From assembly GCF_029633865.1 (NCBI RefSeq), contig NC_079224.1, forward strand, positions 18,875,126 through 18,939,125: DNA of 64,000 nucleotides, given 5' to 3'. Positions within the stretch are counted from its first letter, which is position 1, and every line of letters begins with the position of its first letter. Shown here piece after piece: positions 1 to 64,000 of this stretch. The DNA is from Lampris incognitus. Lineage: Eukaryota; Chordata; Actinopteri; Lampriformes; Lampridae. The position numbers and the translations under genes are program-made. Under the pieces are notes generated by a model. That model was given only the letters and a program-made list of their open reading frames with translations, ran no database searches and was not told the DNA's origin.

Positions 1-21
1 GCTCTCGGCAGCGAGTTATAA

Positions 22-92
22 GCCCATTTCACGCCGCGGCCATCTTGGATTTTAAAAAACCAAGTGGTGGGAACTTAGCCACGCCCCTTCTT
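22..92 (+). repeat. left terminal inverted repeat of the 22-2023 transposon
   Basis: This is the reverse complement of 1951-2023 with a few substitutions and one C-tract length difference. It carries GCCACGCCCC near its inner end. Confidence 0.85.
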
Positions 93-631
93 ACTCAATC
101 GGAAATCAGTGCAGCCGAGGCCAGCAGCAAACATGGTTTGGACTACCAACCTCGAGCACCTACCGTCATTTACCACAGTATGAAAACTAAGCTGGATCTT
201 TTCTTTTTCGAGTACTTTCTGCCTCTCCTGTGCCAGTGAGGAGAGACACACACACAGGGCTGTATTCAAAGATGCTGTTTAATCACAATAAAATAAAAAA
301 TAAGATACATTTCATTTTTATACCGTACATTCAATATTTATACATTAGATTGTCCCATCTACAATATTTTCATTCTTTGTCCTTTAACTTTAACAAAACT
401 GTTGGTTCATTTTAAACTAAAATATGTTCGGTCAACTGTCATTCTGTTGTAGCAATAAACTAGAACTCACTACCAACTCAAATCATCAATTGTTTACTAA
501 ACTAAGATAGTGATTGCTCATCTCAAGGTGTGGGCTAAAAAATGGGACTGTACTGAAATTAAGTTAAATATGTTTCAATCTATCTAAGGTTTGTGTGCAC
601 TATTTTCTTGTCAGCTGGATTTAACAAAGGT

Positions 632-1660
632 TTAAAACAGTGGTCCCTGAAAATTTTTTAGGAGAGCACACACAGTCCACATTTGGTTGACTGTTCCACT
701 TAGTGAAAGGGGTATGACTCCATCAAAAATGTGGTACTCCTTTATGCGTCTTATTGACCGTTCGACATGTATTCTCAAGCCAGCAATACTCTGTGTGTCT
801 GTGAGCTCATCACAGCTAAACTGTCCACTTGGGCCTAAAAATGCAGGGATGACAAGTTTTACGTCTATTTCATCGAGCAGGTCTTTGATAAGGTAGCCCT
901 TATCGGCCATGACCTCATCACCTGACTCTAAGAGGTCCAGAACACCTGACCTCTTAGTTATCTCCTTATCAGAAATACATCCTGTGTATAGATTACTTAC
1001 CAGGCTAACTGACCCCGAGGGAGTGATCCCAATTAGGGATTTCAGTGTAGTGTTACTTTTATAATGGGAGTATGTCATGGTGTTCAAAACCTTCGAACTA
1101 GCTGTCTCGATGCGGATCTCTGTGCAGCCTAGTATCAAGACTGTAAAGCTAGGAAGAGTGCTTTGAGGGTGTGGTAATCCTTAAAACCAATGTAAAGCCT
1201 GATCAGATTGGGCGCACACTGGAAGCATTCTAGACCAAAACGCTCACTTTTCAGCTTTTTATTTTCATCCTCCAGGAAAGCGATGCGTTTCTTTACTGCG
1301 TCAAGCTGGTCTTCCACAGAAAGCGGCTTCACGTCGTAGTCATGATCAGGTAGAGTCGCCCAAACCTCACTGGACACATGAGGATATGTCATACATGTGG
1401 GAAGCAATATAAAGCCACACATTTTCCTGTTATCAAGATGATGTGTCAGAACAGAGCTATCCACTATTGAAAGATTAGTGAATATATATATATATATATA
1501 CATATTATACAATGCAGTAATCTACATGTTTGAAGAATTGTATTGTACTGACAGTAACAACTCACCTATCTCCCTCATGCTCCTCTTCATGTTCCTCTTC
1601 ATCTTCTTCCGCTATTAAGTCACCAATGCGACTACAAACAGGAGCAAACATTTTTCAACT
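632..1660 (-). pseudogene. DDE_Tnp_4 transposase remnant
   Basis: Three minus-strand pieces are visible. Near 1650-1567 is an acidic N-terminal stretch ending at a GTGAGT donor. At 1512-1135 is a segment with a coiled coil (KKRIAFLEDENKKLKSE) followed by a helix typical of the HTH_Tnp_4 region. At 1138-632 is the catalytic half. The catalytic half shows the usual YKSNTTLKSLIGITPSG block, the second acidic site (VMADKGY) and the glutamate in HVERSI. The first catalytic aspartate position reads LGCTEI, where related proteins have DC.E, so it appears lost. The join between pieces two and three changes frame at about 1137, and part of the domain is missing. A non-autonomous copy is likely. No zinc-binding THAP domain could be read. 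Confidence 0.7.
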
Positions 1661-1950
1661 TCAAACTTCTGTCTCCCTTCTAATGTTTTAGTCACAGTGA
1701 AACTGGTCACCCCAATATTATTTAACTGGCTGTACATGGTGCAACTTCTGCAGCTCAATGCATACAGTAACGTTAAATGTACATGCAACCTCTGCAGCTC
1801 AATGCGTACAGTAGGTCTACATGTACATAATGTCTGTTGCAATAATAGCAGGAGGAGTAAACATTTAGCCATATGGCATCTTAATGTGTCAGCTGAATTT
1901 AGGATGGTACACAGCAGTACGACATGTTGCTTCCAGCAGTGTTTTCAATG

Positions 1951-2023
1951 AAGAAGGGGGCGTGGCTAAATTCCCACCGCTTGGTTTTTTTTTAATCCAA
2001 GATGGCCGCAGCGTGAAATGGGC
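1951..2023 (-). repeat. right terminal inverted repeat of the 22-2023 transposon
   Basis: This is the partner of 22-92. It reads GGGGGCGTGGC, then CCACCGCTTGG, then AATCCAAGATGGCCGC, and ends GTGAAATGGGC. Confidence 0.85.
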
Positions 2024-2344
2024 GTATTTCGGTCACTTTCAACGCTCTTATTCATGGGTTTAATGGTCATTTCGATGTCTCAGATTAAACCCCGGACTCG
2101 TGTTCCGAGTTTGTCTTCAAATGATAAAAAAAATTATATTCATATAGCATTTTCCATACTGTAGCGAATTCGGGGGGGCAACCGCAGGGACTGCTGCGGC
2201 CGAGACGCGAACCCGTATCGCCCGCGACAACGTTAACCAGTCGACTGAAGGGTGGTTAACGTAGTAGCTTGCGGTGTGGGAGCCACGGGTTCGCGTCCCG
2301 GATGCAGCGTCCCGAGCTGCCCCCCCCCCCCGAATTCGCTACAT

Positions 2345-2362
2345 TGGTGTCAGAAGTGGGAT
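2345..2362 (+). other. primer binding site-like, tRNA-Leu type
   Basis: TGGTGTCAGAAGTGGGAT lies 1 bp after the LTR-like CTACA end. It is complementary to the 3' end of a CCA-tailed tRNA-Leu whose acceptor/T-arm strand reads ATCCCACTTCTGACA. The same 18 bases occur at 43323-43340. Confidence 0.6.
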
Positions 2363-2446
2363 GGGGCGACCGTAAGGCCATCGGAAGCGTATGAAGGAGC
2401 TGATATGCTTAAGCGCGGGGACGCGCATCCCGAAGGAGGAGGGTAG

Positions 2447-2602
2447 TGCAACGTGCATGGATAAATAGACACGTTGGTCCTTGACTAATGGGTCGGACCC
2501 TTCAGTCGACTGGTTAACGTTGTCGCTTGCGGAGTGGGAGATACGGGTCCGCGTCCCGACTGTAGCGGTTCCCGGACTGCCCCCCCCCCCGAATTCGCCA
2601 CA
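2447..2602 (+). repeat. 3' LTR of TRIM-like element copy 1
   Basis: This 156 bp LTR starts TG and ends CA directly after a polypurine tract. It contains a tRNA-like segment, a C-tract and GAATTCG near its 3' end. It aligns with 43375-43517, sharing AACGTGCATGGATAA near the start and a tail resembling GAATTYGCCACA. Confidence 0.6.
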
Positions 2603-2606
2603 ATAC

Positions 2607-5600
2607 CCACACGAAATACAGCTCAAAGCGCTATATATTAGCTGAGAATTGACGTTTCACAAAATCGTTGTTTTTTAAATATGTATGAGCATGGAAAAAA
2701 CCTGTATGTGAGAGAATTTGGTGAATTCAGACTTGGCCGCGTTCAAAATGTGGCTTGCATATACAGCCGTTGCCGCGCAGTGCACGATGGATACGGCGCG
2801 GCGCGTTGCCGGACCATTCGCCGTATCCTCATTTGCATAAACGCGACTCGACCTCTACTTTATGCAAATGAGTCCGTCCAGCAGCGACGCATCCGGCTCG
2901 AGTAACTCAGCTCAAACTGTCAGACTAGACTAGGCAGTGCTGACCAGACGTGAATCCAGATGCTGCTACCGCATTGGCCCACTTCAGATGACATATTTCT
3001 GTGTACTGTTTAGCAGTAAAATGAGAAAGTTTTTGACCCGACCGCCATGTTGAAAACCAAGCACCGCCCGACGGGCCGGTGCGAACTCAACCCCCTCATC
3101 AATCACACGCTGTCAATGTCGGTGGTTCTCATTCAGGTCCTCAGGTATCACAAGTACTTCATTATGCTGGGTTTTTCTCTGCAGGTCTAAAAACGGACGC
3201 AACCCAGGTGAATGCAAACGAGCAACCTGAGGGAATAGAAAACAAACAGCGTTTATGGTACCCGAGGACCTAATTGAGAACCACTGGTCTGCACCCAGCA
3301 CTATGGCATCACCACCTGTCCAACAGTACAAAAAATAAGAAGTGTACCAAAGATCATTTTAGTTCCTATTTAGCACTCACTTTATAGTTCACTTCCCATG
3401 CACCTGCAGTTCAGCGTTCAGCTATTTGTCAATTTTGTCAGTCAAGTCAAATTTATTTGTATAGCCCTAAATCACAACTTGGTCTCCTTTACAATCACAC
3501 GTGGTTTCTGTGTCATTGCACAGTCTTTCAGTTGTGGCATGCAGCGTGACTGATAAATGTGAGGTAAATTTCTCCCATTACTTGGTGCTGTACAGAGGAG
3601 GCAACCAACCAGGCTGTGAAGTCATTTGGGGAAATGCTCCAAGTTTGACATTTGCAAAAGTAGGATGCGCCCCCCCCCCCTTTAGCACCGAACTAAAATC
3701 TCGAGTTTATTATTATACTCGATAATTTGCAGTGTGTTGCAGTTGTGCATGCACACACACAAGTTCATCATGAAGACTGTCACTGCCAAGATGAGACAAT
3801 GTCAACAGGAAGTATTGGAAAAGCCAACACCGGCCTGCCATAGACTGGTTATTCAAAAGAAATTATGTATACATGAGTTTTGTAGAAATCAGGTTATTTC
3901 AAACTATATACACTCTTTAACCAAAGTATTGCTTTGGCTGCAGTGTATTAACCACTTACCTCCAGTTATTTGCTCCATGCAAACCTGGGCTACTTACTAA
4001 TGAATGTCAGTGGAGAGGCAGCGACTCTCTGATCTTTTGAGGGAGAAACCAAAATTCAGCTAAAACACAAGGGCACATATTGTTGTTGATCAATGTTTGA
4101 ATAAAAAAAAGTGTCCCTGAAACGGCTGAGCACAGTCACAAAGCTGCAGCTGGTGAATGAAAAGAGGCAATTTTGTGAGTCCACCTTTCTGAACCACCAT
4201 TGATTGGGGTTGTGCAATGGTGGTACCTTGGAAGGAAAGCCAAATTCAAATTGTAAGAAAAGGGGGAGAAAATGATGAAAATGAAACAAACAAACAAAAA
4301 AACCCTGAATATGAGACAAAATAATTGGAATTGAACAATAAGGCCTGCAGTGTGAAAGTAGTCTAGGTGACCAGCTAGGAGATATCTGCCTGTCTCCACC
4401 ATGGAAACAGCCTTTTGCGTGAATAAAGCCCGGTGTCTCCTGTTGCCTCGATAATTATCATCTCCTGCTGATAAGCATTCATGAGTTGAGTTGCAACATT
4501 GTGAGTGGTGAAAGCGCTCACAATTGCATGTTGAACCAAGGAACAATGAGGAATGTAAATACAGTGAATTGTACACCATGTCCTAACTGAATAGAGATAA
4601 CCTTGATAAAACAAAAAAATGAAAATATCAGTGAGTGTGATCATAACAATAGTCATGGCGATGGTGATGACTATGAGGAAAATTTCTCTTCATACTCTAT
4701 TCTGTTGATGTGTGCACTTATCCATCAATTGCGGTAACATCATATTCTCCAATCCTACCAGCCAGTGTGACAAAGGGTGGCCATTGGAGGGGCAAAGAAG
4801 GAAGTTCTGCATAACCTAGGGGACATACACATGTATAGGTAGGGTCCAAGTAGGGCTTAGGCCCCTGCCTGTTTGCCCTGTTAGTACTAAAAAGGTCTTT
4901 TAACGAAATGGGAGGATAAACACTTCTGCAGAATAGGCTGCATGATTGCAAAAAGTACCCCCCGCCCCATCCTCGTCACCCTTCAAAAAGTGGTTGCACC
5001 CAAACCAAGTAAGCTAACACGGCCTCGGATTTATGTAGATGGTAAGATATGCGCACTATGCCGCACACCTGGCGCCAAAGGCGACTGGTCACCTTTTTAA
5101 CGCATGTATGCATGATGTGACGCTGATGCATCAGGTATTCATGCATGCAACACGAGCTCTTCAGCCACACTAGCTGCTGTCATGTTAGCTAATAATATAG
5201 CCATAGTTGATGCCGTGTGCAAACTGTAACAAATGAATGCAGCATGTCAATGTTTTGGTAGCTTGTTGTCAGATCACTTTTCAAGGACGGTTTATAATGA
5301 CCCTTACCTTTTCACCCTCTCAGAGAGTGTACCAGCCAGCCTGCCCTATCTAGTCCACAGGGCCATTCTCAGTTTAAGAAGACCCAGAATGTTGCACGTA
5401 GTTTTGCAAAAGTTTCCCTGAAAAAATGTTGCCGTTGGCTGCACACAGTATATTTCAAGGACGTTTTATCACAAATTTAGTATCTCAAATGCTGTGGGTG
5501 TTCCCATTTCTCAAGGAGATTGTGTATTGGAGATATTCAGCCAACATGTAATTATGGCAACTTTGATTTGAATTTGATTAGAAATATTGTTTATCTTTTA

Positions 5601-5790
5601 CATTAGGATAGGTTAATATTAATTCGTTACAGTGTCGGCTGTACAATGTAAGTTATATTAGATGGCACGACACAATAACACGCTTGGTGCTCTGAAATCA
5701 ACCGTGGTAACAAACCTAAATTAACACAACCCGGATGAAAATACAATCATTAATTGACACTGCAAAGCGAAGATACTTCATCAATAATGA
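2607..5790. other. upstream/intergenic stretch, little recognisable
   Basis: No convincing gene is visible. The stretch holds the palindromes at 2789-2872 and a short interspersed-repeat tail (AAATTTATTTGTATAGCC) near 3445. The first exon of vipr1 (signal peptide and 5' UTR) may lie here or in the following SINE-bearing stretch, but I could not identify it. Confidence 0.4.
2789..2872. promoter_or_regulatory. nested inverted repeats with two POU octamers
   Basis: GGATACGGCG (2789-2798) pairs with CGCCGTATCC (2819-2828). Directly after that, CTCATTTGCATAAA (2828-2841) pairs perfectly with TTTATGCAAATGAG (2859-2872). The second pair places the octamer ATTTGCAT and its complement ATGCAAAT 17 bp apart in a CpG-bearing context. 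A POU-factor element or a decayed repeat terminus are both possible. No function is shown. Confidence 0.35.
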
Positions 5791-5806
5791 AAAAAGGTTA
5801 GCACTT

Positions 5807-6232
5807 GGGTGCATCCGGGTGGTGTGGCGGTCTATTACGTTGCCTACCAACATGGGGCTCTCCAGTTCGAATCCCGTGTTACCTCCGGCTTGGTCGGGCG
5901 TCCCTGCAGACACGATTGGCTGTGTCTGCGGGTGGGAAGCCGGACGTGGGTATGTGTCCTAGTCGCTGCATTAGCGCCTCCTCTGGTCAGTCAGGGCGCC
6001 TGTTTGGGGGTAGGGAGAACTGGGGGGAATAGCGTGATCCTCCCACGTGCTACGTCCCCCTGGCGAAACTCCTCACTATCAGGTGAAAAGAAGCGGCTAG
6101 CGACTCCAAGCATGTCTGCAGTCCTCCCCGGATCGGCAAAGGGGGTGGAGCAGAGATTGGGAAGATAGGGGTAATTGGCCAGACACAATTGGGGAGAAAA
6201 GGGGGGACATTTTTAAAAAGAAGAAGAAGAAG
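5807..6232 (+). mobile_element. tRNA-derived SINE (family A), copy 1
   Basis: This near full-length copy of about 426 bp has a tRNA-like head with a B-box-like AGTTCGAATCCCG. A body common to all family A copies follows (GGAAGCCGGACGTGGGTATG, AACTCCTCACTATCAGGTGA), and the tail ends in an AAG-rich run. It is flanked by a target duplication close to AAAAGTTAGCACT (5792-5806 and 6233-6246). It is in the same orientation as vipr1. Confidence 0.8.
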
Positions 6233-6839
6233 AAAAGTTAGCACTGGGAATGAGCCCCTACCCCTCTCAATGTCTGTGCATGGCCCCGCTCGGGGGTGGG
6301 GGGGGGGTGGGGAAGATAAATCACAACCTAAAAATGGGAATCACCCTGTGCAGGGGAGGCCTGATAGTCCAATACTACCAGTTTGATTAATGTCCTCGAT
6401 GAGAAGCCTCATCCACCAGAGTAACAGCTATAAATCTTCCCTTTGGCTCCTATAGAGGGCCATGGTGAGGTCTGCTGATACATGCCCATAAACACCTACA
6501 CCAAGATGCACCACATAGGAATCACCTGTGAATATAACATAGTCAGATGTGTTGAGGCTTCTTCGTCTGTCGTGTGTCTGATGGCGAGCTGAACGGCCGC
6601 CCAAATAAGGCTGACCACAGGAATGTACAAATTGAGATCATAAACAGGTTTCCCTCGACGTTTGAAGCGCCACCACAGGTTTGACAACCCGGACGTGTGA
6701 CTTGTGAGCATTGGGCTTTGTAGATTAATTATGAGTACCGTTGTTTTAAACCGGCTCTCGGCCTGGTAGTTTGTCCTATAGCTATGATAAATCATAGTGC
6801 ATCTGCAACATTTTCTCTTGACAGACATTTTCACTGCAG

Positions 6840-8893
6840 AATTGTGACATTATGGTGGAAATAGAGAAGGAGAGGGACATGTGTCTGGCTCACATTGAAA
6901 ACAAAACCACAGGTATGTAATTCTTTTAATGCAACACCATCACCCTATAGGCATTTATTCTGTCTGCGTTCCTCTTGTTCTAGTTTGTTGAATCAACTGG
7001 GTATGGATGGGAGTGAAGAATTCATTATGCTGTGGTGACAAAACAGTGGCACACCTATGTGAACCAAGCCATTTTGACCCGTTATCCACCGCTCGGAAAA
7101 CAGCGGGTCTGAAGCCTTGCATGGCTGTGCATGTCTCCTCCCTTGTCACTAATGCCGTCCCTTGGCTGCAATGGCTTTAGTTCACTTTATCAATGAATCA
7201 GGAATCAGGAACGCTTTATTTGTCATTTCATTTCATGCACTCGTGCACACAAAATCAAACGAAATATCATTTCCCCCAGCTCACAGCAGTGCCACACAAA
7301 GACAAAAACACACCTACAAAAACTGCAAGAACTACAAGAACACATAGATCCAAGCTAACACATAAATCCAAAATAACACATAGGCTATACCCAAACTAAC
7401 ACATATATCTAAACTAAACAAAAAAAATCACTGCCCAGGAGAAGGAACGCCAGCCAGGATGGCTGTCGGAACTGCCGGTCTGCATGGGCTAGCAATTAGC
7501 TTAGCCTGCCCCGCTTCGACGTCCTGGTGGTGTTTCCTCTTCGGGTGCAGATCTGGGCAGGGCCGTGATCCTTGGGCCCACCGGACGCAGCAGACCAAGC
7601 TCCCTCAGCCGATCCAACGACAGCTCTCCCAGCCAGACACCTTCGACACACCTCCACGCACTCCATGCAATGACACTAAAAACACAGTCAAGGCTTGGTG
7701 AGGCCGCCATCAGACCACCCTTGGTGTTATCAGAACTGCCGGTCTGCATGGGCTTAGCTTAGCCTGCCCCACTTCCGCGTCCTGTCAGACCGTGCTCGGT
7801 GTTTCCTGTTCGGGTGCAGCTCCGGGCAGGGCCGTGGTCCCTGGGCCCACAGGATGCAGCAGACCAAGCTCTCCCAGCCGATCCAGCACCAGCTCTCCCA
7901 GCCATCAAACAAAGTCAAACTTAGACGCAGACGTGGACAAAGACACTGCATGGATGGTACTGGGTGAGACCGACGCAAACATGAATTTGCGCCGCCATCT
8001 TCACACACTGGAAGTGGAAACAATGAGCCTCAGTTAGGTTGGCTAAGCGTAATTGTATAATATTAACATTGTGTTTCATTGAGTCCACTACCGATGAACT
8101 AAATCCTCTCTGATGACATCATCCTACGCACAGACATCACAAAGACTCATGAAACTAAACTCAAATCAAACCGATAAACACAAGACGCAAAAGCCCCCAG
8201 GTACTTTCCCCGCCTCTCAAGACTCATCAACCCATCACAACTTTAAACGCCGATATGAATTTGTCCCGTAAATATTACTTTAAATGCACACGCTGCTAAT
8301 TCCTCAGGGTATCGTAGCAAATTGCCTTCTCTAATTGACTAAAAAAGCAAGCGCGTGTGTATTCCCCCGTATCGATAAATCCATAGAGACCGCCCGCTGT
8401 GGTCCGACACTTAACAGTTAGTTAAGCTATCGTGACGCGATAAAAGCAAATGACGGTCTGAGAAGAAGAGCAAAGAAAGCTTGATTTGTCGAGGCGGCAG
8501 GACATGAGGCCAGAGCCAGTTGACCCGAGTTAACATGTTTTGGCCTCCGTGGACCCTTGAATGCACTGCACTCATTTGTCTTGGTGAGGAAACATGAATC
8601 TGGATCGCTCTCTACCTCTGGATTTGATGCATCGTGCTGTTTGTGTATATTGTTTGCACAGGTGTGAACTCTTCACATGCAACCATGTCTCTCGCTCGTT
8701 CTCTCTCTCTCTCTCGCTCTCTCGCGCTCTCTCGCTCCCTCTCTCTCTCTCTAGGTTGCAGTGGGATGTGGGACAGGATTGCTTGCTGGCCCAGTGCCAG
8801 TGTGGGAGACGTGGTCACTATCCCTTGCCCCAAATACTTTTTCTACGTCACCGGCCAGTTCCAAATGGGTAAGAGCCAAGTTTACAAAAGAGG

Positions 8894-8926
<33 letters not shown>

Positions 8927-11900
8927 TAAGACTGCACACGTACAAGCGTGCCTGTTGGTTTGTGTATGGGTGGGGGCCACGGACAGAGAGGAGGAGGCAA
9001 AGGGGGCAGTCATGCATCACTCAATGACCACTGGCTTTAGGAGGACGACTGATAAAGGGGGAGTAGTTTTACGCAGCTTGAAATACTGTGGGGGGGAAGA
9101 AAAACAAAACATTTTCGTCGCTCTAACTTTTGTTAACACGTCCGTCGCATGTTTTGATGAATTTTTGTCCCTTTCGAAACAGCGAAAGGGACACATTGTG
9201 GCGTTGATGTGTGTTCAGCATTTTCATCTTTCTGACGTGGAAGAGAAGGTTGGCACTGCTCATGCTATGCACCTGGTAGCATCACTGGTTCAAGTCTTGC
9301 TCATGATCCGTGTTAACCATCAATTACATCCTTCCAGTTGGTCCCTCGTTATGTGTACTTAAACAACACTGCCACAAAAAGCACGTAGGCCTGGGGTGTC
9401 CGGGTAGCCTAGTGGTCTAGTTCATTGCCTCCCAACATGGGGATCGCCGGTTCGAATCCCCGTGTTACCTCCGGCTTGGTCGGGCTTCCCTACAGAAACA
9501 ATTGGCCGTTTCTGCGGGTGGGAAGCCGGATGTGGGTATGTGCCCTGGTCGCTGCACTAGCGCCCCCTCTGGCACTAGTGCCCCCTGGCGAAACTCCTCA
9601 CTGTCAGATGAAAAGAAGCGGCTGGCGACTCCACATGTATCAGAGAGAAGGCATGTGGTAGTCAGCAGCCCTCCCCGGATCGGCAGAGGGGGCTGGGCAG
9701 TGACTGGGACGGCTCACAAGAGCGGGGTAATTAGCCAAGTACAATTGGGGAGAAAAAGGGAGAACCCCCCTTCCCCACAAAAAAATAGAGCATGTAGGCC
9801 TGAGTGGGCCTACTGCACAGCACTAACCTGCATGTCTTTACCTTTCTCCTCCGCCATTGTTGATGTTTCTTTTCCTCATATGAAGCACCGTTCTGTGTTA
9901 TAATTTTCCCTCTTGCGATTTATTTCTTTTCTTATTGGTTAGAGGGCTATCAAGGGAGCGGTTTAATTATCCATGAGGAAAAATCCTTAGATCAAGGATT
10001 TTCAAAACTGGATGACAATTTGTTTTACATGGCCGAGATGACTCTCCTCTGAGTTCCCTCCATCTCTCAAATCTTCATTAACTACCACGTGTAGCATTTC
10101 CCCGGTGTAATCTCGCCTGCTGCACTCAAAGGAGTTGTTTATTTGAATCGGCTTGTCGGGCGGACCCCCCCCCCCCAGCTTTGTTCCCATCACAGCGTGT
10201 CTGATGGGAGGATGTGTTGAACACTGCGTTCTGCTGCCTCTCATAAACAAAGAAGACGAGATGCTTTTGGTTTACTGGCGTTGGGAGAATTCTTCATGTG
10301 TGGCGCGCTACAACAGCCCCGGCTAATGGGACGCTTCTGACACAAGGTCTTTCCATATAAGGTATAATAAACCCACTCACAGTCAATTCACGGGGACATG
10401 TACGAGGGTATAAATGTACCTAAGTCTCTGGCACGGGGATTGTTGGTTCGAATCCCCGTGTTACCTTTGGCTTGGTCGGACGTCCCCACAGACACAATTG
10501 GCCGTGTCTGTGGGTGGGAAGCCGGATGTGGGTATGTGTCCTGGTCGCTGCACTAGCGCCTCCTCTGGCCGGTCAGGGAGGAGGAACTGGGGGGAATAAC
10601 GTGATCCTCCCACATGCTACCTACCTCTGGCGAAACTCCTCACTGTCGGTGGGCGACTCCACATGTATTGAAGGAAGCATGTGCAGCCCTCCCCGTATCG
10701 GCAGAGGGGGTGGAGCAGTGACCGGGACAGCTCGGTGCAGTGGGGTAATTAGTCAGATACAATTGGGGAGAAAAAAGGGGGAAAATGTACCTAGATCTGA
10801 CCCAATAGCCTGAACAGCACCCCTCAACTGACCCAGTACATTACCATATGCTACCATACATTTTATTTTATATATGTGCACACTGTAGCACCGCGTCTAC
10901 AACATCATTTCCACTATGTGGAATAGTTTGTCTTACACTTTTCCTTTTTCCATTGTATGTGAAGCGCTGTTGGGGCTGCGCCACAGGTGTCGGTGTGCAT
11001 TGCACAACTGTACAGGGCGACCCATAAGCCTGCACCAATGTTAATTCCTGCTAATTCCAAGATTAATTCCTCAAGTTCTCAATTTTTTTTTCTTTCCTGC
11101 TTAACCTGAATCCCCTGATGAGTGTGGCCCCACAAATCTGATATTCAGGCCTGCAAAATGACGTCAAGAGCGTACCACGTGTAGGTGTCACCGCCCTGTG
11201 ATTTATCCGATAATTCCTCAGTTGTAGGCAGGCCATCGATAGGCCAAGGGGGCCTCCGAGCCATAATTTATTATGAGCGTGTCAAGGGTTTATAGTGGAA
11301 AGCAGGGTTTTCTGGGAAGCTCTGATGTGACCCATATGGGAGACAGGTTGACTTAGGGAAGGAGAGCACCCAGGGGGAGACAGAGAGAAGGGGGGGTACA
11401 GAAAAAGAGTTAGTGGGCAATGTGAGGATGGCGGCAGAAGCAGTATACGGTGTATATCACCAGCCTGTCAAGGGGCCGGAGGATCAACAGGCCCACGCTG
11501 CGCACCATGGAGGACCGAGTCAGAAGGGACTGGGAAGATAGAGAGAGCCATTATTATTGAACTATGTTTCGCTGATATGAACTGAGCGAGGTATGGAATG
11601 GGTCAACATTAGAGCGTGAACCGTTGTCCATAAAACCTGCCCCCGGCTTTCAGCGATTTCAATTGTGACTTGTTATCAACAGTCTCCAATCAACATTTTT
11701 TTCGGCTATCCAGATACAGTGTATTTGTGAACATTGCGCACCGTGCCTTGTAAACTGAACTCCGCTTTATGTATTTGACCTGCTTGGTCTCGGTCTCTAT
11801 CGGTGGGATTTGATGGCGAAAACACCCATGTAGTCTTTCCCCAGACCTTTAACCCTGTTTCCATCATCTGTCGCATTTGTGATGAACTCAAACCGTTGAC

Positions 11901-12124
11901 ACACTTGGCATGGAAAGCAATTCATTTCAGAAGCCACATACAGCAAAAAAACAAGTTTTACAAAGTTTGGCGCCACACAGATTCTCCCATAAAACGTAGA
12001 TAAGTCATGAACTGAGTTGGAATGAAGTTCGGCATTCTCATAACACTTTTGAACTTTTGACCTCATAGAGGCCCGCGGACACCCAACTCTTTTTAATGAC
12101 AGGGTAAAGTCATGATTCACCCCC

Positions 12125-12165
<41 letters not shown>

Positions 12166-15128
12166 AGAGTACAGATCAGGTCGGCAGAATTTTCCTCTGA
12201 ACCCTAAAGAGGTAGATGACAGCCACTTGTAGCCTCTAACAACCAATAAGGTTGGATAAGGAAAAATTAGAGGATTACAGAACATTTAAAACAAGGATTA
12301 AAGGAGGGGAAAAAAGCGGTTTGAATCAAATTGATGCTGGGATGATTCACGGGAACCCCCACCCCTCCATCATCATCATCATCGTCATGGTGCAATGAAA
12401 AGGCCCCCTGTCACGTTTTGGGGGATGATGAAAGCATTCTTCTGGCAATCCCTCAAACACAGCAACTGCGGCGGGGGCAGGAGCTGAAAGGACAGGGGCT
12501 TATCCCAGTCTTTGTGTGCTGTCATGTTGTTTGAGATAGCTAAGCCTCAGTCCGCTCCGCATGTGTAACGCAGGTATTTCTTATTTGACTCTGTTTTGCA
12601 AATCACCCCCAAATATCACCTTTAAGGTATCCGTTATTTCCCAGGTTACCTCGATTCGACGGTGGTCATGGAACAGTATGGTTGAGAAATGTGTGGTATG
12701 TTTTCATAATTCAGTCCTCTGGCCTCAAATCTCTTTCTGCAGCATTTGGCTTTACAAATGTGCCACTGCTGAAATAAGGAATGGAGAGATTTAAAGACTT
12801 GAGGGATTAACTTGGCATAAATACAAACAGTTGTATTTTCTGAAGAACAGAAAGACTAAGCATAGGCACTGGGCAACGTGAGACTGAGCAAATGCAGCGG
12901 TGTGTCTGTTGTGCTGCACATCACAGGATTACCTGCGTCTTATGAATGCTGTAAGAAGGGGTTTCAATGTTATTACTAAGTAATGCCTCATCCGTACATT
13001 CATGTGATTTGTCGATATTTTGGAAATACTGACATTTTGTGACATCGCTCCCTGCTAGCATAGCGCTGCCCCAGTGTGTGATACTTGCTTGCTGTCAAGG
13101 GACAAGCCACAGGATGTGGCTGAGTTTAAACACGGTCAGCTTCTTACTGCACAATGAGATATAGACTCACATTTGAGATGCGACGTTTGCATTTCTTCAG
13201 CAGGTTTATATTGTATAATCTATGCATCTCTGACTTATAAAACCATTTTGACATTTATGGGTATATGTGTGTTGATCCAGACAATTTGTGCATGACTGTG
13301 TATACTGGTGTACCATTAGTTGCACATTGATGTCTGACTTGTATCACTGGATACACTAAAATCAATATTCCACCTTGCATTGACTATTCTGTTCTGTTCT
13401 GTTCTGTTCTGTTCTGTTCTGTTCTATTCTATTCTATTCTATTCTATTCTGTTTGATTCCTTTCTATTCTGTTCTGCTCTAGTCTATTCTATTATATTCT
13501 GTTCTGCTCTAGTCTGTTCTATTATATTCTGTTCTATTTTGTTCTATTCTGTTTGATTCCATCCGATTCTGTTCTGTTCTGTTCTATTCCATTCCATTCC
13601 ATTCTAGTCTGTTCTATTCTATTCTATTCTATTTTGTTCCATTCCATTCCATTCTATTCTATTCTATTCTGTTTTGTTCTGTTCTGTTCTATTCTATTCT
13701 GTTCCCCTATACTACTTTCTATTCATGTATGCCCAAGTGAGAGCACATTCCTATTTCATGTGCAGTGTGATGCGCTTGGCCTCTCTGCTTATCCTCCCAA
13801 AGGTAGGGAATAGAAATATCTTACTGCTCAGCTCTGGTCTCCTGGTCTGTCTGCCCGACCAGAAAGTAATTAAGAGACAGATGGAAGCAGATACACATGG
13901 GAACAGTCTCAGCATCTCTGAGCCAATGGGACCAACTGATCCCCCTCCCAGTCATGCCTTCCAATTCCTTTTAGTGGGGAGTATTCCAGTGAGACACATG
14001 CGTCTCAGCATGAGATAATTAAATGTGAGCAAATGTAGCGAGTTCTTTGACTCACCCCCCCCCCAAAACAAAAAAACAAAAAAACAAAAAAGAACAAAAA
14101 GGGGCTATTTCTTTACACTACTGGAATATATAGACTTTCTTGTCTTCCCAAAAAAGTTGCAATCAAACAAAGTGAGTCTGCCTCCGGTAGGTTGACTGAT
14201 GTGAAATAGGCCTCGTATCTCTCTGCTCATAAGGTAACCTGTCAAAGACCTGCAGTGGGGATGGCTGGTCCAAGAACAATCCTGTTTCCTACATGCTGGA
14301 CTGTGGGTACAATCCCAATAGCACCACAGATGATGAGGCGGTAGGTATGGCAACACGTTTTTACACCTCCTCTCAGAATGTCCCTGTTGACCATGATCAG
14401 GTTTTAATTTGCATGAGTGTCTATAGGTGGGCCTGAGCATCACATTTCTAAAACAATATTCCCACAGACAACTATGGCATAGATAACTTTGGATATCATG
14501 TTTTGCCTTGAATTCAGCTTAAACTGGAGTCAGTATGTTTTTAATGCAGTGTGTGTGATCTTCAATGTGTCTTTCAGGGACAGATCTATGTTGCAATCAA
14601 AGTGGGTTACACCATCGGCCACAGTGTCTCCCTCATTTCCCTGACCATTGCTATCATCATACTGTGTCTCTTTAGGTAAGACATTTCATCAGAGCGCTAC
14701 TTAGATTCCCTGTACAAAGAATATCAAACACCTTTCCCCCCGGTTTATAGTATCAAAACTCATTTAGTCAGACCACTGTGCACCATACTTCCTGGATTTT
14801 ATGGCCATTTTATGTCCCCGTTAAAACGGTTGCCCAACTCTCGCGTTTTGCAGGGAAACGGGTCCAAATTTGACATTATCTCCTATTGCAACATTTCTCA
14901 AACAAAGCATTCATGGTAGCACAAGCAGCCATTAAGTCCAGCACGCAAATGGCCTGCTGTTGTTCACAGCATGTTCTCTGTTGAACTGCAGGTCTGGGGT
15001 AAAGGACAGAGAGAGTGTGTGCATGCATTAGCAGGATGAGGGCATGACACAGCTCTGATCATTACACTAAGGTTAAGTGGGCCTCCTACTGAAGTGGCTT
15101 TTAAAGGACACACTATTTAACCGGGTGT

Positions 15129-15182
<54 letters not shown>

Positions 15183-16111
15183 TTTTATTTGGGTGCATAC
15201 TGTACACGGCGGCCTCTGAATGTGTTTGTGCCTCTATGGGTTTGTGTGTGGAGCTGGGTATACAACAAGCGACATGTTTACTCCAAGGGGTCATAAAATG
15301 CCAAGAGTGAAATATTTCTAGACTTATGGGGAGGGTTGGACCCTTTAGTGGACTCACAGGATGTGAAAAACCCAGATTGTTTATGTTCACTCACAAACAC
15401 AACACTCAGGCAGATGGTGGAGGCTGTATGTCATGTATGTCACGCCCACCCTGCAGCGTTGACTTGTGTAATGGGCTAGTGCAATTTACCCCAACCGGAG
15501 CATCACCGGGACGACATCTGTAGGATAAAATCCCGAAGACAGCATTCTACAGTAGTTACTACCTTTTTCGACAATACACTTGTTTACTGCCTGCCTGCCT
15601 GTCTGTCTGTCTGTCTGTCTGTCTGCCGGTCTGTCTGTCTGTCTGTCTCTCTGTCTGTCTGCCTGTCTGCCTGTCTCTCTGTGTCTGCCTGTCTGTCTGT
15701 CTGTCTGTGTCTCTGTCTGTCTGTCTGCCTGTCTCTTTCTGTCTGCCTGTCAGCCTCTCTGTCTGTCTGTCTGCCAGCCTGTCTGCCTCTCTATCTCTCT
15801 GTCTGTCTGCCTGTCTGTCTGTCTGTCTCTGTCTGTCTGTCTACCTGTCTGTCTTTCATTCTGTCTGTCTGCCTGTCTGCCGGTCTCACTGTCTGCCTGT
15901 CTGTCAGTCTGTCTGTCTCTCTGTCTGTCTGCCTGTCTGCCAGTCTCACTGTCTGCCTGTCTGTCAGTCTGTCTGCCTGCCTGTCTATCTGTCTGCCTGC
16001 CTGTCTGTCTGTGTGTCTCTGTCTGTCTGTCTACCTGTCTCTTTCTGTCTGCCTCTCAGCCTCTCTGTCTGTCTGTCTGTCTGTCTGTCTGCCTGTCTGC
16101 CTCTCTATCTC

Positions 16112-16148
<37 letters not shown>

Positions 16149-16204
16149 GTCTGTCTGCCTGTCTCTCTGTCTCTCTCTGTCTGTTTGTCTGCCTCTCTGT
16201 CTCA

Positions 16205-16255
<51 letters not shown>

Positions 16256-18152
16256 GCCTGCCTGCCTGTCTGGCTGTCTGTCTGTCTGCCTGTGTGTCTC
16301 TCTGTCTGTCTGCCTGTCTGTCTGTCTGTCTCTCTGTCTGTCTCTCTGCATTTTTATTTTCTTTGCACCTCTTTTCACCCAGTAAGCGGCTTGGATAGTG
16401 AGTGGATGGACCTATGTATCCCAGACGAGCAAGGACCAACCAACATACTTTGGTTGACAGTATTGTTATTCCTTCTTAGAGAAAGGAAGAAAAGAGACTA
16501 AAATGCACTTGTGTCTAACATATATGTTTATTCGTGTTCCCCTACAGAAAGTTGCAGTGTACAAGGAACCACATCCACATGAATTTGTTCTTGTCTTTTA
16601 TACTGAAAGCCATCGCTGTGTTTATGAAGGATGTAGTCCTCTATGAAGTTGGGGAGATTGACAACTGCCACTCCTCTGTGAGTACAACATAAATTAGAGC
16701 TCTCATTTGCATCAGTGGTTATTTCATGTTGCCATCTAGTTCCTCGATGGGTTCTTTCCATCTCATTCAATCTTCCTTGTGTCATCGACCGTGTTGACTC
16801 GTCTGTTTGATGTACAAGCAACATTTGACTGTGTCCACGTTGTTACACAACCTTTTTTTAGTCCTCAGCGGAGGCAAATCGCACCTATTCCTTTACTCAA
16901 CTGGGCTGTGTTGAGTTGAAAGCTTTGTCTCTAAGTTTGCTTAACACATGAGCGTTGGAGCCCTCCTGGGTGTAGCTGTATTTGTCAAGTCCTTAAACTC
17001 TTGAGACTCTGTTCCTTGTGAGCCTGGTGAACAGGATGTTTTTGTGAGTTTGTGGTCGCTGAACATGCGACCTGAACAAATAAGCTTACCTTGGCAAAAT
17101 TTTGATATCTGTTTTGTTTTTTTTTCCCCACGTAGTTTTGTCACCTCTGCACAACAGCAGACATGCAAAAAATAATAAGCTTGGATTTTTTGCTAGATAA
17201 AATTTCAACATGGTTAATAAGGCTATATCACATTGTTGGCTAACTCACCAAAAATCTACATTCAGTTGCGTTCCCTCGCGCCATGCAGCTCTTGAATCTA
17301 TGCATTTTCTACATCTACCTTGATTGCAGAAGTTTAGGGCCCCTCTTTACAATGTGTCCTGGTGAATGAAAACAGATCATACTGGTCCCAACATAACTGT
17401 TAACCTACTTCATAAACTCCTCTGAAACTCATATCAGAAATTGAGATGTTAAGATTTCAATCTTACATTAGTACTGTGGCAGTGTGCCTGGCTTCATGTG
17501 ATGCCATTCATTTAGTCTTTCCATCCATCCATCCCCATTTGTCCATCCATCCAACCATCCCTGTGTAATTCAGTGGCTAGTGCATGGGTTTAATACTATC
17601 AGGGTTGGGGGGTTTAAATTCCTGCTTGGGGAAAACATTTTTTTAATGTAGATAATATTAGATTTATATTAGATGATATAGATTTGCTCTCATGTAAGGA
17701 TCTGTGAATAAAACTACAAAAGAGGACCCATCTTCACTCAATTTAAATAAGTGTCCATCTTCACTTCTTGTATATCTCCCGGTGAATTGTTTGAACTTTG
17801 TAGGAAGTCAGCCTCTCTGATAGAAACTCAGTCTCTTTCCCTCACATCCCCTTTTTAACAATTACAGTTGATCAGAATCGGTTAATGGGTTTGCAGATCT
17901 ATACGCATCGTCCATCCACTTGTGGAGTGATAAGCTCCAACAGTTGTTATACAGCGAGTTGAACCGAGTTTCATAGTTTCATAAACAGGCAATCAGTGTT
18001 TTTTTTTAATTTCATCGCTCTCTAATCACTTTCTATATCTGTAACCCATCTCCCAAAGAGAACCTTGCTTGTCGTACCCATATTACCACCCCCAGTCCTT
18101 CCCCCTTTCACAATTCTTGTCCACACATAATGCACCAGTACTTTTATTTATT

Positions 18153-18229
<77 letters not shown>

Positions 18230-21200
18230 GGGCTGTCGGTGTGTTTGAATCAGCGTGATCAAGGCTTTGTTTGTGCAGCTCAGGTGTTAAATGAGTTTTT
18301 CATTGTCAAAATCTGAATCAAACTTTAATAGATTAGCGTCACAATAGGTTGTTTACGTACTCAGCACTTGCCTCTGATTACAGTAAGTAACCATGTAAGC
18401 TGTTAGCTAATCCATGTCGCATTCCTTAACAGTATCATCAGGACAGTAATTGCAACAGTAACTAGCGTTGTCCTATTTCAAAACACTTGTGAGCTGCTTT
18501 GTAGCGGCTGCTTTCAAAGAGTAACAGCCGAATTTTCTTTGATTCGGTTGGAAATGGGGTCCCAAAATTTACAAATTGTATCAAAGAAATAAGAAACATT
18601 ACACAATAGTGCTAATTACAGGGATTTTTTGTTTGTTTGTGTGTTTAGTGTTTTAGTTTCTTTTCACATGCACTGGATTGTATTTTCCCAGTATTATTTT
18701 ACAGCTGAACACAGATTTTATCTGCATCATTTCAAATACATTATATTTCATAATAGTGTGTTTTTTTCCATTCACTTGCACTGCAAATCTCCTGTCTCGT
18801 CTCTTGGTTGATATGCAGGTGGGGTGCAAGGCAGTGGTGGTCTTCTTCCAGTATGGGGTCATGGCCAGTTACTTTTGGCTTCTGGTGGAGGGCATTTACC
18901 TCCACGCTTTGCTTGCTGTCTCCTTCTTCTCTGAGAAGAAGTACTTCTGGTGGTGCATCCTGATTGGTTGGGGTAAGTTCCCAATGTTATAGTGCTGTCT
19001 GACTTTCAAGGAGACAAAATCAGTCTGAAGTTGTCAAGGGCAGCCGCACATCATTCAATTCCAGGGACAGCGAGGACAAGGAACACAGACAAGAGATAAT
19101 TGAAATACCTTTTCCCACGGCTACAAAGTCTTTGACCACGTATACCAGTCAATTTTTAAGTAATGACTATTTCTAGATTTGTTTTGATGATGTGCAAGTT
19201 GGAACAGGTAAGTACTGCGTCTGCGATCAGCATTAGAAATACACTATCTGATAGCAGCAGGCAGTAGTGTCCAGACCCTGTCTTAGTGTAAATGCAGAGA
19301 ACTTAGAGGAATGTCAACGTTGCCTCGCACTTTTTCAAATGTGCTACACCAGAGCCAGAAATCAAAGGACTAAAACTTGAACCTGTGGTGTTTTTAATGA
19401 CTGCAAGTTTTCTAATTTACATCTAGGATGCTTTCAACCGCATAAAACAAAAATACCAGGAAGTATTTGTTAGTTGCTTAAGGCTTAAGGCTGATACAGC
19501 ATCTACTGGGTGTGCAGTATGGGAGAGAGTCTCACACCTACACAGACGTCTGATTTTGATAAAACACGTCATATCATATTCATTGTTATAAACGCTTATT
19601 TTGAAATGGCCTTTTAGGGCGTTAAACCCCCAGTGTTATGGGCATCCGAGTGGTGTGGTGGTCTATTCCATTGCCTACCAACATGGGGATCGCCGGTTCA
19701 AATCCCTGTGTTACCTCCGGCTTGGTTGGGCGTCCCTACAGACACAATTGGCTGTGTCTGCAGGTGGGAACCCAGATGTGGGTATGTGTCCTGGTCGCTG
19801 CATTAACGCCTCCTCTGGTCGGTCGGGGTGGCTGTTCATGGGGGAGGGGGAACTGGGGAGAATAGTGTGATCCTCCCACGTGCTACGTCCCCCAGGTGAA
19901 ACTCCTCACTGTCAGGTGAAAAGAAGTGGCTGGCGACTCCACATGTATCAGAGGAGGCATGTGGTTGTCTGCAGCCCTTCCCAGATCAGCAGAAGGGGTG
20001 GAGCAGCAACCAGAACGGCTCGGAAGAGTGGGGTAATTGACTGGATACAATTGGAGAGAAAATGGAGGAAAAATTCAGAAAAAAAAAAACACATCATATC
20101 ATATCATACCCATCATTATAAACATTTATTGTGAAATGGCCTTTTCGGGCATTAAAACTCCGGTGTTAGTTGTCATTGAAAAGGGGATTCAGTATGCGTG
20201 TCGTGACCATTGTTATTTTATCCATGGAAACAAGCAAAGTTATCTGAAGAGTTGAAATGGTTGTGTTTGGCTCCAGGAAAACACCAATAAGACATGATGA
20301 GTTCAAGCTCAACTTCAAGTTCAAGTTGTTTTATTTGTCGATGCACAACCACGCAGCATGGCAGGCATAGCTGGCAATGAAATGCTTAGGCATCAGCTCA
20401 ACAGTTAAAAAAAGCTAACGAATAGGACATGACAGATTAAGTTAAGACTAAAAATAAAAAAATCTAAAAATTAACAAAAAAATATATAAAATTACAAAAT
20501 TAAAGTATTTACAGTTCAGTGTTACAACTTAAAAACTAAGCTAAAATAGCTAAAAATAGACAAAAAAGTAAGCTAAAATTCACAGCGTATGCAGGCCGGA
20601 GAAGAATAAAGTTGAATTTAAACTAGAGTCACACATTAAAATTGATGAAATTAATGTTTGACATGGAAATCTAACAGTATATACAGAGGTATGTAGGTAT
20701 TGTGGATAGTTAGGATGGATCTATACCAGGCCAGAAATGCATTGCTGCTTTAGACCATTTCTGTATAAGATAATCGATCAAAATGGATATACCAGCAGAG
20801 GCATGCTAAATGTTTGCCGTCGTCTTTAATCTTGCTGAGTGAATAGGCTTCTTCCTATGAGCAGGTTGGGGGATATTAATTGTCTGTCACTAAGAGCCAT
20901 GTCATTGGCTGGAATAACTCAAATCAGGTTTTGCTTTTGTCTCCTGATCGCAGGGGCTCCCTCCATCTTTATTATGGCATGGGTGATCACAAAGGTTTAC
21001 GTCGATTCTCCGGGGTAAGTAAAAACAACTCTTAATTTGTTAAATCTTCCCAGGTAAACCGAAAGAGAATTTGACTTGAAATAATGAATGGGGATGGTGA
21101 GGTTTTCAGTGCCTCCTCCAAATTTGAGACCTTCCCCATTGATAATGACAGCACCAAATTGGTACTGTGAACAAGAGATGCAATCAGACTCAAAAACAAA

Positions 21201-24200
21201 AAAATAGTGCTGAAATGTTAAGCATTGACGTGATGATCCACAGCTGGTCTCTGTGAAGGTCTGCAGTGGACCACTTTGTGAAGATGCAAGAGGCAAGGGT
21301 ATTCTGGAGAAAATAAACCCTCAGACAAGTTTTCTGTCATGTATTATGAACATGTGAACCATTAATCCCCCCAAAGACCTATTTGCACATAGTTTTTGTC
21401 TTTTGTTTTGTTGAGAAGGTCTATGCCCTCGCCTTCCTTTATCATCACAGCTCCCTCTGTTTTTCCTGTCTGCTACAAAAGGTGCTGGGACACGATTGAA
21501 GACAACCCATGGTGGATCATCAAGACAGCTGTTTTAACCACCATCCTGGTGAGCCACAGGGAGCGTCATCTTGTTATTTACATTTTTGGCACAACCGCGT
21601 GTTTACATTTACCAGTCTGTTATTCTCCCTCCCAGGTTAACTTCTTACTCTTCATTCGTATAATCCGGATCCTGCAACAGAAGATGAACTGCCCGGACAT
21701 AGGGAGGAAGGAGTCCAATCAATACTCGTAAGTTTTAAACCTAAATATGTCCATGTTTCCAGTGTAAATCCTTACTATAGCATGTCTCAAGGTAACACGT
21801 ACATTTCTTTTTGGGTAACAATTAAATCCTTTTACTTGTTTTCATGTAGTTGGTGTCTTTACACATTACAGAGGATTGCTTCCACTCATGTTCTGTGTAC
21901 TATGTGGATTTGTTAAAGAAAAGGTGAATATGAGCCACCTTTTTACTTTGTTTTTCCATGTTTGTTTTTTGTTTGTACACACAGGAGACTGGCAAAGTCA
22001 ATGCTACTGTTGATACCCCTCTTTGGGATAAACTATATCATTTTTGCCTTTATCCCAGATCACATCAACCTACAAGTGAGATTGGTCTTTGATCTGATTC
22101 TAGGGTCATTTCAGGTAATGTGCCCTCCAGTAAGCTGCGTATGCATGGTCATATGCAGCCCCTGAGCATACGGTTTCACTGTGGGGATCTCTGAATGTCA
22201 GACACAAACATTATAATAATAACAGTAATAGTAATAATAATAATAATAATCATTGCATTTATATAGTGCTTTTCTAGAGGCCCAAAGCACTTCACATTGA
22301 AGAGGGTAACTCACCTCAACCACCACCAATGAGTAGCTCCCACCTGGGTGATGCACGGCAGCCATTTTGCGCCAGAACGCTCACCATGCATCAGCTTGAG
22401 GTGGAGAAGGAGGAATCATTGAGCCAATTACATGGGGGGATGATTAGGTGGCCAAATGGAGAGAGCCAGGTTGGGAATTTTGCCAGGACACCGGGGAACC
22501 CCCTACTCTTTGTGATAAGTGCCATGGGATTTTTAATGACCACAGTGAGTCAGGACCTCAGTTTAATGTCTCATCCAAAGACGGCATCTCCTACAGCAGT
22601 GTCCCCGTCACTGTGCTGGGACATTGGGAGTTAATATTTATATTAGGACCAGAAAGAAGACTGCCCCCTACTGGCCCACCAATACCACTTCTGGCAGCAA
22701 CTTATTTTCCCAGGAGGTCTCCCATCCAAGTACTAGCCAAGCCCATACCTACTTAGCTTCCGTCATTTAGCAGAGCCAGGGTGCATGCTGGTATTGCTGT
22801 CGGCATACAGTACAGTATACCATACCTGAATCCCCGATGAATAATAATGATAATAATGATAATAATAATATTAATACATTTTATTTGTGGGCCCCTTTCA
22901 GAGCACTCAAGGACACCTTACAGAACACAATAAAAACAAGCAGCACTGTATCAGACAGTGTCAAATCAAAACAAAGCAGGGTAGACAATAAAAAGTTAAT
23001 ACAACAGATAAGTATAAAATCATCATCTGCACAGAATTCAGTGAAGAGTGGATCCGACTGAATATGCCAGTTTGAAAAGGTGCATTTTGAGATGGAATTT
23101 GAAGGTTGAAAGAGAGTCACTGTTGTGAATTTCTTGTGGGAGAGCGTTCCATAGGTGGTGGGCAGAACGACTGAAGGCTCTAGTCCCCAAGCGGGCCAAT
23201 TGTGTAGTGAGTTGGAGAGCAGAACAGGATGTGAGAGTGCGGGAGAGCGTGTGGATATGAAGGAGTTCTGGAAGATATGAAGGAGCTAAGTTATTAAGGG
23301 CCTTAAAGGTGATGAGCAGGATCTTGAATTCAATACAGTATTTAACAGGGAGCCAATGGAGTTGCTGAAGAACAGGAGTGATATGATCTGTGGAAGGAGT
23401 TCTGGTAATGATACAGGCAGCTGAATTCTGGACCAATTGAAGCTTATGAAGACACTTGAGGGGAAGACCAAAGAGGATAGAATTACAGTAGTTAATACGG
23501 GATGTATTGCCAAGAATCAACGGTCTTGTATCTAATTTTGCATTAAGACATGTTCGATGTGGCTTTAGCTCATCGAGTGTTGTGATGCTACATCATCGAG
23601 TGTTGTGATGATACATTTGCTAAAATGTGATGCAACTCATTTATAAGCATGAAATTAAATATTAATGCAGAGAGACAAATTGAAGCGCAGAACACTAGAT
23701 ATAGAAAAGCTTTTTTTTTCATTTATAACTGTTTCAGCTCAGATTTCCTCACTCTGATTCCATGGGAAAAGCTCCCAGAGCTATCCAATTGATGAATTTC
23801 ATGTCTCAGTCCAAAAACAGTTTTCAGATAGACAAAAATATTCTAAACGTTTCTCCAGATGTGATGTTGTGCCAGTAATTTTTTTCCCAGACATGCTCAA
23901 TTGGGACCACACTAATCTCTCTCTATCGCTCTCTCTCCCTCAGGGTTTTGTCGTGGCAGTCTTGTACTGTTTTCTGAACGGGGAGGTAAGACTCTATTGA
24001 TTGGTTCAAATACAACACCATACAATTTTGTAAACTTTTATGTCCCTGTCTCTTTGTTTCCTATCTACACACTTGAAACTAGTATGCTCATACGCTTCTC
24101 TCCCACTTCCCCCACTTCTTCCTGTTTGTCTTTCTTCTGCCTCTCGCTCTCTTCTTAATGCCGCTCCTCTATCTGTCTTGCAGGTGCAAGCGGAGATTAA

Positions 24201-24375
24201 ACGTAAGTGGCGCAGGTGGATGTTACAGAGGTTCCTGGGCGCCGACACTAAGTACCACCAGCCCTCCACAGGTAGCAACGGCAACAACTTCAGCACCCAA
24301 ATCACCATGTTGACCAAATGTAGTCCCACTACACGCCGGGCATCTGCTTGTCAAGAACGCTTCACCGCCATCTGA
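6840..24375 (+). CDS. vipr1: vasoactive intestinal polypeptide receptor 1 (VPAC1), 12 exons, 5' end missing
   Basis: This is a class B G-protein-coupled receptor of the plasma membrane that binds VIP/PACAP and couples mainly to Gs. Exons are 6840-6912, 8755-8868, 14234-14340, 14578-14675, 16548-16677, 18819-18972, 20954-21014, 21482-21548, 21636-21727, 21985-22114, 23944-23985 and 24184-24375. All phases join to give 419 codons plus stop. The first three exons form the hormone-binding domain with its cysteines (CWPSA, TCSGDGW, LDCGY) and N-glycosylation sites NKT, NLS and NST. TM1 is in exon 14578, TM3-4 in 18819-21014, and TM6 with [11 protein letters not shown] is in 21985. [17 protein letters not shown] gives TM7. 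The tail ([20 protein letters not shown]) matches VIPR1 better than VIPR2, SCTR or PAC1. The signal-peptide exon was not found. Whether this is the a or b paralogue is undecided. Confidence 0.92.
7190..8010. repeat. interspersed repeat with an internal tandem duplication
   Basis: The left part (CAGGAACGCTTTATTTGTCA onward) resembles the 3' tail of fish retroposons. Two direct copies of about 190 bp follow, at about 7465-7660 and 7733-7915. They share CTGCCGGTCTGCATGGGCT, TTCGGGTGCAG, GGGCAGGGCCGTG and CAGCAGACCAAGCT. No coding sequence was recognised. It lies in vipr1 intron sequence. Confidence 0.6.
8690..8752 (+). repeat. CT-rich microsatellite abutting a vipr1 splice acceptor
   Basis: An interrupted (CT)n tract runs into the AG at 8753-8754 and forms the whole polypyrimidine tract of the exon at 8755-8868. 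Confidence 0.8.
8894..8928 (+). repeat. (GT)n microsatellite just after a vipr1 donor site
   Basis: A GT dinucleotide run begins about 25 bp downstream of the donor at 8869. Confidence 0.85.
9394..9786 (+). mobile_element. tRNA-derived SINE (family A), copy 2
   Basis: The B-box-like GGTTCGAATCCCC and family body are clear. There is a small internal rearrangement near 9560-9590, where the CACTAGCGCC/CACTAGTGCC motif is repeated. The target duplication is AGCACGTAGGCCTG (9380-9393) and AGCATGTAGGCCTG (9789-9802). It is sense to vipr1. Confidence 0.82.
10428..10782 (+). mobile_element. tRNA-derived SINE (family A), copy 3, head truncated
   Basis: The copy starts inside the tRNA-like head, just before GGTTCGAATCCCC, and runs to the A-rich tail. 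The target duplication is AAATGTACCTAAGTCT (10412-10427) and AAATGTACCTAGATCT (10783-10798). Sense to vipr1. Confidence 0.82.
10800..13385. other. vipr1 intron, no gene recognised
   Basis: This stretch contains a C-tract plus (CA)n run at 12121-12160 and otherwise unique-looking sequence. No exon is needed here, because the receptor reading frame continues directly from 8868 to 14234. Confidence 0.6.
13388..13705 (+). repeat. (TTCTG/TTCTA)n pentanucleotide array
   Basis: About 320 bp of TTCTG, TTCTA and TTCCA units in mixed order lie within the vipr1 intron. Apparent open frames across it are low-complexity artefacts. Confidence 0.9.
15130..15180 (+). repeat. (GT)n microsatellite
   Basis: A continuous GT run of about 48 bp in the vipr1 intron. 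Confidence 0.9.
15587..16350 (+). repeat. (CTGT/CTGC)n tetranucleotide array, about 760 bp
   Basis: A long interrupted array of CTGT, CTGC and CTCT units ends about 200 bp before the vipr1 exon at 16548. Because stops are rare in it, all three forward frames and one reverse frame stay open. These are not genes. Confidence 0.92.
16680..18150. other. vipr1 intron, no gene recognised
   Basis: It includes a CCATCC-rich run near 17518-17560. A possible badly decayed tRNA-like fragment (GGTTTAAATTCCTGC) lies near 17625. Nothing else was recognised. Confidence 0.5.
18157..18226 (+). repeat. (CT)n microsatellite
   Basis: An almost uninterrupted CT run of about 70 bp in the vipr1 intron. Confidence 0.92.
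19562..20168 (+). repeat. 80 bp direct repeats flanking a SINE
   Basis: 19562-19639 and about 20087-20168 are diverged direct copies. They share CATATCATAT, TTATAAAC, GTGAAATGGCCTTTT (TTTGAAATGGCCTTTT on the left) and GTGTTA. They bracket the SINE at 19640-20086 and are far longer than a SINE target duplication. Confidence 0.7.
19640..20086 (+). mobile_element. tRNA-derived SINE (family A), copy 4
   Basis: A near full-length copy with the head GGCATCCGAGTGGTGTGGTG, a B-box-like GGTTCAAATCCCTG and an A-rich tail. Sense to vipr1. Confidence 0.82.
20310..20620. repeat. A-rich retroposon 3'-tail-like sequence
   Basis: GTTGTTTTATTTGTCGATGC followed by a long A-rich, low-complexity stretch with repeated CTAAAA/TTAAAA words. 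It resembles degraded retroposon 3' ends. The family is not assigned. Confidence 0.4.
22220..22800 (+). repeat. interspersed repeat of unassigned family
   Basis: It starts at an AATAATAAT run and reads TTTATATAGTGCTTTTCTAG, then CCCAAAGCACTTCACA. This is a motif common at the ends of many fish interspersed repeats. No coding capacity is seen. Confidence 0.5.
22840..23530 (-). pseudogene. L2/CR1-type LINE, 3' fragment of reverse transcriptase ORF
   Basis: Minus-strand translation at 23520-23038 shows the conserved C-terminal region of L2-like LINE polymerases: [42 protein letters not shown] and [16 protein letters not shown]. The copy is 5'-truncated and ends in an ATT/TAA-rich tail at 22840-22890. 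It is antisense within vipr1. Confidence 0.75.
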
Positions 24376-25194
24376 AATCCCCCTGAAATGCTCGACTCAT
24401 GCAGGCTAGATTCATCATCTCTCTCTCTGGAAAGCCTAATGTATGTTTCTGTTCTATTCTCACTGCTTCCATTTGCATTGAATCGTAACTCTTTGTTTCA
24501 ATAACTAGTCAGCAAACACTTTCTGGCTTAGCCAGATGATGCAAACGAATCTACAGGATAAAATTCGCTCGGTCCTTAAAGTTTTAAACCACCACAGAAA
24601 GCTGTTGGAAAGGAAACGCGACTCTTGGTCAACATTTTCCATCTCATGCAAGGGAGTAGATGGATAGAGCCTCCAGGAAGTGGCATCCTATTAAATACAA
24701 TATGTTTATTACAAGGTTGTTGTTAAATGAGAAAGTTCAAAGCACTTAACCCGATGGCCGACAATATGTCGCTAATATCCAAGGGACCAATGATCCAGAT
24801 GGTCACAAGTCCCATCAAAGGGCCACAGTAACAGACATCTGCACTAATAAGTCAATGAGGTAGACTCTGCAATCGAACCAGTACACTCAATGTAATTTGC
24901 TCAATTATTGCCATGGTGAATTTCGTGTGGGAGCATACATTCAGCTGAATTACTACCAGATAACATTCCAAAGGAGGGACAAAAGCTCCCACTTTTGAAA
25001 TATATTTATCAAATTCCCGAGGCTTTTAGTTGTGTCTGAGTGCATAGTCCAGTCAGCAGTCACTCATTTTAAGTGTCTCCTCGGCTAACGGGCCAGATGT
25101 ATTCAATTACTGATCCACAACTTACTATTTCTGCTCAAAATTCCAGTGGCTTATGATGAGGTATTAGTGATCAGCTTCCATTTGATTGCACAGA

Positions 25195-25350
25195 TTTCTC
25201 TTCTCTTCTCTTCTCTTCTCTTCTCTTCTCTTCTCTTCTCTTCTCTTCTCTTCTCTTCTCTTCTCTTCTCTTCTCTTCTCTTCTCTTCTCTTCTCTTCTC
25301 TTCTCTTCTCTTCTCTTCTCTTCTCTCCTCTCCTCTCCTCTCCTCTCTCC
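25195..25350 (+). repeat. (CTTCT)n pentanucleotide array in the vipr1 3' UTR
   Basis: About 30 uninterrupted units of TTCTC lie inside the presumed vipr1 3' untranslated region, 0.8 kb after the stop codon. Confidence 0.9.
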
Positions 25351-25934
25351 TCTTCTCCAAGGCACAAATTCCCAAACTGTGTACATATGTAACTGTACTA
25401 TATCCTGTGATATAATCCATCAAGCTAAGTCCAAAAATGCACTATGGTTGTTACTGTGGGTCTACGTGTGTTCAGAGTTGACATATTTGAGCCATCTCCT
25501 CCTCCTCCTCAGAAGAAGCTATATTTTGAGCTTTGCTAACAGCAACAATGTAAAGTTCCACGTTGGAGAAATGTTTACTTTATTGCTGTCTTGTACAGGT
25601 CATGAGTGGGACAAAGTGAAAGTACCTCAGACTAAATGTCACATAGTTGTTGTATTCGGAGTGAAACTGTATATATGGCTGAAAAACAGGGTTATTGTTT
25701 TGTATGCATTGTTTTTCATGACGACTTTAAGGTCTCAGGTGTCAACTGGAAATGAATGTTTACAGTGTGATGTGTTTTTCCTTCTTCGTGGTAGTTGCGT
25801 AACGCTTGGTGTCGTCTTTTGATATACATGTCTTTTATTTTTTTTGCCCTGTAAACGTTATGTAAATAATGTGTATCCTACTGTACAGTATATGGAATCA
25901 GTGGGAAGAGCATAATTGGACAGAACACTGAATT

Positions 25935-25940
25935 AATAAA
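25935..25940 (+). terminator. vipr1 poly(A) signal
   Basis: AATAAA lies about 1.56 kb after the vipr1 stop. It is the last such hexamer before the oppositely oriented klhl40 gene. Confidence 0.6.
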
Positions 25941-26064
25941 ACCATGTTATTGCAGACTGATCTACTGTTTGGTTTTCTACTTATTCAGTGCACAGATGAG
26001 ATAGTGAGTCTGCCTCCCCATGTCGGACCACTGAGACTTCAACACAATGCAATAGGTCATTGCT

Positions 26065-26070
26065 TTTATT
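26065..26070 (-). terminator. klhl40 poly(A) signal
   Basis: TTTATT on +, which is AATAAA on -, about 340 bp after the klhl40 stop codon. Confidence 0.55.
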
Positions 26071-26410
26071 TCCACAACATTTACAGCAAACAAGTAATAA
26101 AGAAAACATATGAAATAATGTAACAAAAAAAAGATGTACAAATAGTACTCAATACTTTTTTCTCATGTTATCTTCATCAACAACTTACTCCATTGCTTCC
26201 CTGCATCAGGAGTGACCAAAGGATTTGTCTCCCCCTGCTGTGAAATTTTCAACATAATGATAGATTCTGAATTGAGAGTATCTCTGTCTATGGAGACAAA
26301 TTAAAACGTACCCTTCATGTAGCTTGTTTGGGCCTGTGAAACTCCTACTCTGCAGTCAGCATTTAATCAGTGCCACGCTACTAGCTAAGTGGCGTTAGCG
26401 GCGCGTGTGG

Positions 26411-26849
26411 CTACAGCTTGGTGAAACGCAGCGTATTGAGATGCACAGGAAGAATCGTTGCTCCCTCCGCATACTGAATCTCTCTCAAAATCCCATTCCA
26501 GCACTTATCTGACTCATCGTATCTAGGAGAAGAAAAGGTAGAGTTATTAGGAGGAACACGGCGACAAACACCATCCTCAGAGGGCACAAAGGCCAAACAT
26601 TTTTGCCCTCTGGCAGCCTTTTCTGGCATTCCCTCAATGGATGATATATGGAAGGTGGATTTTGATTGGCTCAGTGGGTCTTGCCGATTGGGTTCTACAC
26701 CCATTTGAACCATCCATCCATCCATTGTCTTTACCGCTTATCCTGCTCTCAGTCTCAGGGTCATGGGGATGCTGGAGCCTATCCCAGCAGTCATTGGGCG
26801 GTAGGCGAGGAGACACCCTGGACAGGCCACCAGGACGTCACAAGGCTCG

Positions 26850-26948
<99 letters not shown>

Positions 26949-29900
26949 GTATGGACAATTTAATACTGCCAATTCACCTGACCTACATGTCTTTGGACTG
27001 TGGGAGGAAACCGCAGCACCCGGAGGAAACCCACGCAGTCATGGGGAGAACATGCAAAGTCCACACAAAGGACGACCCAGGATGAATCCCCAAGGTTGGA
27101 CTACCCCGGGGCTCAAACCCAGGACCTTCTTGCTGGGAGGCGTCCACACTAACCACTGCGCCACCGTGCTGCCCCCATTTGAACCAATATAATTTAAACT
27201 CGGATCCTCGGCAAGATAGTGGCTCAGGAAATCACTGACTACATCAGGTTAGTCTTTGCTTTGCTTTCTCAGGATTTGAGAACCAATGATGTTTGCAGTT
27301 CTCTACTTTCCACAGTGAAAATAAAAATAACTTGAAATTTACAAATGAGAACTTCTGTTTCAGGGAGGTGCTTTTGTGTGGAACAGAATATCAGTAAAAC
27401 TCCCAGGATTCTCAAAGCCCTCGCCAAAATAAGCATGAAATGAAAGTAAAATATGAAACACAAACAGAGAGCATGTAAGCAAACACAAACATGCAAAGAC
27501 ACAACAAACACGTCATTCATGATTTCCGACTGTGTGTCTCACCTCCAGATGTCGTTCATCTCTGTTGGGGCGAGCTCCTCGCTGGTCTCGCTGGGCATCA
27601 TGGTGAAGCCTCCCACTGCGTATAGATATCCTCCCAGCGAGATCAGACTAAGGGAGCTGCGCTCCTGTGGGAACTCCGTAAACTCAGACCACCTGGAACA
27701 TGACAATGCACACATGTGCATGTGCACACACAAAGAATCAAGAAGAGGGCCTTAAACAAGTAACCAGCTTAAACCTGAATGTATGACACATGGCATCACG
27801 ACATGAGCGTGCACAAGTGAACGCTTGCTTCACTCGCTGTTATTGAATGAATGAGGCATGCATTGTAAAGCTCTGTGAGTGGTCAGTAGAATAGAAAAGC
27901 GCTATATAAATAATAAATGCAGTCCATTTATTTATTTTATTTTATTTTTTCAGAGCTGATTGCCCATCTTTTTTTCCCCCCATTTTCTCCCCAGTTGTAC
28001 TTGGCCAATTACCCCCTCTCTTCCAAGCCATCCCTGCTCCACCCCCTCTGCTAATCCGGGGAGGGCTGCAGACTACCACATGCCTCCTCTGATACATGTG
28101 GAGTCGCGAGCCGCTTCTTTTCACCCAACAGTGAGGAGTTTCACCAGGGGGACGTAGCGCATGGGAGGATCACACTATTCCTCCCCGTCCCCCGAACAGG
28201 CACCCCGACTGACCAGAGGAGGAGCTAGTGCAACAACCAGGATACATACCCACATCTGGCTTTCCACCCGCAGACACGGCCAATTGTGTCTGTAGGGACG
28301 CCCGATTAAGCCGGAGGTTCGAACCAACGATCCCCAACACGGGGATTTGAACCGACGATCCCCGTGTTGGTAGGCAACGGACTAGAACGCCACACCACCT
28401 GGACGCCCTCATGATCGGTTATCTTAAGATTAAAGACAATTCTGCACTTTGCAGCCGTGCGATAAACTTAAAACAGATTGTGCTAAAGAGTCTCACTTGT
28501 TTGTAGCAATGTCATAGACCTCCACAGTGCCTGTGAGGCCTGTGTCTGTGACCCCAGTCACCACATAGATCTGGTCTTTGTGGACGGTGATACCAAACAG
28601 GGAGCGGGCCGTCTTCAGGGGAGCCATGTCCTTCCACTCAAATTTGTTGGGGTCGTAGGCACACACCCTCCTCATGCACTTTCTGGAACCATGAAGCAAG
28701 ATGGAAGATGGAGGATGATACATGATATTTGTGTCTTTCTCATGATCAATGCACATTCACTGAGCTTGTGTTTAGAAACGCATTAACCCCAATGGGAAAT
28801 AGATTCTGTAACACCTCTCTCTAATATTTGGCAGCACAAGATGGAAGTAAATCTTGTTACTTGAGCTCTTTCTCGACCAGATGATAGACTGTTTATGTTT
28901 CACGGATCATCAATTCAGAACTACAGCGAATCATTTATTTTTCAAAAACATTGGACACATATTTTGAAAATCAACTCTTGAGTTATTCATCTGTGAGATC
29001 TTATGCTATAAGTAAACTAAGAGCTACATACTTGCTTTCTGACTTTCCTCCAATGACGTAAACAATGCCGTTGTGTGACACGGCCCCATGGCCATACACT
29101 GCATAAGGTAGCGGGTCTGACTCACCCCACTTGAATGACCTGTGAAAGATCATAACAACATGAGTAATGGCTTTATTCATAAATCTTTGACTCTGTGACT
29201 TAGCAGATATATGTGTATTATGATTTAATAGTATCAGTTTATTCTAGTTTTCTGGGAACGATTAAAAGAAAAAAACTTGGGATGGAATATTCAAGAGTTA
29301 ATGAGTACCAATTTCTCAAAAACAAGACAAAAATTTAGTGTGAAAACTCTTGGTTAGTTACCAATAAAATAGGTTTCCAGAGATTCAGAAATTGTTGTTT
29401 AATAGCAAAAATTTGCCATCTGTACATACTGTCTGTCATAGATCATGACAGAGTCTAAAACATGCTCTCCATCCTTCAGCTCCTTGCCACCAACAACGAA
29501 GATGGAGTTCTCCACTTCGGCCAGCCCGAACAGACAACGAGGGTTTGGTAATGAAGGCATCCCCAGCCACTCTGAACTTACTGGGTCAAACTGGCATCGA
29601 AGAAAAGAAGGATACACAAGTGAGTGATGAGATGATGAAACAAACATGCTGTAAACACAATACAAGGTAAACATAGTATTTAGCACATCTTGTGACACAG
29701 CCTCTTTGACTAGTTGTGTTATGATAGGGTCATGATAAGTCTAATTGATAATGGGTTATGTATGATGAGGTGGGCTTGTAGTACTCCAGCATGGAGTTGA
29801 CCTCAAGTCCACACATTGAAGGTCTTGGACTTCTTCACAGGCTGAAATTACTTGTGCTTGACTCGGTTGAGCACAAGACTTTAATTTGCTTTTTCTGATT

Positions 29901-31625
29901 TTTGAAATGAATGTCATTCTTTCCATGAGGAGATAAATAAAGTGCAATCTAATCTAATTTGTCTTTATTATTATCAATTCATGTTTCTGAAACATTGGAA
30001 AATTTGAATCTTGAACATTTCTTCCTGAACAGAGGGGATGAAAAGCCTAAATAAATATTACAGTGTAGTTAAACTTGGACTAACTATGATGGAAGTCTAC
30101 TACAAATCAAGTCCATTTTATTCATATAGCCCAATATCACAAATTACAAATGACGACAGTTACTGTCATAGTGTTTAACTGGATTTACACTGTGTTGGTG
30201 TCAGTCTTTACATAAGTTTCGGTCCTATTGATCTTGAGTTGGACTTGCCACCTTTTTGTCTTGGACTTTACTCAGACTCAATAAACTTGGACTTGCCACC
30301 CCAAAGACTTGGTATGGACTAGTTTGGTCTTGATTACAAAGGTATGATAAGGTTAATAGATTATGGGGTTATGATAAAATTCATAGATTATGGGGTTATA
30401 ATAAAACATTTATAGATTATGGAGTTATGATTAGGGTCATAGATTTTTGGGTTATGATAAAATTAATAGGTTATGGGTCCAAATATTATGGTGGGGCCAG
30501 TTTTAGTACCTGCAGGAAGTAAGAACTGAAGGGCTCATCTTTGTTCTCTTCATTATAGAGCAAACCTCCAGCAACAAACACCTGGTTCTGCTTGGTGACC
30601 AAACTGCAGTGGTTCTTAGGAATTTCTGTTGAGTCTGAGGCCACAAAGCATTCATTTCGTACTGGGTCATAGGCCACAGTTCCCGTGTCACTTATCAACA
30701 GTATCAGGTCCGTCTCAAACATTCCAAACCGAAGGTTATTGTTGAGGATACCTGGAAGAAGCCCTTCCTCATCATCATCATCATCCTCACTTCCTTCTCC
30801 ACCCTCTGCCCCTTTGAGTTTGCTGGGCTTCGGCAGCTGACCTCTGTAGGCGTTTTTTACAAGCTCCAGCTCCGTCTTGATCTCTTGGTTGTTCTTAATG
30901 TACAGGTGTTTCTCCACTTTCTCGGAGAAATAATCCAAGGGTATCAGCCGGAAACGAACACAGCACAACAGGTCCAGCAGGTTCTTGAGCCGATCTTCCT
31001 TGTCGTGCCCAACCCAATCCATCACGGACTCAAATACCACCTCTTCCCGCTCCACGTTGAGGGCATCTGAGGTGATGATGGAGGCCAACTCACCTGGGCC
31101 AAGCTGGAGGAAGTCCTGGTCCCTGACAATAACCTGGTAGCGTTCACAAATGAACTCCCGTGCAGCCAGCGCAAGCCTTGGGCAGTCCAACAGCAACCCC
31201 AGCCTGAAGATAGCCAAGCAGTTTCCCAGCACCAGCTTTTCTTGGAGGTATGACACACATACTGAGAAGATGGAGGGGATCTGGTACATGTTGGCAACCA
31301 TGAAAATATCCTGGACATTCTGCTCTGTCAAGTTAATGTCTGAGGTGTACAAGTAACGCAGGATCATCCCCATAACACTTGGCTGGACATCTTTGAGGAC
31401 AATCTCACGTTTCTTGCTTTCCTCCAAGTCAGACAGAAACATTGCTTTGAAAAAGGGGCTGCTTGCAGCTAGCACTAACCGGTGGCAGGGAAACTCCTTG
31501 TCTTGGATTTTGAGGACGCAGTCCACAAACTTCTCATTCTCCAAGAGGTCACAGAGTCCATCCTGAAGCAGGGTCTGTTGGTACATCCGTGGCTGCTCCA
31601 CTGGGTCTATGGTCAAGGCAGCCAT
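26411..31625 (-). CDS. klhl40: Kelch-like protein 40, 6 exons, complete
   Basis: This is a BTB-BACK-Kelch protein of striated muscle. In mammals it is a CUL3-linked adaptor that stabilises nebulin and leiomodin-3 at the sarcomere. Minus-strand exons are 31625-30510, 29590-29430, 29139-29032, 28682-28497, 27692-27543 and 26522-26411. All phases join to 610 aa, against about 621 in human. The start [20 protein letters not shown] aligns with the family N-terminus, so the in-frame upstream ATG at 31727 is not used here. BTB covers roughly residues 20-130 ([20 protein letters not shown]). BACK follows to about 290, then an acidic linker with [11 protein letters not shown]. Kelch repeats run from about 340 on ([34 protein letters not shown]). 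Exon 6 ends [14 protein letters not shown]. The a/b paralogue is undecided. Confidence 0.94.
26713..27173 (-). mobile_element. tRNA-derived SINE (family B) with internal (AC)n, copy 1
   Basis: Read on minus, the tRNA-like head includes GCACGGTGGCGCAGTGGTTA and a B-box-like GGGTTTGAGCCCC. The conserved GTCCAAAGACATGTAGGTCA block, a long GT run (26858-26945 on + as AC) and a GGATGGATGG end follow. A perfect 13 bp target duplication CCCATTTGAACCA lies at 26700-26712 and 27174-27186, so the insertion is fairly recent. It is sense within klhl40 intron 5. Confidence 0.85.
26858..26945 (+). repeat. (AC)n microsatellite inside SINE family B copy 1
   Basis: About 44 uninterrupted AC units. Confidence 0.95.
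27968..28407 (-). mobile_element. tRNA-derived SINE (family A), copy 5
   Basis: Minus orientation, with the head near 28407 and the A-rich tail at 27968-27985. A short repeat of ACGATCCCC around 28328-28363 shows a local duplication of the B-box area. It lies in klhl40 intron 4 and is sense to the gene. No clear target duplication was seen. Confidence 0.8.
30345..30480. repeat. imperfect tandem repeat next to klhl40 exon 1
   Basis: About four AT-rich units of roughly 30-35 bp share ATAGATTATGGGGTTATGAT. They lie just downstream of the klhl40 exon 1 donor. Confidence 0.6.
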
Positions 31626-31776
31626 TTTATTCTGTCTCCTTAACCTGGTTGGGGTCTCTGGGAGGGAGAGGCTTAGAGGAAGGACGCCCAAATGCTCCCA
31701 CGACAGGGCAGAACTGCCTGTATTCACAGTGCTTCATATGTTACTGTGGATGGTCTCCGTGGCAGGCTGGGTACTG

Positions 31777-31901
31777 CAGCTGTCTCTGACCGTCAGTCGG
31801 TCTGTAAGTCAAAGGTTATTTATAGATAGCGTCCTCACAAAGCTGAGGAATCCATTTTCGTGGATCCACTCACGCAAAAAACAGTCCCCAGCAAACAGCT
31901 G
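31777..31901 (-). promoter_or_regulatory. klhl40: klhl40 core promoter: TATA/MEF2 box with two E-boxes
   Basis: On the minus strand TATAAATA lies inside CTATAAATAA (31816-31825). This is both a TATA box and a perfect match to the MEF2 consensus YTAWWWWTAR. MyoD-type E-boxes CAGCTG lie at 31777-31782 and 31896-31901. The start codon is 190 bp downstream, so a TSS near 31790 would give a 5' UTR of about 165 bp. This fits the muscle-restricted expression known for KLHL40. Use of the sites is inferred. Confidence 0.5.
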
Positions 31902-32385
31902 AGTGACTAATGAAGGGGGTGTTGTCATGTTCAATCCAGGAAATCCACCATACCCTCTTACTGGCCAATCTGACAAGGCCCCGTTACTGTGATGAAATGT
32001 CTACTTTTTCCTCTGTTATCTGATATTAATTGTAGATGTGTGAAAGTGACCTGCACTGACATCGAAGGGGAAAAAACAGAAGGAAAGAACGTTTCCCTTT
32101 ATTAAAGTTACCTATTTGTAGTAAGTTAAAACGCAGGTAAGAGAAGTTTCTGGAAGCCTAACGAGTTAGTTAAAGATAAGTTATCAGCCCCTTGACACCA
32201 CGAATTCTACCCTCTTGTTCAGCACAAACAGTATCGTCTTTTTTTTTCTCCTACTACTGCTCTTATATAGTAACAGCTACCTAAATTTACAGGACTGCAT
32301 TTGAATGTTTACAGAGCTAACCTTTAATATATAAAATACATAACAGTGGCTAATTATATAGCTCTAAAATGTTCTATTCTTGTTT

Positions 32386-32557
<172 letters not shown>

Positions 32558-32734
32558 CTGCAGTGAAAGCAACGTCATCTTCTGGGGAAAACGACAAAAC
32601 ATGTCACTCCCATACTGGGATCCATACATGTGAGTTATATACAACATCCCATAGTCAATGAATGCCAGCACGGGGAACATTCACAGCAGTCCAAGAGTGA
32701 AACAAGAACTCGTCCATTTTCATCCCAGCAAGTT

Positions 32735-32740
32735 TTTATT
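32735..32740 (-). terminator. candidate hhatl poly(A) signal
   Basis: TTTATT on + is the first AATAAA seen on the minus strand after the hhatl stop. It implies a 3' UTR of about 1.1 kb. Confidence 0.4.
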
Positions 32741-33845
32741 TTTGCTCTCCATACTGCAAACAAATCACACCCAAAGAAACAAATATAATTACTCTCAAAG
32801 TAATACGTTGATTCAAAAGGCGTTGTTTTTGGCAAGATTTTTTTTGTTTTGTTTTGTTTTCCACTGTCTGATACACAGAGGACATACAAGAGGCTGTGGT
32901 GACAGGCAGAAGGAGGGTGACCCATAGTCCTCACTGGGCTTATTGCCTTTCATAGTAACCGGTGGGCATCAGCCTCTGTGACACGTTCACACGCCGGATC
33001 AAGTGAGAGAGGCAAGGAAAGATATGCAGACATGTCAGACCTAATCTCCTGTGGGAAGAGAATGATAGCAGGAGTAAAGCAGCCATGCTCTGCTTTTAGT
33101 GTGCTAGGATGAACTCCATTCCCTTTCTAAAATAAAAACAGAGACCTGACACGTTAATACAATAGATATCAACTCTAAAATGGACTTCCCCATACAACAT
33201 GGTTTGCATTTCTGCTCAGTACCAGTGCAGCAATGCTGTACAATCATCTACAGATGTAATCAACATGGAGGACAACAGCCTCCATAGCAGCTCCCAGCTA
33301 ACTTACCATAACAATGGCAGCTTCATTTAAAGTTTGTTCAAGTTTAAAAAGCAACACTTGACAATTTGGTGACTCAGATCTCTGTCTATAAGGCAAAAAT
33401 AAGACAACATCAGCATAAAAAATGACCGCCTCAGCTTTATGTAGGAGACCATCAAACATGGCAGGTTTACATTGCAACTCTTCATCTTCTTCAATAATAT
33501 AAGCCATATCTATTAAAATATCTGACAGGCCCATCGTCTGTTAAATAATCGTTTGCTGGCATAAAGTACAAATATAGAATGCACCATCTCTGGGTTTGTG
33601 CTAAAGGACGTGTTGTGATTATCTACAGCAAGTGCACTTCAGGATATACGTATCTCACAGTTCAAAACATGGCCTCGCCTCTGATGAACAACAGCAGAAA
33701 TGCAGACTTGTGAACAGGTACAGGTGTTGAGTCTGGTTATAGTCTGGTTCAGAAGAGTTTGCAAGATCGAGGATGGAACAATGTCAGAGGGTTTGTTATA
33801 AATGAAGTCTTTGAAACGTCATCGCCTTTTTTTCTTTCTTTTTTT
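32741..33845 (-). other. hhatl: probable hhatl 3' UTR
   Basis: Non-repetitive sequence between the hhatl stop codon and the candidate poly(A) signal. An open frame at 33534-33298 on minus (78 codons) was not recognised as any known protein and is probably chance. Confidence 0.45.
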
Positions 33846-36800
33846 TTACTCTGCTTTTACTTTGCCACCATCTACAGGCTTCACCATCTCGGCCTCCTCC
33901 AACAGGGCTTGTTTTCTCTCCTGTTCCTTCACCAACTGGACCCCACAGTAGGTCACAAACAACACGGACAAGGTCGACCATGGAAAACCTGGAGGAAAGG
34001 AAAAAGGGGTAGTATTGCATTAAAGCCAAGCAGGTATCCAAGAAGTTACAATCCTTTGGCAAATGTTGTAGTTAATAAAGTATTTTGTCATTTTGATTTC
34101 TTTCATTTCATTTGTTAATTCTGTGAATGTAGTACGATCTCATCTTGGGGAGAAACTAGATTTCCAAATCTGTTTAATTTCCTGCAACAGCAGTTCCCCA
34201 CCTATGAAAATCAGTCTCCTCCCCACCAGTTTGGCAAACTCCAGACTGTTGAGCGAGAGGATGTTGTAGAGGATAATAGCCCAGAAGTTGGCGGCATTGA
34301 AAAGACCCCTGATCCTGCGTGACATCGCTTCGCCCATCGCTCTCTGGTGACAGTCAAGACATGAGATATACTCAGGCATGCAATGTGAACTCATACATAG
34401 TGGTCTGAACCTGTTTTCTATCTGAGGAATACCCATTCAAAAACAATCCACAGTCGCCATTCTTCTCACTTGTTGCTCACCTCAATGACAGAGAATGGAG
34501 GGATGGAGAAGAACTTGGCCACCCACAGTTCAAAGTTAAGACCGAAGCAGTTGAAGAAGGACCAGATGTACACAAGCTCACATGGGCCCAGCCACAGGGT
34601 GGTGATCGCAAAGGTGCAAATGGTTGCCAGGAGCTCCTTAAAGATTTTATCATGATTTCCTCCAATGTAGTCATAAACATATCTGTTGAGTACAATTTGA
34701 CAATGATTAAACCAGAATCAACTGGATGCAGAACCAAGGTTAAAAAAAAACTTTATTCACACAGCTTCAGTTTCAATTAGGGAATAGTAAAATCTGCAAA
34801 CTTTATTTCATCACTCACTTGCAGAGCCAGTCATTGATGCCTCTGTCAAAGTGCCTAAAAAAAGACATTGTTCATGTAAAACTTGCGATGAATTTCCCAC
34901 ATTGGACAGACAATAGGAAAGATGCATTTCTGAAATCTTCACATGCCGCGCTGATGTTAACTATTTTATTTCATCCAGCTACTTGCCGACACTTACGTTT
35001 CAGCAAAGACATAGAGCATGGTGATACACTTGGGGGGCTGAGGAGGGTCCAGATGATCCAGTCGAGCCACCGTGTTGATGACGCCAAACATGACGGCAGC
35101 TTTCACCCAGTCATATACCAGATTGGAGTAGGCCAGACCACCTACAAAGATCCACAGAGGAACAAAGGAAGATTTGTAGAGGAGTTTTCGGGAGCATTCA
35201 ACCTCGCATTCATACAGTTCTACACATTAATAATGGAGACAACCACAGTCCTACTACTGGGGCCATATGTACTTTCTTTTTTGGGGGGATTTTCCCCCTT
35301 TTTTCTCCTCAATTGTATCTGGCCAATTACCCCATTCTTCTGAGCCTTCCCGGTCGCTGTTCCAGCCTTCTGCTGATCCTGGAAGGGCTGCAGACTACCA
35401 CATGCCTCCTCTGATACATGTGGAGTCGCCAGCCTCTTCTTTTCACCTGACAGTGAGGAGTTTCCCCAGGGGGACATAGCACGTGGGAAGATCACGATAT
35501 TCCCCCCAGTTCCCCCTCCCCCATGAACAGGCACCCCGACCAACCAGAGGAGGTGCTAGTGCAGCAACCAGAGCACACATACCCACATCCGGCTTCTTAC
35601 CCACAGACACGGCCAATTGTGCCTGTAGGGATGCCCGACCTAGCCGGAGGTAACATGGGGACTTGAACCGGACATACCGAAGATGGTAGGCAATGGAATA
35701 GACCGCCATGCCACCTGGACACCCAGCCATGTGGAATTTCTACCTCACTATCATTCAGCAAGTTGAATAACAACTATAAATTGACATATACCCACGGTTC
35801 AGCCCCTCCTCAAGCAAACAAGACAAGTAAATTCAAATAGAAAGGTAGTGGATAAATAGCACATTTGCCATCCTCTGCCATTTTCAAACACCCTCCGTAG
35901 TTATCAGTTTTGCTGTTATTTCTGCATAGATTGCTGAGGAATGCAAGTGTGAGCCAAGTCTTTTGGTGTTTGGGCATGATGGGCCCTCAGACAACAACAT
36001 GCAGGAGCATGAGTTGTTTACGTCATGTCAAACGCTACCACTCAGCAACCACCTCTGATATTTACTAGTTATATCATCTCTCAGGAAAGCTGAAATATTA
36101 CACATAGTCCTTTAACAGTTATATTGAACATCATTCATTCCTCTTTCACATAATATTTATGCCCTACCGCAATGGTATAAAATGCCATGCTTCATAAATT
36201 GTGGGATGCAGCATTAACTGACCCAGCGGCCAATCAGAAAGCTGCTTGACCAGCTTCATGTCATTAGGGATGGTCAAGATGTAGAGATAGTGGAAGAACA
36301 CATCCACTATCACAATAACTCCCAGATGCAACAAGCCCCGAGTGGTGATGTTCCACATCTCCCTCTCCCTGCGGGTCAGCTTGGTGTTGTTTGCCTGTGG
36401 TGTGCATCAACACAAAGACACAGACAACACTTGTCAGCTCTGCATCCAACTAGCCATTGTCTTGTAAAACACCATAAGCACTATGTACTGGTTACTGTAA
36501 TACTACTACTACTACTACTATTACTACTACTACTGCTACTACTACTACTAATAATAATAATAATAATAATAGTAATAATAATAATGATAATAATAATGAT
36601 GATGATGATGATGATGATGATAATAGGGTCATACGGCCTTTATATAACATAAAATACCTACTAAGAGACAGAAGTTTAAGGCAAACAAGAACATAAACAA
36701 GAAAAGAACCTTGGAGCAAAAAAAACCCCATTGTTTTCTCTAGACAGACTTTAGTATTCTTGTGTTATTTTATTTTATTATTATTATTTTATTATCATTT

Positions 36801-39092
36801 TATTTTTTTATTTTACTTTTTATCATTTTTATTTTCATTTTTATAATTTATTATTATTATTTGTTATTTTAGTTTGTGTTATAGTATATTTTGTTATTAT
36901 TTTGTCGTGCTACCCAATTTCCCCTCGGGATGAATAAAGTATTCTGATTCTGATTATATAAAAACATCAATGTGTTACATAAATACAGCAGGATGTTATC
37001 CAAAAATGGCTTTACATGTAAAGGCATGTGCTTGAATGTGCCAACGCATGAGAAAAGATGGTCAATAACCCCTGTATGTACATGTGCAATAAAGAGCGAG
37101 GGCTTTACAGAGCACATGACAAGTCTCTTAAGCCACTGTCTGTCTCACATTCTGACATTAAAGCAATCTACCTCTTGATTTCCATTAATAGAAACTCACC
37201 TGAGCATGGTACTGGTCAAAAGTCATGATAGGTCCAAAGAAGAAGAAGGGGAGGTAGAAGTTGTATTTGAGAAGGTCACAGAATGTGTAGTTTCCATCCG
37301 CCTTCTCGCAGTTCTCTAAGGCGAAGCTCATACAGCGCATGATGGTGAAGCCAACGCCTCCATAGAACAGGATGTCTTGCAGGTCAAAAGAACCAGTCAC
37401 CAAGGTTTCCTAAAGGGGGGGATCCACTGCCTTTGAGTATAATTCGGCATCACTTTCAGGCTCTGTGGAAATTTTCAGCTCAAAGTTCAACATAGGAAAG
37501 ATCTCCACACAGCTAACCTGTGGGATTCAGCCTTCAGCTGCTATAGTTTGACTCATTAAGATACCTCTCCATTTTGGAGCCCAAGGCCAAAAATGACATG
37601 GCTGTAGCTCTCGAACTTGGATATATGCATAATCCTCTCTCTAGAAAGGCAACCCCTTGAAGTTTGTTCCTGGGGTGTCAGATTTAACCTAAATATTACT
37701 AAAACCGAGTTGCGGAAGCTCGAAACACAATGTCGATTGAATTTAATCTTCACCTAAAACAAAAATTTGAGTGAAAATAACTTCCTTTGACTTTGCATAT
37801 TTTGAGCTATGACTCAATGAAGTTATTGACTTAAGTCTTACCACTTACTTACCTGTTCAAATTTGATTATTATCTACCAAAATATGAGCATTTTACATTG
37901 TTTTTACTATGGATATAATATGGACATAAGTAAGCGGATCTCTAAAATGCCTATTTGAAGTCTCCATACGGCCACTATGTGCCAAATGATGTTGTAGGCC
38001 TTTTGGGGTGTGCAAGTCATCATATTTCTGTTTCTTTCCTCTCGACAATCCCATAGGAGGCTGGTGCATGTGACAAAGTTAATCATAGAGATTCAGCTTA
38101 ATTATAGGTTCACAAGTCCCATCTGCTTGAGCTGTTTGGTACTACGGTTGTTTCTTCATTGACTTCTAGAGGTGATAACTGCTGGACCAACATGGTAAAC
38201 CAGATAGCCACATGTTAAAAAGTTATGGATATAACACGTGTCTTCTAAAGTGCATCGCACCAGGGATTTATATCGCCAAGAGCAACTCACCTGCCAGGAG
38301 TTGTAGGGCTCAAGCTTAATGGAGGCCAGTGTGGAAAGGCCTGCCAGGAAGCACATCCATTTCTTCTTGACCAGGGCAACACTGTATAGCACGATGCAAT
38401 GAGACAGAACCAGGGCCATGAAGGTCCAGCCCATTGTGACAAGGACTGCAATACCGCCGTACACACCGAAGATCAGGGACCTGTGCTGTGGGTTAGCAGG
38501 GGCCAACATCACTGCCATATTATGATTAACACTGTCATACAATCCACAATCTTTATTTAACACACATAGAAAGGAGAGTTAGCACCATAACAACGCTATA
38601 TCTGCAGTGCTAGACCTGTAATATCTACATGTCCAGGATTTTTATTTTTTATTTTATTTTTTTTAATTAATCCCTCTTGGGGAAATTCAGCTCTGCATTT
38701 AACCCATCCTAGCTGTGTATAGCTAGAAGCAGTGGACAGCTGCCGTGCAGCGCCCGGGAACCAACTCCAGTTCATCTTGCCATGCCTTGGTCAGGGGCAC
38801 AGACAGGAGTATTAACCCTTACATGCATGTCTTTTTGATGGTGGGGGAAACCGGAGCACCCTGAGAAAACCCACCGCAGACACGGGGAGAACATGCAAAC
38901 TCCACACAGAGGACGACCTGCGATGACCCCCAAGGCTGGACAACCCCGGGGTTCAAACCCAGGACCTTCTTGCTGTGAGACGACAGCGCTAACCACTGGG
39001 CCACCGTGCCGCCAAATGGGTGACAAAGGAGTGTGTGAAAGTGAACAAATCTATTATCATTCATATAGAGTAAATGACATGGCTTATGAAAT

Positions 39093-39153
<61 letters not shown>

Positions 39154-42039
39154 CCTTACATCCACCTATACCAAGCTTCATTGCAAGCATGAAACAAGAC
39201 AGAAACATGTTTAAAACATTTATAGCTGTTGTAAATCTGTCAAAATATTAGCTGAAACAAATCACCAGTGCACTCAGCACACAGAGACCATCCAAGTCAA
39301 CATTTTATCAAGTCATGCATTAAATCAAAAATGGGTTAGGCCTATGAGTACAACGAATGTTTTTTTCTCACGATGCATTACCAAATTAAAAAAATAAAAT
39401 GAAATGAAAACATCTTTATCTTTTTATTATGCTCTCACTGATTTTGAAAAAAAAAGACCTCTGATCAGTAACTTCCTGGCAGGTTACATGGTGCTATTTT
39501 TTTTTAAATTACGAATATCTTTAATATATCAATCATTAATACATAATTAAATATGTAAATAATTATAATTAAATAATTGAAATATAATTAAACAGTTTAA
39601 CATAAATATAACATAAAATAGTTTAATAGTCAACAGTTTAGTTTAGCAATAATTAAAAAGTTTGGAGACTTTAATATTTAATCTTAGTATATTCTATTGT
39701 CAATTGCATAGCCGTAGAGCTACTGTTTACATTTAATACTAAAACAGCAATAATGCTACAGTGTAAGTGACATAACAGAGTTATGCAATGTATGCATAAC
39801 ATTATTGCTCAAACAAAACTTGATTTATAGCCTTGACTACAAAAGAGCAAGCGTTGGTTCACTGGCTTACACACACACACACACATATATTTACACACAC
39901 ACACACACACATATGCACACATATAGAGACGTATGCAATCATATACATGCATGAATCCAGAATCCAGTACCAGCTCACACACACACACACACACGTGCAT
40001 GCAACTGGTCAATGCAAATGGTCGCACACACCTTCGGACCTAGCAGAGTGCAAATTTTGGCAAAGATCACATGACCAATGAGAGCAAAAAGGATATGGTT
40101 GCGGAATGTAGAGAACCACATCGTCCATTCAAAGTCCGCAACATCCTGCAGCACAAAAATAAATGAATAAATAGATTAAGCGGAGACACTGAACACTCGA
40201 CTAACCCACCCTAATACAGAATCCAAAGCCGTGCATAAACACCACAAATGAGCAACTTGCCATTTTCCTGCCAAAATAATACCATCCTGGTTTCACACTC
40301 TCTTTGAAGACCTTCCTGTTAACATTCTCTGCACAGAGAAGAGAGACATTTTACAGAGCAGTCTACAAGCATTGAAAGGGAAATTCCTGTGACAATTTAT
40401 GAGTAAGCAGTTAGAGGTCAGCATGTCCCAACTACCGGCAATCCAGTTACTCTGTGATGATGAAGCTTATGAATGCAGGCTTTATATAGGAGGTTGATAG
40501 AGTCTGCACTTCCATACGGGCTGGTGCAGGGCACACTAATGGTATCCGGACAAAGATCCTTGGACGATCGAAACATTGTCGTCTCAGTAAACTTCCTATG
40601 GGAGCATAGCATGCATTGTGCAAATGCTATTTTCCTGTTGACAAGCCAGGCTTGTTTTGTACTGCATATGGCGTCCTTATTTCATCTGTCTGATCTGCTC
40701 TGGAAATAAACTACGCTGTCTCTATCCAAGTACATTGAGTTTCACTGCAGGGATGTTCAAACGGTGCTTTTGAGGTGTGAGGATCAGCCGATTGGACAAA
40801 GCCAAACATTACGCAACGTACTTATCGCAAAGCCTTTAATTTTTGTAATCGCCATCTCTACAATAAAAAATTAATCTTTCATGTACTTTAGAACACTGCG
40901 TCCTAGCATGGGCTCAAAAATAATGCCATAACTGATGACAAAGAAACAATATTAACATAGGCATACCCAACAATAATGCAAAGCTGGTTTGCGACACCTC
41001 TGCCACTCCAGTTACCATAAAGGCCTTGTTAAGGGAAATCAGTCAGGAAAGCCTCTTAGTCCTGGGAGAAGCGCCAGAATTATATTGCTAGTAAATAGCA
41101 CTGCTGTAGCATGAAATCCTTTATATACTAGAAACCCACAGAGCAGCCACAAATGACCATTTCAGGAAACAGGCAGTAAGCGGCGTATGTCATGAGCGCC
41201 TATCTAGAGTATTTCCCCACTTTTACTAACGAGGCTATGTAATATAAAAAAAAAACACTGACTGTAGCAGAGCCGTGCAGAATGGTCAGAGACAATATGA
41301 CCCTGGCCTGGCCGTCACTGTGACAGACAGGGCCATGCACCAGGATTATGTCATCTGTCGTGCAGCCCATTCAAATGCCGACCCGAGGACAACATTATAC
41401 TGTCATACCCTACGCGCGGTCTAAACGGCTTGGTAGCATCACAAGGAAGCTGATCGGCTGTAACTTGCACTAGCACGGCAATGTGGCCTGATTCGGATCT
41501 CTCCCACACATCTGACACAGATTTGACTTAATTGTTAAAAAAGAAAAGTGTAAATGGCAGAAAAACAGATGGACATTGGATAGTGACTGCTGATGGGCAG
41601 CGTGGAACATTCCTGATAAAAACCGCAAAAATATCGTCGTCCTTGTTACAAAAGTCATTAGCTGCCAATTGGAACATCTTTAATTAGTCTGTGTAATAAT
41701 AGGAACTAGAGCAAAATTCTTTAGGGGGGGGTCTCTCCTTTTAACCAGTCATATTAAAGTTGTCCTAGATCACACATGAAGGCTTTGTGTATTACATGTA
41801 ACAAGACACGTTGCATGTTTATGTTAAATGATGGAACAAGGTTTTTACATGGGGATGTTGCTGATGATGATGTTCCACCTTTTGCTTCTACATGATTTAT
41901 TCTTGGGCATCTCTTCAAATGTCATCCACTCACCGCTCGAGGCTTCGAGTATCCAGCTGCCTGTCCATATTAAGGCCACAGAGAGTACGGCTGTGTAGAG
42001 ATATAGCTCATATTTGGGGAGGGCAGCCTTGATCCCCAT
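33846..42039 (-). CDS. hhatl: hedgehog acyltransferase-like protein (MBOAT family), 11 coding exons, complete
   Basis: This is a multipass ER membrane protein of the MBOAT family, enriched in heart and skeletal muscle. Exons on minus are 42039-41934, 40328-40261, 40145-40032, 38485-38291, 37409-37200, 36394-36223, 35141-34997, 34854-34819, 34682-34481, 34343-34202 and 33988-33846. Phases join to 510 aa, against 504 in human. Diagnostic stretches are [85 protein letters not shown] and [17 protein letters not shown]. Mammalian HHATL/GUP1 is reported to lack the invariant MBOAT histidine. The corresponding stretch here ([16 protein letters not shown]) also has none, so it is probably not an active acyltransferase. 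Intron 2 uses a GC donor. A 5' UTR splice acceptor is plausible at 42056 (CTCTAG). Confidence 0.94.
35276..35725 (-). mobile_element. tRNA-derived SINE (family A), copy 6
   Basis: Minus orientation in the hhatl intron between exons 36394-36223 and 35141-34997, sense to the gene. The head lies near 35725 and the A-rich tail at 35276-35310. A weak target duplication GCCATATG/GCCATGTG is possible. Confidence 0.8.
36498..36625 (+). repeat. trinucleotide array (TAC, TAA, TGA units)
   Basis: About 128 bp of ACT, AAT and GAT triplets in the hhatl intron upstream of the exon at 36394-36223. Confidence 0.9.
38640..39013 (-). mobile_element. tRNA-derived SINE (family B), copy 2, composite left end
   Basis: On minus the head GGCACGGTGGCCCAGTGGTTA, B-box-like GGGTTTGAACCCC and CTCCGGTTTCCCCCAC block are clear. 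The distal part (38640-38815) carries a different tail seen in other fish repeats (AATTTCCCCAAGAGGGATT on minus). It lacks the GT run. Sense to hhatl. Confidence 0.75.
39095..39149 (+). repeat. (AT)n microsatellite
   Basis: An uninterrupted AT run of about 54 bp in the hhatl intron between exons 40145-40032 and 38485-38291. Confidence 0.92.
39850..39995 (+). repeat. interrupted (CA)n microsatellites
   Basis: Three CA runs separated by ATATATTTA and ATATGCACACATATAG lie 40-180 bp downstream (on minus) of the hhatl exon that ends at 40032. Confidence 0.8.
40329..41933 (-). other. hhatl intron 1, nothing recognised
   Basis: No exon, RNA gene or repeat could be supported in this 1.6 kb intron. 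Confidence 0.55.
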
Positions 42040-42599
42040 GATGAACTTCTTGTCCTAGAGCCCTAACGGGATGAAAAGCAATCAGTCTTTCGATGCGAGA
42101 CCCAACTGAATGTTAATAGTGCAGAATGTAAAGACTGCACGGACACATATACATGAAATTGGTTTGCAACAGTTATTGAAGATATGTTCCCAGTATGGTG
42201 CCGAATTTGGTATCTGATGCAATGCCAAAAAGAGCAATATTATGATTGCAAGATGTAAAGAGGATAGAAAATGAGTTTTTCCTGATTTTTATCTGGGTAA
42301 TAATGCTGTTATGGTGTGTAGAGCTTTTTGTACACCTTTGTATACTGCTCCCTTATGGGGTAGTTGCAGAAAAGGTAGCATGCAGTATGCAGACACCTGT
42401 TATTGCTTCCTTTACAAAGCTATCACAGTGCTAGCCAGATGTTTCTTAATATTGGTATATCTACCTGTCAAGCGCTGTTAAGAAACACGATGTCACAGAA
42501 TAATGTTTTTGTGGTTTTAACCAACCCTGTAAAGAGTCATACTCGTTTCTCATCAAATGTGTGCAGACATTGGCACTATTAGATGGACAAATGTTTTTG

Positions 42600-43077
42600 C
42601 CCCTGTAATGATTAATGATTAATGCAATGGATGCTGTGTATGCTGGCCGCCTACAGAGGAAAGCCAGCAACATCTGCAAAGACACAACACACCCAGGTCA
42701 CTGTCTGTTTGTTCCCTTGCCATCAGGGAAAAGATACAGCACCATCAACCCCCCCGCCCCACACACATGCACACACACACACACACACACACCTGCCTAT
42801 AGCTGCTGAGGACTAAGTTAACTGCTACTAAAGCCACTGCAATATAGACAACTATGTGTAATAATCCCATGCACTATTTTGAGCTTTAAAAACCGCTGCT
42901 ATCTTTTATTGTCTCATTACCATTTTTGCTACCTCACTTATTTTTACTATGTCACTTGTTTACACTAAATGTTGTTTGTTTTTATCATTTACCTTGTCTA
43001 GTGTTGCTGGTCTGAGAGTCACCAAACGTTGTGTGCATACAATGACAATAAGTATCCTAACTTATCTCATTATGTTC
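42600..43077 (+). pseudogene. LINE 3' fragment, interrupted by TRIM-like copy 2
   Basis: Translation around 42645-42740 gives RKASNICKDTTHPGHCLFVPLPSGKRY, a motif found near the C-terminus of many fish LINE ORF2 proteins. A (CA)n run (42770-42791) and an AT-rich 3' UTR-like stretch with GTGTGCATACAATGACAATA follow. The tail appears to resume after 43517 (GGAATAAAAGTTGAACTGAA). Confidence 0.55.
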
Positions 43078-43517
43078 TATAGTGAATTCAGAGAGCAACC
43101 ACAGGATCCGCCGCGACCGGGACGCGAACACGTAGTTCACGCACCGCGGGCGACATCGCCAACCGCTCGACCATTAGCCAAGGGCCAACGTGTCTACTTA
43201 TCCATGCACCTTACACCAAGCCCCCTCCTTCGGGGAAGCGCATTTGGTGCGGGAGATACGGGTTCGCGTCCCGGCCGCGGCGGTTCCTGTGGTTGCCCCC
43301 CCCCCCCCCGAATTCGCTACATTGGTGTCAGAAGTGGGATACGCGCGGACGCGCTTTCCCGAAGGAGGGGGTAGTGTAACGTGCATGGATAAGTAGACAT
43401 GTTGACCCTTGATTAAAGGGTAGTCGAGCGGTTAGCGCTGTCTCCCGCGATGTGGAAGATACAGGTTTGCGTTCCGGCTGCGGCAGTTCCTGTGGTGTCC
43501 CTGCCGAATTTGCCACA
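43078..43517 (+). mobile_element. TRIM-like miniature LTR element with inverted LTR, copy 2
   Basis: Layout matches copy 1 at 2160-2602. An inverted LTR (43078 to about 43212) runs on into an inverted polypurine tract and internal sequence (about 43213-43240). A 5'-truncated forward LTR follows, ending GAATTCGCTACA at 43321. Then come the primer-site-like TGGTGTCAGAAGTGGGAT (43323-43340), a short internal region, GAAGGAGGGGG (43361-43371) and a complete LTR TGTAACG...GCCACA (43375-43517). Total length is 440 bp, against 443 bp for copy 1, but the junction between inverted and forward parts lies elsewhere. Target duplication is not clear. Confidence 0.65.
43375..43517 (+). repeat. 3' LTR of TRIM-like element copy 2, with pol III-like boxes
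   Basis: This 143 bp LTR contains TAGTCGAGCGG (43422-43432), a perfect A-box match (TRGYNNARNNG). About 33 bp later it contains GGTTTGCGTTCC (43465-43476), a weakened B box. The sister LTR parts read GGTTCGCGTCCC, one mismatch from the B-box core. The spacing is that of a tRNA gene. Confidence 0.55.
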
Positions 43518-44226
43518 GTATATATGTCCTTGTCTTGTGCTGTTTATTTTCTTTTCTTTTTGATATGGACCTCTACTAAGATGTGTCTGGAATAAAAGTT
43601 GAACTGAATCGAGACCCAACCCTGACATAAGTAAAATTCTGAGAGTTGAGTACGATCGATTGGTTTAATAAGATTTGCTGCACCCGTGTTACTGGGATTA
43701 ACCTCCTTCAGATATCAGTGGCTACTTTATGAAGAAGAAAACGCTGACAAATCCACTTGGAGACATCATCCTGTTGTGGAAGGCCGTAGAAAAGCGCTGA
43801 TTACCGATCAGACCCATACTTAACAATCGGACATCAGGTAATGCATACATTGTGTTTGTTCGTTCATTCATTCAACCTTTATTCAAATCTCGGGGAATCA
43901 CTGAAGGCATGCCCTCATTTTCAATGATGTCGACAGTTCAAGTAAAACAGAATAAGTACACGCAAAACGATAATTAACGAGGAAACAAACGACAGAACAG
44001 TTAAAAACATTTACATTCAAGAGCGGGGCAGTTTGTAATCGTGGTTTTAAATTGACCCATTAGGTACAATCGCGTGTGTGTGTGTGTTGTTGAACGTTTT
44101 AGGCGTGTGTAACGCTAAAGCTAAACGCAGTTTTCCCAAATGCTGAGTGTGCGCGCGGGACTTCGAGCATTAGCCAATCGCGTGAGCGAGTCAAATGAAT
44201 ACGGAAGTGATATATGATGGCAAGTT

Positions 44227-44529
44227 TTTTTTCCCTTTTTCCAATTTTCTCCCCAATTTGTATCCGGCCAATTACCCAGCTCCTCTCGAGCCGTCCCGTT
44301 CGCTGCTCCACCTCCTCTCCGCCGATCCGGGGGCGCCCCGACCGACCAGAGGAGGCCCCAGTGCAGCTACCAGGACACATACCCACATCCGACTTCCCAC
44401 CCGCAGACACGGCCAATTGTGTCTGTAGGGACGCCCGACCAAACCGGAGGTAACACGGGGATTCGACCCGGCGATCCCGCGTTGGTAGGCAACGGAATAG
44501 ACCGCTACGCTACGCTACCCGGGCGCCCC
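44227..44529 (-). mobile_element. tRNA-derived SINE (family A), copy 7, internally deleted
   Basis: Minus orientation. The head and tail are present but about 130 bp of the body (the CTCCTCACTGTCAGGTGA region) is missing. Target duplication ATGATGGCAAGTT (44214-44226) and ATGGTGGCAAGTT (44530-44542). Confidence 0.8.
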
Positions 44530-44544
44530 ATGGTGGCAAGTTGC

Positions 44545-46360
44545 CGGTAGGGGCTTTATAAGTAAATAGAAACCAACGCCTGTCACGTCTTGCTGTTAGA
44601 GATGCCCACCCAACCTTGTCATACAAGATGCAGTGATGAGTAGAATAGCTGTCACCGGAAATACGTCTGAATCTAGGGGCACTGTGTGTATTTTTAACAA
44701 ACAGGTTCCCAGCTGTAATACTTGTGTACTGTTATTTGACTTATCTGTCAGACGGGACGCATTGGTTTGACTTGCATATTTGTAGCGAAGTACCGGCGCG
44801 TTTAAGTTTTAATAGTGCAAAATCATAAAGGACCCAAATCCCTTAATAATAACATTGTGCACACACTTAGTTATCCTATAGATCTATACAACACTGTCAC
44901 TGAACAAGTAAACACAAAAACAAAACACAGGTTTCAGTGTTACACCGTGTAGAGAGGTGCCATTTCTGTAAAGAACCTCCAGGAGTGACGGGGGTGGGAG
45001 ATGTGTGTGTGTGTGTGGTGGGGGGGGGGGGTCGTGCGAGTGACTTTAATAGGACTGCAACGCCCCAGCTCTTCGGAATCAGCATCGTCAGCTGCGCAAC
45101 CCTACCTCCCCTTCCTATTATAGCCCTTTACTCGGTCGTCCGCACGGCAGGGCAGCTGCAGTGCTATGTGATACCAGGACGACAGTGGGGACTCACTGCA
45201 GAGCATAATTAGCACTAACTAGAAAGACCAAGAGTGGTTGCATGAGACAATAACGCACTTAGAGTTGAGTTAAAAGTGCATGTTTTGTGTTGTTTCTCAT
45301 CCTCTGTTGCCGCAGTGTCAATTGGTAAACTTGTGAGATTTGGACAAACAAAGCTGCCCCCTCTGCTCATTCATGAATGGCAAGATGTTTTCGCCCCCCA
45401 AGGGGCTCCCAGGCAGCACAGTGCCTTGCATGCAAATTAAACGTTGTAGTGCTCGGTGGTCATCTCAAACTCTCGCCGATAAAAAAAAATACAAATGATC
45501 TGCTTTTATGTTTACATGCTTTAACAGGCGATGATGTACTTGCAAAGAAATAGTAAAGGAGAAAGGGCTTGTTATAAGCCTACTAACCTTGTTTCTGCGT
45601 CGCACTATACTGCCACAGATGGGATTTGCAGCCCCACTACTCAAAATACAAAGTAGAAGAGAGGGAGAGAGTGAAAAAAAAGTGGGTAGAAGGAGCAGGT
45701 TTCTATTTCATCCGTCTGGTGGTAGTGGGCTTACCGTTGCCGCTGTCTGTGATCTCCAGCCTCGGTCAGTAAGGATGTTGTCAACCCAACGAAAGGAGGG
45801 GGGTGCCCGTTACCGTAAGATATATTTATCCCTAAAGAAGTTCACCGCAGTGAGGGGTGGTCCTGAACATGTCCATCAAGCGGTGAACGTGGAGCGCAGA
45901 GCAACTTTTTGGACAATGGTTATCATATGAGATGAACCAACACTGGGCTGTGGTATCAATCTATACGTCCTTATTCCAACATCTGCAATGCAGGGAAGCA
46001 GCAGACCGCATATTTCGCGTCGATTGGCTCATGACTCCGATTGCACTTGTCAGAGGAGCATAGTACTGCGCAGAGCACTGGTCCTCTATCCAGCTTCATC
46101 CCAGCGATGCTTAAACTTTCATCGATGGCGTTTATATGTATTCTAGTCCGTTTTTTGTTTTTTTTTATTCCTGGGGAAAAGCTAATATATGAGAAGTGGG
46201 GGGGGGGCAAACTGAAGGGGAAACGCGTTCAAATTCAGCGCATAGCCACACTCGACTATGATGTAAAACATCATTGATCATGGCAAGATGGTTGGCATCG
46301 AAAAAAAACCCACATGCACTCGTATAGTCTACACGCACACGCATGCATACAAATCAGAAT
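44545..46360. other. hhatl-ctdspl intergenic, no gene recognised
   Basis: It contains a short GT/G-tract near 45000-45030 and otherwise unremarkable sequence. Upstream non-coding exons of hhatl could lie here but were not identifiable. Confidence 0.45.
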
Positions 46361-46362
46361 AT

Positions 46363-46537
<175 letters not shown>

Positions 46538-47711
46538 AAACTCGCTCGCTGTGACAGGCAACAGATACAAGATGCAACAATAGAATTCGTCAGTTTGTTC
46601 TGGATTTGTGCAGATGAGATAAAATGAAAATAAATCAGATAATTGTTTAAAATAGATAATTGCTTAAAACTGTGGCATGACCCACGGCAGAGAACGATTA
46701 CAAAGACCCTGCATCGTGAATAAATAAGCTTTGACGTGCCACACTTTAACCGTTTCACTTACATGAACACCAGGTGGCGCTAAAGATCTTTAAAAAACAT
46801 TGACTCAGTTAACGAAAGCTAGTGAGGAGTATTTGTTTTTCTGTTTGCTTCGCGGGTAGTTGGTAGTTTGGTAATCTGCTGGCCTGGTAGTTCGACTGAT
46901 GATGTAGACTTAGCCGGATATGGTTTAACACGTTTTCATATATTTTCAGCCAAAAGTGGAAAGTGACACGTATTTGTTGATTTTTATATTATTGGTAAAT
47001 GCTGAGAGAGATGTTAGTAGTGGTAGACGATGAAAAAACCCAGCGTCCCTCCAGCTACACGGGTTGAGCAATGAGGCGCGGTGCGTTTCTACTGGGAGAA
47101 TCCATAACCGCCCCCTCCCACTTTTAGTGCCCCCGCTTCGGATGCATCTCAAAATACATAAAGCCTCCATGTTGGACTCAGTTTTAAACCTTTCGACTGT
47201 AAAGCGTTTACATTAACGTTGTACATCTTGCATTTTTTTTCCTGCATCTTTTGGTATGTAAGGGAAATTTGGACAAGATTTGCACTCAAGCGGGCTTCTG
47301 AAGATTTCCAAGGCTTGTTCCAGGCACGGCGTCACATTTTTGTGGATTGGAGCTTTATATAGCTAACTTGGGCTAGTTAGCAATACATCGTTGGATTTTT
47401 TTTTTAATCCACGCGTTTTTATTGGATGTTGCCAACAAAAGTTAACCGTTGGCAGATATCAACAAGCGGTGGCTTTTTGTACAAAGCCCTAAATGACAGC
47501 CCCTAACTGGTTTCCATTCTTAAACGTGCTAGCTGGCTGGCTACCGCCTCTACCACAACCCCTCGCCTCGGACGTTAGCCTGGCTTTGTGGGCTAGCTGG
47601 TTTTCTTCATCCTAGACGGCTAGCTAGCGTTAGCTCGCCTTCGAAGCAAGCTCGCCAGTAGGAGTAAACATTCGGGGAAACAGAAAAAAAAAGGATCACG
47701 CATCAGTCTAG

Positions 47712-50700
47712 ATGGACCACATGTCCATAATAACCCAAGTTTCCAATCCTAAAGAGGAGGAAATAATATCCTTTAACCAGGAAAAAGGTAAAGAAAAATC
47801 GAAAATGTCAAGTTAACCAATGTTAGCTAGACGGATAACAAACGTTAGCTTGATGGCTATCTACTTTCCCAACGTTAGCTCACGTTTGTTAGCTAATGAC
47901 ACTGGTTGCCTGTGTGAGATGGCCGCAGTAAGGCCTGCTTAAGACATAATCAGTCAGCCCAACTTTGGTGTGCGCAATTAAGTTTATTCTAGATACTGTG
48001 CATTATATACAGTTGGTTTACTGCTAGTAGGCTCCCTTAACCAAAACATAGAGAACCAACGATCTTGAGTTTTGCCCGTTGTCACCCAGCGGTTGTATGT
48101 CATCAACCCGTTATCCGGCGTTGGCGTCCAAATTTGACCGTTGTACAATGTACCTTGCGTGGGCGACTTATTTCGATGAAGTTGTTTGACTGGCTATGTA
48201 CTTAAGGTGTCTCAACTGGGCAGTAGTCAGGTCTCAGAAATAGCCCAAGTAAATTTTATTGAGGATATAGCCAGCATACAGGGAAAGCAAATGTATCCAT
48301 CTGTAGAGGCATGTATGGATTGTTGGTGTGACTTGTGAGCAAATACTCTGAAGAGGTTGCTATTTTTAATGGATGGTTTGAGGAATGCACATCTCAGGAT
48401 AGTGTGTCATATTAGCTATATACAATAAATACATCTGCAAAGTGGAATTTTCTCTGTTGCTGGTGTTGTATCTATCTGACGTTATCTCAAGCTGGCTATG
48501 GTTTCTCATGAAATGCTAGAATAACCCCTTTGCAGACAAGGAAAAACGTATACACTTTTTTCTTTTGAAAGATCAGTTAATAATCTGTAGTTGAATAAGT
48601 TAAAGATTGATGGGACTTCCTGGAGAATGCTTGTCCCCTTTCAGAGTTTTTATAAAACAGAAAATTACTTAATGTGCATTTGATCAGGTTTCTTTTTACA
48701 AACCTTTTCCTTAACTATGTAGCATGATCTGCATTGGAATTTAAACTCCAGTTAAACCTCTCCCACACATCCATGCCCCCTCAATGTCCATTCATACCCT
48801 CTGGCTCTGGCTGGTGTTAGGAGATTTCCAGGTCACCCAAACCCAGGGGATGTGTATCAGTATCACATCTTAAGCTACACTTGATAGACCATTAGTAATG
48901 TGAGAACCAAAGTCCTTTCACCAGAACAATGAATCCTCCTATGGGGGAGCAAGGTATTCCTCTCCAGTACCTGCTATGCATTCTCAGTGACACAAATTTA
49001 CATGGGTGTGATAGTAGATTTTGGCAACAGAAATACATGAGTGTATTCATGAAATATGCCAATGCACTTTTATCTTGTTACAGTAAAAGTGGTATGAATT
49101 GCTTTCAGAGATAGTATCAGCATTGTCCCACGTTTTTAACAAACGGGCGAGATATGTAGCAACACACACTGGTTTGTTATTGCTGCCTGAAGACTAGTTT
49201 AAATGTGCAGTTATTGTATGAGTTAGAGAGTGTTGCATGGTCTGAAATGTGGTTGTGTGTGTTTTTGAACGCTTCTCCCACAGTTCTACCTTTTAAATGA
49301 GTCATGCAAAATTATCTTGGGGCCAAGTTAAAAATTATCATGATTACAACATTTGTATGGCATTGTCTGTTTTCTTGCATGTGTCTCTCACACTTTACTC
49401 ATTCTGCTTTCAGAATGTCCACTGTGAACTCATGGGGTAACTAGTATGAACAGACCTTAGGCCAAGTCTAAGGTTCTAATTGCTCCTTCTGTTCACTATG
49501 ACTGTCAAACTAGATGACTTGACCTCTGTTGCATGCTTGACTGTATTCGTGTGCTTGATTTATAGTGTGAAGGTTGATGACCTTGCAAGTATTTTACTTT
49601 GTACCCATCCCAACAGCTGCTTCTGTGGAATTTAAAGGTAGGCTACCATTGGTTGAACTGACTCCAAATTGTCTGGACAGAAATTGACCACCTTTGCCCT
49701 GTGAGTAGCTCTGCTAGTTGTCTTCCAACATGTGTCTGTCTTTCACACTGTCTAGGCTGCCAGGCAGCAGCCTAAATATAGACACAGCGGCCTGCTGGCC
49801 AGGGCACCATTGACCTCACAGCTGAGGATAATTACTATTAAAGATGAAGGTTGTTATTTTTGCAGACATATAGGGAAAAAGTAAAAAAAAAAAACAGGAA
49901 AAACAACCTTCACTTGCTGTTGATTATGAGCTGGTTAGGGCAGTGGTATTGGGATCATGGTGTGATATTTGGAGGGTTTTTGTGGAGACTCCTCTGGTTG
50001 AGGGGGGATCTCAGCTATTTAAAGTAGCTACTCCACACAGATTTGTAGGTTAGGACCTTCATTTGATCTCTGAGTTGAATGAGCTCCTATTACATCACCC
50101 TTTACCCTTCCGATGATGATTCCTGCACAGTAATTTAGACACAGGAAGCTCTTTGAAAAATGTTTTCTGTACGGCGGCATAAAATTACAACCTTGGTGGT
50201 CACATTGAATTAATATCCCCCTAGAAGTTGAATCAGGCACCTTTTTGGTTGTAATATTAAAGGCATATTCATTTTTCATTTTGCACCATACAGTATGTGC
50301 CCACTTTTTACTTAACTTTACTACTTCTGATAATGAAATTTCAGACATTGAGGCATCTTTTTAAAGTAAGCAAAGTTTGGCGAGGGGATGTCACACAGCA
50401 TATGAACACTTCACAACTCCACTCCCTCATAAGATAGCGCTGCTTGATGCAGAGCTCTGCTGAGAGTGTGTGGGAGTGATGAGGCCTCCCACTATGCTTG
50501 GACCGCCCCTCAGCCAAAGCTGTACAAGACCAGCTTGTGTGAGAGAGGAGGAGAGTATCCTAGATCTTGCACAGGCACACAATTATACAATGTGTCAACA
50601 ACCACAAAACCAACCATGAGCCCTGGACACAGTCTTTTTTGCCAGAGAGAGAGCCAGACTAGGCATTGGAATAATATTTCCCTGGTCAGACCCCTGCTGT

Positions 50701-53700
50701 GGTTGTTGTCACACCTACTCTGTAATTGTGTGTGTGCACGTACATGTGTGTGTGAGAAAGCGAGGGAGAGGGAGAGAAAAAGGGAGTTGATAGCCTCGTG
50801 CTGATTGTAATTGACGACTTGAATCAAGGACCAAGAGGAGTGACTCAGGACATATTGCTCAATCAATAAATGAAACCTTGAAATGTATAATAGGATAATT
50901 GTGGGAAGCTTATTTTAAAATTCTGAGAACAAAAGAAGGCCATACAAGGTTCTACGCTACCTACTTTTTAGTCAGAGCAGGCTGTATTGCAGCCATCCTC
51001 TGACCCAGGTTTTGAACTATGTTTAAGTCCCAGCCCTGACGTGTAGGAGTGCGTATGCCTGAGCAAGGTTCTTTAATGCTGCAATCGATACAGGGACCCG
51101 CTGTAGTCGTGAGTCATTCAAAGCTGACAACTGCCTCTCTGCCCCAGTTTTACAGAAATACACAGCTGAAATGACAAGATGACTGGTTTTAATCAAAGGA
51201 AGTTGCATCGTGCTGTTTTAGCTATTTTAAGACTTAAGCCAGCTTTGTATTTCCAAACAGGATCATCTTTTAAGGTTGCCTACTGACCAAAGAAAGAACC
51301 TTAGAGCAGCAGGCCATAATTTTGATTATTTTCCCTCTGGGGTTATTTTAGAATTCTCAATATATCTGAATCTTGAGGGTTCTTTTCTGTTCTTAATCTC
51401 TGAACAAAAAGCCCTGTATTATATTCACTAATTGCTTTGGAGTATGCCTGGTTTTGCAATGTTGCATGATGTTTGGTACTTTCCAGTGGATTGGGTCAGA
51501 TGGTGGTCTTATGAGGAAACGTTTGGCATCATGAATTTTGTATCCTTCCTGTTTCATTCCCCTCTGTTTTCACTTACAGCATGATGGTATGGCTAGTAAG
51601 AAGTAGGATTTGCCACAACCTTTCTTGTGCCACAAGTGGAAAATGTCTAGTCAGAGCTTTTGGTACGTTTTGGATGCTTAGTAATATTTCCTTGTTGACG
51701 GACCCCTATTGTTGTTAGTGATGGTATCTCTGCCTGTCTTGGGTTTAAGTAGCTTCTGCCACTGATTAGATAAAAATAACAAGCACAGCAGGCCCCAGCA
51801 AGAGAGGCGGTGATTAATTTGCCTGGGAGCTGGTGATAGAGGGAAATTAAGGGAGATTGAGGATAGTTTCATGGAGCCACAACATCTCATTGCTTTTTCA
51901 CAGTGTGTGTATGTGTGTGTGTGTGAGATAGCTTTACAGCATGGACAAGTGTTTTAACAAGCTCTAGGATTAACGTATAGCATCAACATAAGATCAATCA
52001 TAATATTAAAGATGTTCCATAATACGTTATTGTTTTTTTTTTTTTTTTTTGCAGTATCACCCATGAAAGCAGGGCTGGAAGTAAGACTAACACTTACAAT
52101 GGGACTGTTTACATTGTATTGACAGATTGGTACAATGCTGTACTCACTAGGGCTGGGGATTGGCCAGTACATGCCTATATTACTACAATAGTTCCAATTT
52201 GATACATATTGCAATATTTTAAATATTATTAATATTGCATTTCAGTGTTAGCTTTTTTAAGGGTCCTAACCTTCTTATCTACAATAACCCAAAGAAAATG
52301 CAGCTCTACAACATAAGGAATTTATTTTAAGTCCCATTCATTACGAAAATATAAGACATGAGTATGCTCCCCTATGTAAACAATTCATATTCAAATATTC
52401 ACAATGTAGAAATCCTTAAAAAAATCCTCCTAACAACATCTGTCAATTAGTTGTACTTTAACATTGCGACTTGGGAGAAAATGCTGTGATATTGAATTCA
52501 TTAAGGCTAACTGTTGTGATTTTGCACTGAGTCAGTTCCCCCATCCACCCCCGCTCCTAGTGCTTACCAGTTCAGCTTTGTGGCTTGCCTTTTTTTTCTT
52601 TTCTTTTCTTTTTTTTTCCTCAGACCACAATGTTTCTCTGTAACTAATGTCAAAAGGGTATTTGCCCAGGGTTGGAAGTACAGTGTCAAAGTGCCTAAAA
52701 AAGAGGACATAATGAGTTGGTGTTTGCTCTTAGCTGGACTCCAGTTGTGAAGGTCTCCTGGATTTGTGTGCTGAGGGGTGGAGCGAGGGGAGGCACGGTT
52801 GGGTTGCATCTCCTGCTTGCAGGGGAGGGATAGGAATGCAGCCTTGTATAGGCTGTGAGGGGTCTAGGCCTCCCCGCCCCATGTGCATGTCCAGGCTGCT
52901 TCACTCACTCACCTGCCAACTGAAATATGGTAGAAAAAAATGTGAGCAAGCTTTCAAAATGGAGGAGCCTAAACCAATCAAGGGACAGGAGCTATAGCAG
53001 ATGAAAGTGAGTAGGGAGGAGCGTGCAGCTTCCAACTTGTCACTATTAATAAAAGCTCAGTGTCTGATTTAGGCCCCACTCTGTAGTCCTGGAATGAAGG
53101 GGGGTTGCAATCAGGGCAGAATGCTCTGTGAACTGAGGCTATGTATTACTGATGATGTCAGGCTGACAGAATATTTTCTGATCACCAGCTCGAACAACAT
53201 CGACCCTCAACAATGGCCACAGAAAGTGTTCGGCCCCCATAAAGTTTTTCACATCTTGTTTGTGTTTCACCTCCTATTTTTAATGCAATTAGATATGTTT
53301 TCCCTTCACTATGACTATTAACTCAACACATTTGTGAAGCAAAAGATATCTTAATTCAAGAACATGTTTTTCAAAATTGACTCTGATTTCTCATACAAAA
53401 TTATTCAACCCCCAGGGTCAGTATTTTCTAGATAGGCCCTTCGGCAGCAATTATAGCTGTGAGTTATCACAGCTTTGTCTTTATGGGCTTTACATAGTTA
53501 TTAGTAGTAGATTTTGGGGTTTTTTGCCTGATCCTCCATCCAGATTTGTTTTAATTCTGCAAAATTAGATGGGGGAGCCATTGGTGGACAGCAATTTTCA
53601 GGTCATGCTACAGATTTTCAGTGGGATTTAAGTCTGGGGTTTTGTTTGGGCCATTCCAGAATATTATCCTTTCTTTTTAAACCATTCCTTAATGGATTTT

Positions 53701-54868
53701 GTTGTGTACTTTTGGTCATTGTCCTGTAAGGAAATTAATATTTGCCTTAAACACAGATCTTACTGACTAAAACAAGGTCTCCTCAAGGATTTGTCTGTAT
53801 TTGGCTCTATCCGTCATGCCCTTGGTAGCAATGAGCTTCCCAGTCCCTTCTGCTGAGAGGAAACCCCATATAGCATGATGTTGCTATCATCATTCTTGAC
53901 AGTAGGGATGGGCGTTATGTGTATTGAGCTGGGGTTGATTTGCATTAAACATACTGCTTTGCTTTCAGACCAAAGAGTTCAACTTAAACATAATCAGATC
54001 ACAAAGCCTCTACATGGTCTTAGATGTTGCCACATGGCGTCGAGCAAACTGTGCATGGGTTGATGTTGGCCTCTCTGAAGGAGTTTCTCTCTTGCACTCT
54101 CCCAAAGGATGCCAAATCTGGGAAATGCTTAAGAGACTGTTGATCTGTGGATAGTTTCTCCTATTTCAGTCAGTGAGCTCCACAACTCTTGTCGGCTGAT
54201 TTTTGGTCACTTCTCTGACAATTGCTCCTTTTAGCTGTTTGGTAGCTGTTTGGTATGATGGCTTTGTCTAGGTAATGTCTGGGTTAAGTCATTTTTCCCA
54301 TTTTGTTACAGAGGACTTTGTGGTTTTACTGAGAAGGTTCAAAGCTTTGTCAGTCTTTTTATGACCTTTTCCAGCTTGTTCCTGCTTATTTTATCTTGAC
54401 GTTTAACAGGCAGTTCCTTGGTTCTCATGACTGCAGGGCCAAGTTGTTGTGGGACCCCATAAAAGTTAGTGATATTATTGTGCAGTCATGCTATTGAAAA
54501 CCGGCGGATTTAAAATCTTTCAGGTGGGCCTTACCAACATGTTTAGTGTGATCTTGCTCTGATATTGAGTGGGCTTCACCTGGCCCAGTTACAGCTTTAA
54601 ATATGAAGAAAGTGAATTCTCATAAATTAAACAATTTCAGATTTTCATAGTGGTGCAGTTCGGAAGACATCTAATTTGGCCTTGTTTTCTTGCAGTTTTG
54701 CTAAACTTAATTCAAATTAGATTACATTTGTATGGGATTTTTCCACTCCAAAAGAAGTAATTCTCTATAATGTCAAATCAAGGGTGTCTGCGTGGGTTTC
54801 CTCCGGTTTCCTCTCACAGTCCAAAGCCATGTAGGTCAGGTGAATTGGCCATACTAAATTGTCCCTAG

Positions 54869-54951
<83 letters not shown>

Positions 54952-55956
54952 CGAGCCTTGTGACGTCCTGGTGGCCTGTCCAGGGTGTCTCCCCACCTGC
55001 CGCCCAATGACTGCTGGGATAGGCTCAAGCATCCCCGCGACCCTGAGAGCAGAATAAGCAGTTTGGATAATGATGGATGTCATATCAAGGGACAGTGAAG
55101 TTTGATACTTTCTGAAGCCCCTGTATGTAATTCGATTGTATTCCCTTAATTCAGTGTAGCACAAAACGTGTTGTTTGACAAAGAGAATTGCTGAACCCAC
55201 CTTACAAGACTGCCACTCTTTCTGGTTTCCTGTTTACATCGTCAGGGTAGCTGCGACAGTTGTTTGGCTCATGCTGCGTCATGTTAGTTAGCTTGAATTT
55301 AGTCCAAGTTTATCTTTTATAGTGTGAGGGTTATGCTTGTCAAATTAACTTCTCCACTCTGCACTGTTTGTTCTGACAGCATCACAGTCCAACATTAGCC
55401 TAAAGAAGCAGAGGAGTCGCAGTATCTTCAGCACGTTCTTTTGCTGCTTCCGCAACTACAATGTAGAGCCACCGGCCAGCAACACCACCACCAGCTCCCT
55501 GCCGCCACCTGTTGAGGAGAATGGAGCACCTCCCAAGGTGAGTTGTTACTTCACGGGACATAAGAGAAGCCATTGTCGGTCAGTCCACACATGGACAAAC
55601 ACGTGTAATGGTTACTTTTCAAAATACAGCTAAACAAACCATTGCACGTTACCAATTCTGAAATGGCACTTTAAATCTGCTTCCCAACTCGGGAATGTAA
55701 TTTCCAACTATGAAAATTCAGGAGGTTTTCTTTTCTCTCTACATGATTTGAACTGTTTTCTTCTGTTGCAAGTAGTCTTTGTGTGAATAGTGTTTCTCTT
55801 TTTTTTTCTTTTTTTTTTTGTGTTTTTGTCCTCCTTCCTCTCGTCCCCTCACCTTGTCTTGGCGTGCGTGTGTGTGTGCGTGCGTGTGTGCGTGTGCGTG
55901 TGTCTATCTCTCTCATGTTGTAGTGTGACCAGGTCGAGGTCATCCCTGTCCCTAGT
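47712..55956 (+). CDS. ctdspl: CTD small phosphatase-like protein, first three coding exons
   Basis: CTDSPL (SCP3) is a nuclear HAD-type phosphatase that acts on the RNA polymerase II C-terminal domain and on phospho-RB in mammals. Visible exons are 47712-47787, 55380-55537 and 55924-55956, in matching phases. The protein begins [18 protein letters not shown] and continues [20 protein letters not shown]. It then reaches [12 protein letters not shown] and [10 protein letters not shown]. Human CTDSPL has the same N-terminal order ([26 protein letters not shown]). The adjacent cysteines in FFCCFR could be acylated, which is inference. The catalytic DLDETLVH-type exons are absent from the window, so the gene continues past 64000. 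The intron after 55956 exceeds 8 kb and is full of mobile-element relics. Confidence 0.88.
47788..53190 (+). other. ctdspl intron 1, unannotated part
   Basis: No exon or RNA gene recognised. It contains a short GT run near 51906-51925 and T-rich tracts near 52028-52052 and 52588-52620. An open frame at 50348-50028 on minus has no recognisable family. Confidence 0.5.
53210..54760 (-). pseudogene. decayed Tc1/mariner-like transposon relic
   Basis: The + strand carries phrases that match the antisense of fish Tc1-type transposase regions. They include AAAATTATTCAACCCC, GGCAGCAATTATAGCTGTGAG, CAGATTTTCAGTGGGATTTA, TTTGGGCCATTCCAGAATAT, TATTTGGCTCTATCC and GACAGTAGGGATGGGC. They appear in the order expected for one element read on minus. 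No frame is open for long, and inverted termini could not be paired. The class call is from recalled repeat similarity and should be tested by search. Confidence 0.5.
54775..55075 (+). mobile_element. tRNA-derived SINE (family B), copy 3, head missing
   Basis: It begins at GTGTCTGCGTGGGTTTCCTC and continues with CAGTCCAAAGCCATGTAGGTCA, a (GT)n run at 54870-54949, and GGTGGCCTGTCCAGGGTGTC. It ends near GATAATGATGG. Sense to ctdspl. The tRNA-like head is absent, so this copy is 5'-truncated. Confidence 0.8.
54870..54949 (+). repeat. (GT)n microsatellite inside SINE family B copy 3
   Basis: About 40 uninterrupted GT units. Confidence 0.95.
55924..55956 (+). CDS. ctdspl: ctdspl 33-nt exon (11 codons)
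   Basis: This phase-0 exon encodes [11 protein letters not shown] between TTGTAG and GTATGT. Human CTDSPL isoforms of 276 and 265 aa differ by exactly 11 residues at the matching place (DQRQVIPIPS region). This is therefore probably the same cassette exon, and skipping it keeps the frame. A GT/CG-rich run just upstream (55860-55903) occupies the usual branch-point area. Confidence 0.75.
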
Positions 55957-57865
55957 GTATGTATTGCCCTTTTTTTTTTTTCTTTTCCTCTGCATGCAGG
56001 CTGAGTGGGCTGGTGCCGGCACATCCTGTCTGTGTGGGCTCCAGTGCTCCTCAGAGTTCTTTAGCACTGCTACCCTACTGCAGCTCATTTTCAGCCCATG
56101 GCAGCATTGGCTGTATGGAAGGCGTGTAGCACACTTTTGGTTTAAATGGTGCCTCAGTGCCTGACCTGCATGTGATACCTGGTGGTTTGTATGCCTTTGA
56201 ACATAATATGAAATTAACCTTTTAACTAACTGATCAACAGATGCTTCCAAGCTAAAAATGAAAGCAGTTTACCTACCTGCGCTTGCAATTGTCAATGGAA
56301 AATGCTCAAAGTGTAGCACTGTTCAGCATGAGATAGAGCTAGCCATGTTTTGTAATCTTTGAGTCTACATTCTCATTGAAGAGATGGAACTAACCAATCC
56401 AGTTAGTCAATTAAGGAATTAGATGTGAGCTGGTTATCTAGTAACTCCTCAGCCAAAACACCAGTCTAGTAACACATCAGTATCAATATCCTAGACTCCC
56501 CATATCTTTGATATGACTCCCCATAACCTCAAAGTTGTTTTTTTAAAAACCTTTGAGGTTTTAAATACAGCGGTGTTTTTACTACTAAGGATAGGATAAG
56601 TTAGCTCTCAACCAATAACAGCAATCTAATCTCCCAAGTGAGTTAGAAATGTTTTGCCCTTCTAAACCTGTTATTGTTAGATTTGAGCAATTGTCCCTGA
56701 AACGGGGGCTGTTTTTCCACCAGCAGCTAACCTTTGCATGGCTCCTGTCTATGAGAATGTGTGAAAATGGTTCATTTAATCCCCACCGATTAGACAGAAA
56801 TCTGAGGGGATTAAAGGCCCCATAACATTTTTTTGGGTTAGTCTGCAGTAGCTGGAGAAGGTCCTGTACTGTTAACTGTTTACTTTGAAGTTCTACTACA
56901 GAGGCTTGTAGATCCATTAAAAAAATAAAATAACGGCCCCCGTGCAACAGTCATTCATATGCACTGATCTGTTATGGAAGAGTCACCAGTTTTCCCTTAT
57001 TTGGAACGTGTTAGTTGGTAAGACTAAAATTTAGAAGCAGTGCAGACTTGCAAACCAGCCCACACAGTCGATACACACACAGCAATCGTGTTGCTTAACC
57101 ACGTTGTTAGATGAGTTAAACTCCATAATCATGTGTATAAAGATCAGACAGACTAGCTTTGGTTTTGGAGAAAAATAAAAATAAACAAGTGCAGATCTAA
57201 ATTAATATAAGTATAATAAGCCTACATATAAATCATGTATAGATTATTTTGATATTTATTTTGAAATAAATATTTATTTTGATTGACAATTTTTGCTAGT
57301 TCTTAGAATATACTTTGCTCATCAATCAAGAATTAGTGCAGTTTTAAAAACCTTCATTGGGAAGTTTGTTTGGGTTTCTGAACCTGTAAAGTTTGTGATG
57401 TTTTAGGATTCTTTTTGTGGAAGGATGACAAGGCAGCTCCTGGTCATCTGTTCCTCATATTTGTTTTTTTTTTCTGTTTTGCACATGATGCTCAAAATCA
57501 GCTGCCCTTAAATGATCTTTTTGTTTTCTTTATGTTGACTAAAATTTTGCTAGTGTGCATGTTCAATTTACAAACAAGTGACATTCAAAATGTCTTTATG
57601 CATGCTCAATAATCCAGGTAAGAAAACCTCAGAAAGTTGAATCAGTTCATCTGGACCTCTTCGCTCTCATCTGACTGCAGGTATCCCCACCTTTATAAAC
57701 AATTGGTTTCATAGGCAAAATGGGGGGGGCTAAGATTACTTTTGACACCATCTTACAATGCTGTGATTGCAAACATTCCCAAATCCTCTGTAAATAGTAC
57801 ACATGGCCATTGAAACTCTAGTTAATGCTCACAGCAATTTACATATGAAACTGATCATATTACCA
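55957..57865 (+). other. ctdspl intron 3, unannotated part
   Basis: No further ctdspl exon, RNA gene or clear repeat recognised. It is AT-rich from about 57180 to 57330. Confidence 0.45.
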
Positions 57866-57869
57866 CTGT

Positions 57870-58785
57870 TCATGGGCGACATTTGGGTCCCAAAATTGGT
57901 GGGTGGGGGGGCAAAGATTTTTTTAATCTCGTAATTGTATGAAAGTAAAAAGTACAACTAGTGTGCAATAAACAAAACGTGCGGTTTCAATGTCAAATTT
58001 TTATTTTAAATAAGTGACAAAACTTAAACATATTTACATTTTGTTTTGTTTTTTAAACTTTGCTGCAAAATTATGCATATCGAGGTTCGCTTTTAAAAAA
58101 CGTAGGCCTAAACGCCCCTTTGCACAACAAGATTAGGAACGTTGCAGAACATTGCCAATGTTTCAGACAGAAATAGAAATGATAAGAGCAGACATGTCTT
58201 TGTGTTCCACACATAACTCCTTATACACCCTAGTTCTAAGTTAAAGTTTAGAACCTAAAAACATTTTGAATGGCCCCCTGCCATCTATTTCTTCGATTGT
58301 GATACAATATAAAGCAAGCAATGTAGCCAATCATGTTGAGGCAGTGCATACAACGTAGTACATGTGTTGCGCTGGAGAGCAGGTGGTACAGATGTTGCCA
58401 GCGCCATCTTGCGATTTAGACAAGTAAATGTTCACTATTCTCTGCTGGATAAGTTGCTCCTGCATCAGTCCAGTTCCTGAGTCACTATTCCTGTGCACGT
58501 CATTTCGGAGCTCCGCAATGTCATTCACAATTGCCTCAAAATTATCTAGAATCCCTTTGAGTGCTTCGGCATGGCAGCTCCATCTGGTGTCGCTGAGAAA
58601 TTTCAACATTTTAGCTTGGCCAAAAATTCCGTCCCGCTGCATGGACTCAAAAACGGCATGACGTTTAGCTGACCCTTCGATAGAGGTGTGGAGCGAAGAC
58701 ACATTTGTCAACATGTGTCTGACTGCCGGAACACTGACACACATCAACAACGCAGATTTAGAATATGCGCATGACAGTGAATGTC
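57870..58785 (-). pseudogene. hAT transposon fragment (ZMYM1-like transposase, 5'-truncated)
   Basis: Minus-strand translation of 58785-58331 gives SAKRHAVFESMQ, LKFLSDTRWSCHAEALKG and LDNFEAIVNDIAEL. These are typical of the middle of hAT transposases annotated as zinc finger MYM-type 1-like. The left edge CATGGGCGACATTTGGGTCC (57871 on) looks like a hAT terminus. The dimerisation end of the protein is disrupted. At about 58785 the open frame runs without break into L1-derived sequence. Confidence 0.6.
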
Positions 58786-61320
58786 TGTACACTTGAGTTC
58801 CATTAATATTAAGAGCAGCTAGTGACATTGTTTTGCCATTTCTTTTTTTCCAAGAGCAAAACAGTAGCTAGAGTTTGTCTCTCCCTCCTAGCCATTTGGC
58901 TCTGGATCTTATAAATGCACCCTTGGCCAAATCCAAATGAATTTGATCTGTTTTTAGTTGAATCTCCTTCAATTCCAGTTCCTCTTCAGTCAATATGCTA
59001 GTCTTAGATAAGAGGACATTTATTCTGTTTAATAAGTTAGACTCTGTTTTACTTTTAAGGGCTTTTAACTCTACTTCTCTTTATAGCAACACCTCTAATC
59101 ATGTACTTAAAATACTCCAATTTTTGTTTATATTCACAATTTGTGTTATCAATAAATATTTCATTAGCCAACTTTTTAACACTCTCATTAAAGGGGCTGT
59201 CTTTAAGAAGGGCGTTGTTGAGTTTCCAGTTGCCTCTTAATTTTGGAGTAGCCTGTAGGCCACCAAGCTTTAAAATAATTTGCTTATGATCTGACAACGG
59301 AGCAGAAGAATGAGAGACATATTTTATAAGATGAAGAACAGATGATGAGATTAAAAATAGGTCAATTCTGGACCGAGAGGAAAAGTTATTATTAGACCAA
59401 GTAAAATCCTGTATATCAGGATTTAAAAAGCACCACGCATCAGTCAGAGAGAGATCAGAACACAGTTTCAAAACAAGACTACTTCTTTGAAAATCTTGAC
59501 AAATTTTTGGAGGAACCCTATCCCTCACATCATCAGCACATTCATTTAAGTCCCCACTAAGAGTTTGAATATTTATATGAGTTCATTGAGTTTAGAAATT
59601 ATCCCACAAAAAAGCACCTTGTTGGAGGAATGAGAGTTGTGACCATAAATATTACACACAATGAAAATTGAATTATCTTGTTTTAAGTGTGATTGCAATC
59701 CATCTGCCATTGTTTGAAGGAACCACCTCAAGAATATCCCCTTTAAATCTAAGCAGGAAGATTGAGACTCCAGCAGTCATTGGTACCATGACTACAGTGA
59801 ATTCCATTTCCCCACTGCCCCTTCCAAAATTTTACATCTGACTCACATGAATGTGTTTCCTGAAGAAGTATTAAGTCGGCCTCACTTTTTTTACAAAATA
59901 AAAAGGTGGCTTTCCTCTTCATTGCATCACGTATACCCCTGACATTCAATGACATAACTGATAGAGAATTTAACTTAAAGTCCATTAAATAAATATTTTT
60001 TTTAAAAACTAAAACTAATAACAATAAAAAAAAATTACAAGCTCTCACATAAACAGGTAACTAGAACTTTAAGGTGTTTTAGTCTCCTTTGAAAGAGGGA
60101 GTAAGAGACAACCAGTAGGATATGGTGAATAAATACAGTGACTTAATACAGTATACAATATATGGCAATTTAACTTGACTAACCCTTGTGAAGAAATGTA
60201 GCATGTATAGAAATATAGTAGATGTAGATGTATAGAAATATAGTATCATGAAGATGATATAATACAACTCAATTTTCTTTACCGGGTATTTCTTGATGTG
60301 GAGGACGGCCTGCTCTGCAGCCAACCAAAGTCCACAGTTTGGAGTTTAAACAATGTTTTCAGTAGTCGCACTTTAATTAATTCTCCGGTCAAGAGAGTAA
60401 TGGGAATTGCTCAACAGAGTTATTAAAATGTGAGCATTGCAATCCACCAAGCGTGCGAACCTAAGAAGTGCATGGATTGTATGAAAATTCATTAAATGAC
60501 CAAGTGGTCAATTTTTTTTCCATCGATCAGAGCAAAAGGGCCATGGAAGGAAGCTTTTTTCCCTTCCTCTCTTGCTTTTTTAACAAGGGATCAGAGCTTC
60601 TCTCTTGCGCCTCGGTCCTCAGGACTCAGTGCCTCAGTGAGCTGCAGTGTGTTATCCCGCAAAAACTTGCAGGCTTTGGCGCTCTTCCACACAGCATTAT
60701 GGAGACGGCGGAGTGCAAACAAGATAATGATAGACCTGTGGGATCCATCCTTTCTTCTTGGGCCAAGACGATAGGCAATGTCAAACACCTCCTCCAGATA
60801 TTCTTGAAGCCCGGGAGCAACATTTCCAACAACATCAATCACCATTTTTCTAACATCTTCGTTGGTTTCCTCTTTCAGTCCATGTAGTTTCAAAGCCCAT
60901 CTCCAACTGTAGTATTTACATTCAGCAACTCCTGCCCTTAAGATGCGTTTTTTTTTCTTCGAATCTTCAATCTCTGACTCCGTGTGCTTCAGAATTTCTT
61001 TATGTCTGTTAAAATCCACCACAAGTTGTTCCACTATAGAGGACAGTTTCTCAACGCGTTTAGAAATTGCATCTATTGTCATTTCAATCGCTGAAATCTT
61101 GCGGAACGTCTCGTCATATTTGTTAGAGAGCACCTGGATTGCTGCCAAGATGTCTGCACTGCCGTTATTACTGTGATCATTACTGTTACCGCCTCACTTC
61201 TTCCTTTTGGTGACAGGTTTGAAGGGAGAGTCGGCAGGTGAGACGGAATAGATATCGACAGTGCCCTCTGAGTTATTAATCACCATTTTTTCCATACCTG
61301 GTACATTCAACTCCATGGAC
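58785..61320 (-). pseudogene. L1-like LINE, ORF1 plus 5' part of ORF2, 3' end missing
   Basis: ORF1 (about 61320-60591 on minus) has an N-terminal stop near 61196, then a coiled coil (ISAIEMTIDAISKRVEKLSS). An RRM-like and C-terminal block follows, with EEVFDIAYRLGPRRKDGSHR and FLRDNTLQLTEALSPEDRG. ORF2 starts near 60000 with an APE-type endonuclease: VMSLNVRGIRDAMKRKATFL, LILLQETHSCESD, FTWSNNNFSSRSRIDLFLIS and SDHKQIILKL. Frame breaks occur near 59790 and 59530. The sequence runs on through GAFIRSRAKWL and ALNINGTQV, then stops before the reverse transcriptase domain. LINE copies are normally truncated at the 5' end, so loss of the 3' end is unusual. Confidence 0.75.
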
Positions 61321-61535
61321 TCCACTGATAACTATGCCCGGTACCAATTGCAAAGATAATCCATCACTTATGTGTTCATTCCATCAACTAAAAATACAAA
61401 TATTCAGGTTGTCATACTACAAAACCTCAAGTTTGTCTGATGGAGTTCATATCCACCTCCTTAGACCACTGCCATCTTGGCTCCCACGTTCTGCCCATCA
61501 CGGCAAAAATGCCCACATCTCGCACACGTTGTGTG

Positions 61536-61799
61536 TGTAATGTCCATGCTTTGTAACATTTTTAGTGATGTTTCTGATGTTAGTTTTAATGTTTATTCTG
61601 GTCACAAGGGGGCGCTCTATGTTAAAGTCATATATATGAGATGTTCTTGGTTCACGCTGAAGTAGTGGAGTGAGAGAGGATTGTTAGTATGCCATGGCTA
61701 GCAGATACACTAGCAGATGTACCGTTGTCGTTATGCAAATGTTTAAAGATTCCAAAACGCAGCTTCATGGTATTCGAGTTATTATTTCAAAACTTTTCA
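61536..61799 (+). repeat. 5' LTR of the Gypsy element
   Basis: It begins about TGTAATGTCC (the exact start is unsure, since a TG run precedes it) and ends TTTTCA just before the primer site. No second LTR is available for comparison. Confidence 0.55.
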
Positions 61800-61800
61800 C

Positions 61801-61813
61801 TGGCGACGAGGAT
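61801..61813 (+). other. primer binding site, tRNA-Ser type
   Basis: TGGCGACGAGGAT is complementary to the CCA-tailed 3' end of a tRNA-Ser (GCT anticodon type, ending ATCCTCGTCG). Confidence 0.6.
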
Positions 61814-61833
61814 TCAAATTTTTTTCCACTAAC

Positions 61834-62660
61834 ATGGCTGCTGCATTGCCGTCGTTCCCTGCCTTTAATATAAGAGACGAACAGAACTCAGCTGTCCGTT
61901 GGAAGAAGTGGCTACAACGCTTTGAAAACTTAATAGTTGCTCTGGATGTAAAGGATGACACAAGAAAACGTGCGATGCTTCTACATTATGCAGGGGAAGG
62001 TGTACAGGACATCTTTGATACACTCACTGACACCGGGGAAGCAAAGGACTATAAATGAGCAAAAGACAAACTGAGTACTTCTCCCCTAAAATCAACATAG
62101 TCTATGAGACCTACAAATTCAGACAAGCCAACCAACTAGCAGGGGAAACACTCGACTCCTACCACACCAGTCTGCAGCAATTAGCAGCAACTTGCGACTT
62201 TCCTGATGTTGAAAGAGCGATCAAAACTATGATCATTCAAACGTGCACATGTAATAAACTGCGGTGTCACGCGCTACAGAAATCAAAAGATGACGTTGAC
62301 CGAACTCCTCTCACTCAGTAGAACCATTGCACTTGCGGAGATTCAAGCATTGGGAATGGAACAAACACAACAAAGTGCAGCTCAAAGTAATCTAAGGGAA
62401 GATGTTCTGGCAGTAGATGTGAGGAGGGGAGCTGTAAAAAAAGATGCTACAACTGCTCTGGTATCTTTCCCCACCGTGAAGAAATGCCGTGCCCGGCATG
62501 GGGGGAAACATGCAGCGCGTGTGGAAAACAAGGACATTTCGCAAAATGCTGTCGCTGTAAGCGGCCACAAGAGGGCATTAGAGGTCGACATGAAGTGCAT
62601 TATGTACACACCAGTGGAAACAGTGGCATCACATCTCAAGAAATAAGCAACGCAGGCACA
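61834..62660 (+). pseudogene. Gypsy gag remnant
   Basis: It starts MAAALPSFPAFNIRDEQNS and reads WKKWLQRFENLIVALDV, a typical fish Gypsy gag N-terminus. An in-frame TGA at 62056 and a nearby frame change split it. Later pieces contain FRQANQLAGETLDSYHTSLQ and a zinc knuckle CSACGKQGHFAKCC (62511-62552), with further frame breaks between them. Confidence 0.75.
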
Positions 62661-62689
62661 GAATCTTCTGATGAGTATCTGTACACAGT

Positions 62690-64000
62690 CTCCCAATCAA
62701 AAGCAAATCTCCCACATGCAAAGATAAAGATTAGTGACTACAATATAAAAGTGATGCTTGATACAGGGGCAACTGTAAATATAATCGATGAAACAACTTA
62801 CCAGAGACTGAGACAGACGCCCTCACTCACCAAATGCATGGTTCCCATATTTCCTTATGGTTCACGCACACCACTGCATGCCCTATAAATATTCACCTCA
62901 CTGGTCGAATCCAAATCGTGCTTCACAAATGCAACATTCCATGTGCTACAAGGAAGTAATGGCAGTCTACTGGGTTATGACACTGCCAGTCAACTGGGAC
63001 TAATCAAAATCACCAATGCTCTTCACACATCTCCACAACAGCCAATACAGCCCACAAGAACTTCAAACCAGACAGAAGTGAGGGCAGTGGATGATCTCCT
63101 CACTGAGTATGCTGACCTGTTTCAGGGGATAGGAAAACTGAATGACTTTCAAGTCAAGTTGCACATAAAGAGAGATGTCCCTGCCGTCACACAACCTCAC
63201 AGAAGAGTACCTTTTCATGTAAGGAAGCGAATTGAGGCTGAACTGCAACGTCTAGAGGACCTTGACATCATAGAGATGGTGGATGGTCCCACTCCCTGGG
63301 TCTCTCCAATCGTTCCTGTTCCAAAACCAAAAGACCCGGAAGCAGTGTGCATTTGTGTGGACATGAGGATACCAAATCAGGCCATCGAATGGGAACGACA
63401 TCTCACACCTACAGTAGGTGATGTCATACAATCACTCAATGGAGCCAGGTTCTTCTCAAAGCTAGATTTGAACCGTGGATATTATCAGCTAGAACTAGAG
63501 CCATCCTCTCGATATATCACAACATTCTCCACCCATGTAGGGCTGCGACGTTACAAAAGACTGAGCTTTGGAGTTTCATCGGCTGCAGAGGTGTTCCAAA
63601 ATGCCATTCAACAAGCCCTGGATGGCATCCCAGGAGTAATCAACCTAAGTGATGATATATTAGTGTTTGGGAAAACAAGAGCTGCCCATGATCAAGCTCT
63701 TGGAGAAACGTTTCAGCAACTGAGGGAGAAGAACCTAACTCTCAACAAGGCCAAATGCTCATATGCACAAACCACTCTGGACTTCTTTGGATATATTCTC
63801 AGATGGAGGATTCTCTCCGGATCCCAAGAAGGTTCAGGCGCTTCACGACGCTGCTGCTCTGACTAATGCCAGTGAGGTCCACAGTCTTCTGGGCATGGCA
63901 AATTACAGTGCCCGTTTCATCAAGGATTTTGCCACAATAACCCAACCTCTGAGAGAACTTACAAAAAAAGATTGTTCGTTTGACCTGGGTGGAAAAGCAC
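62690..64000 (+). pseudogene. Gypsy protease and reverse transcriptase remnant
   Basis: The aspartic protease motif MLDTGATVNIID lies at about 62754-62789. An in-frame TAA follows at 62886-62888. The reverse transcriptase (62943-63800) shows TPWVSPIVPVPKPKD, FFSKLDLNRGYYQLEL, RLSFGVSSAAEVFQ and the active-site block NLSDDILVFGK (about 63641-63673). A single-base frame change near 63797 precedes the connection segment (VQALHDAAALTNASEVHSLL, then a PLRELTKK-like block). RNase H and integrase would lie beyond 64000. Confidence 0.8.

Follow-up and report, generated by a model that had tools for sequence, protein, structure and literature searches.

At positions 2160-2602 of the window, by which we mean the whole 64,000-nucleotide stretch of Lampris incognitus DNA analyzed here, lies a miniature element with the order LTR-PBS-PPT-LTR, in which an inverted 3' part of the LTR stands where the start of the 5' LTR belongs. 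Such a copy raises the question of whether the inverted head was already present when the element was inserted, and of how it could have been made. The original prediction named an inverted head, a primer site, a purine tract, a 156-bp LTR and ATAC flanks in this interval, and all of these are present. BLAST within the window detected another rearranged copy with an inverted head at 43078-43517, so the first is not unique. The two copies are laid out as follows:

2156..2159, no strand: left copy of the 4-bp target duplication (ATAC), from the sequence
2160..2252, minus strand: inverted arm, LTR ~51 to 156 backwards, its outer end being the U5 terminus (sequence comparison)
2253..2343, plus strand: 5' LTR remnant, LTR 65-156 (inner R-U5; sequence comparison)
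2288-2298, plus strand: B-box-like GGTTCGCGTCC inside the 5' LTR remnant
2344..2446, plus strand: internal region (INT), 103 bp, including a single T and the primer binding site
2345..2362, plus strand: primer binding site (PBS) TGGTGTCAGAAGTGGGAT, 1 base past the LTR end
about 2432..2446, plus strand: polypurine tract (PPT), just ahead of the 3' LTR
2447..2602, plus strand: 3' LTR, full, 156 bp, TG...CA
2503-2513, plus strand: A-box position of the 3' LTR, with 1 change against the family motif in this copy
2546-2556, plus strand: B-box position of the 3' LTR, with 1 change against the family motif in this copy
2603..2606, no strand: right copy of the target duplication (ATAC), from the sequence
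43078..43243, minus strand: second copy, inverted arm covering an entire LTR plus the purine tract and part of INT
43244..43321, plus strand: second copy, 5' LTR remnant, LTR ~85-156
43322..43374, plus strand: second copy, primer binding site and a short stretch of internal sequence containing a purine tract
43375..43517, plus strand: second copy, 3' LTR

In the first copy, hereafter the window copy, BLAST within the window aligned the inverted arm to the copy's own LTR at ~75% identity (E 6e-16) and the direct part at ~84% (E 7e-22), both far beyond chance. Most of the A box is gone from the 5' LTR remnant, and by eye the left arm is a mosaic of the two LTR subtypes described below. We take the primer binding site to be of the tRNA-Leu type. 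The second copy has a longer inverted arm than the window copy, and its flanks, GTTC and GTAT, agree at 2 of 4 positions. Other repeats in the window include a 5S rRNA-like head (Rfam E 2.5e-7) at 22689-22804 on the minus strand, followed by a tail that presumably resembles the fish 5S-derived SINE3; another dispersed family in both orientations (5808-5986, 9394-9572, 10390-10568 and 19640-19818, with inverted copies near 28, 35 and 44 kb); and a short minisatellite array of 27-29-bp units at 30332-30477.

To place these copies in their family, an exact 26-mer made up of the LTR end and the PBS was searched in the 1.48-Gb host genome, where it occurs at 912 + 899 = 1811 sites and its reversed control at 0; being exact, the query favors better-preserved copies. 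A coordinate-ordered sample consisted of the first 66 of the 1811 sites in contig order, yielding 63 loci on contig C1 (60 plus L010, L020 and L029). Overlapping or duplicate loci (L003, L004, L007, L008, L045, L049 and L070) were removed before counting, and so was L051, which dissects like L050; these last two lie on different contigs (L050 and L051, C29:1078198 and C17:1113974) and may reflect a segmental duplication or a duplication in the assembly. A near-complete 5' LTR, starting at position 20 or earlier, was present in 41 of the 63 sampled sites, 2 of the 41 being preceded by another internal region, and an inverted LTR or internal region lay directly upstream in 8 (L010, L084, L085, L087, L088, L109, L113 and L122). 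The remaining sites were 8 with a truncated 5' LTR and no inverted arm found and 6 with internal gaps. Mirror forms, with both U3 ends outward, were recognized by eye in 3 of the 63 (L081 and L131, within the 41, and L132, within the 6), L092 and L117 being ambiguous. The 18-mer TGGTGTCAGAAGTGGGAT was exact in 52 of the 63, and plain units with duplications measured ~402-431 bp. The commonest form is thus an LTR element with a near-complete 5' LTR (41/63), which bears out the assignment to TRIMs made in the original prediction. A TRIM is a non-coding element shorter than 1 kb in which two direct LTRs enclose a PBS and a PPT.

Some loci were built differently. Head-to-tail arrays of the form LTR-INT-LTR-INT-LTR were seen at L043 (five LTRs), L128 (four), L034 and L038, and may be compared with zebrafish LTR-11_DR. 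At L079, L089, L105 and L114, the 5' LTR begins within the presumed R-U5 (at 62, 88, 82 and 106, respectively) and no inverted arm was found; these are perhaps truncated cDNA insertions. Bare palindromes were represented by four units, three with perfect duplications (L057, 181 bp; L056, 189 bp; L054, 194 bp) and one without (L052, 172 bp). Genome-wide, exact 13-bp inverted and direct U5 ends were paired in 34, 50 and 24 places at spans of 140-170, 171-201 and 202-232 bp, with 0 for the reversed-pattern control; these counts cover 140-232 bp only, and the longest span within that range was 228 bp. Uniform breakpoints would predict 41:38:29, from which the counted 34:50:24 barely departs, and the same model gives ~19 places at 233-263 bp, outside the counted range.

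Within the LTR, a Pol III A box is followed 43 bp downstream by a motif resembling a B box. An exact A box with a B box (at most 1 mismatch) 40-48 bp away was found in 81 of 119 near-complete LTRs compared with 0 of 2380 dinucleotide shuffles, and in 64 of the 81 the A box was at LTR 57 and the B box at LTR 100. Conservation of the boxes among copies was uninformative, since the B box was above the LTR mean in subtype T1 and below it in T2, the A box being slightly above the mean in both. Rfam gave no tRNA match in the window and 18 loci, and ARAGORN no tRNA in the window and 28 loci. The spacing from A box to start was taken from tRNA SINEs, and on this basis Pol III transcription is predicted to start ~13 bp ahead of the A box, at about LTR 44. 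Because of the two motifs and their spacing, the family resembles Helenus, and it looks, from its sequence, like a Helenus-like TRIM, a type already known from fishes. Helenus TRIMs are described from cypriniform fishes, a catfish, milkfish, sturgeon, paddlefish and the coelacanth; the A and B boxes that mark tRNA-derived sequence in their LTRs are conserved, most have no functional tRNA, a Gypsy element mobilizes them, and their primers in vertebrates are tRNA-His, -Leu or -Lys (Kojima, 2024, PMC10886601). The earlier remark that miniature LTR elements are rarely described in vertebrates is accordingly out of date (PMC10886601). Points shared with Helenus, including zebrafish LTR-11_DR, are size, Pol III box motifs in the LTR, a PBS after the LTR, a PPT, 4-bp duplications in animals, high copy number and the tandem arrays of LTR-11_DR, and tRNA-Leu, the presumed primer here, is among the vertebrate primers (PMC10886601). 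The copies in this genome differ in that those tested had no tRNA-family match, and in that 8 of 63 sites carry an inverted head, whereas a word search of the main text of the Helenus account returned no mention of an inverted or palindromic form (PMC10886601).

Whether the rearranged units were inserted as such was evaluated from their target duplications. Among all loci collected, the units whose termini could both be placed comprised 24 bounded by U5 on either side, including some complex ones, 4 bounded by U3 on either side, and 59 that pair a U3 with a U5 end. Perfect 4-bp duplications flanked 13 of the 24 two-U5 units, 3 of the 4 two-U3 units and 31 of the 59 others, the last figure being made up of 28/41 LTR-INT-LTR units, 1/11 single LTRs and 2/7 others. 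Since 8 of the 59 have misplaced termini, being flanked by GTAG or CTAC, which in several cases is the purine tract (3' LTRs severed by chaining), the fair yardstick is 28/41 rather than 31/59, and the difference between 13/24 and 28/41 is not significant (Fisher p 0.29). The original prediction had drawn insertion of the whole rearranged unit from the single ATAC pair; a single 4-bp duplication is weak evidence, because insertion is mostly into RTAY (83 of the 118 flanks in the 59 one-U3-one-U5 units), so that a chance match is not rare. However, when the flanks were re-paired among the 24 two-U5 units, the mean number of matches was 4.0, and 13 was never reached in 100,000 re-pairings. Matches are therefore well above the null, many units went in as palindromes, and the conclusion that rearranged units were inserted whole is supported. 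The other 11 two-U5 units match at 3 of 4 positions (5 units) or at 2 or fewer (6 units, including the second window copy). With regard to palindromes with two U3 ends, L081, L131 and L005 have perfect 4-bp duplications, L132 has ATAT on both sides by eye, and L036, the only one of the four placeable units lacking a perfect match, has CTAC as its right flank, which raises the same doubt about a misplaced end. L131 turns at an inverted repeat, LTR 35-61.

Junctions were then located on the LTR. Among 36 head-to-head LTR/LTR junctions with both arms reaching U5, a recount that takes in arms reaching LTR position 20 or less, the break fell at LTR 44-76 in 29 inverted and 30 direct arms; this set is biased, much of it having been fetched with a junction as query. 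Arms breaking before LTR 44 numbered 2 inverted (L042 and the second window copy) and 2 direct (L065 and L068), and in 4 of 38 cases (L042, the second window copy, L087 and L113) the inverted arm extended beyond the point where the RNA is predicted to begin. Those of L087 and L113 cross the whole LTR into the internal region and end 2-4 bases past the PBS, and at L113 an octamer, ACGGTCTC, was seen by eye to be common to U5 and the inverted internal region. Junctions were more scattered in the coordinate-ordered sample, where the eight direct arms start at LTR 61, 65, 75, 84, 97, 106, 132 and 141, all inside the presumed R-U5, and seven inverted arms reach from ~47 to ~118 or just past the PBS (L087 and L113), the reach of the eighth palindrome, L010, being cut short at ~104. 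One common junction spot for all copies, an idea that stemmed from the junction-query set, was rejected on this scatter. Microhomology at the junctions was not above that of 1500 simulated random joins (mean 0.63 versus 1.55, on the list without arms reaching LTR position 20 or less), and annealing through palindromes was discarded as an explanation. The minus strong-stop strand of the window copy was no more structured than shuffled sequences (z 0.79), so a TAR-like hairpin is unsupported for that copy. Taken together, the lack of a microhomology excess and the ordinary structure of this strand argue against a simple hairpin primer.

The LTRs divide into two subtypes, T1 and T2, which allowed the parts of a palindrome to be compared. 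When the arms of 60 junctions were typed by pattern count, independently of the fetched set, 39 were T1/T2, 12 T1/T1 and 9 T2/T2; compared with the ~30 mixed junctions expected under random pairing (hand arithmetic), this is a modest excess, and the idea that all arms are heterotypic was dropped. Left arm, inner part and 3' LTR were compared in 29 triples, 20 of them fully typed, with one junction, at L069, counted from both sides. In that order, the typed triples were T1-T2-T1 (9), T2-T1-T2 (2), T2-T1-T1 (4), T1-T2-T2 (3) and T1-T1-T1 (2). The subtype of the inner part differs from that of the 3' LTR in 11 of 20 (10 of 19 without the repeat), compared with a mismatch in 9 of 65 plain or tandem LTR pairs from all loci (Fisher p 0.0004; 0.001 without the repeat) and in 6 of 33 from the coordinate-ordered sample (p 0.008; 0.014 without the repeat). 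Median identity of the left arm was 85.9% to the far 3' LTR (n = 21) and 78.7% to the neighboring inner part (n = 17), while the inner part was 78.9% identical to the 3' LTR (n = 17) and plain LTR pairs reached 90.4% (n = 72). The window copy shows the reverse, with 75% between left arm and 3' LTR and 84% between inner part and 3' LTR. In 7 of the 20 typed triples, the left arm differs in subtype from the 3' LTR.

Plain and palindromic copies thus occur together in this genome, with U5/U5 and U3/U3 termini, target duplications and the subtype pattern described above. We lean, by a small measure, toward the view that the palindromes are integrated products of faulty reverse transcription, in which the nascent minus strand makes a same-strand template switch, a fold-back, within the 5' R-U5, often with two RNAs taking part. 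First-strand transfer would carry the minus strand to a second packaged RNA with an intact 5' end, and it would read through the PBS, U5 and R of this RNA to the 5' end, where there would be no regular continuation. The 3' end of the minus strand, while copying U5 and R, might then switch onto a minus-strand template, supplied either by another strong-stop DNA or by the strand itself, from its 5' end or from the segment immediately beyond the PBS. Copying would run out to the U5 end of that template, making both outer termini U5, and integrase would accept the two U5 ends and generate a 4-bp duplication; the corresponding error on the plus strand, which has U3 at its 5' end, would give the U3/U3 copies. 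Two co-packaged RNAs of different subtype would be involved in many of these events, and transfer to the second RNA would give the left arm and 3' LTR one subtype and the inner part the other, which would fit 11 of the 20 triples. Because the left arm is unlike the 3' LTR in the 7 discordant triples, another molecule, a second cDNA, would be needed there. We infer the strand, the template switch, the packaging, the partner and all steps from RNA to insertion from the structure of the integrated copies.

Template switching is favored by the duplications that mark insertion as units, by the genome-wide spread of paired U5 ends, by direct arms that start no earlier than LTR 61 in all eight palindromes of the coordinate-ordered sample, by the clustering of breaks at LTR 44-76, with the Pol III start predicted at about LTR 44, by the inverted arms of L087 and L113 that stop shortly after the PBS, by the greater similarity of the left arm to the far 3' LTR than to its neighbor, and by the frequent subtype difference between inner part and 3' LTR. 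It is weakened by the lack of excess microhomology and of strong-stop structure, by the 7 discordant triples, by the 4 of 38 arms that pass the RNA start, by the window copy's left arm, which is less like its 3' LTR, by the 11 of 24 units lacking a perfect duplication, by the scattered junctions of the sample, and by span counts that, taken alone, hardly differ from uniform breakpoints. Its main rival is end joining before integration, whereby two separate cDNAs, often one of them incomplete, would be fused at their U3/R sides by non-homologous end joining and integrated via their two U5 ends. This account, which we regard as possible though doubtful, explains the lack of junction microhomology as well or better, and the heterotypic arms (39/60 versus ~30 expected) and subtype-discordant triples (7/20) also speak for it, but within a unit the left arm tends to resemble the distant 3' LTR, and stalling of the minus strand is a better fit for arms that stop shortly after the PBS (L087 and L113) or at LTR 44-76. 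Of the two routes to a rearranged cDNA in the original prediction, snap-back is plausible in itself, but in its pure one-molecule form it is insufficient, since the arms are heterotypic in 39 of the 60 pattern-counted junctions and no microhomology excess was seen. Self-integration is not favored, because integrase joins an LTR end, whereas the junctions unite two internal positions.

The remaining explanations fare worse. The palindromes might have formed once the element was already in place, through a second copy nesting in it or through genomic inversion and deletion; long inverted repeats are recombinogenic, three loci (L033, L044 and L069) are nested or complex clusters, and 11 of 24 two-U5 units lack a perfect duplication. 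The other 13 end on both sides in LTR termini flanked by a matching 4-bp duplication, and a later event would have to replace the U3 end with target-site precision, so we consider this origin unlikely. A single master lineage copying as a palindrome would account for the TCGA fusion common to L015, L039, L047 and L055 and for the bare palindromes with duplications (L054, L056 and L057), but it is distinctly improbable given that junctions and subtype orders vary between loci and that a transcript from the inner promoter would be expected to lack the inverted arm. Inverted repeats are prone to misassembly; nonetheless, an artefact of assembly is very improbable, since 108 places on many contigs were counted by pattern, the fetched loci differ in their junctions, and 13 of 24 have a perfect duplication of their own. 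Finally, the inverted termini would suit a foldback DNA transposon, with inverted repeats and no LTR form, or a DIRS-type element, and we give these next to no weight: the plain LTR form is the commonest, with a direct 5' LTR before the PBS in 41 of 63 sites, 28 of 41 plain units have perfect duplications, and the ends are TG...CA. The original prediction had named a foldback consensus with no plain LTR form as its own refutation, and the plain form rules this out. DIRS elements are not known to make target duplications.

To our knowledge, cDNA that primes itself or switches between strands is known mainly from test tubes, as a dead end. The likeness of the fish palindromes to HIV-1 strong-stop self-priming (Guo, 1997, cited in PMC4668388) is that aberrant DNA arises from the strong-stop 3' end near the 5' end of the RNA; the HIV-1 product is aberrant or abortive cDNA tied to the TAR stem-loop (PMC4668388), whereas the fish products appear to be integrated and the window copy has no strong hairpin. 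Template-switch insertions in Triticeae (Sabot and Schulman, 2007, PMC1950507) likewise involve complex cDNA inserted whole and marked by flanking duplications, but they are direct three-LTR elements, and the word "inverted" is absent from the text of that report. Cassandra, a plant TRIM with 5S rRNA in its LTR, likewise has a Pol III promoter there and forms tandem arrays; it differs in its host, in its 5S promoter and in that the account consulted describes no palindromic copies (PMC7215508). DIRS-1 shares inverted LTRs but is a tyrosine recombinase element in which these are the standard form (PMC5633606). In the open-access literature, which was the scope of our search, no account of palindromic TRIM copies was found; judged by sequence, the element type appears to be known and the palindromic form new.

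With more than 100 U5/U5 places that can be counted by pattern, the fetched ones differing in junction and many of them having duplications, sequence alone can address where reverse transcriptase stalls, how frequently a particle holds two RNAs, and whether a U3 end paired with a U5 end is a requirement of integrase. They also call for caution, in that palindromic repeats in such genomes may be derived from LTRs rather than from DNA transposons. As a tentative extension, first-strand transfers that failed may have left hundreds of integrated products in this genome, strong-stop DNAs of co-packaged RNAs having cross-primed or folded back at the RNA 5' end and integrase having taken up the U5/U5 palindromes; the four inverted arms that pass the predicted RNA start count slightly against this. 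If it were true, the bare R-U5 palindromes of 180-195 bp would form a novel kind of mobile-derived repeat, and the Pol III start of the LTR could be read off from palindrome junctions.
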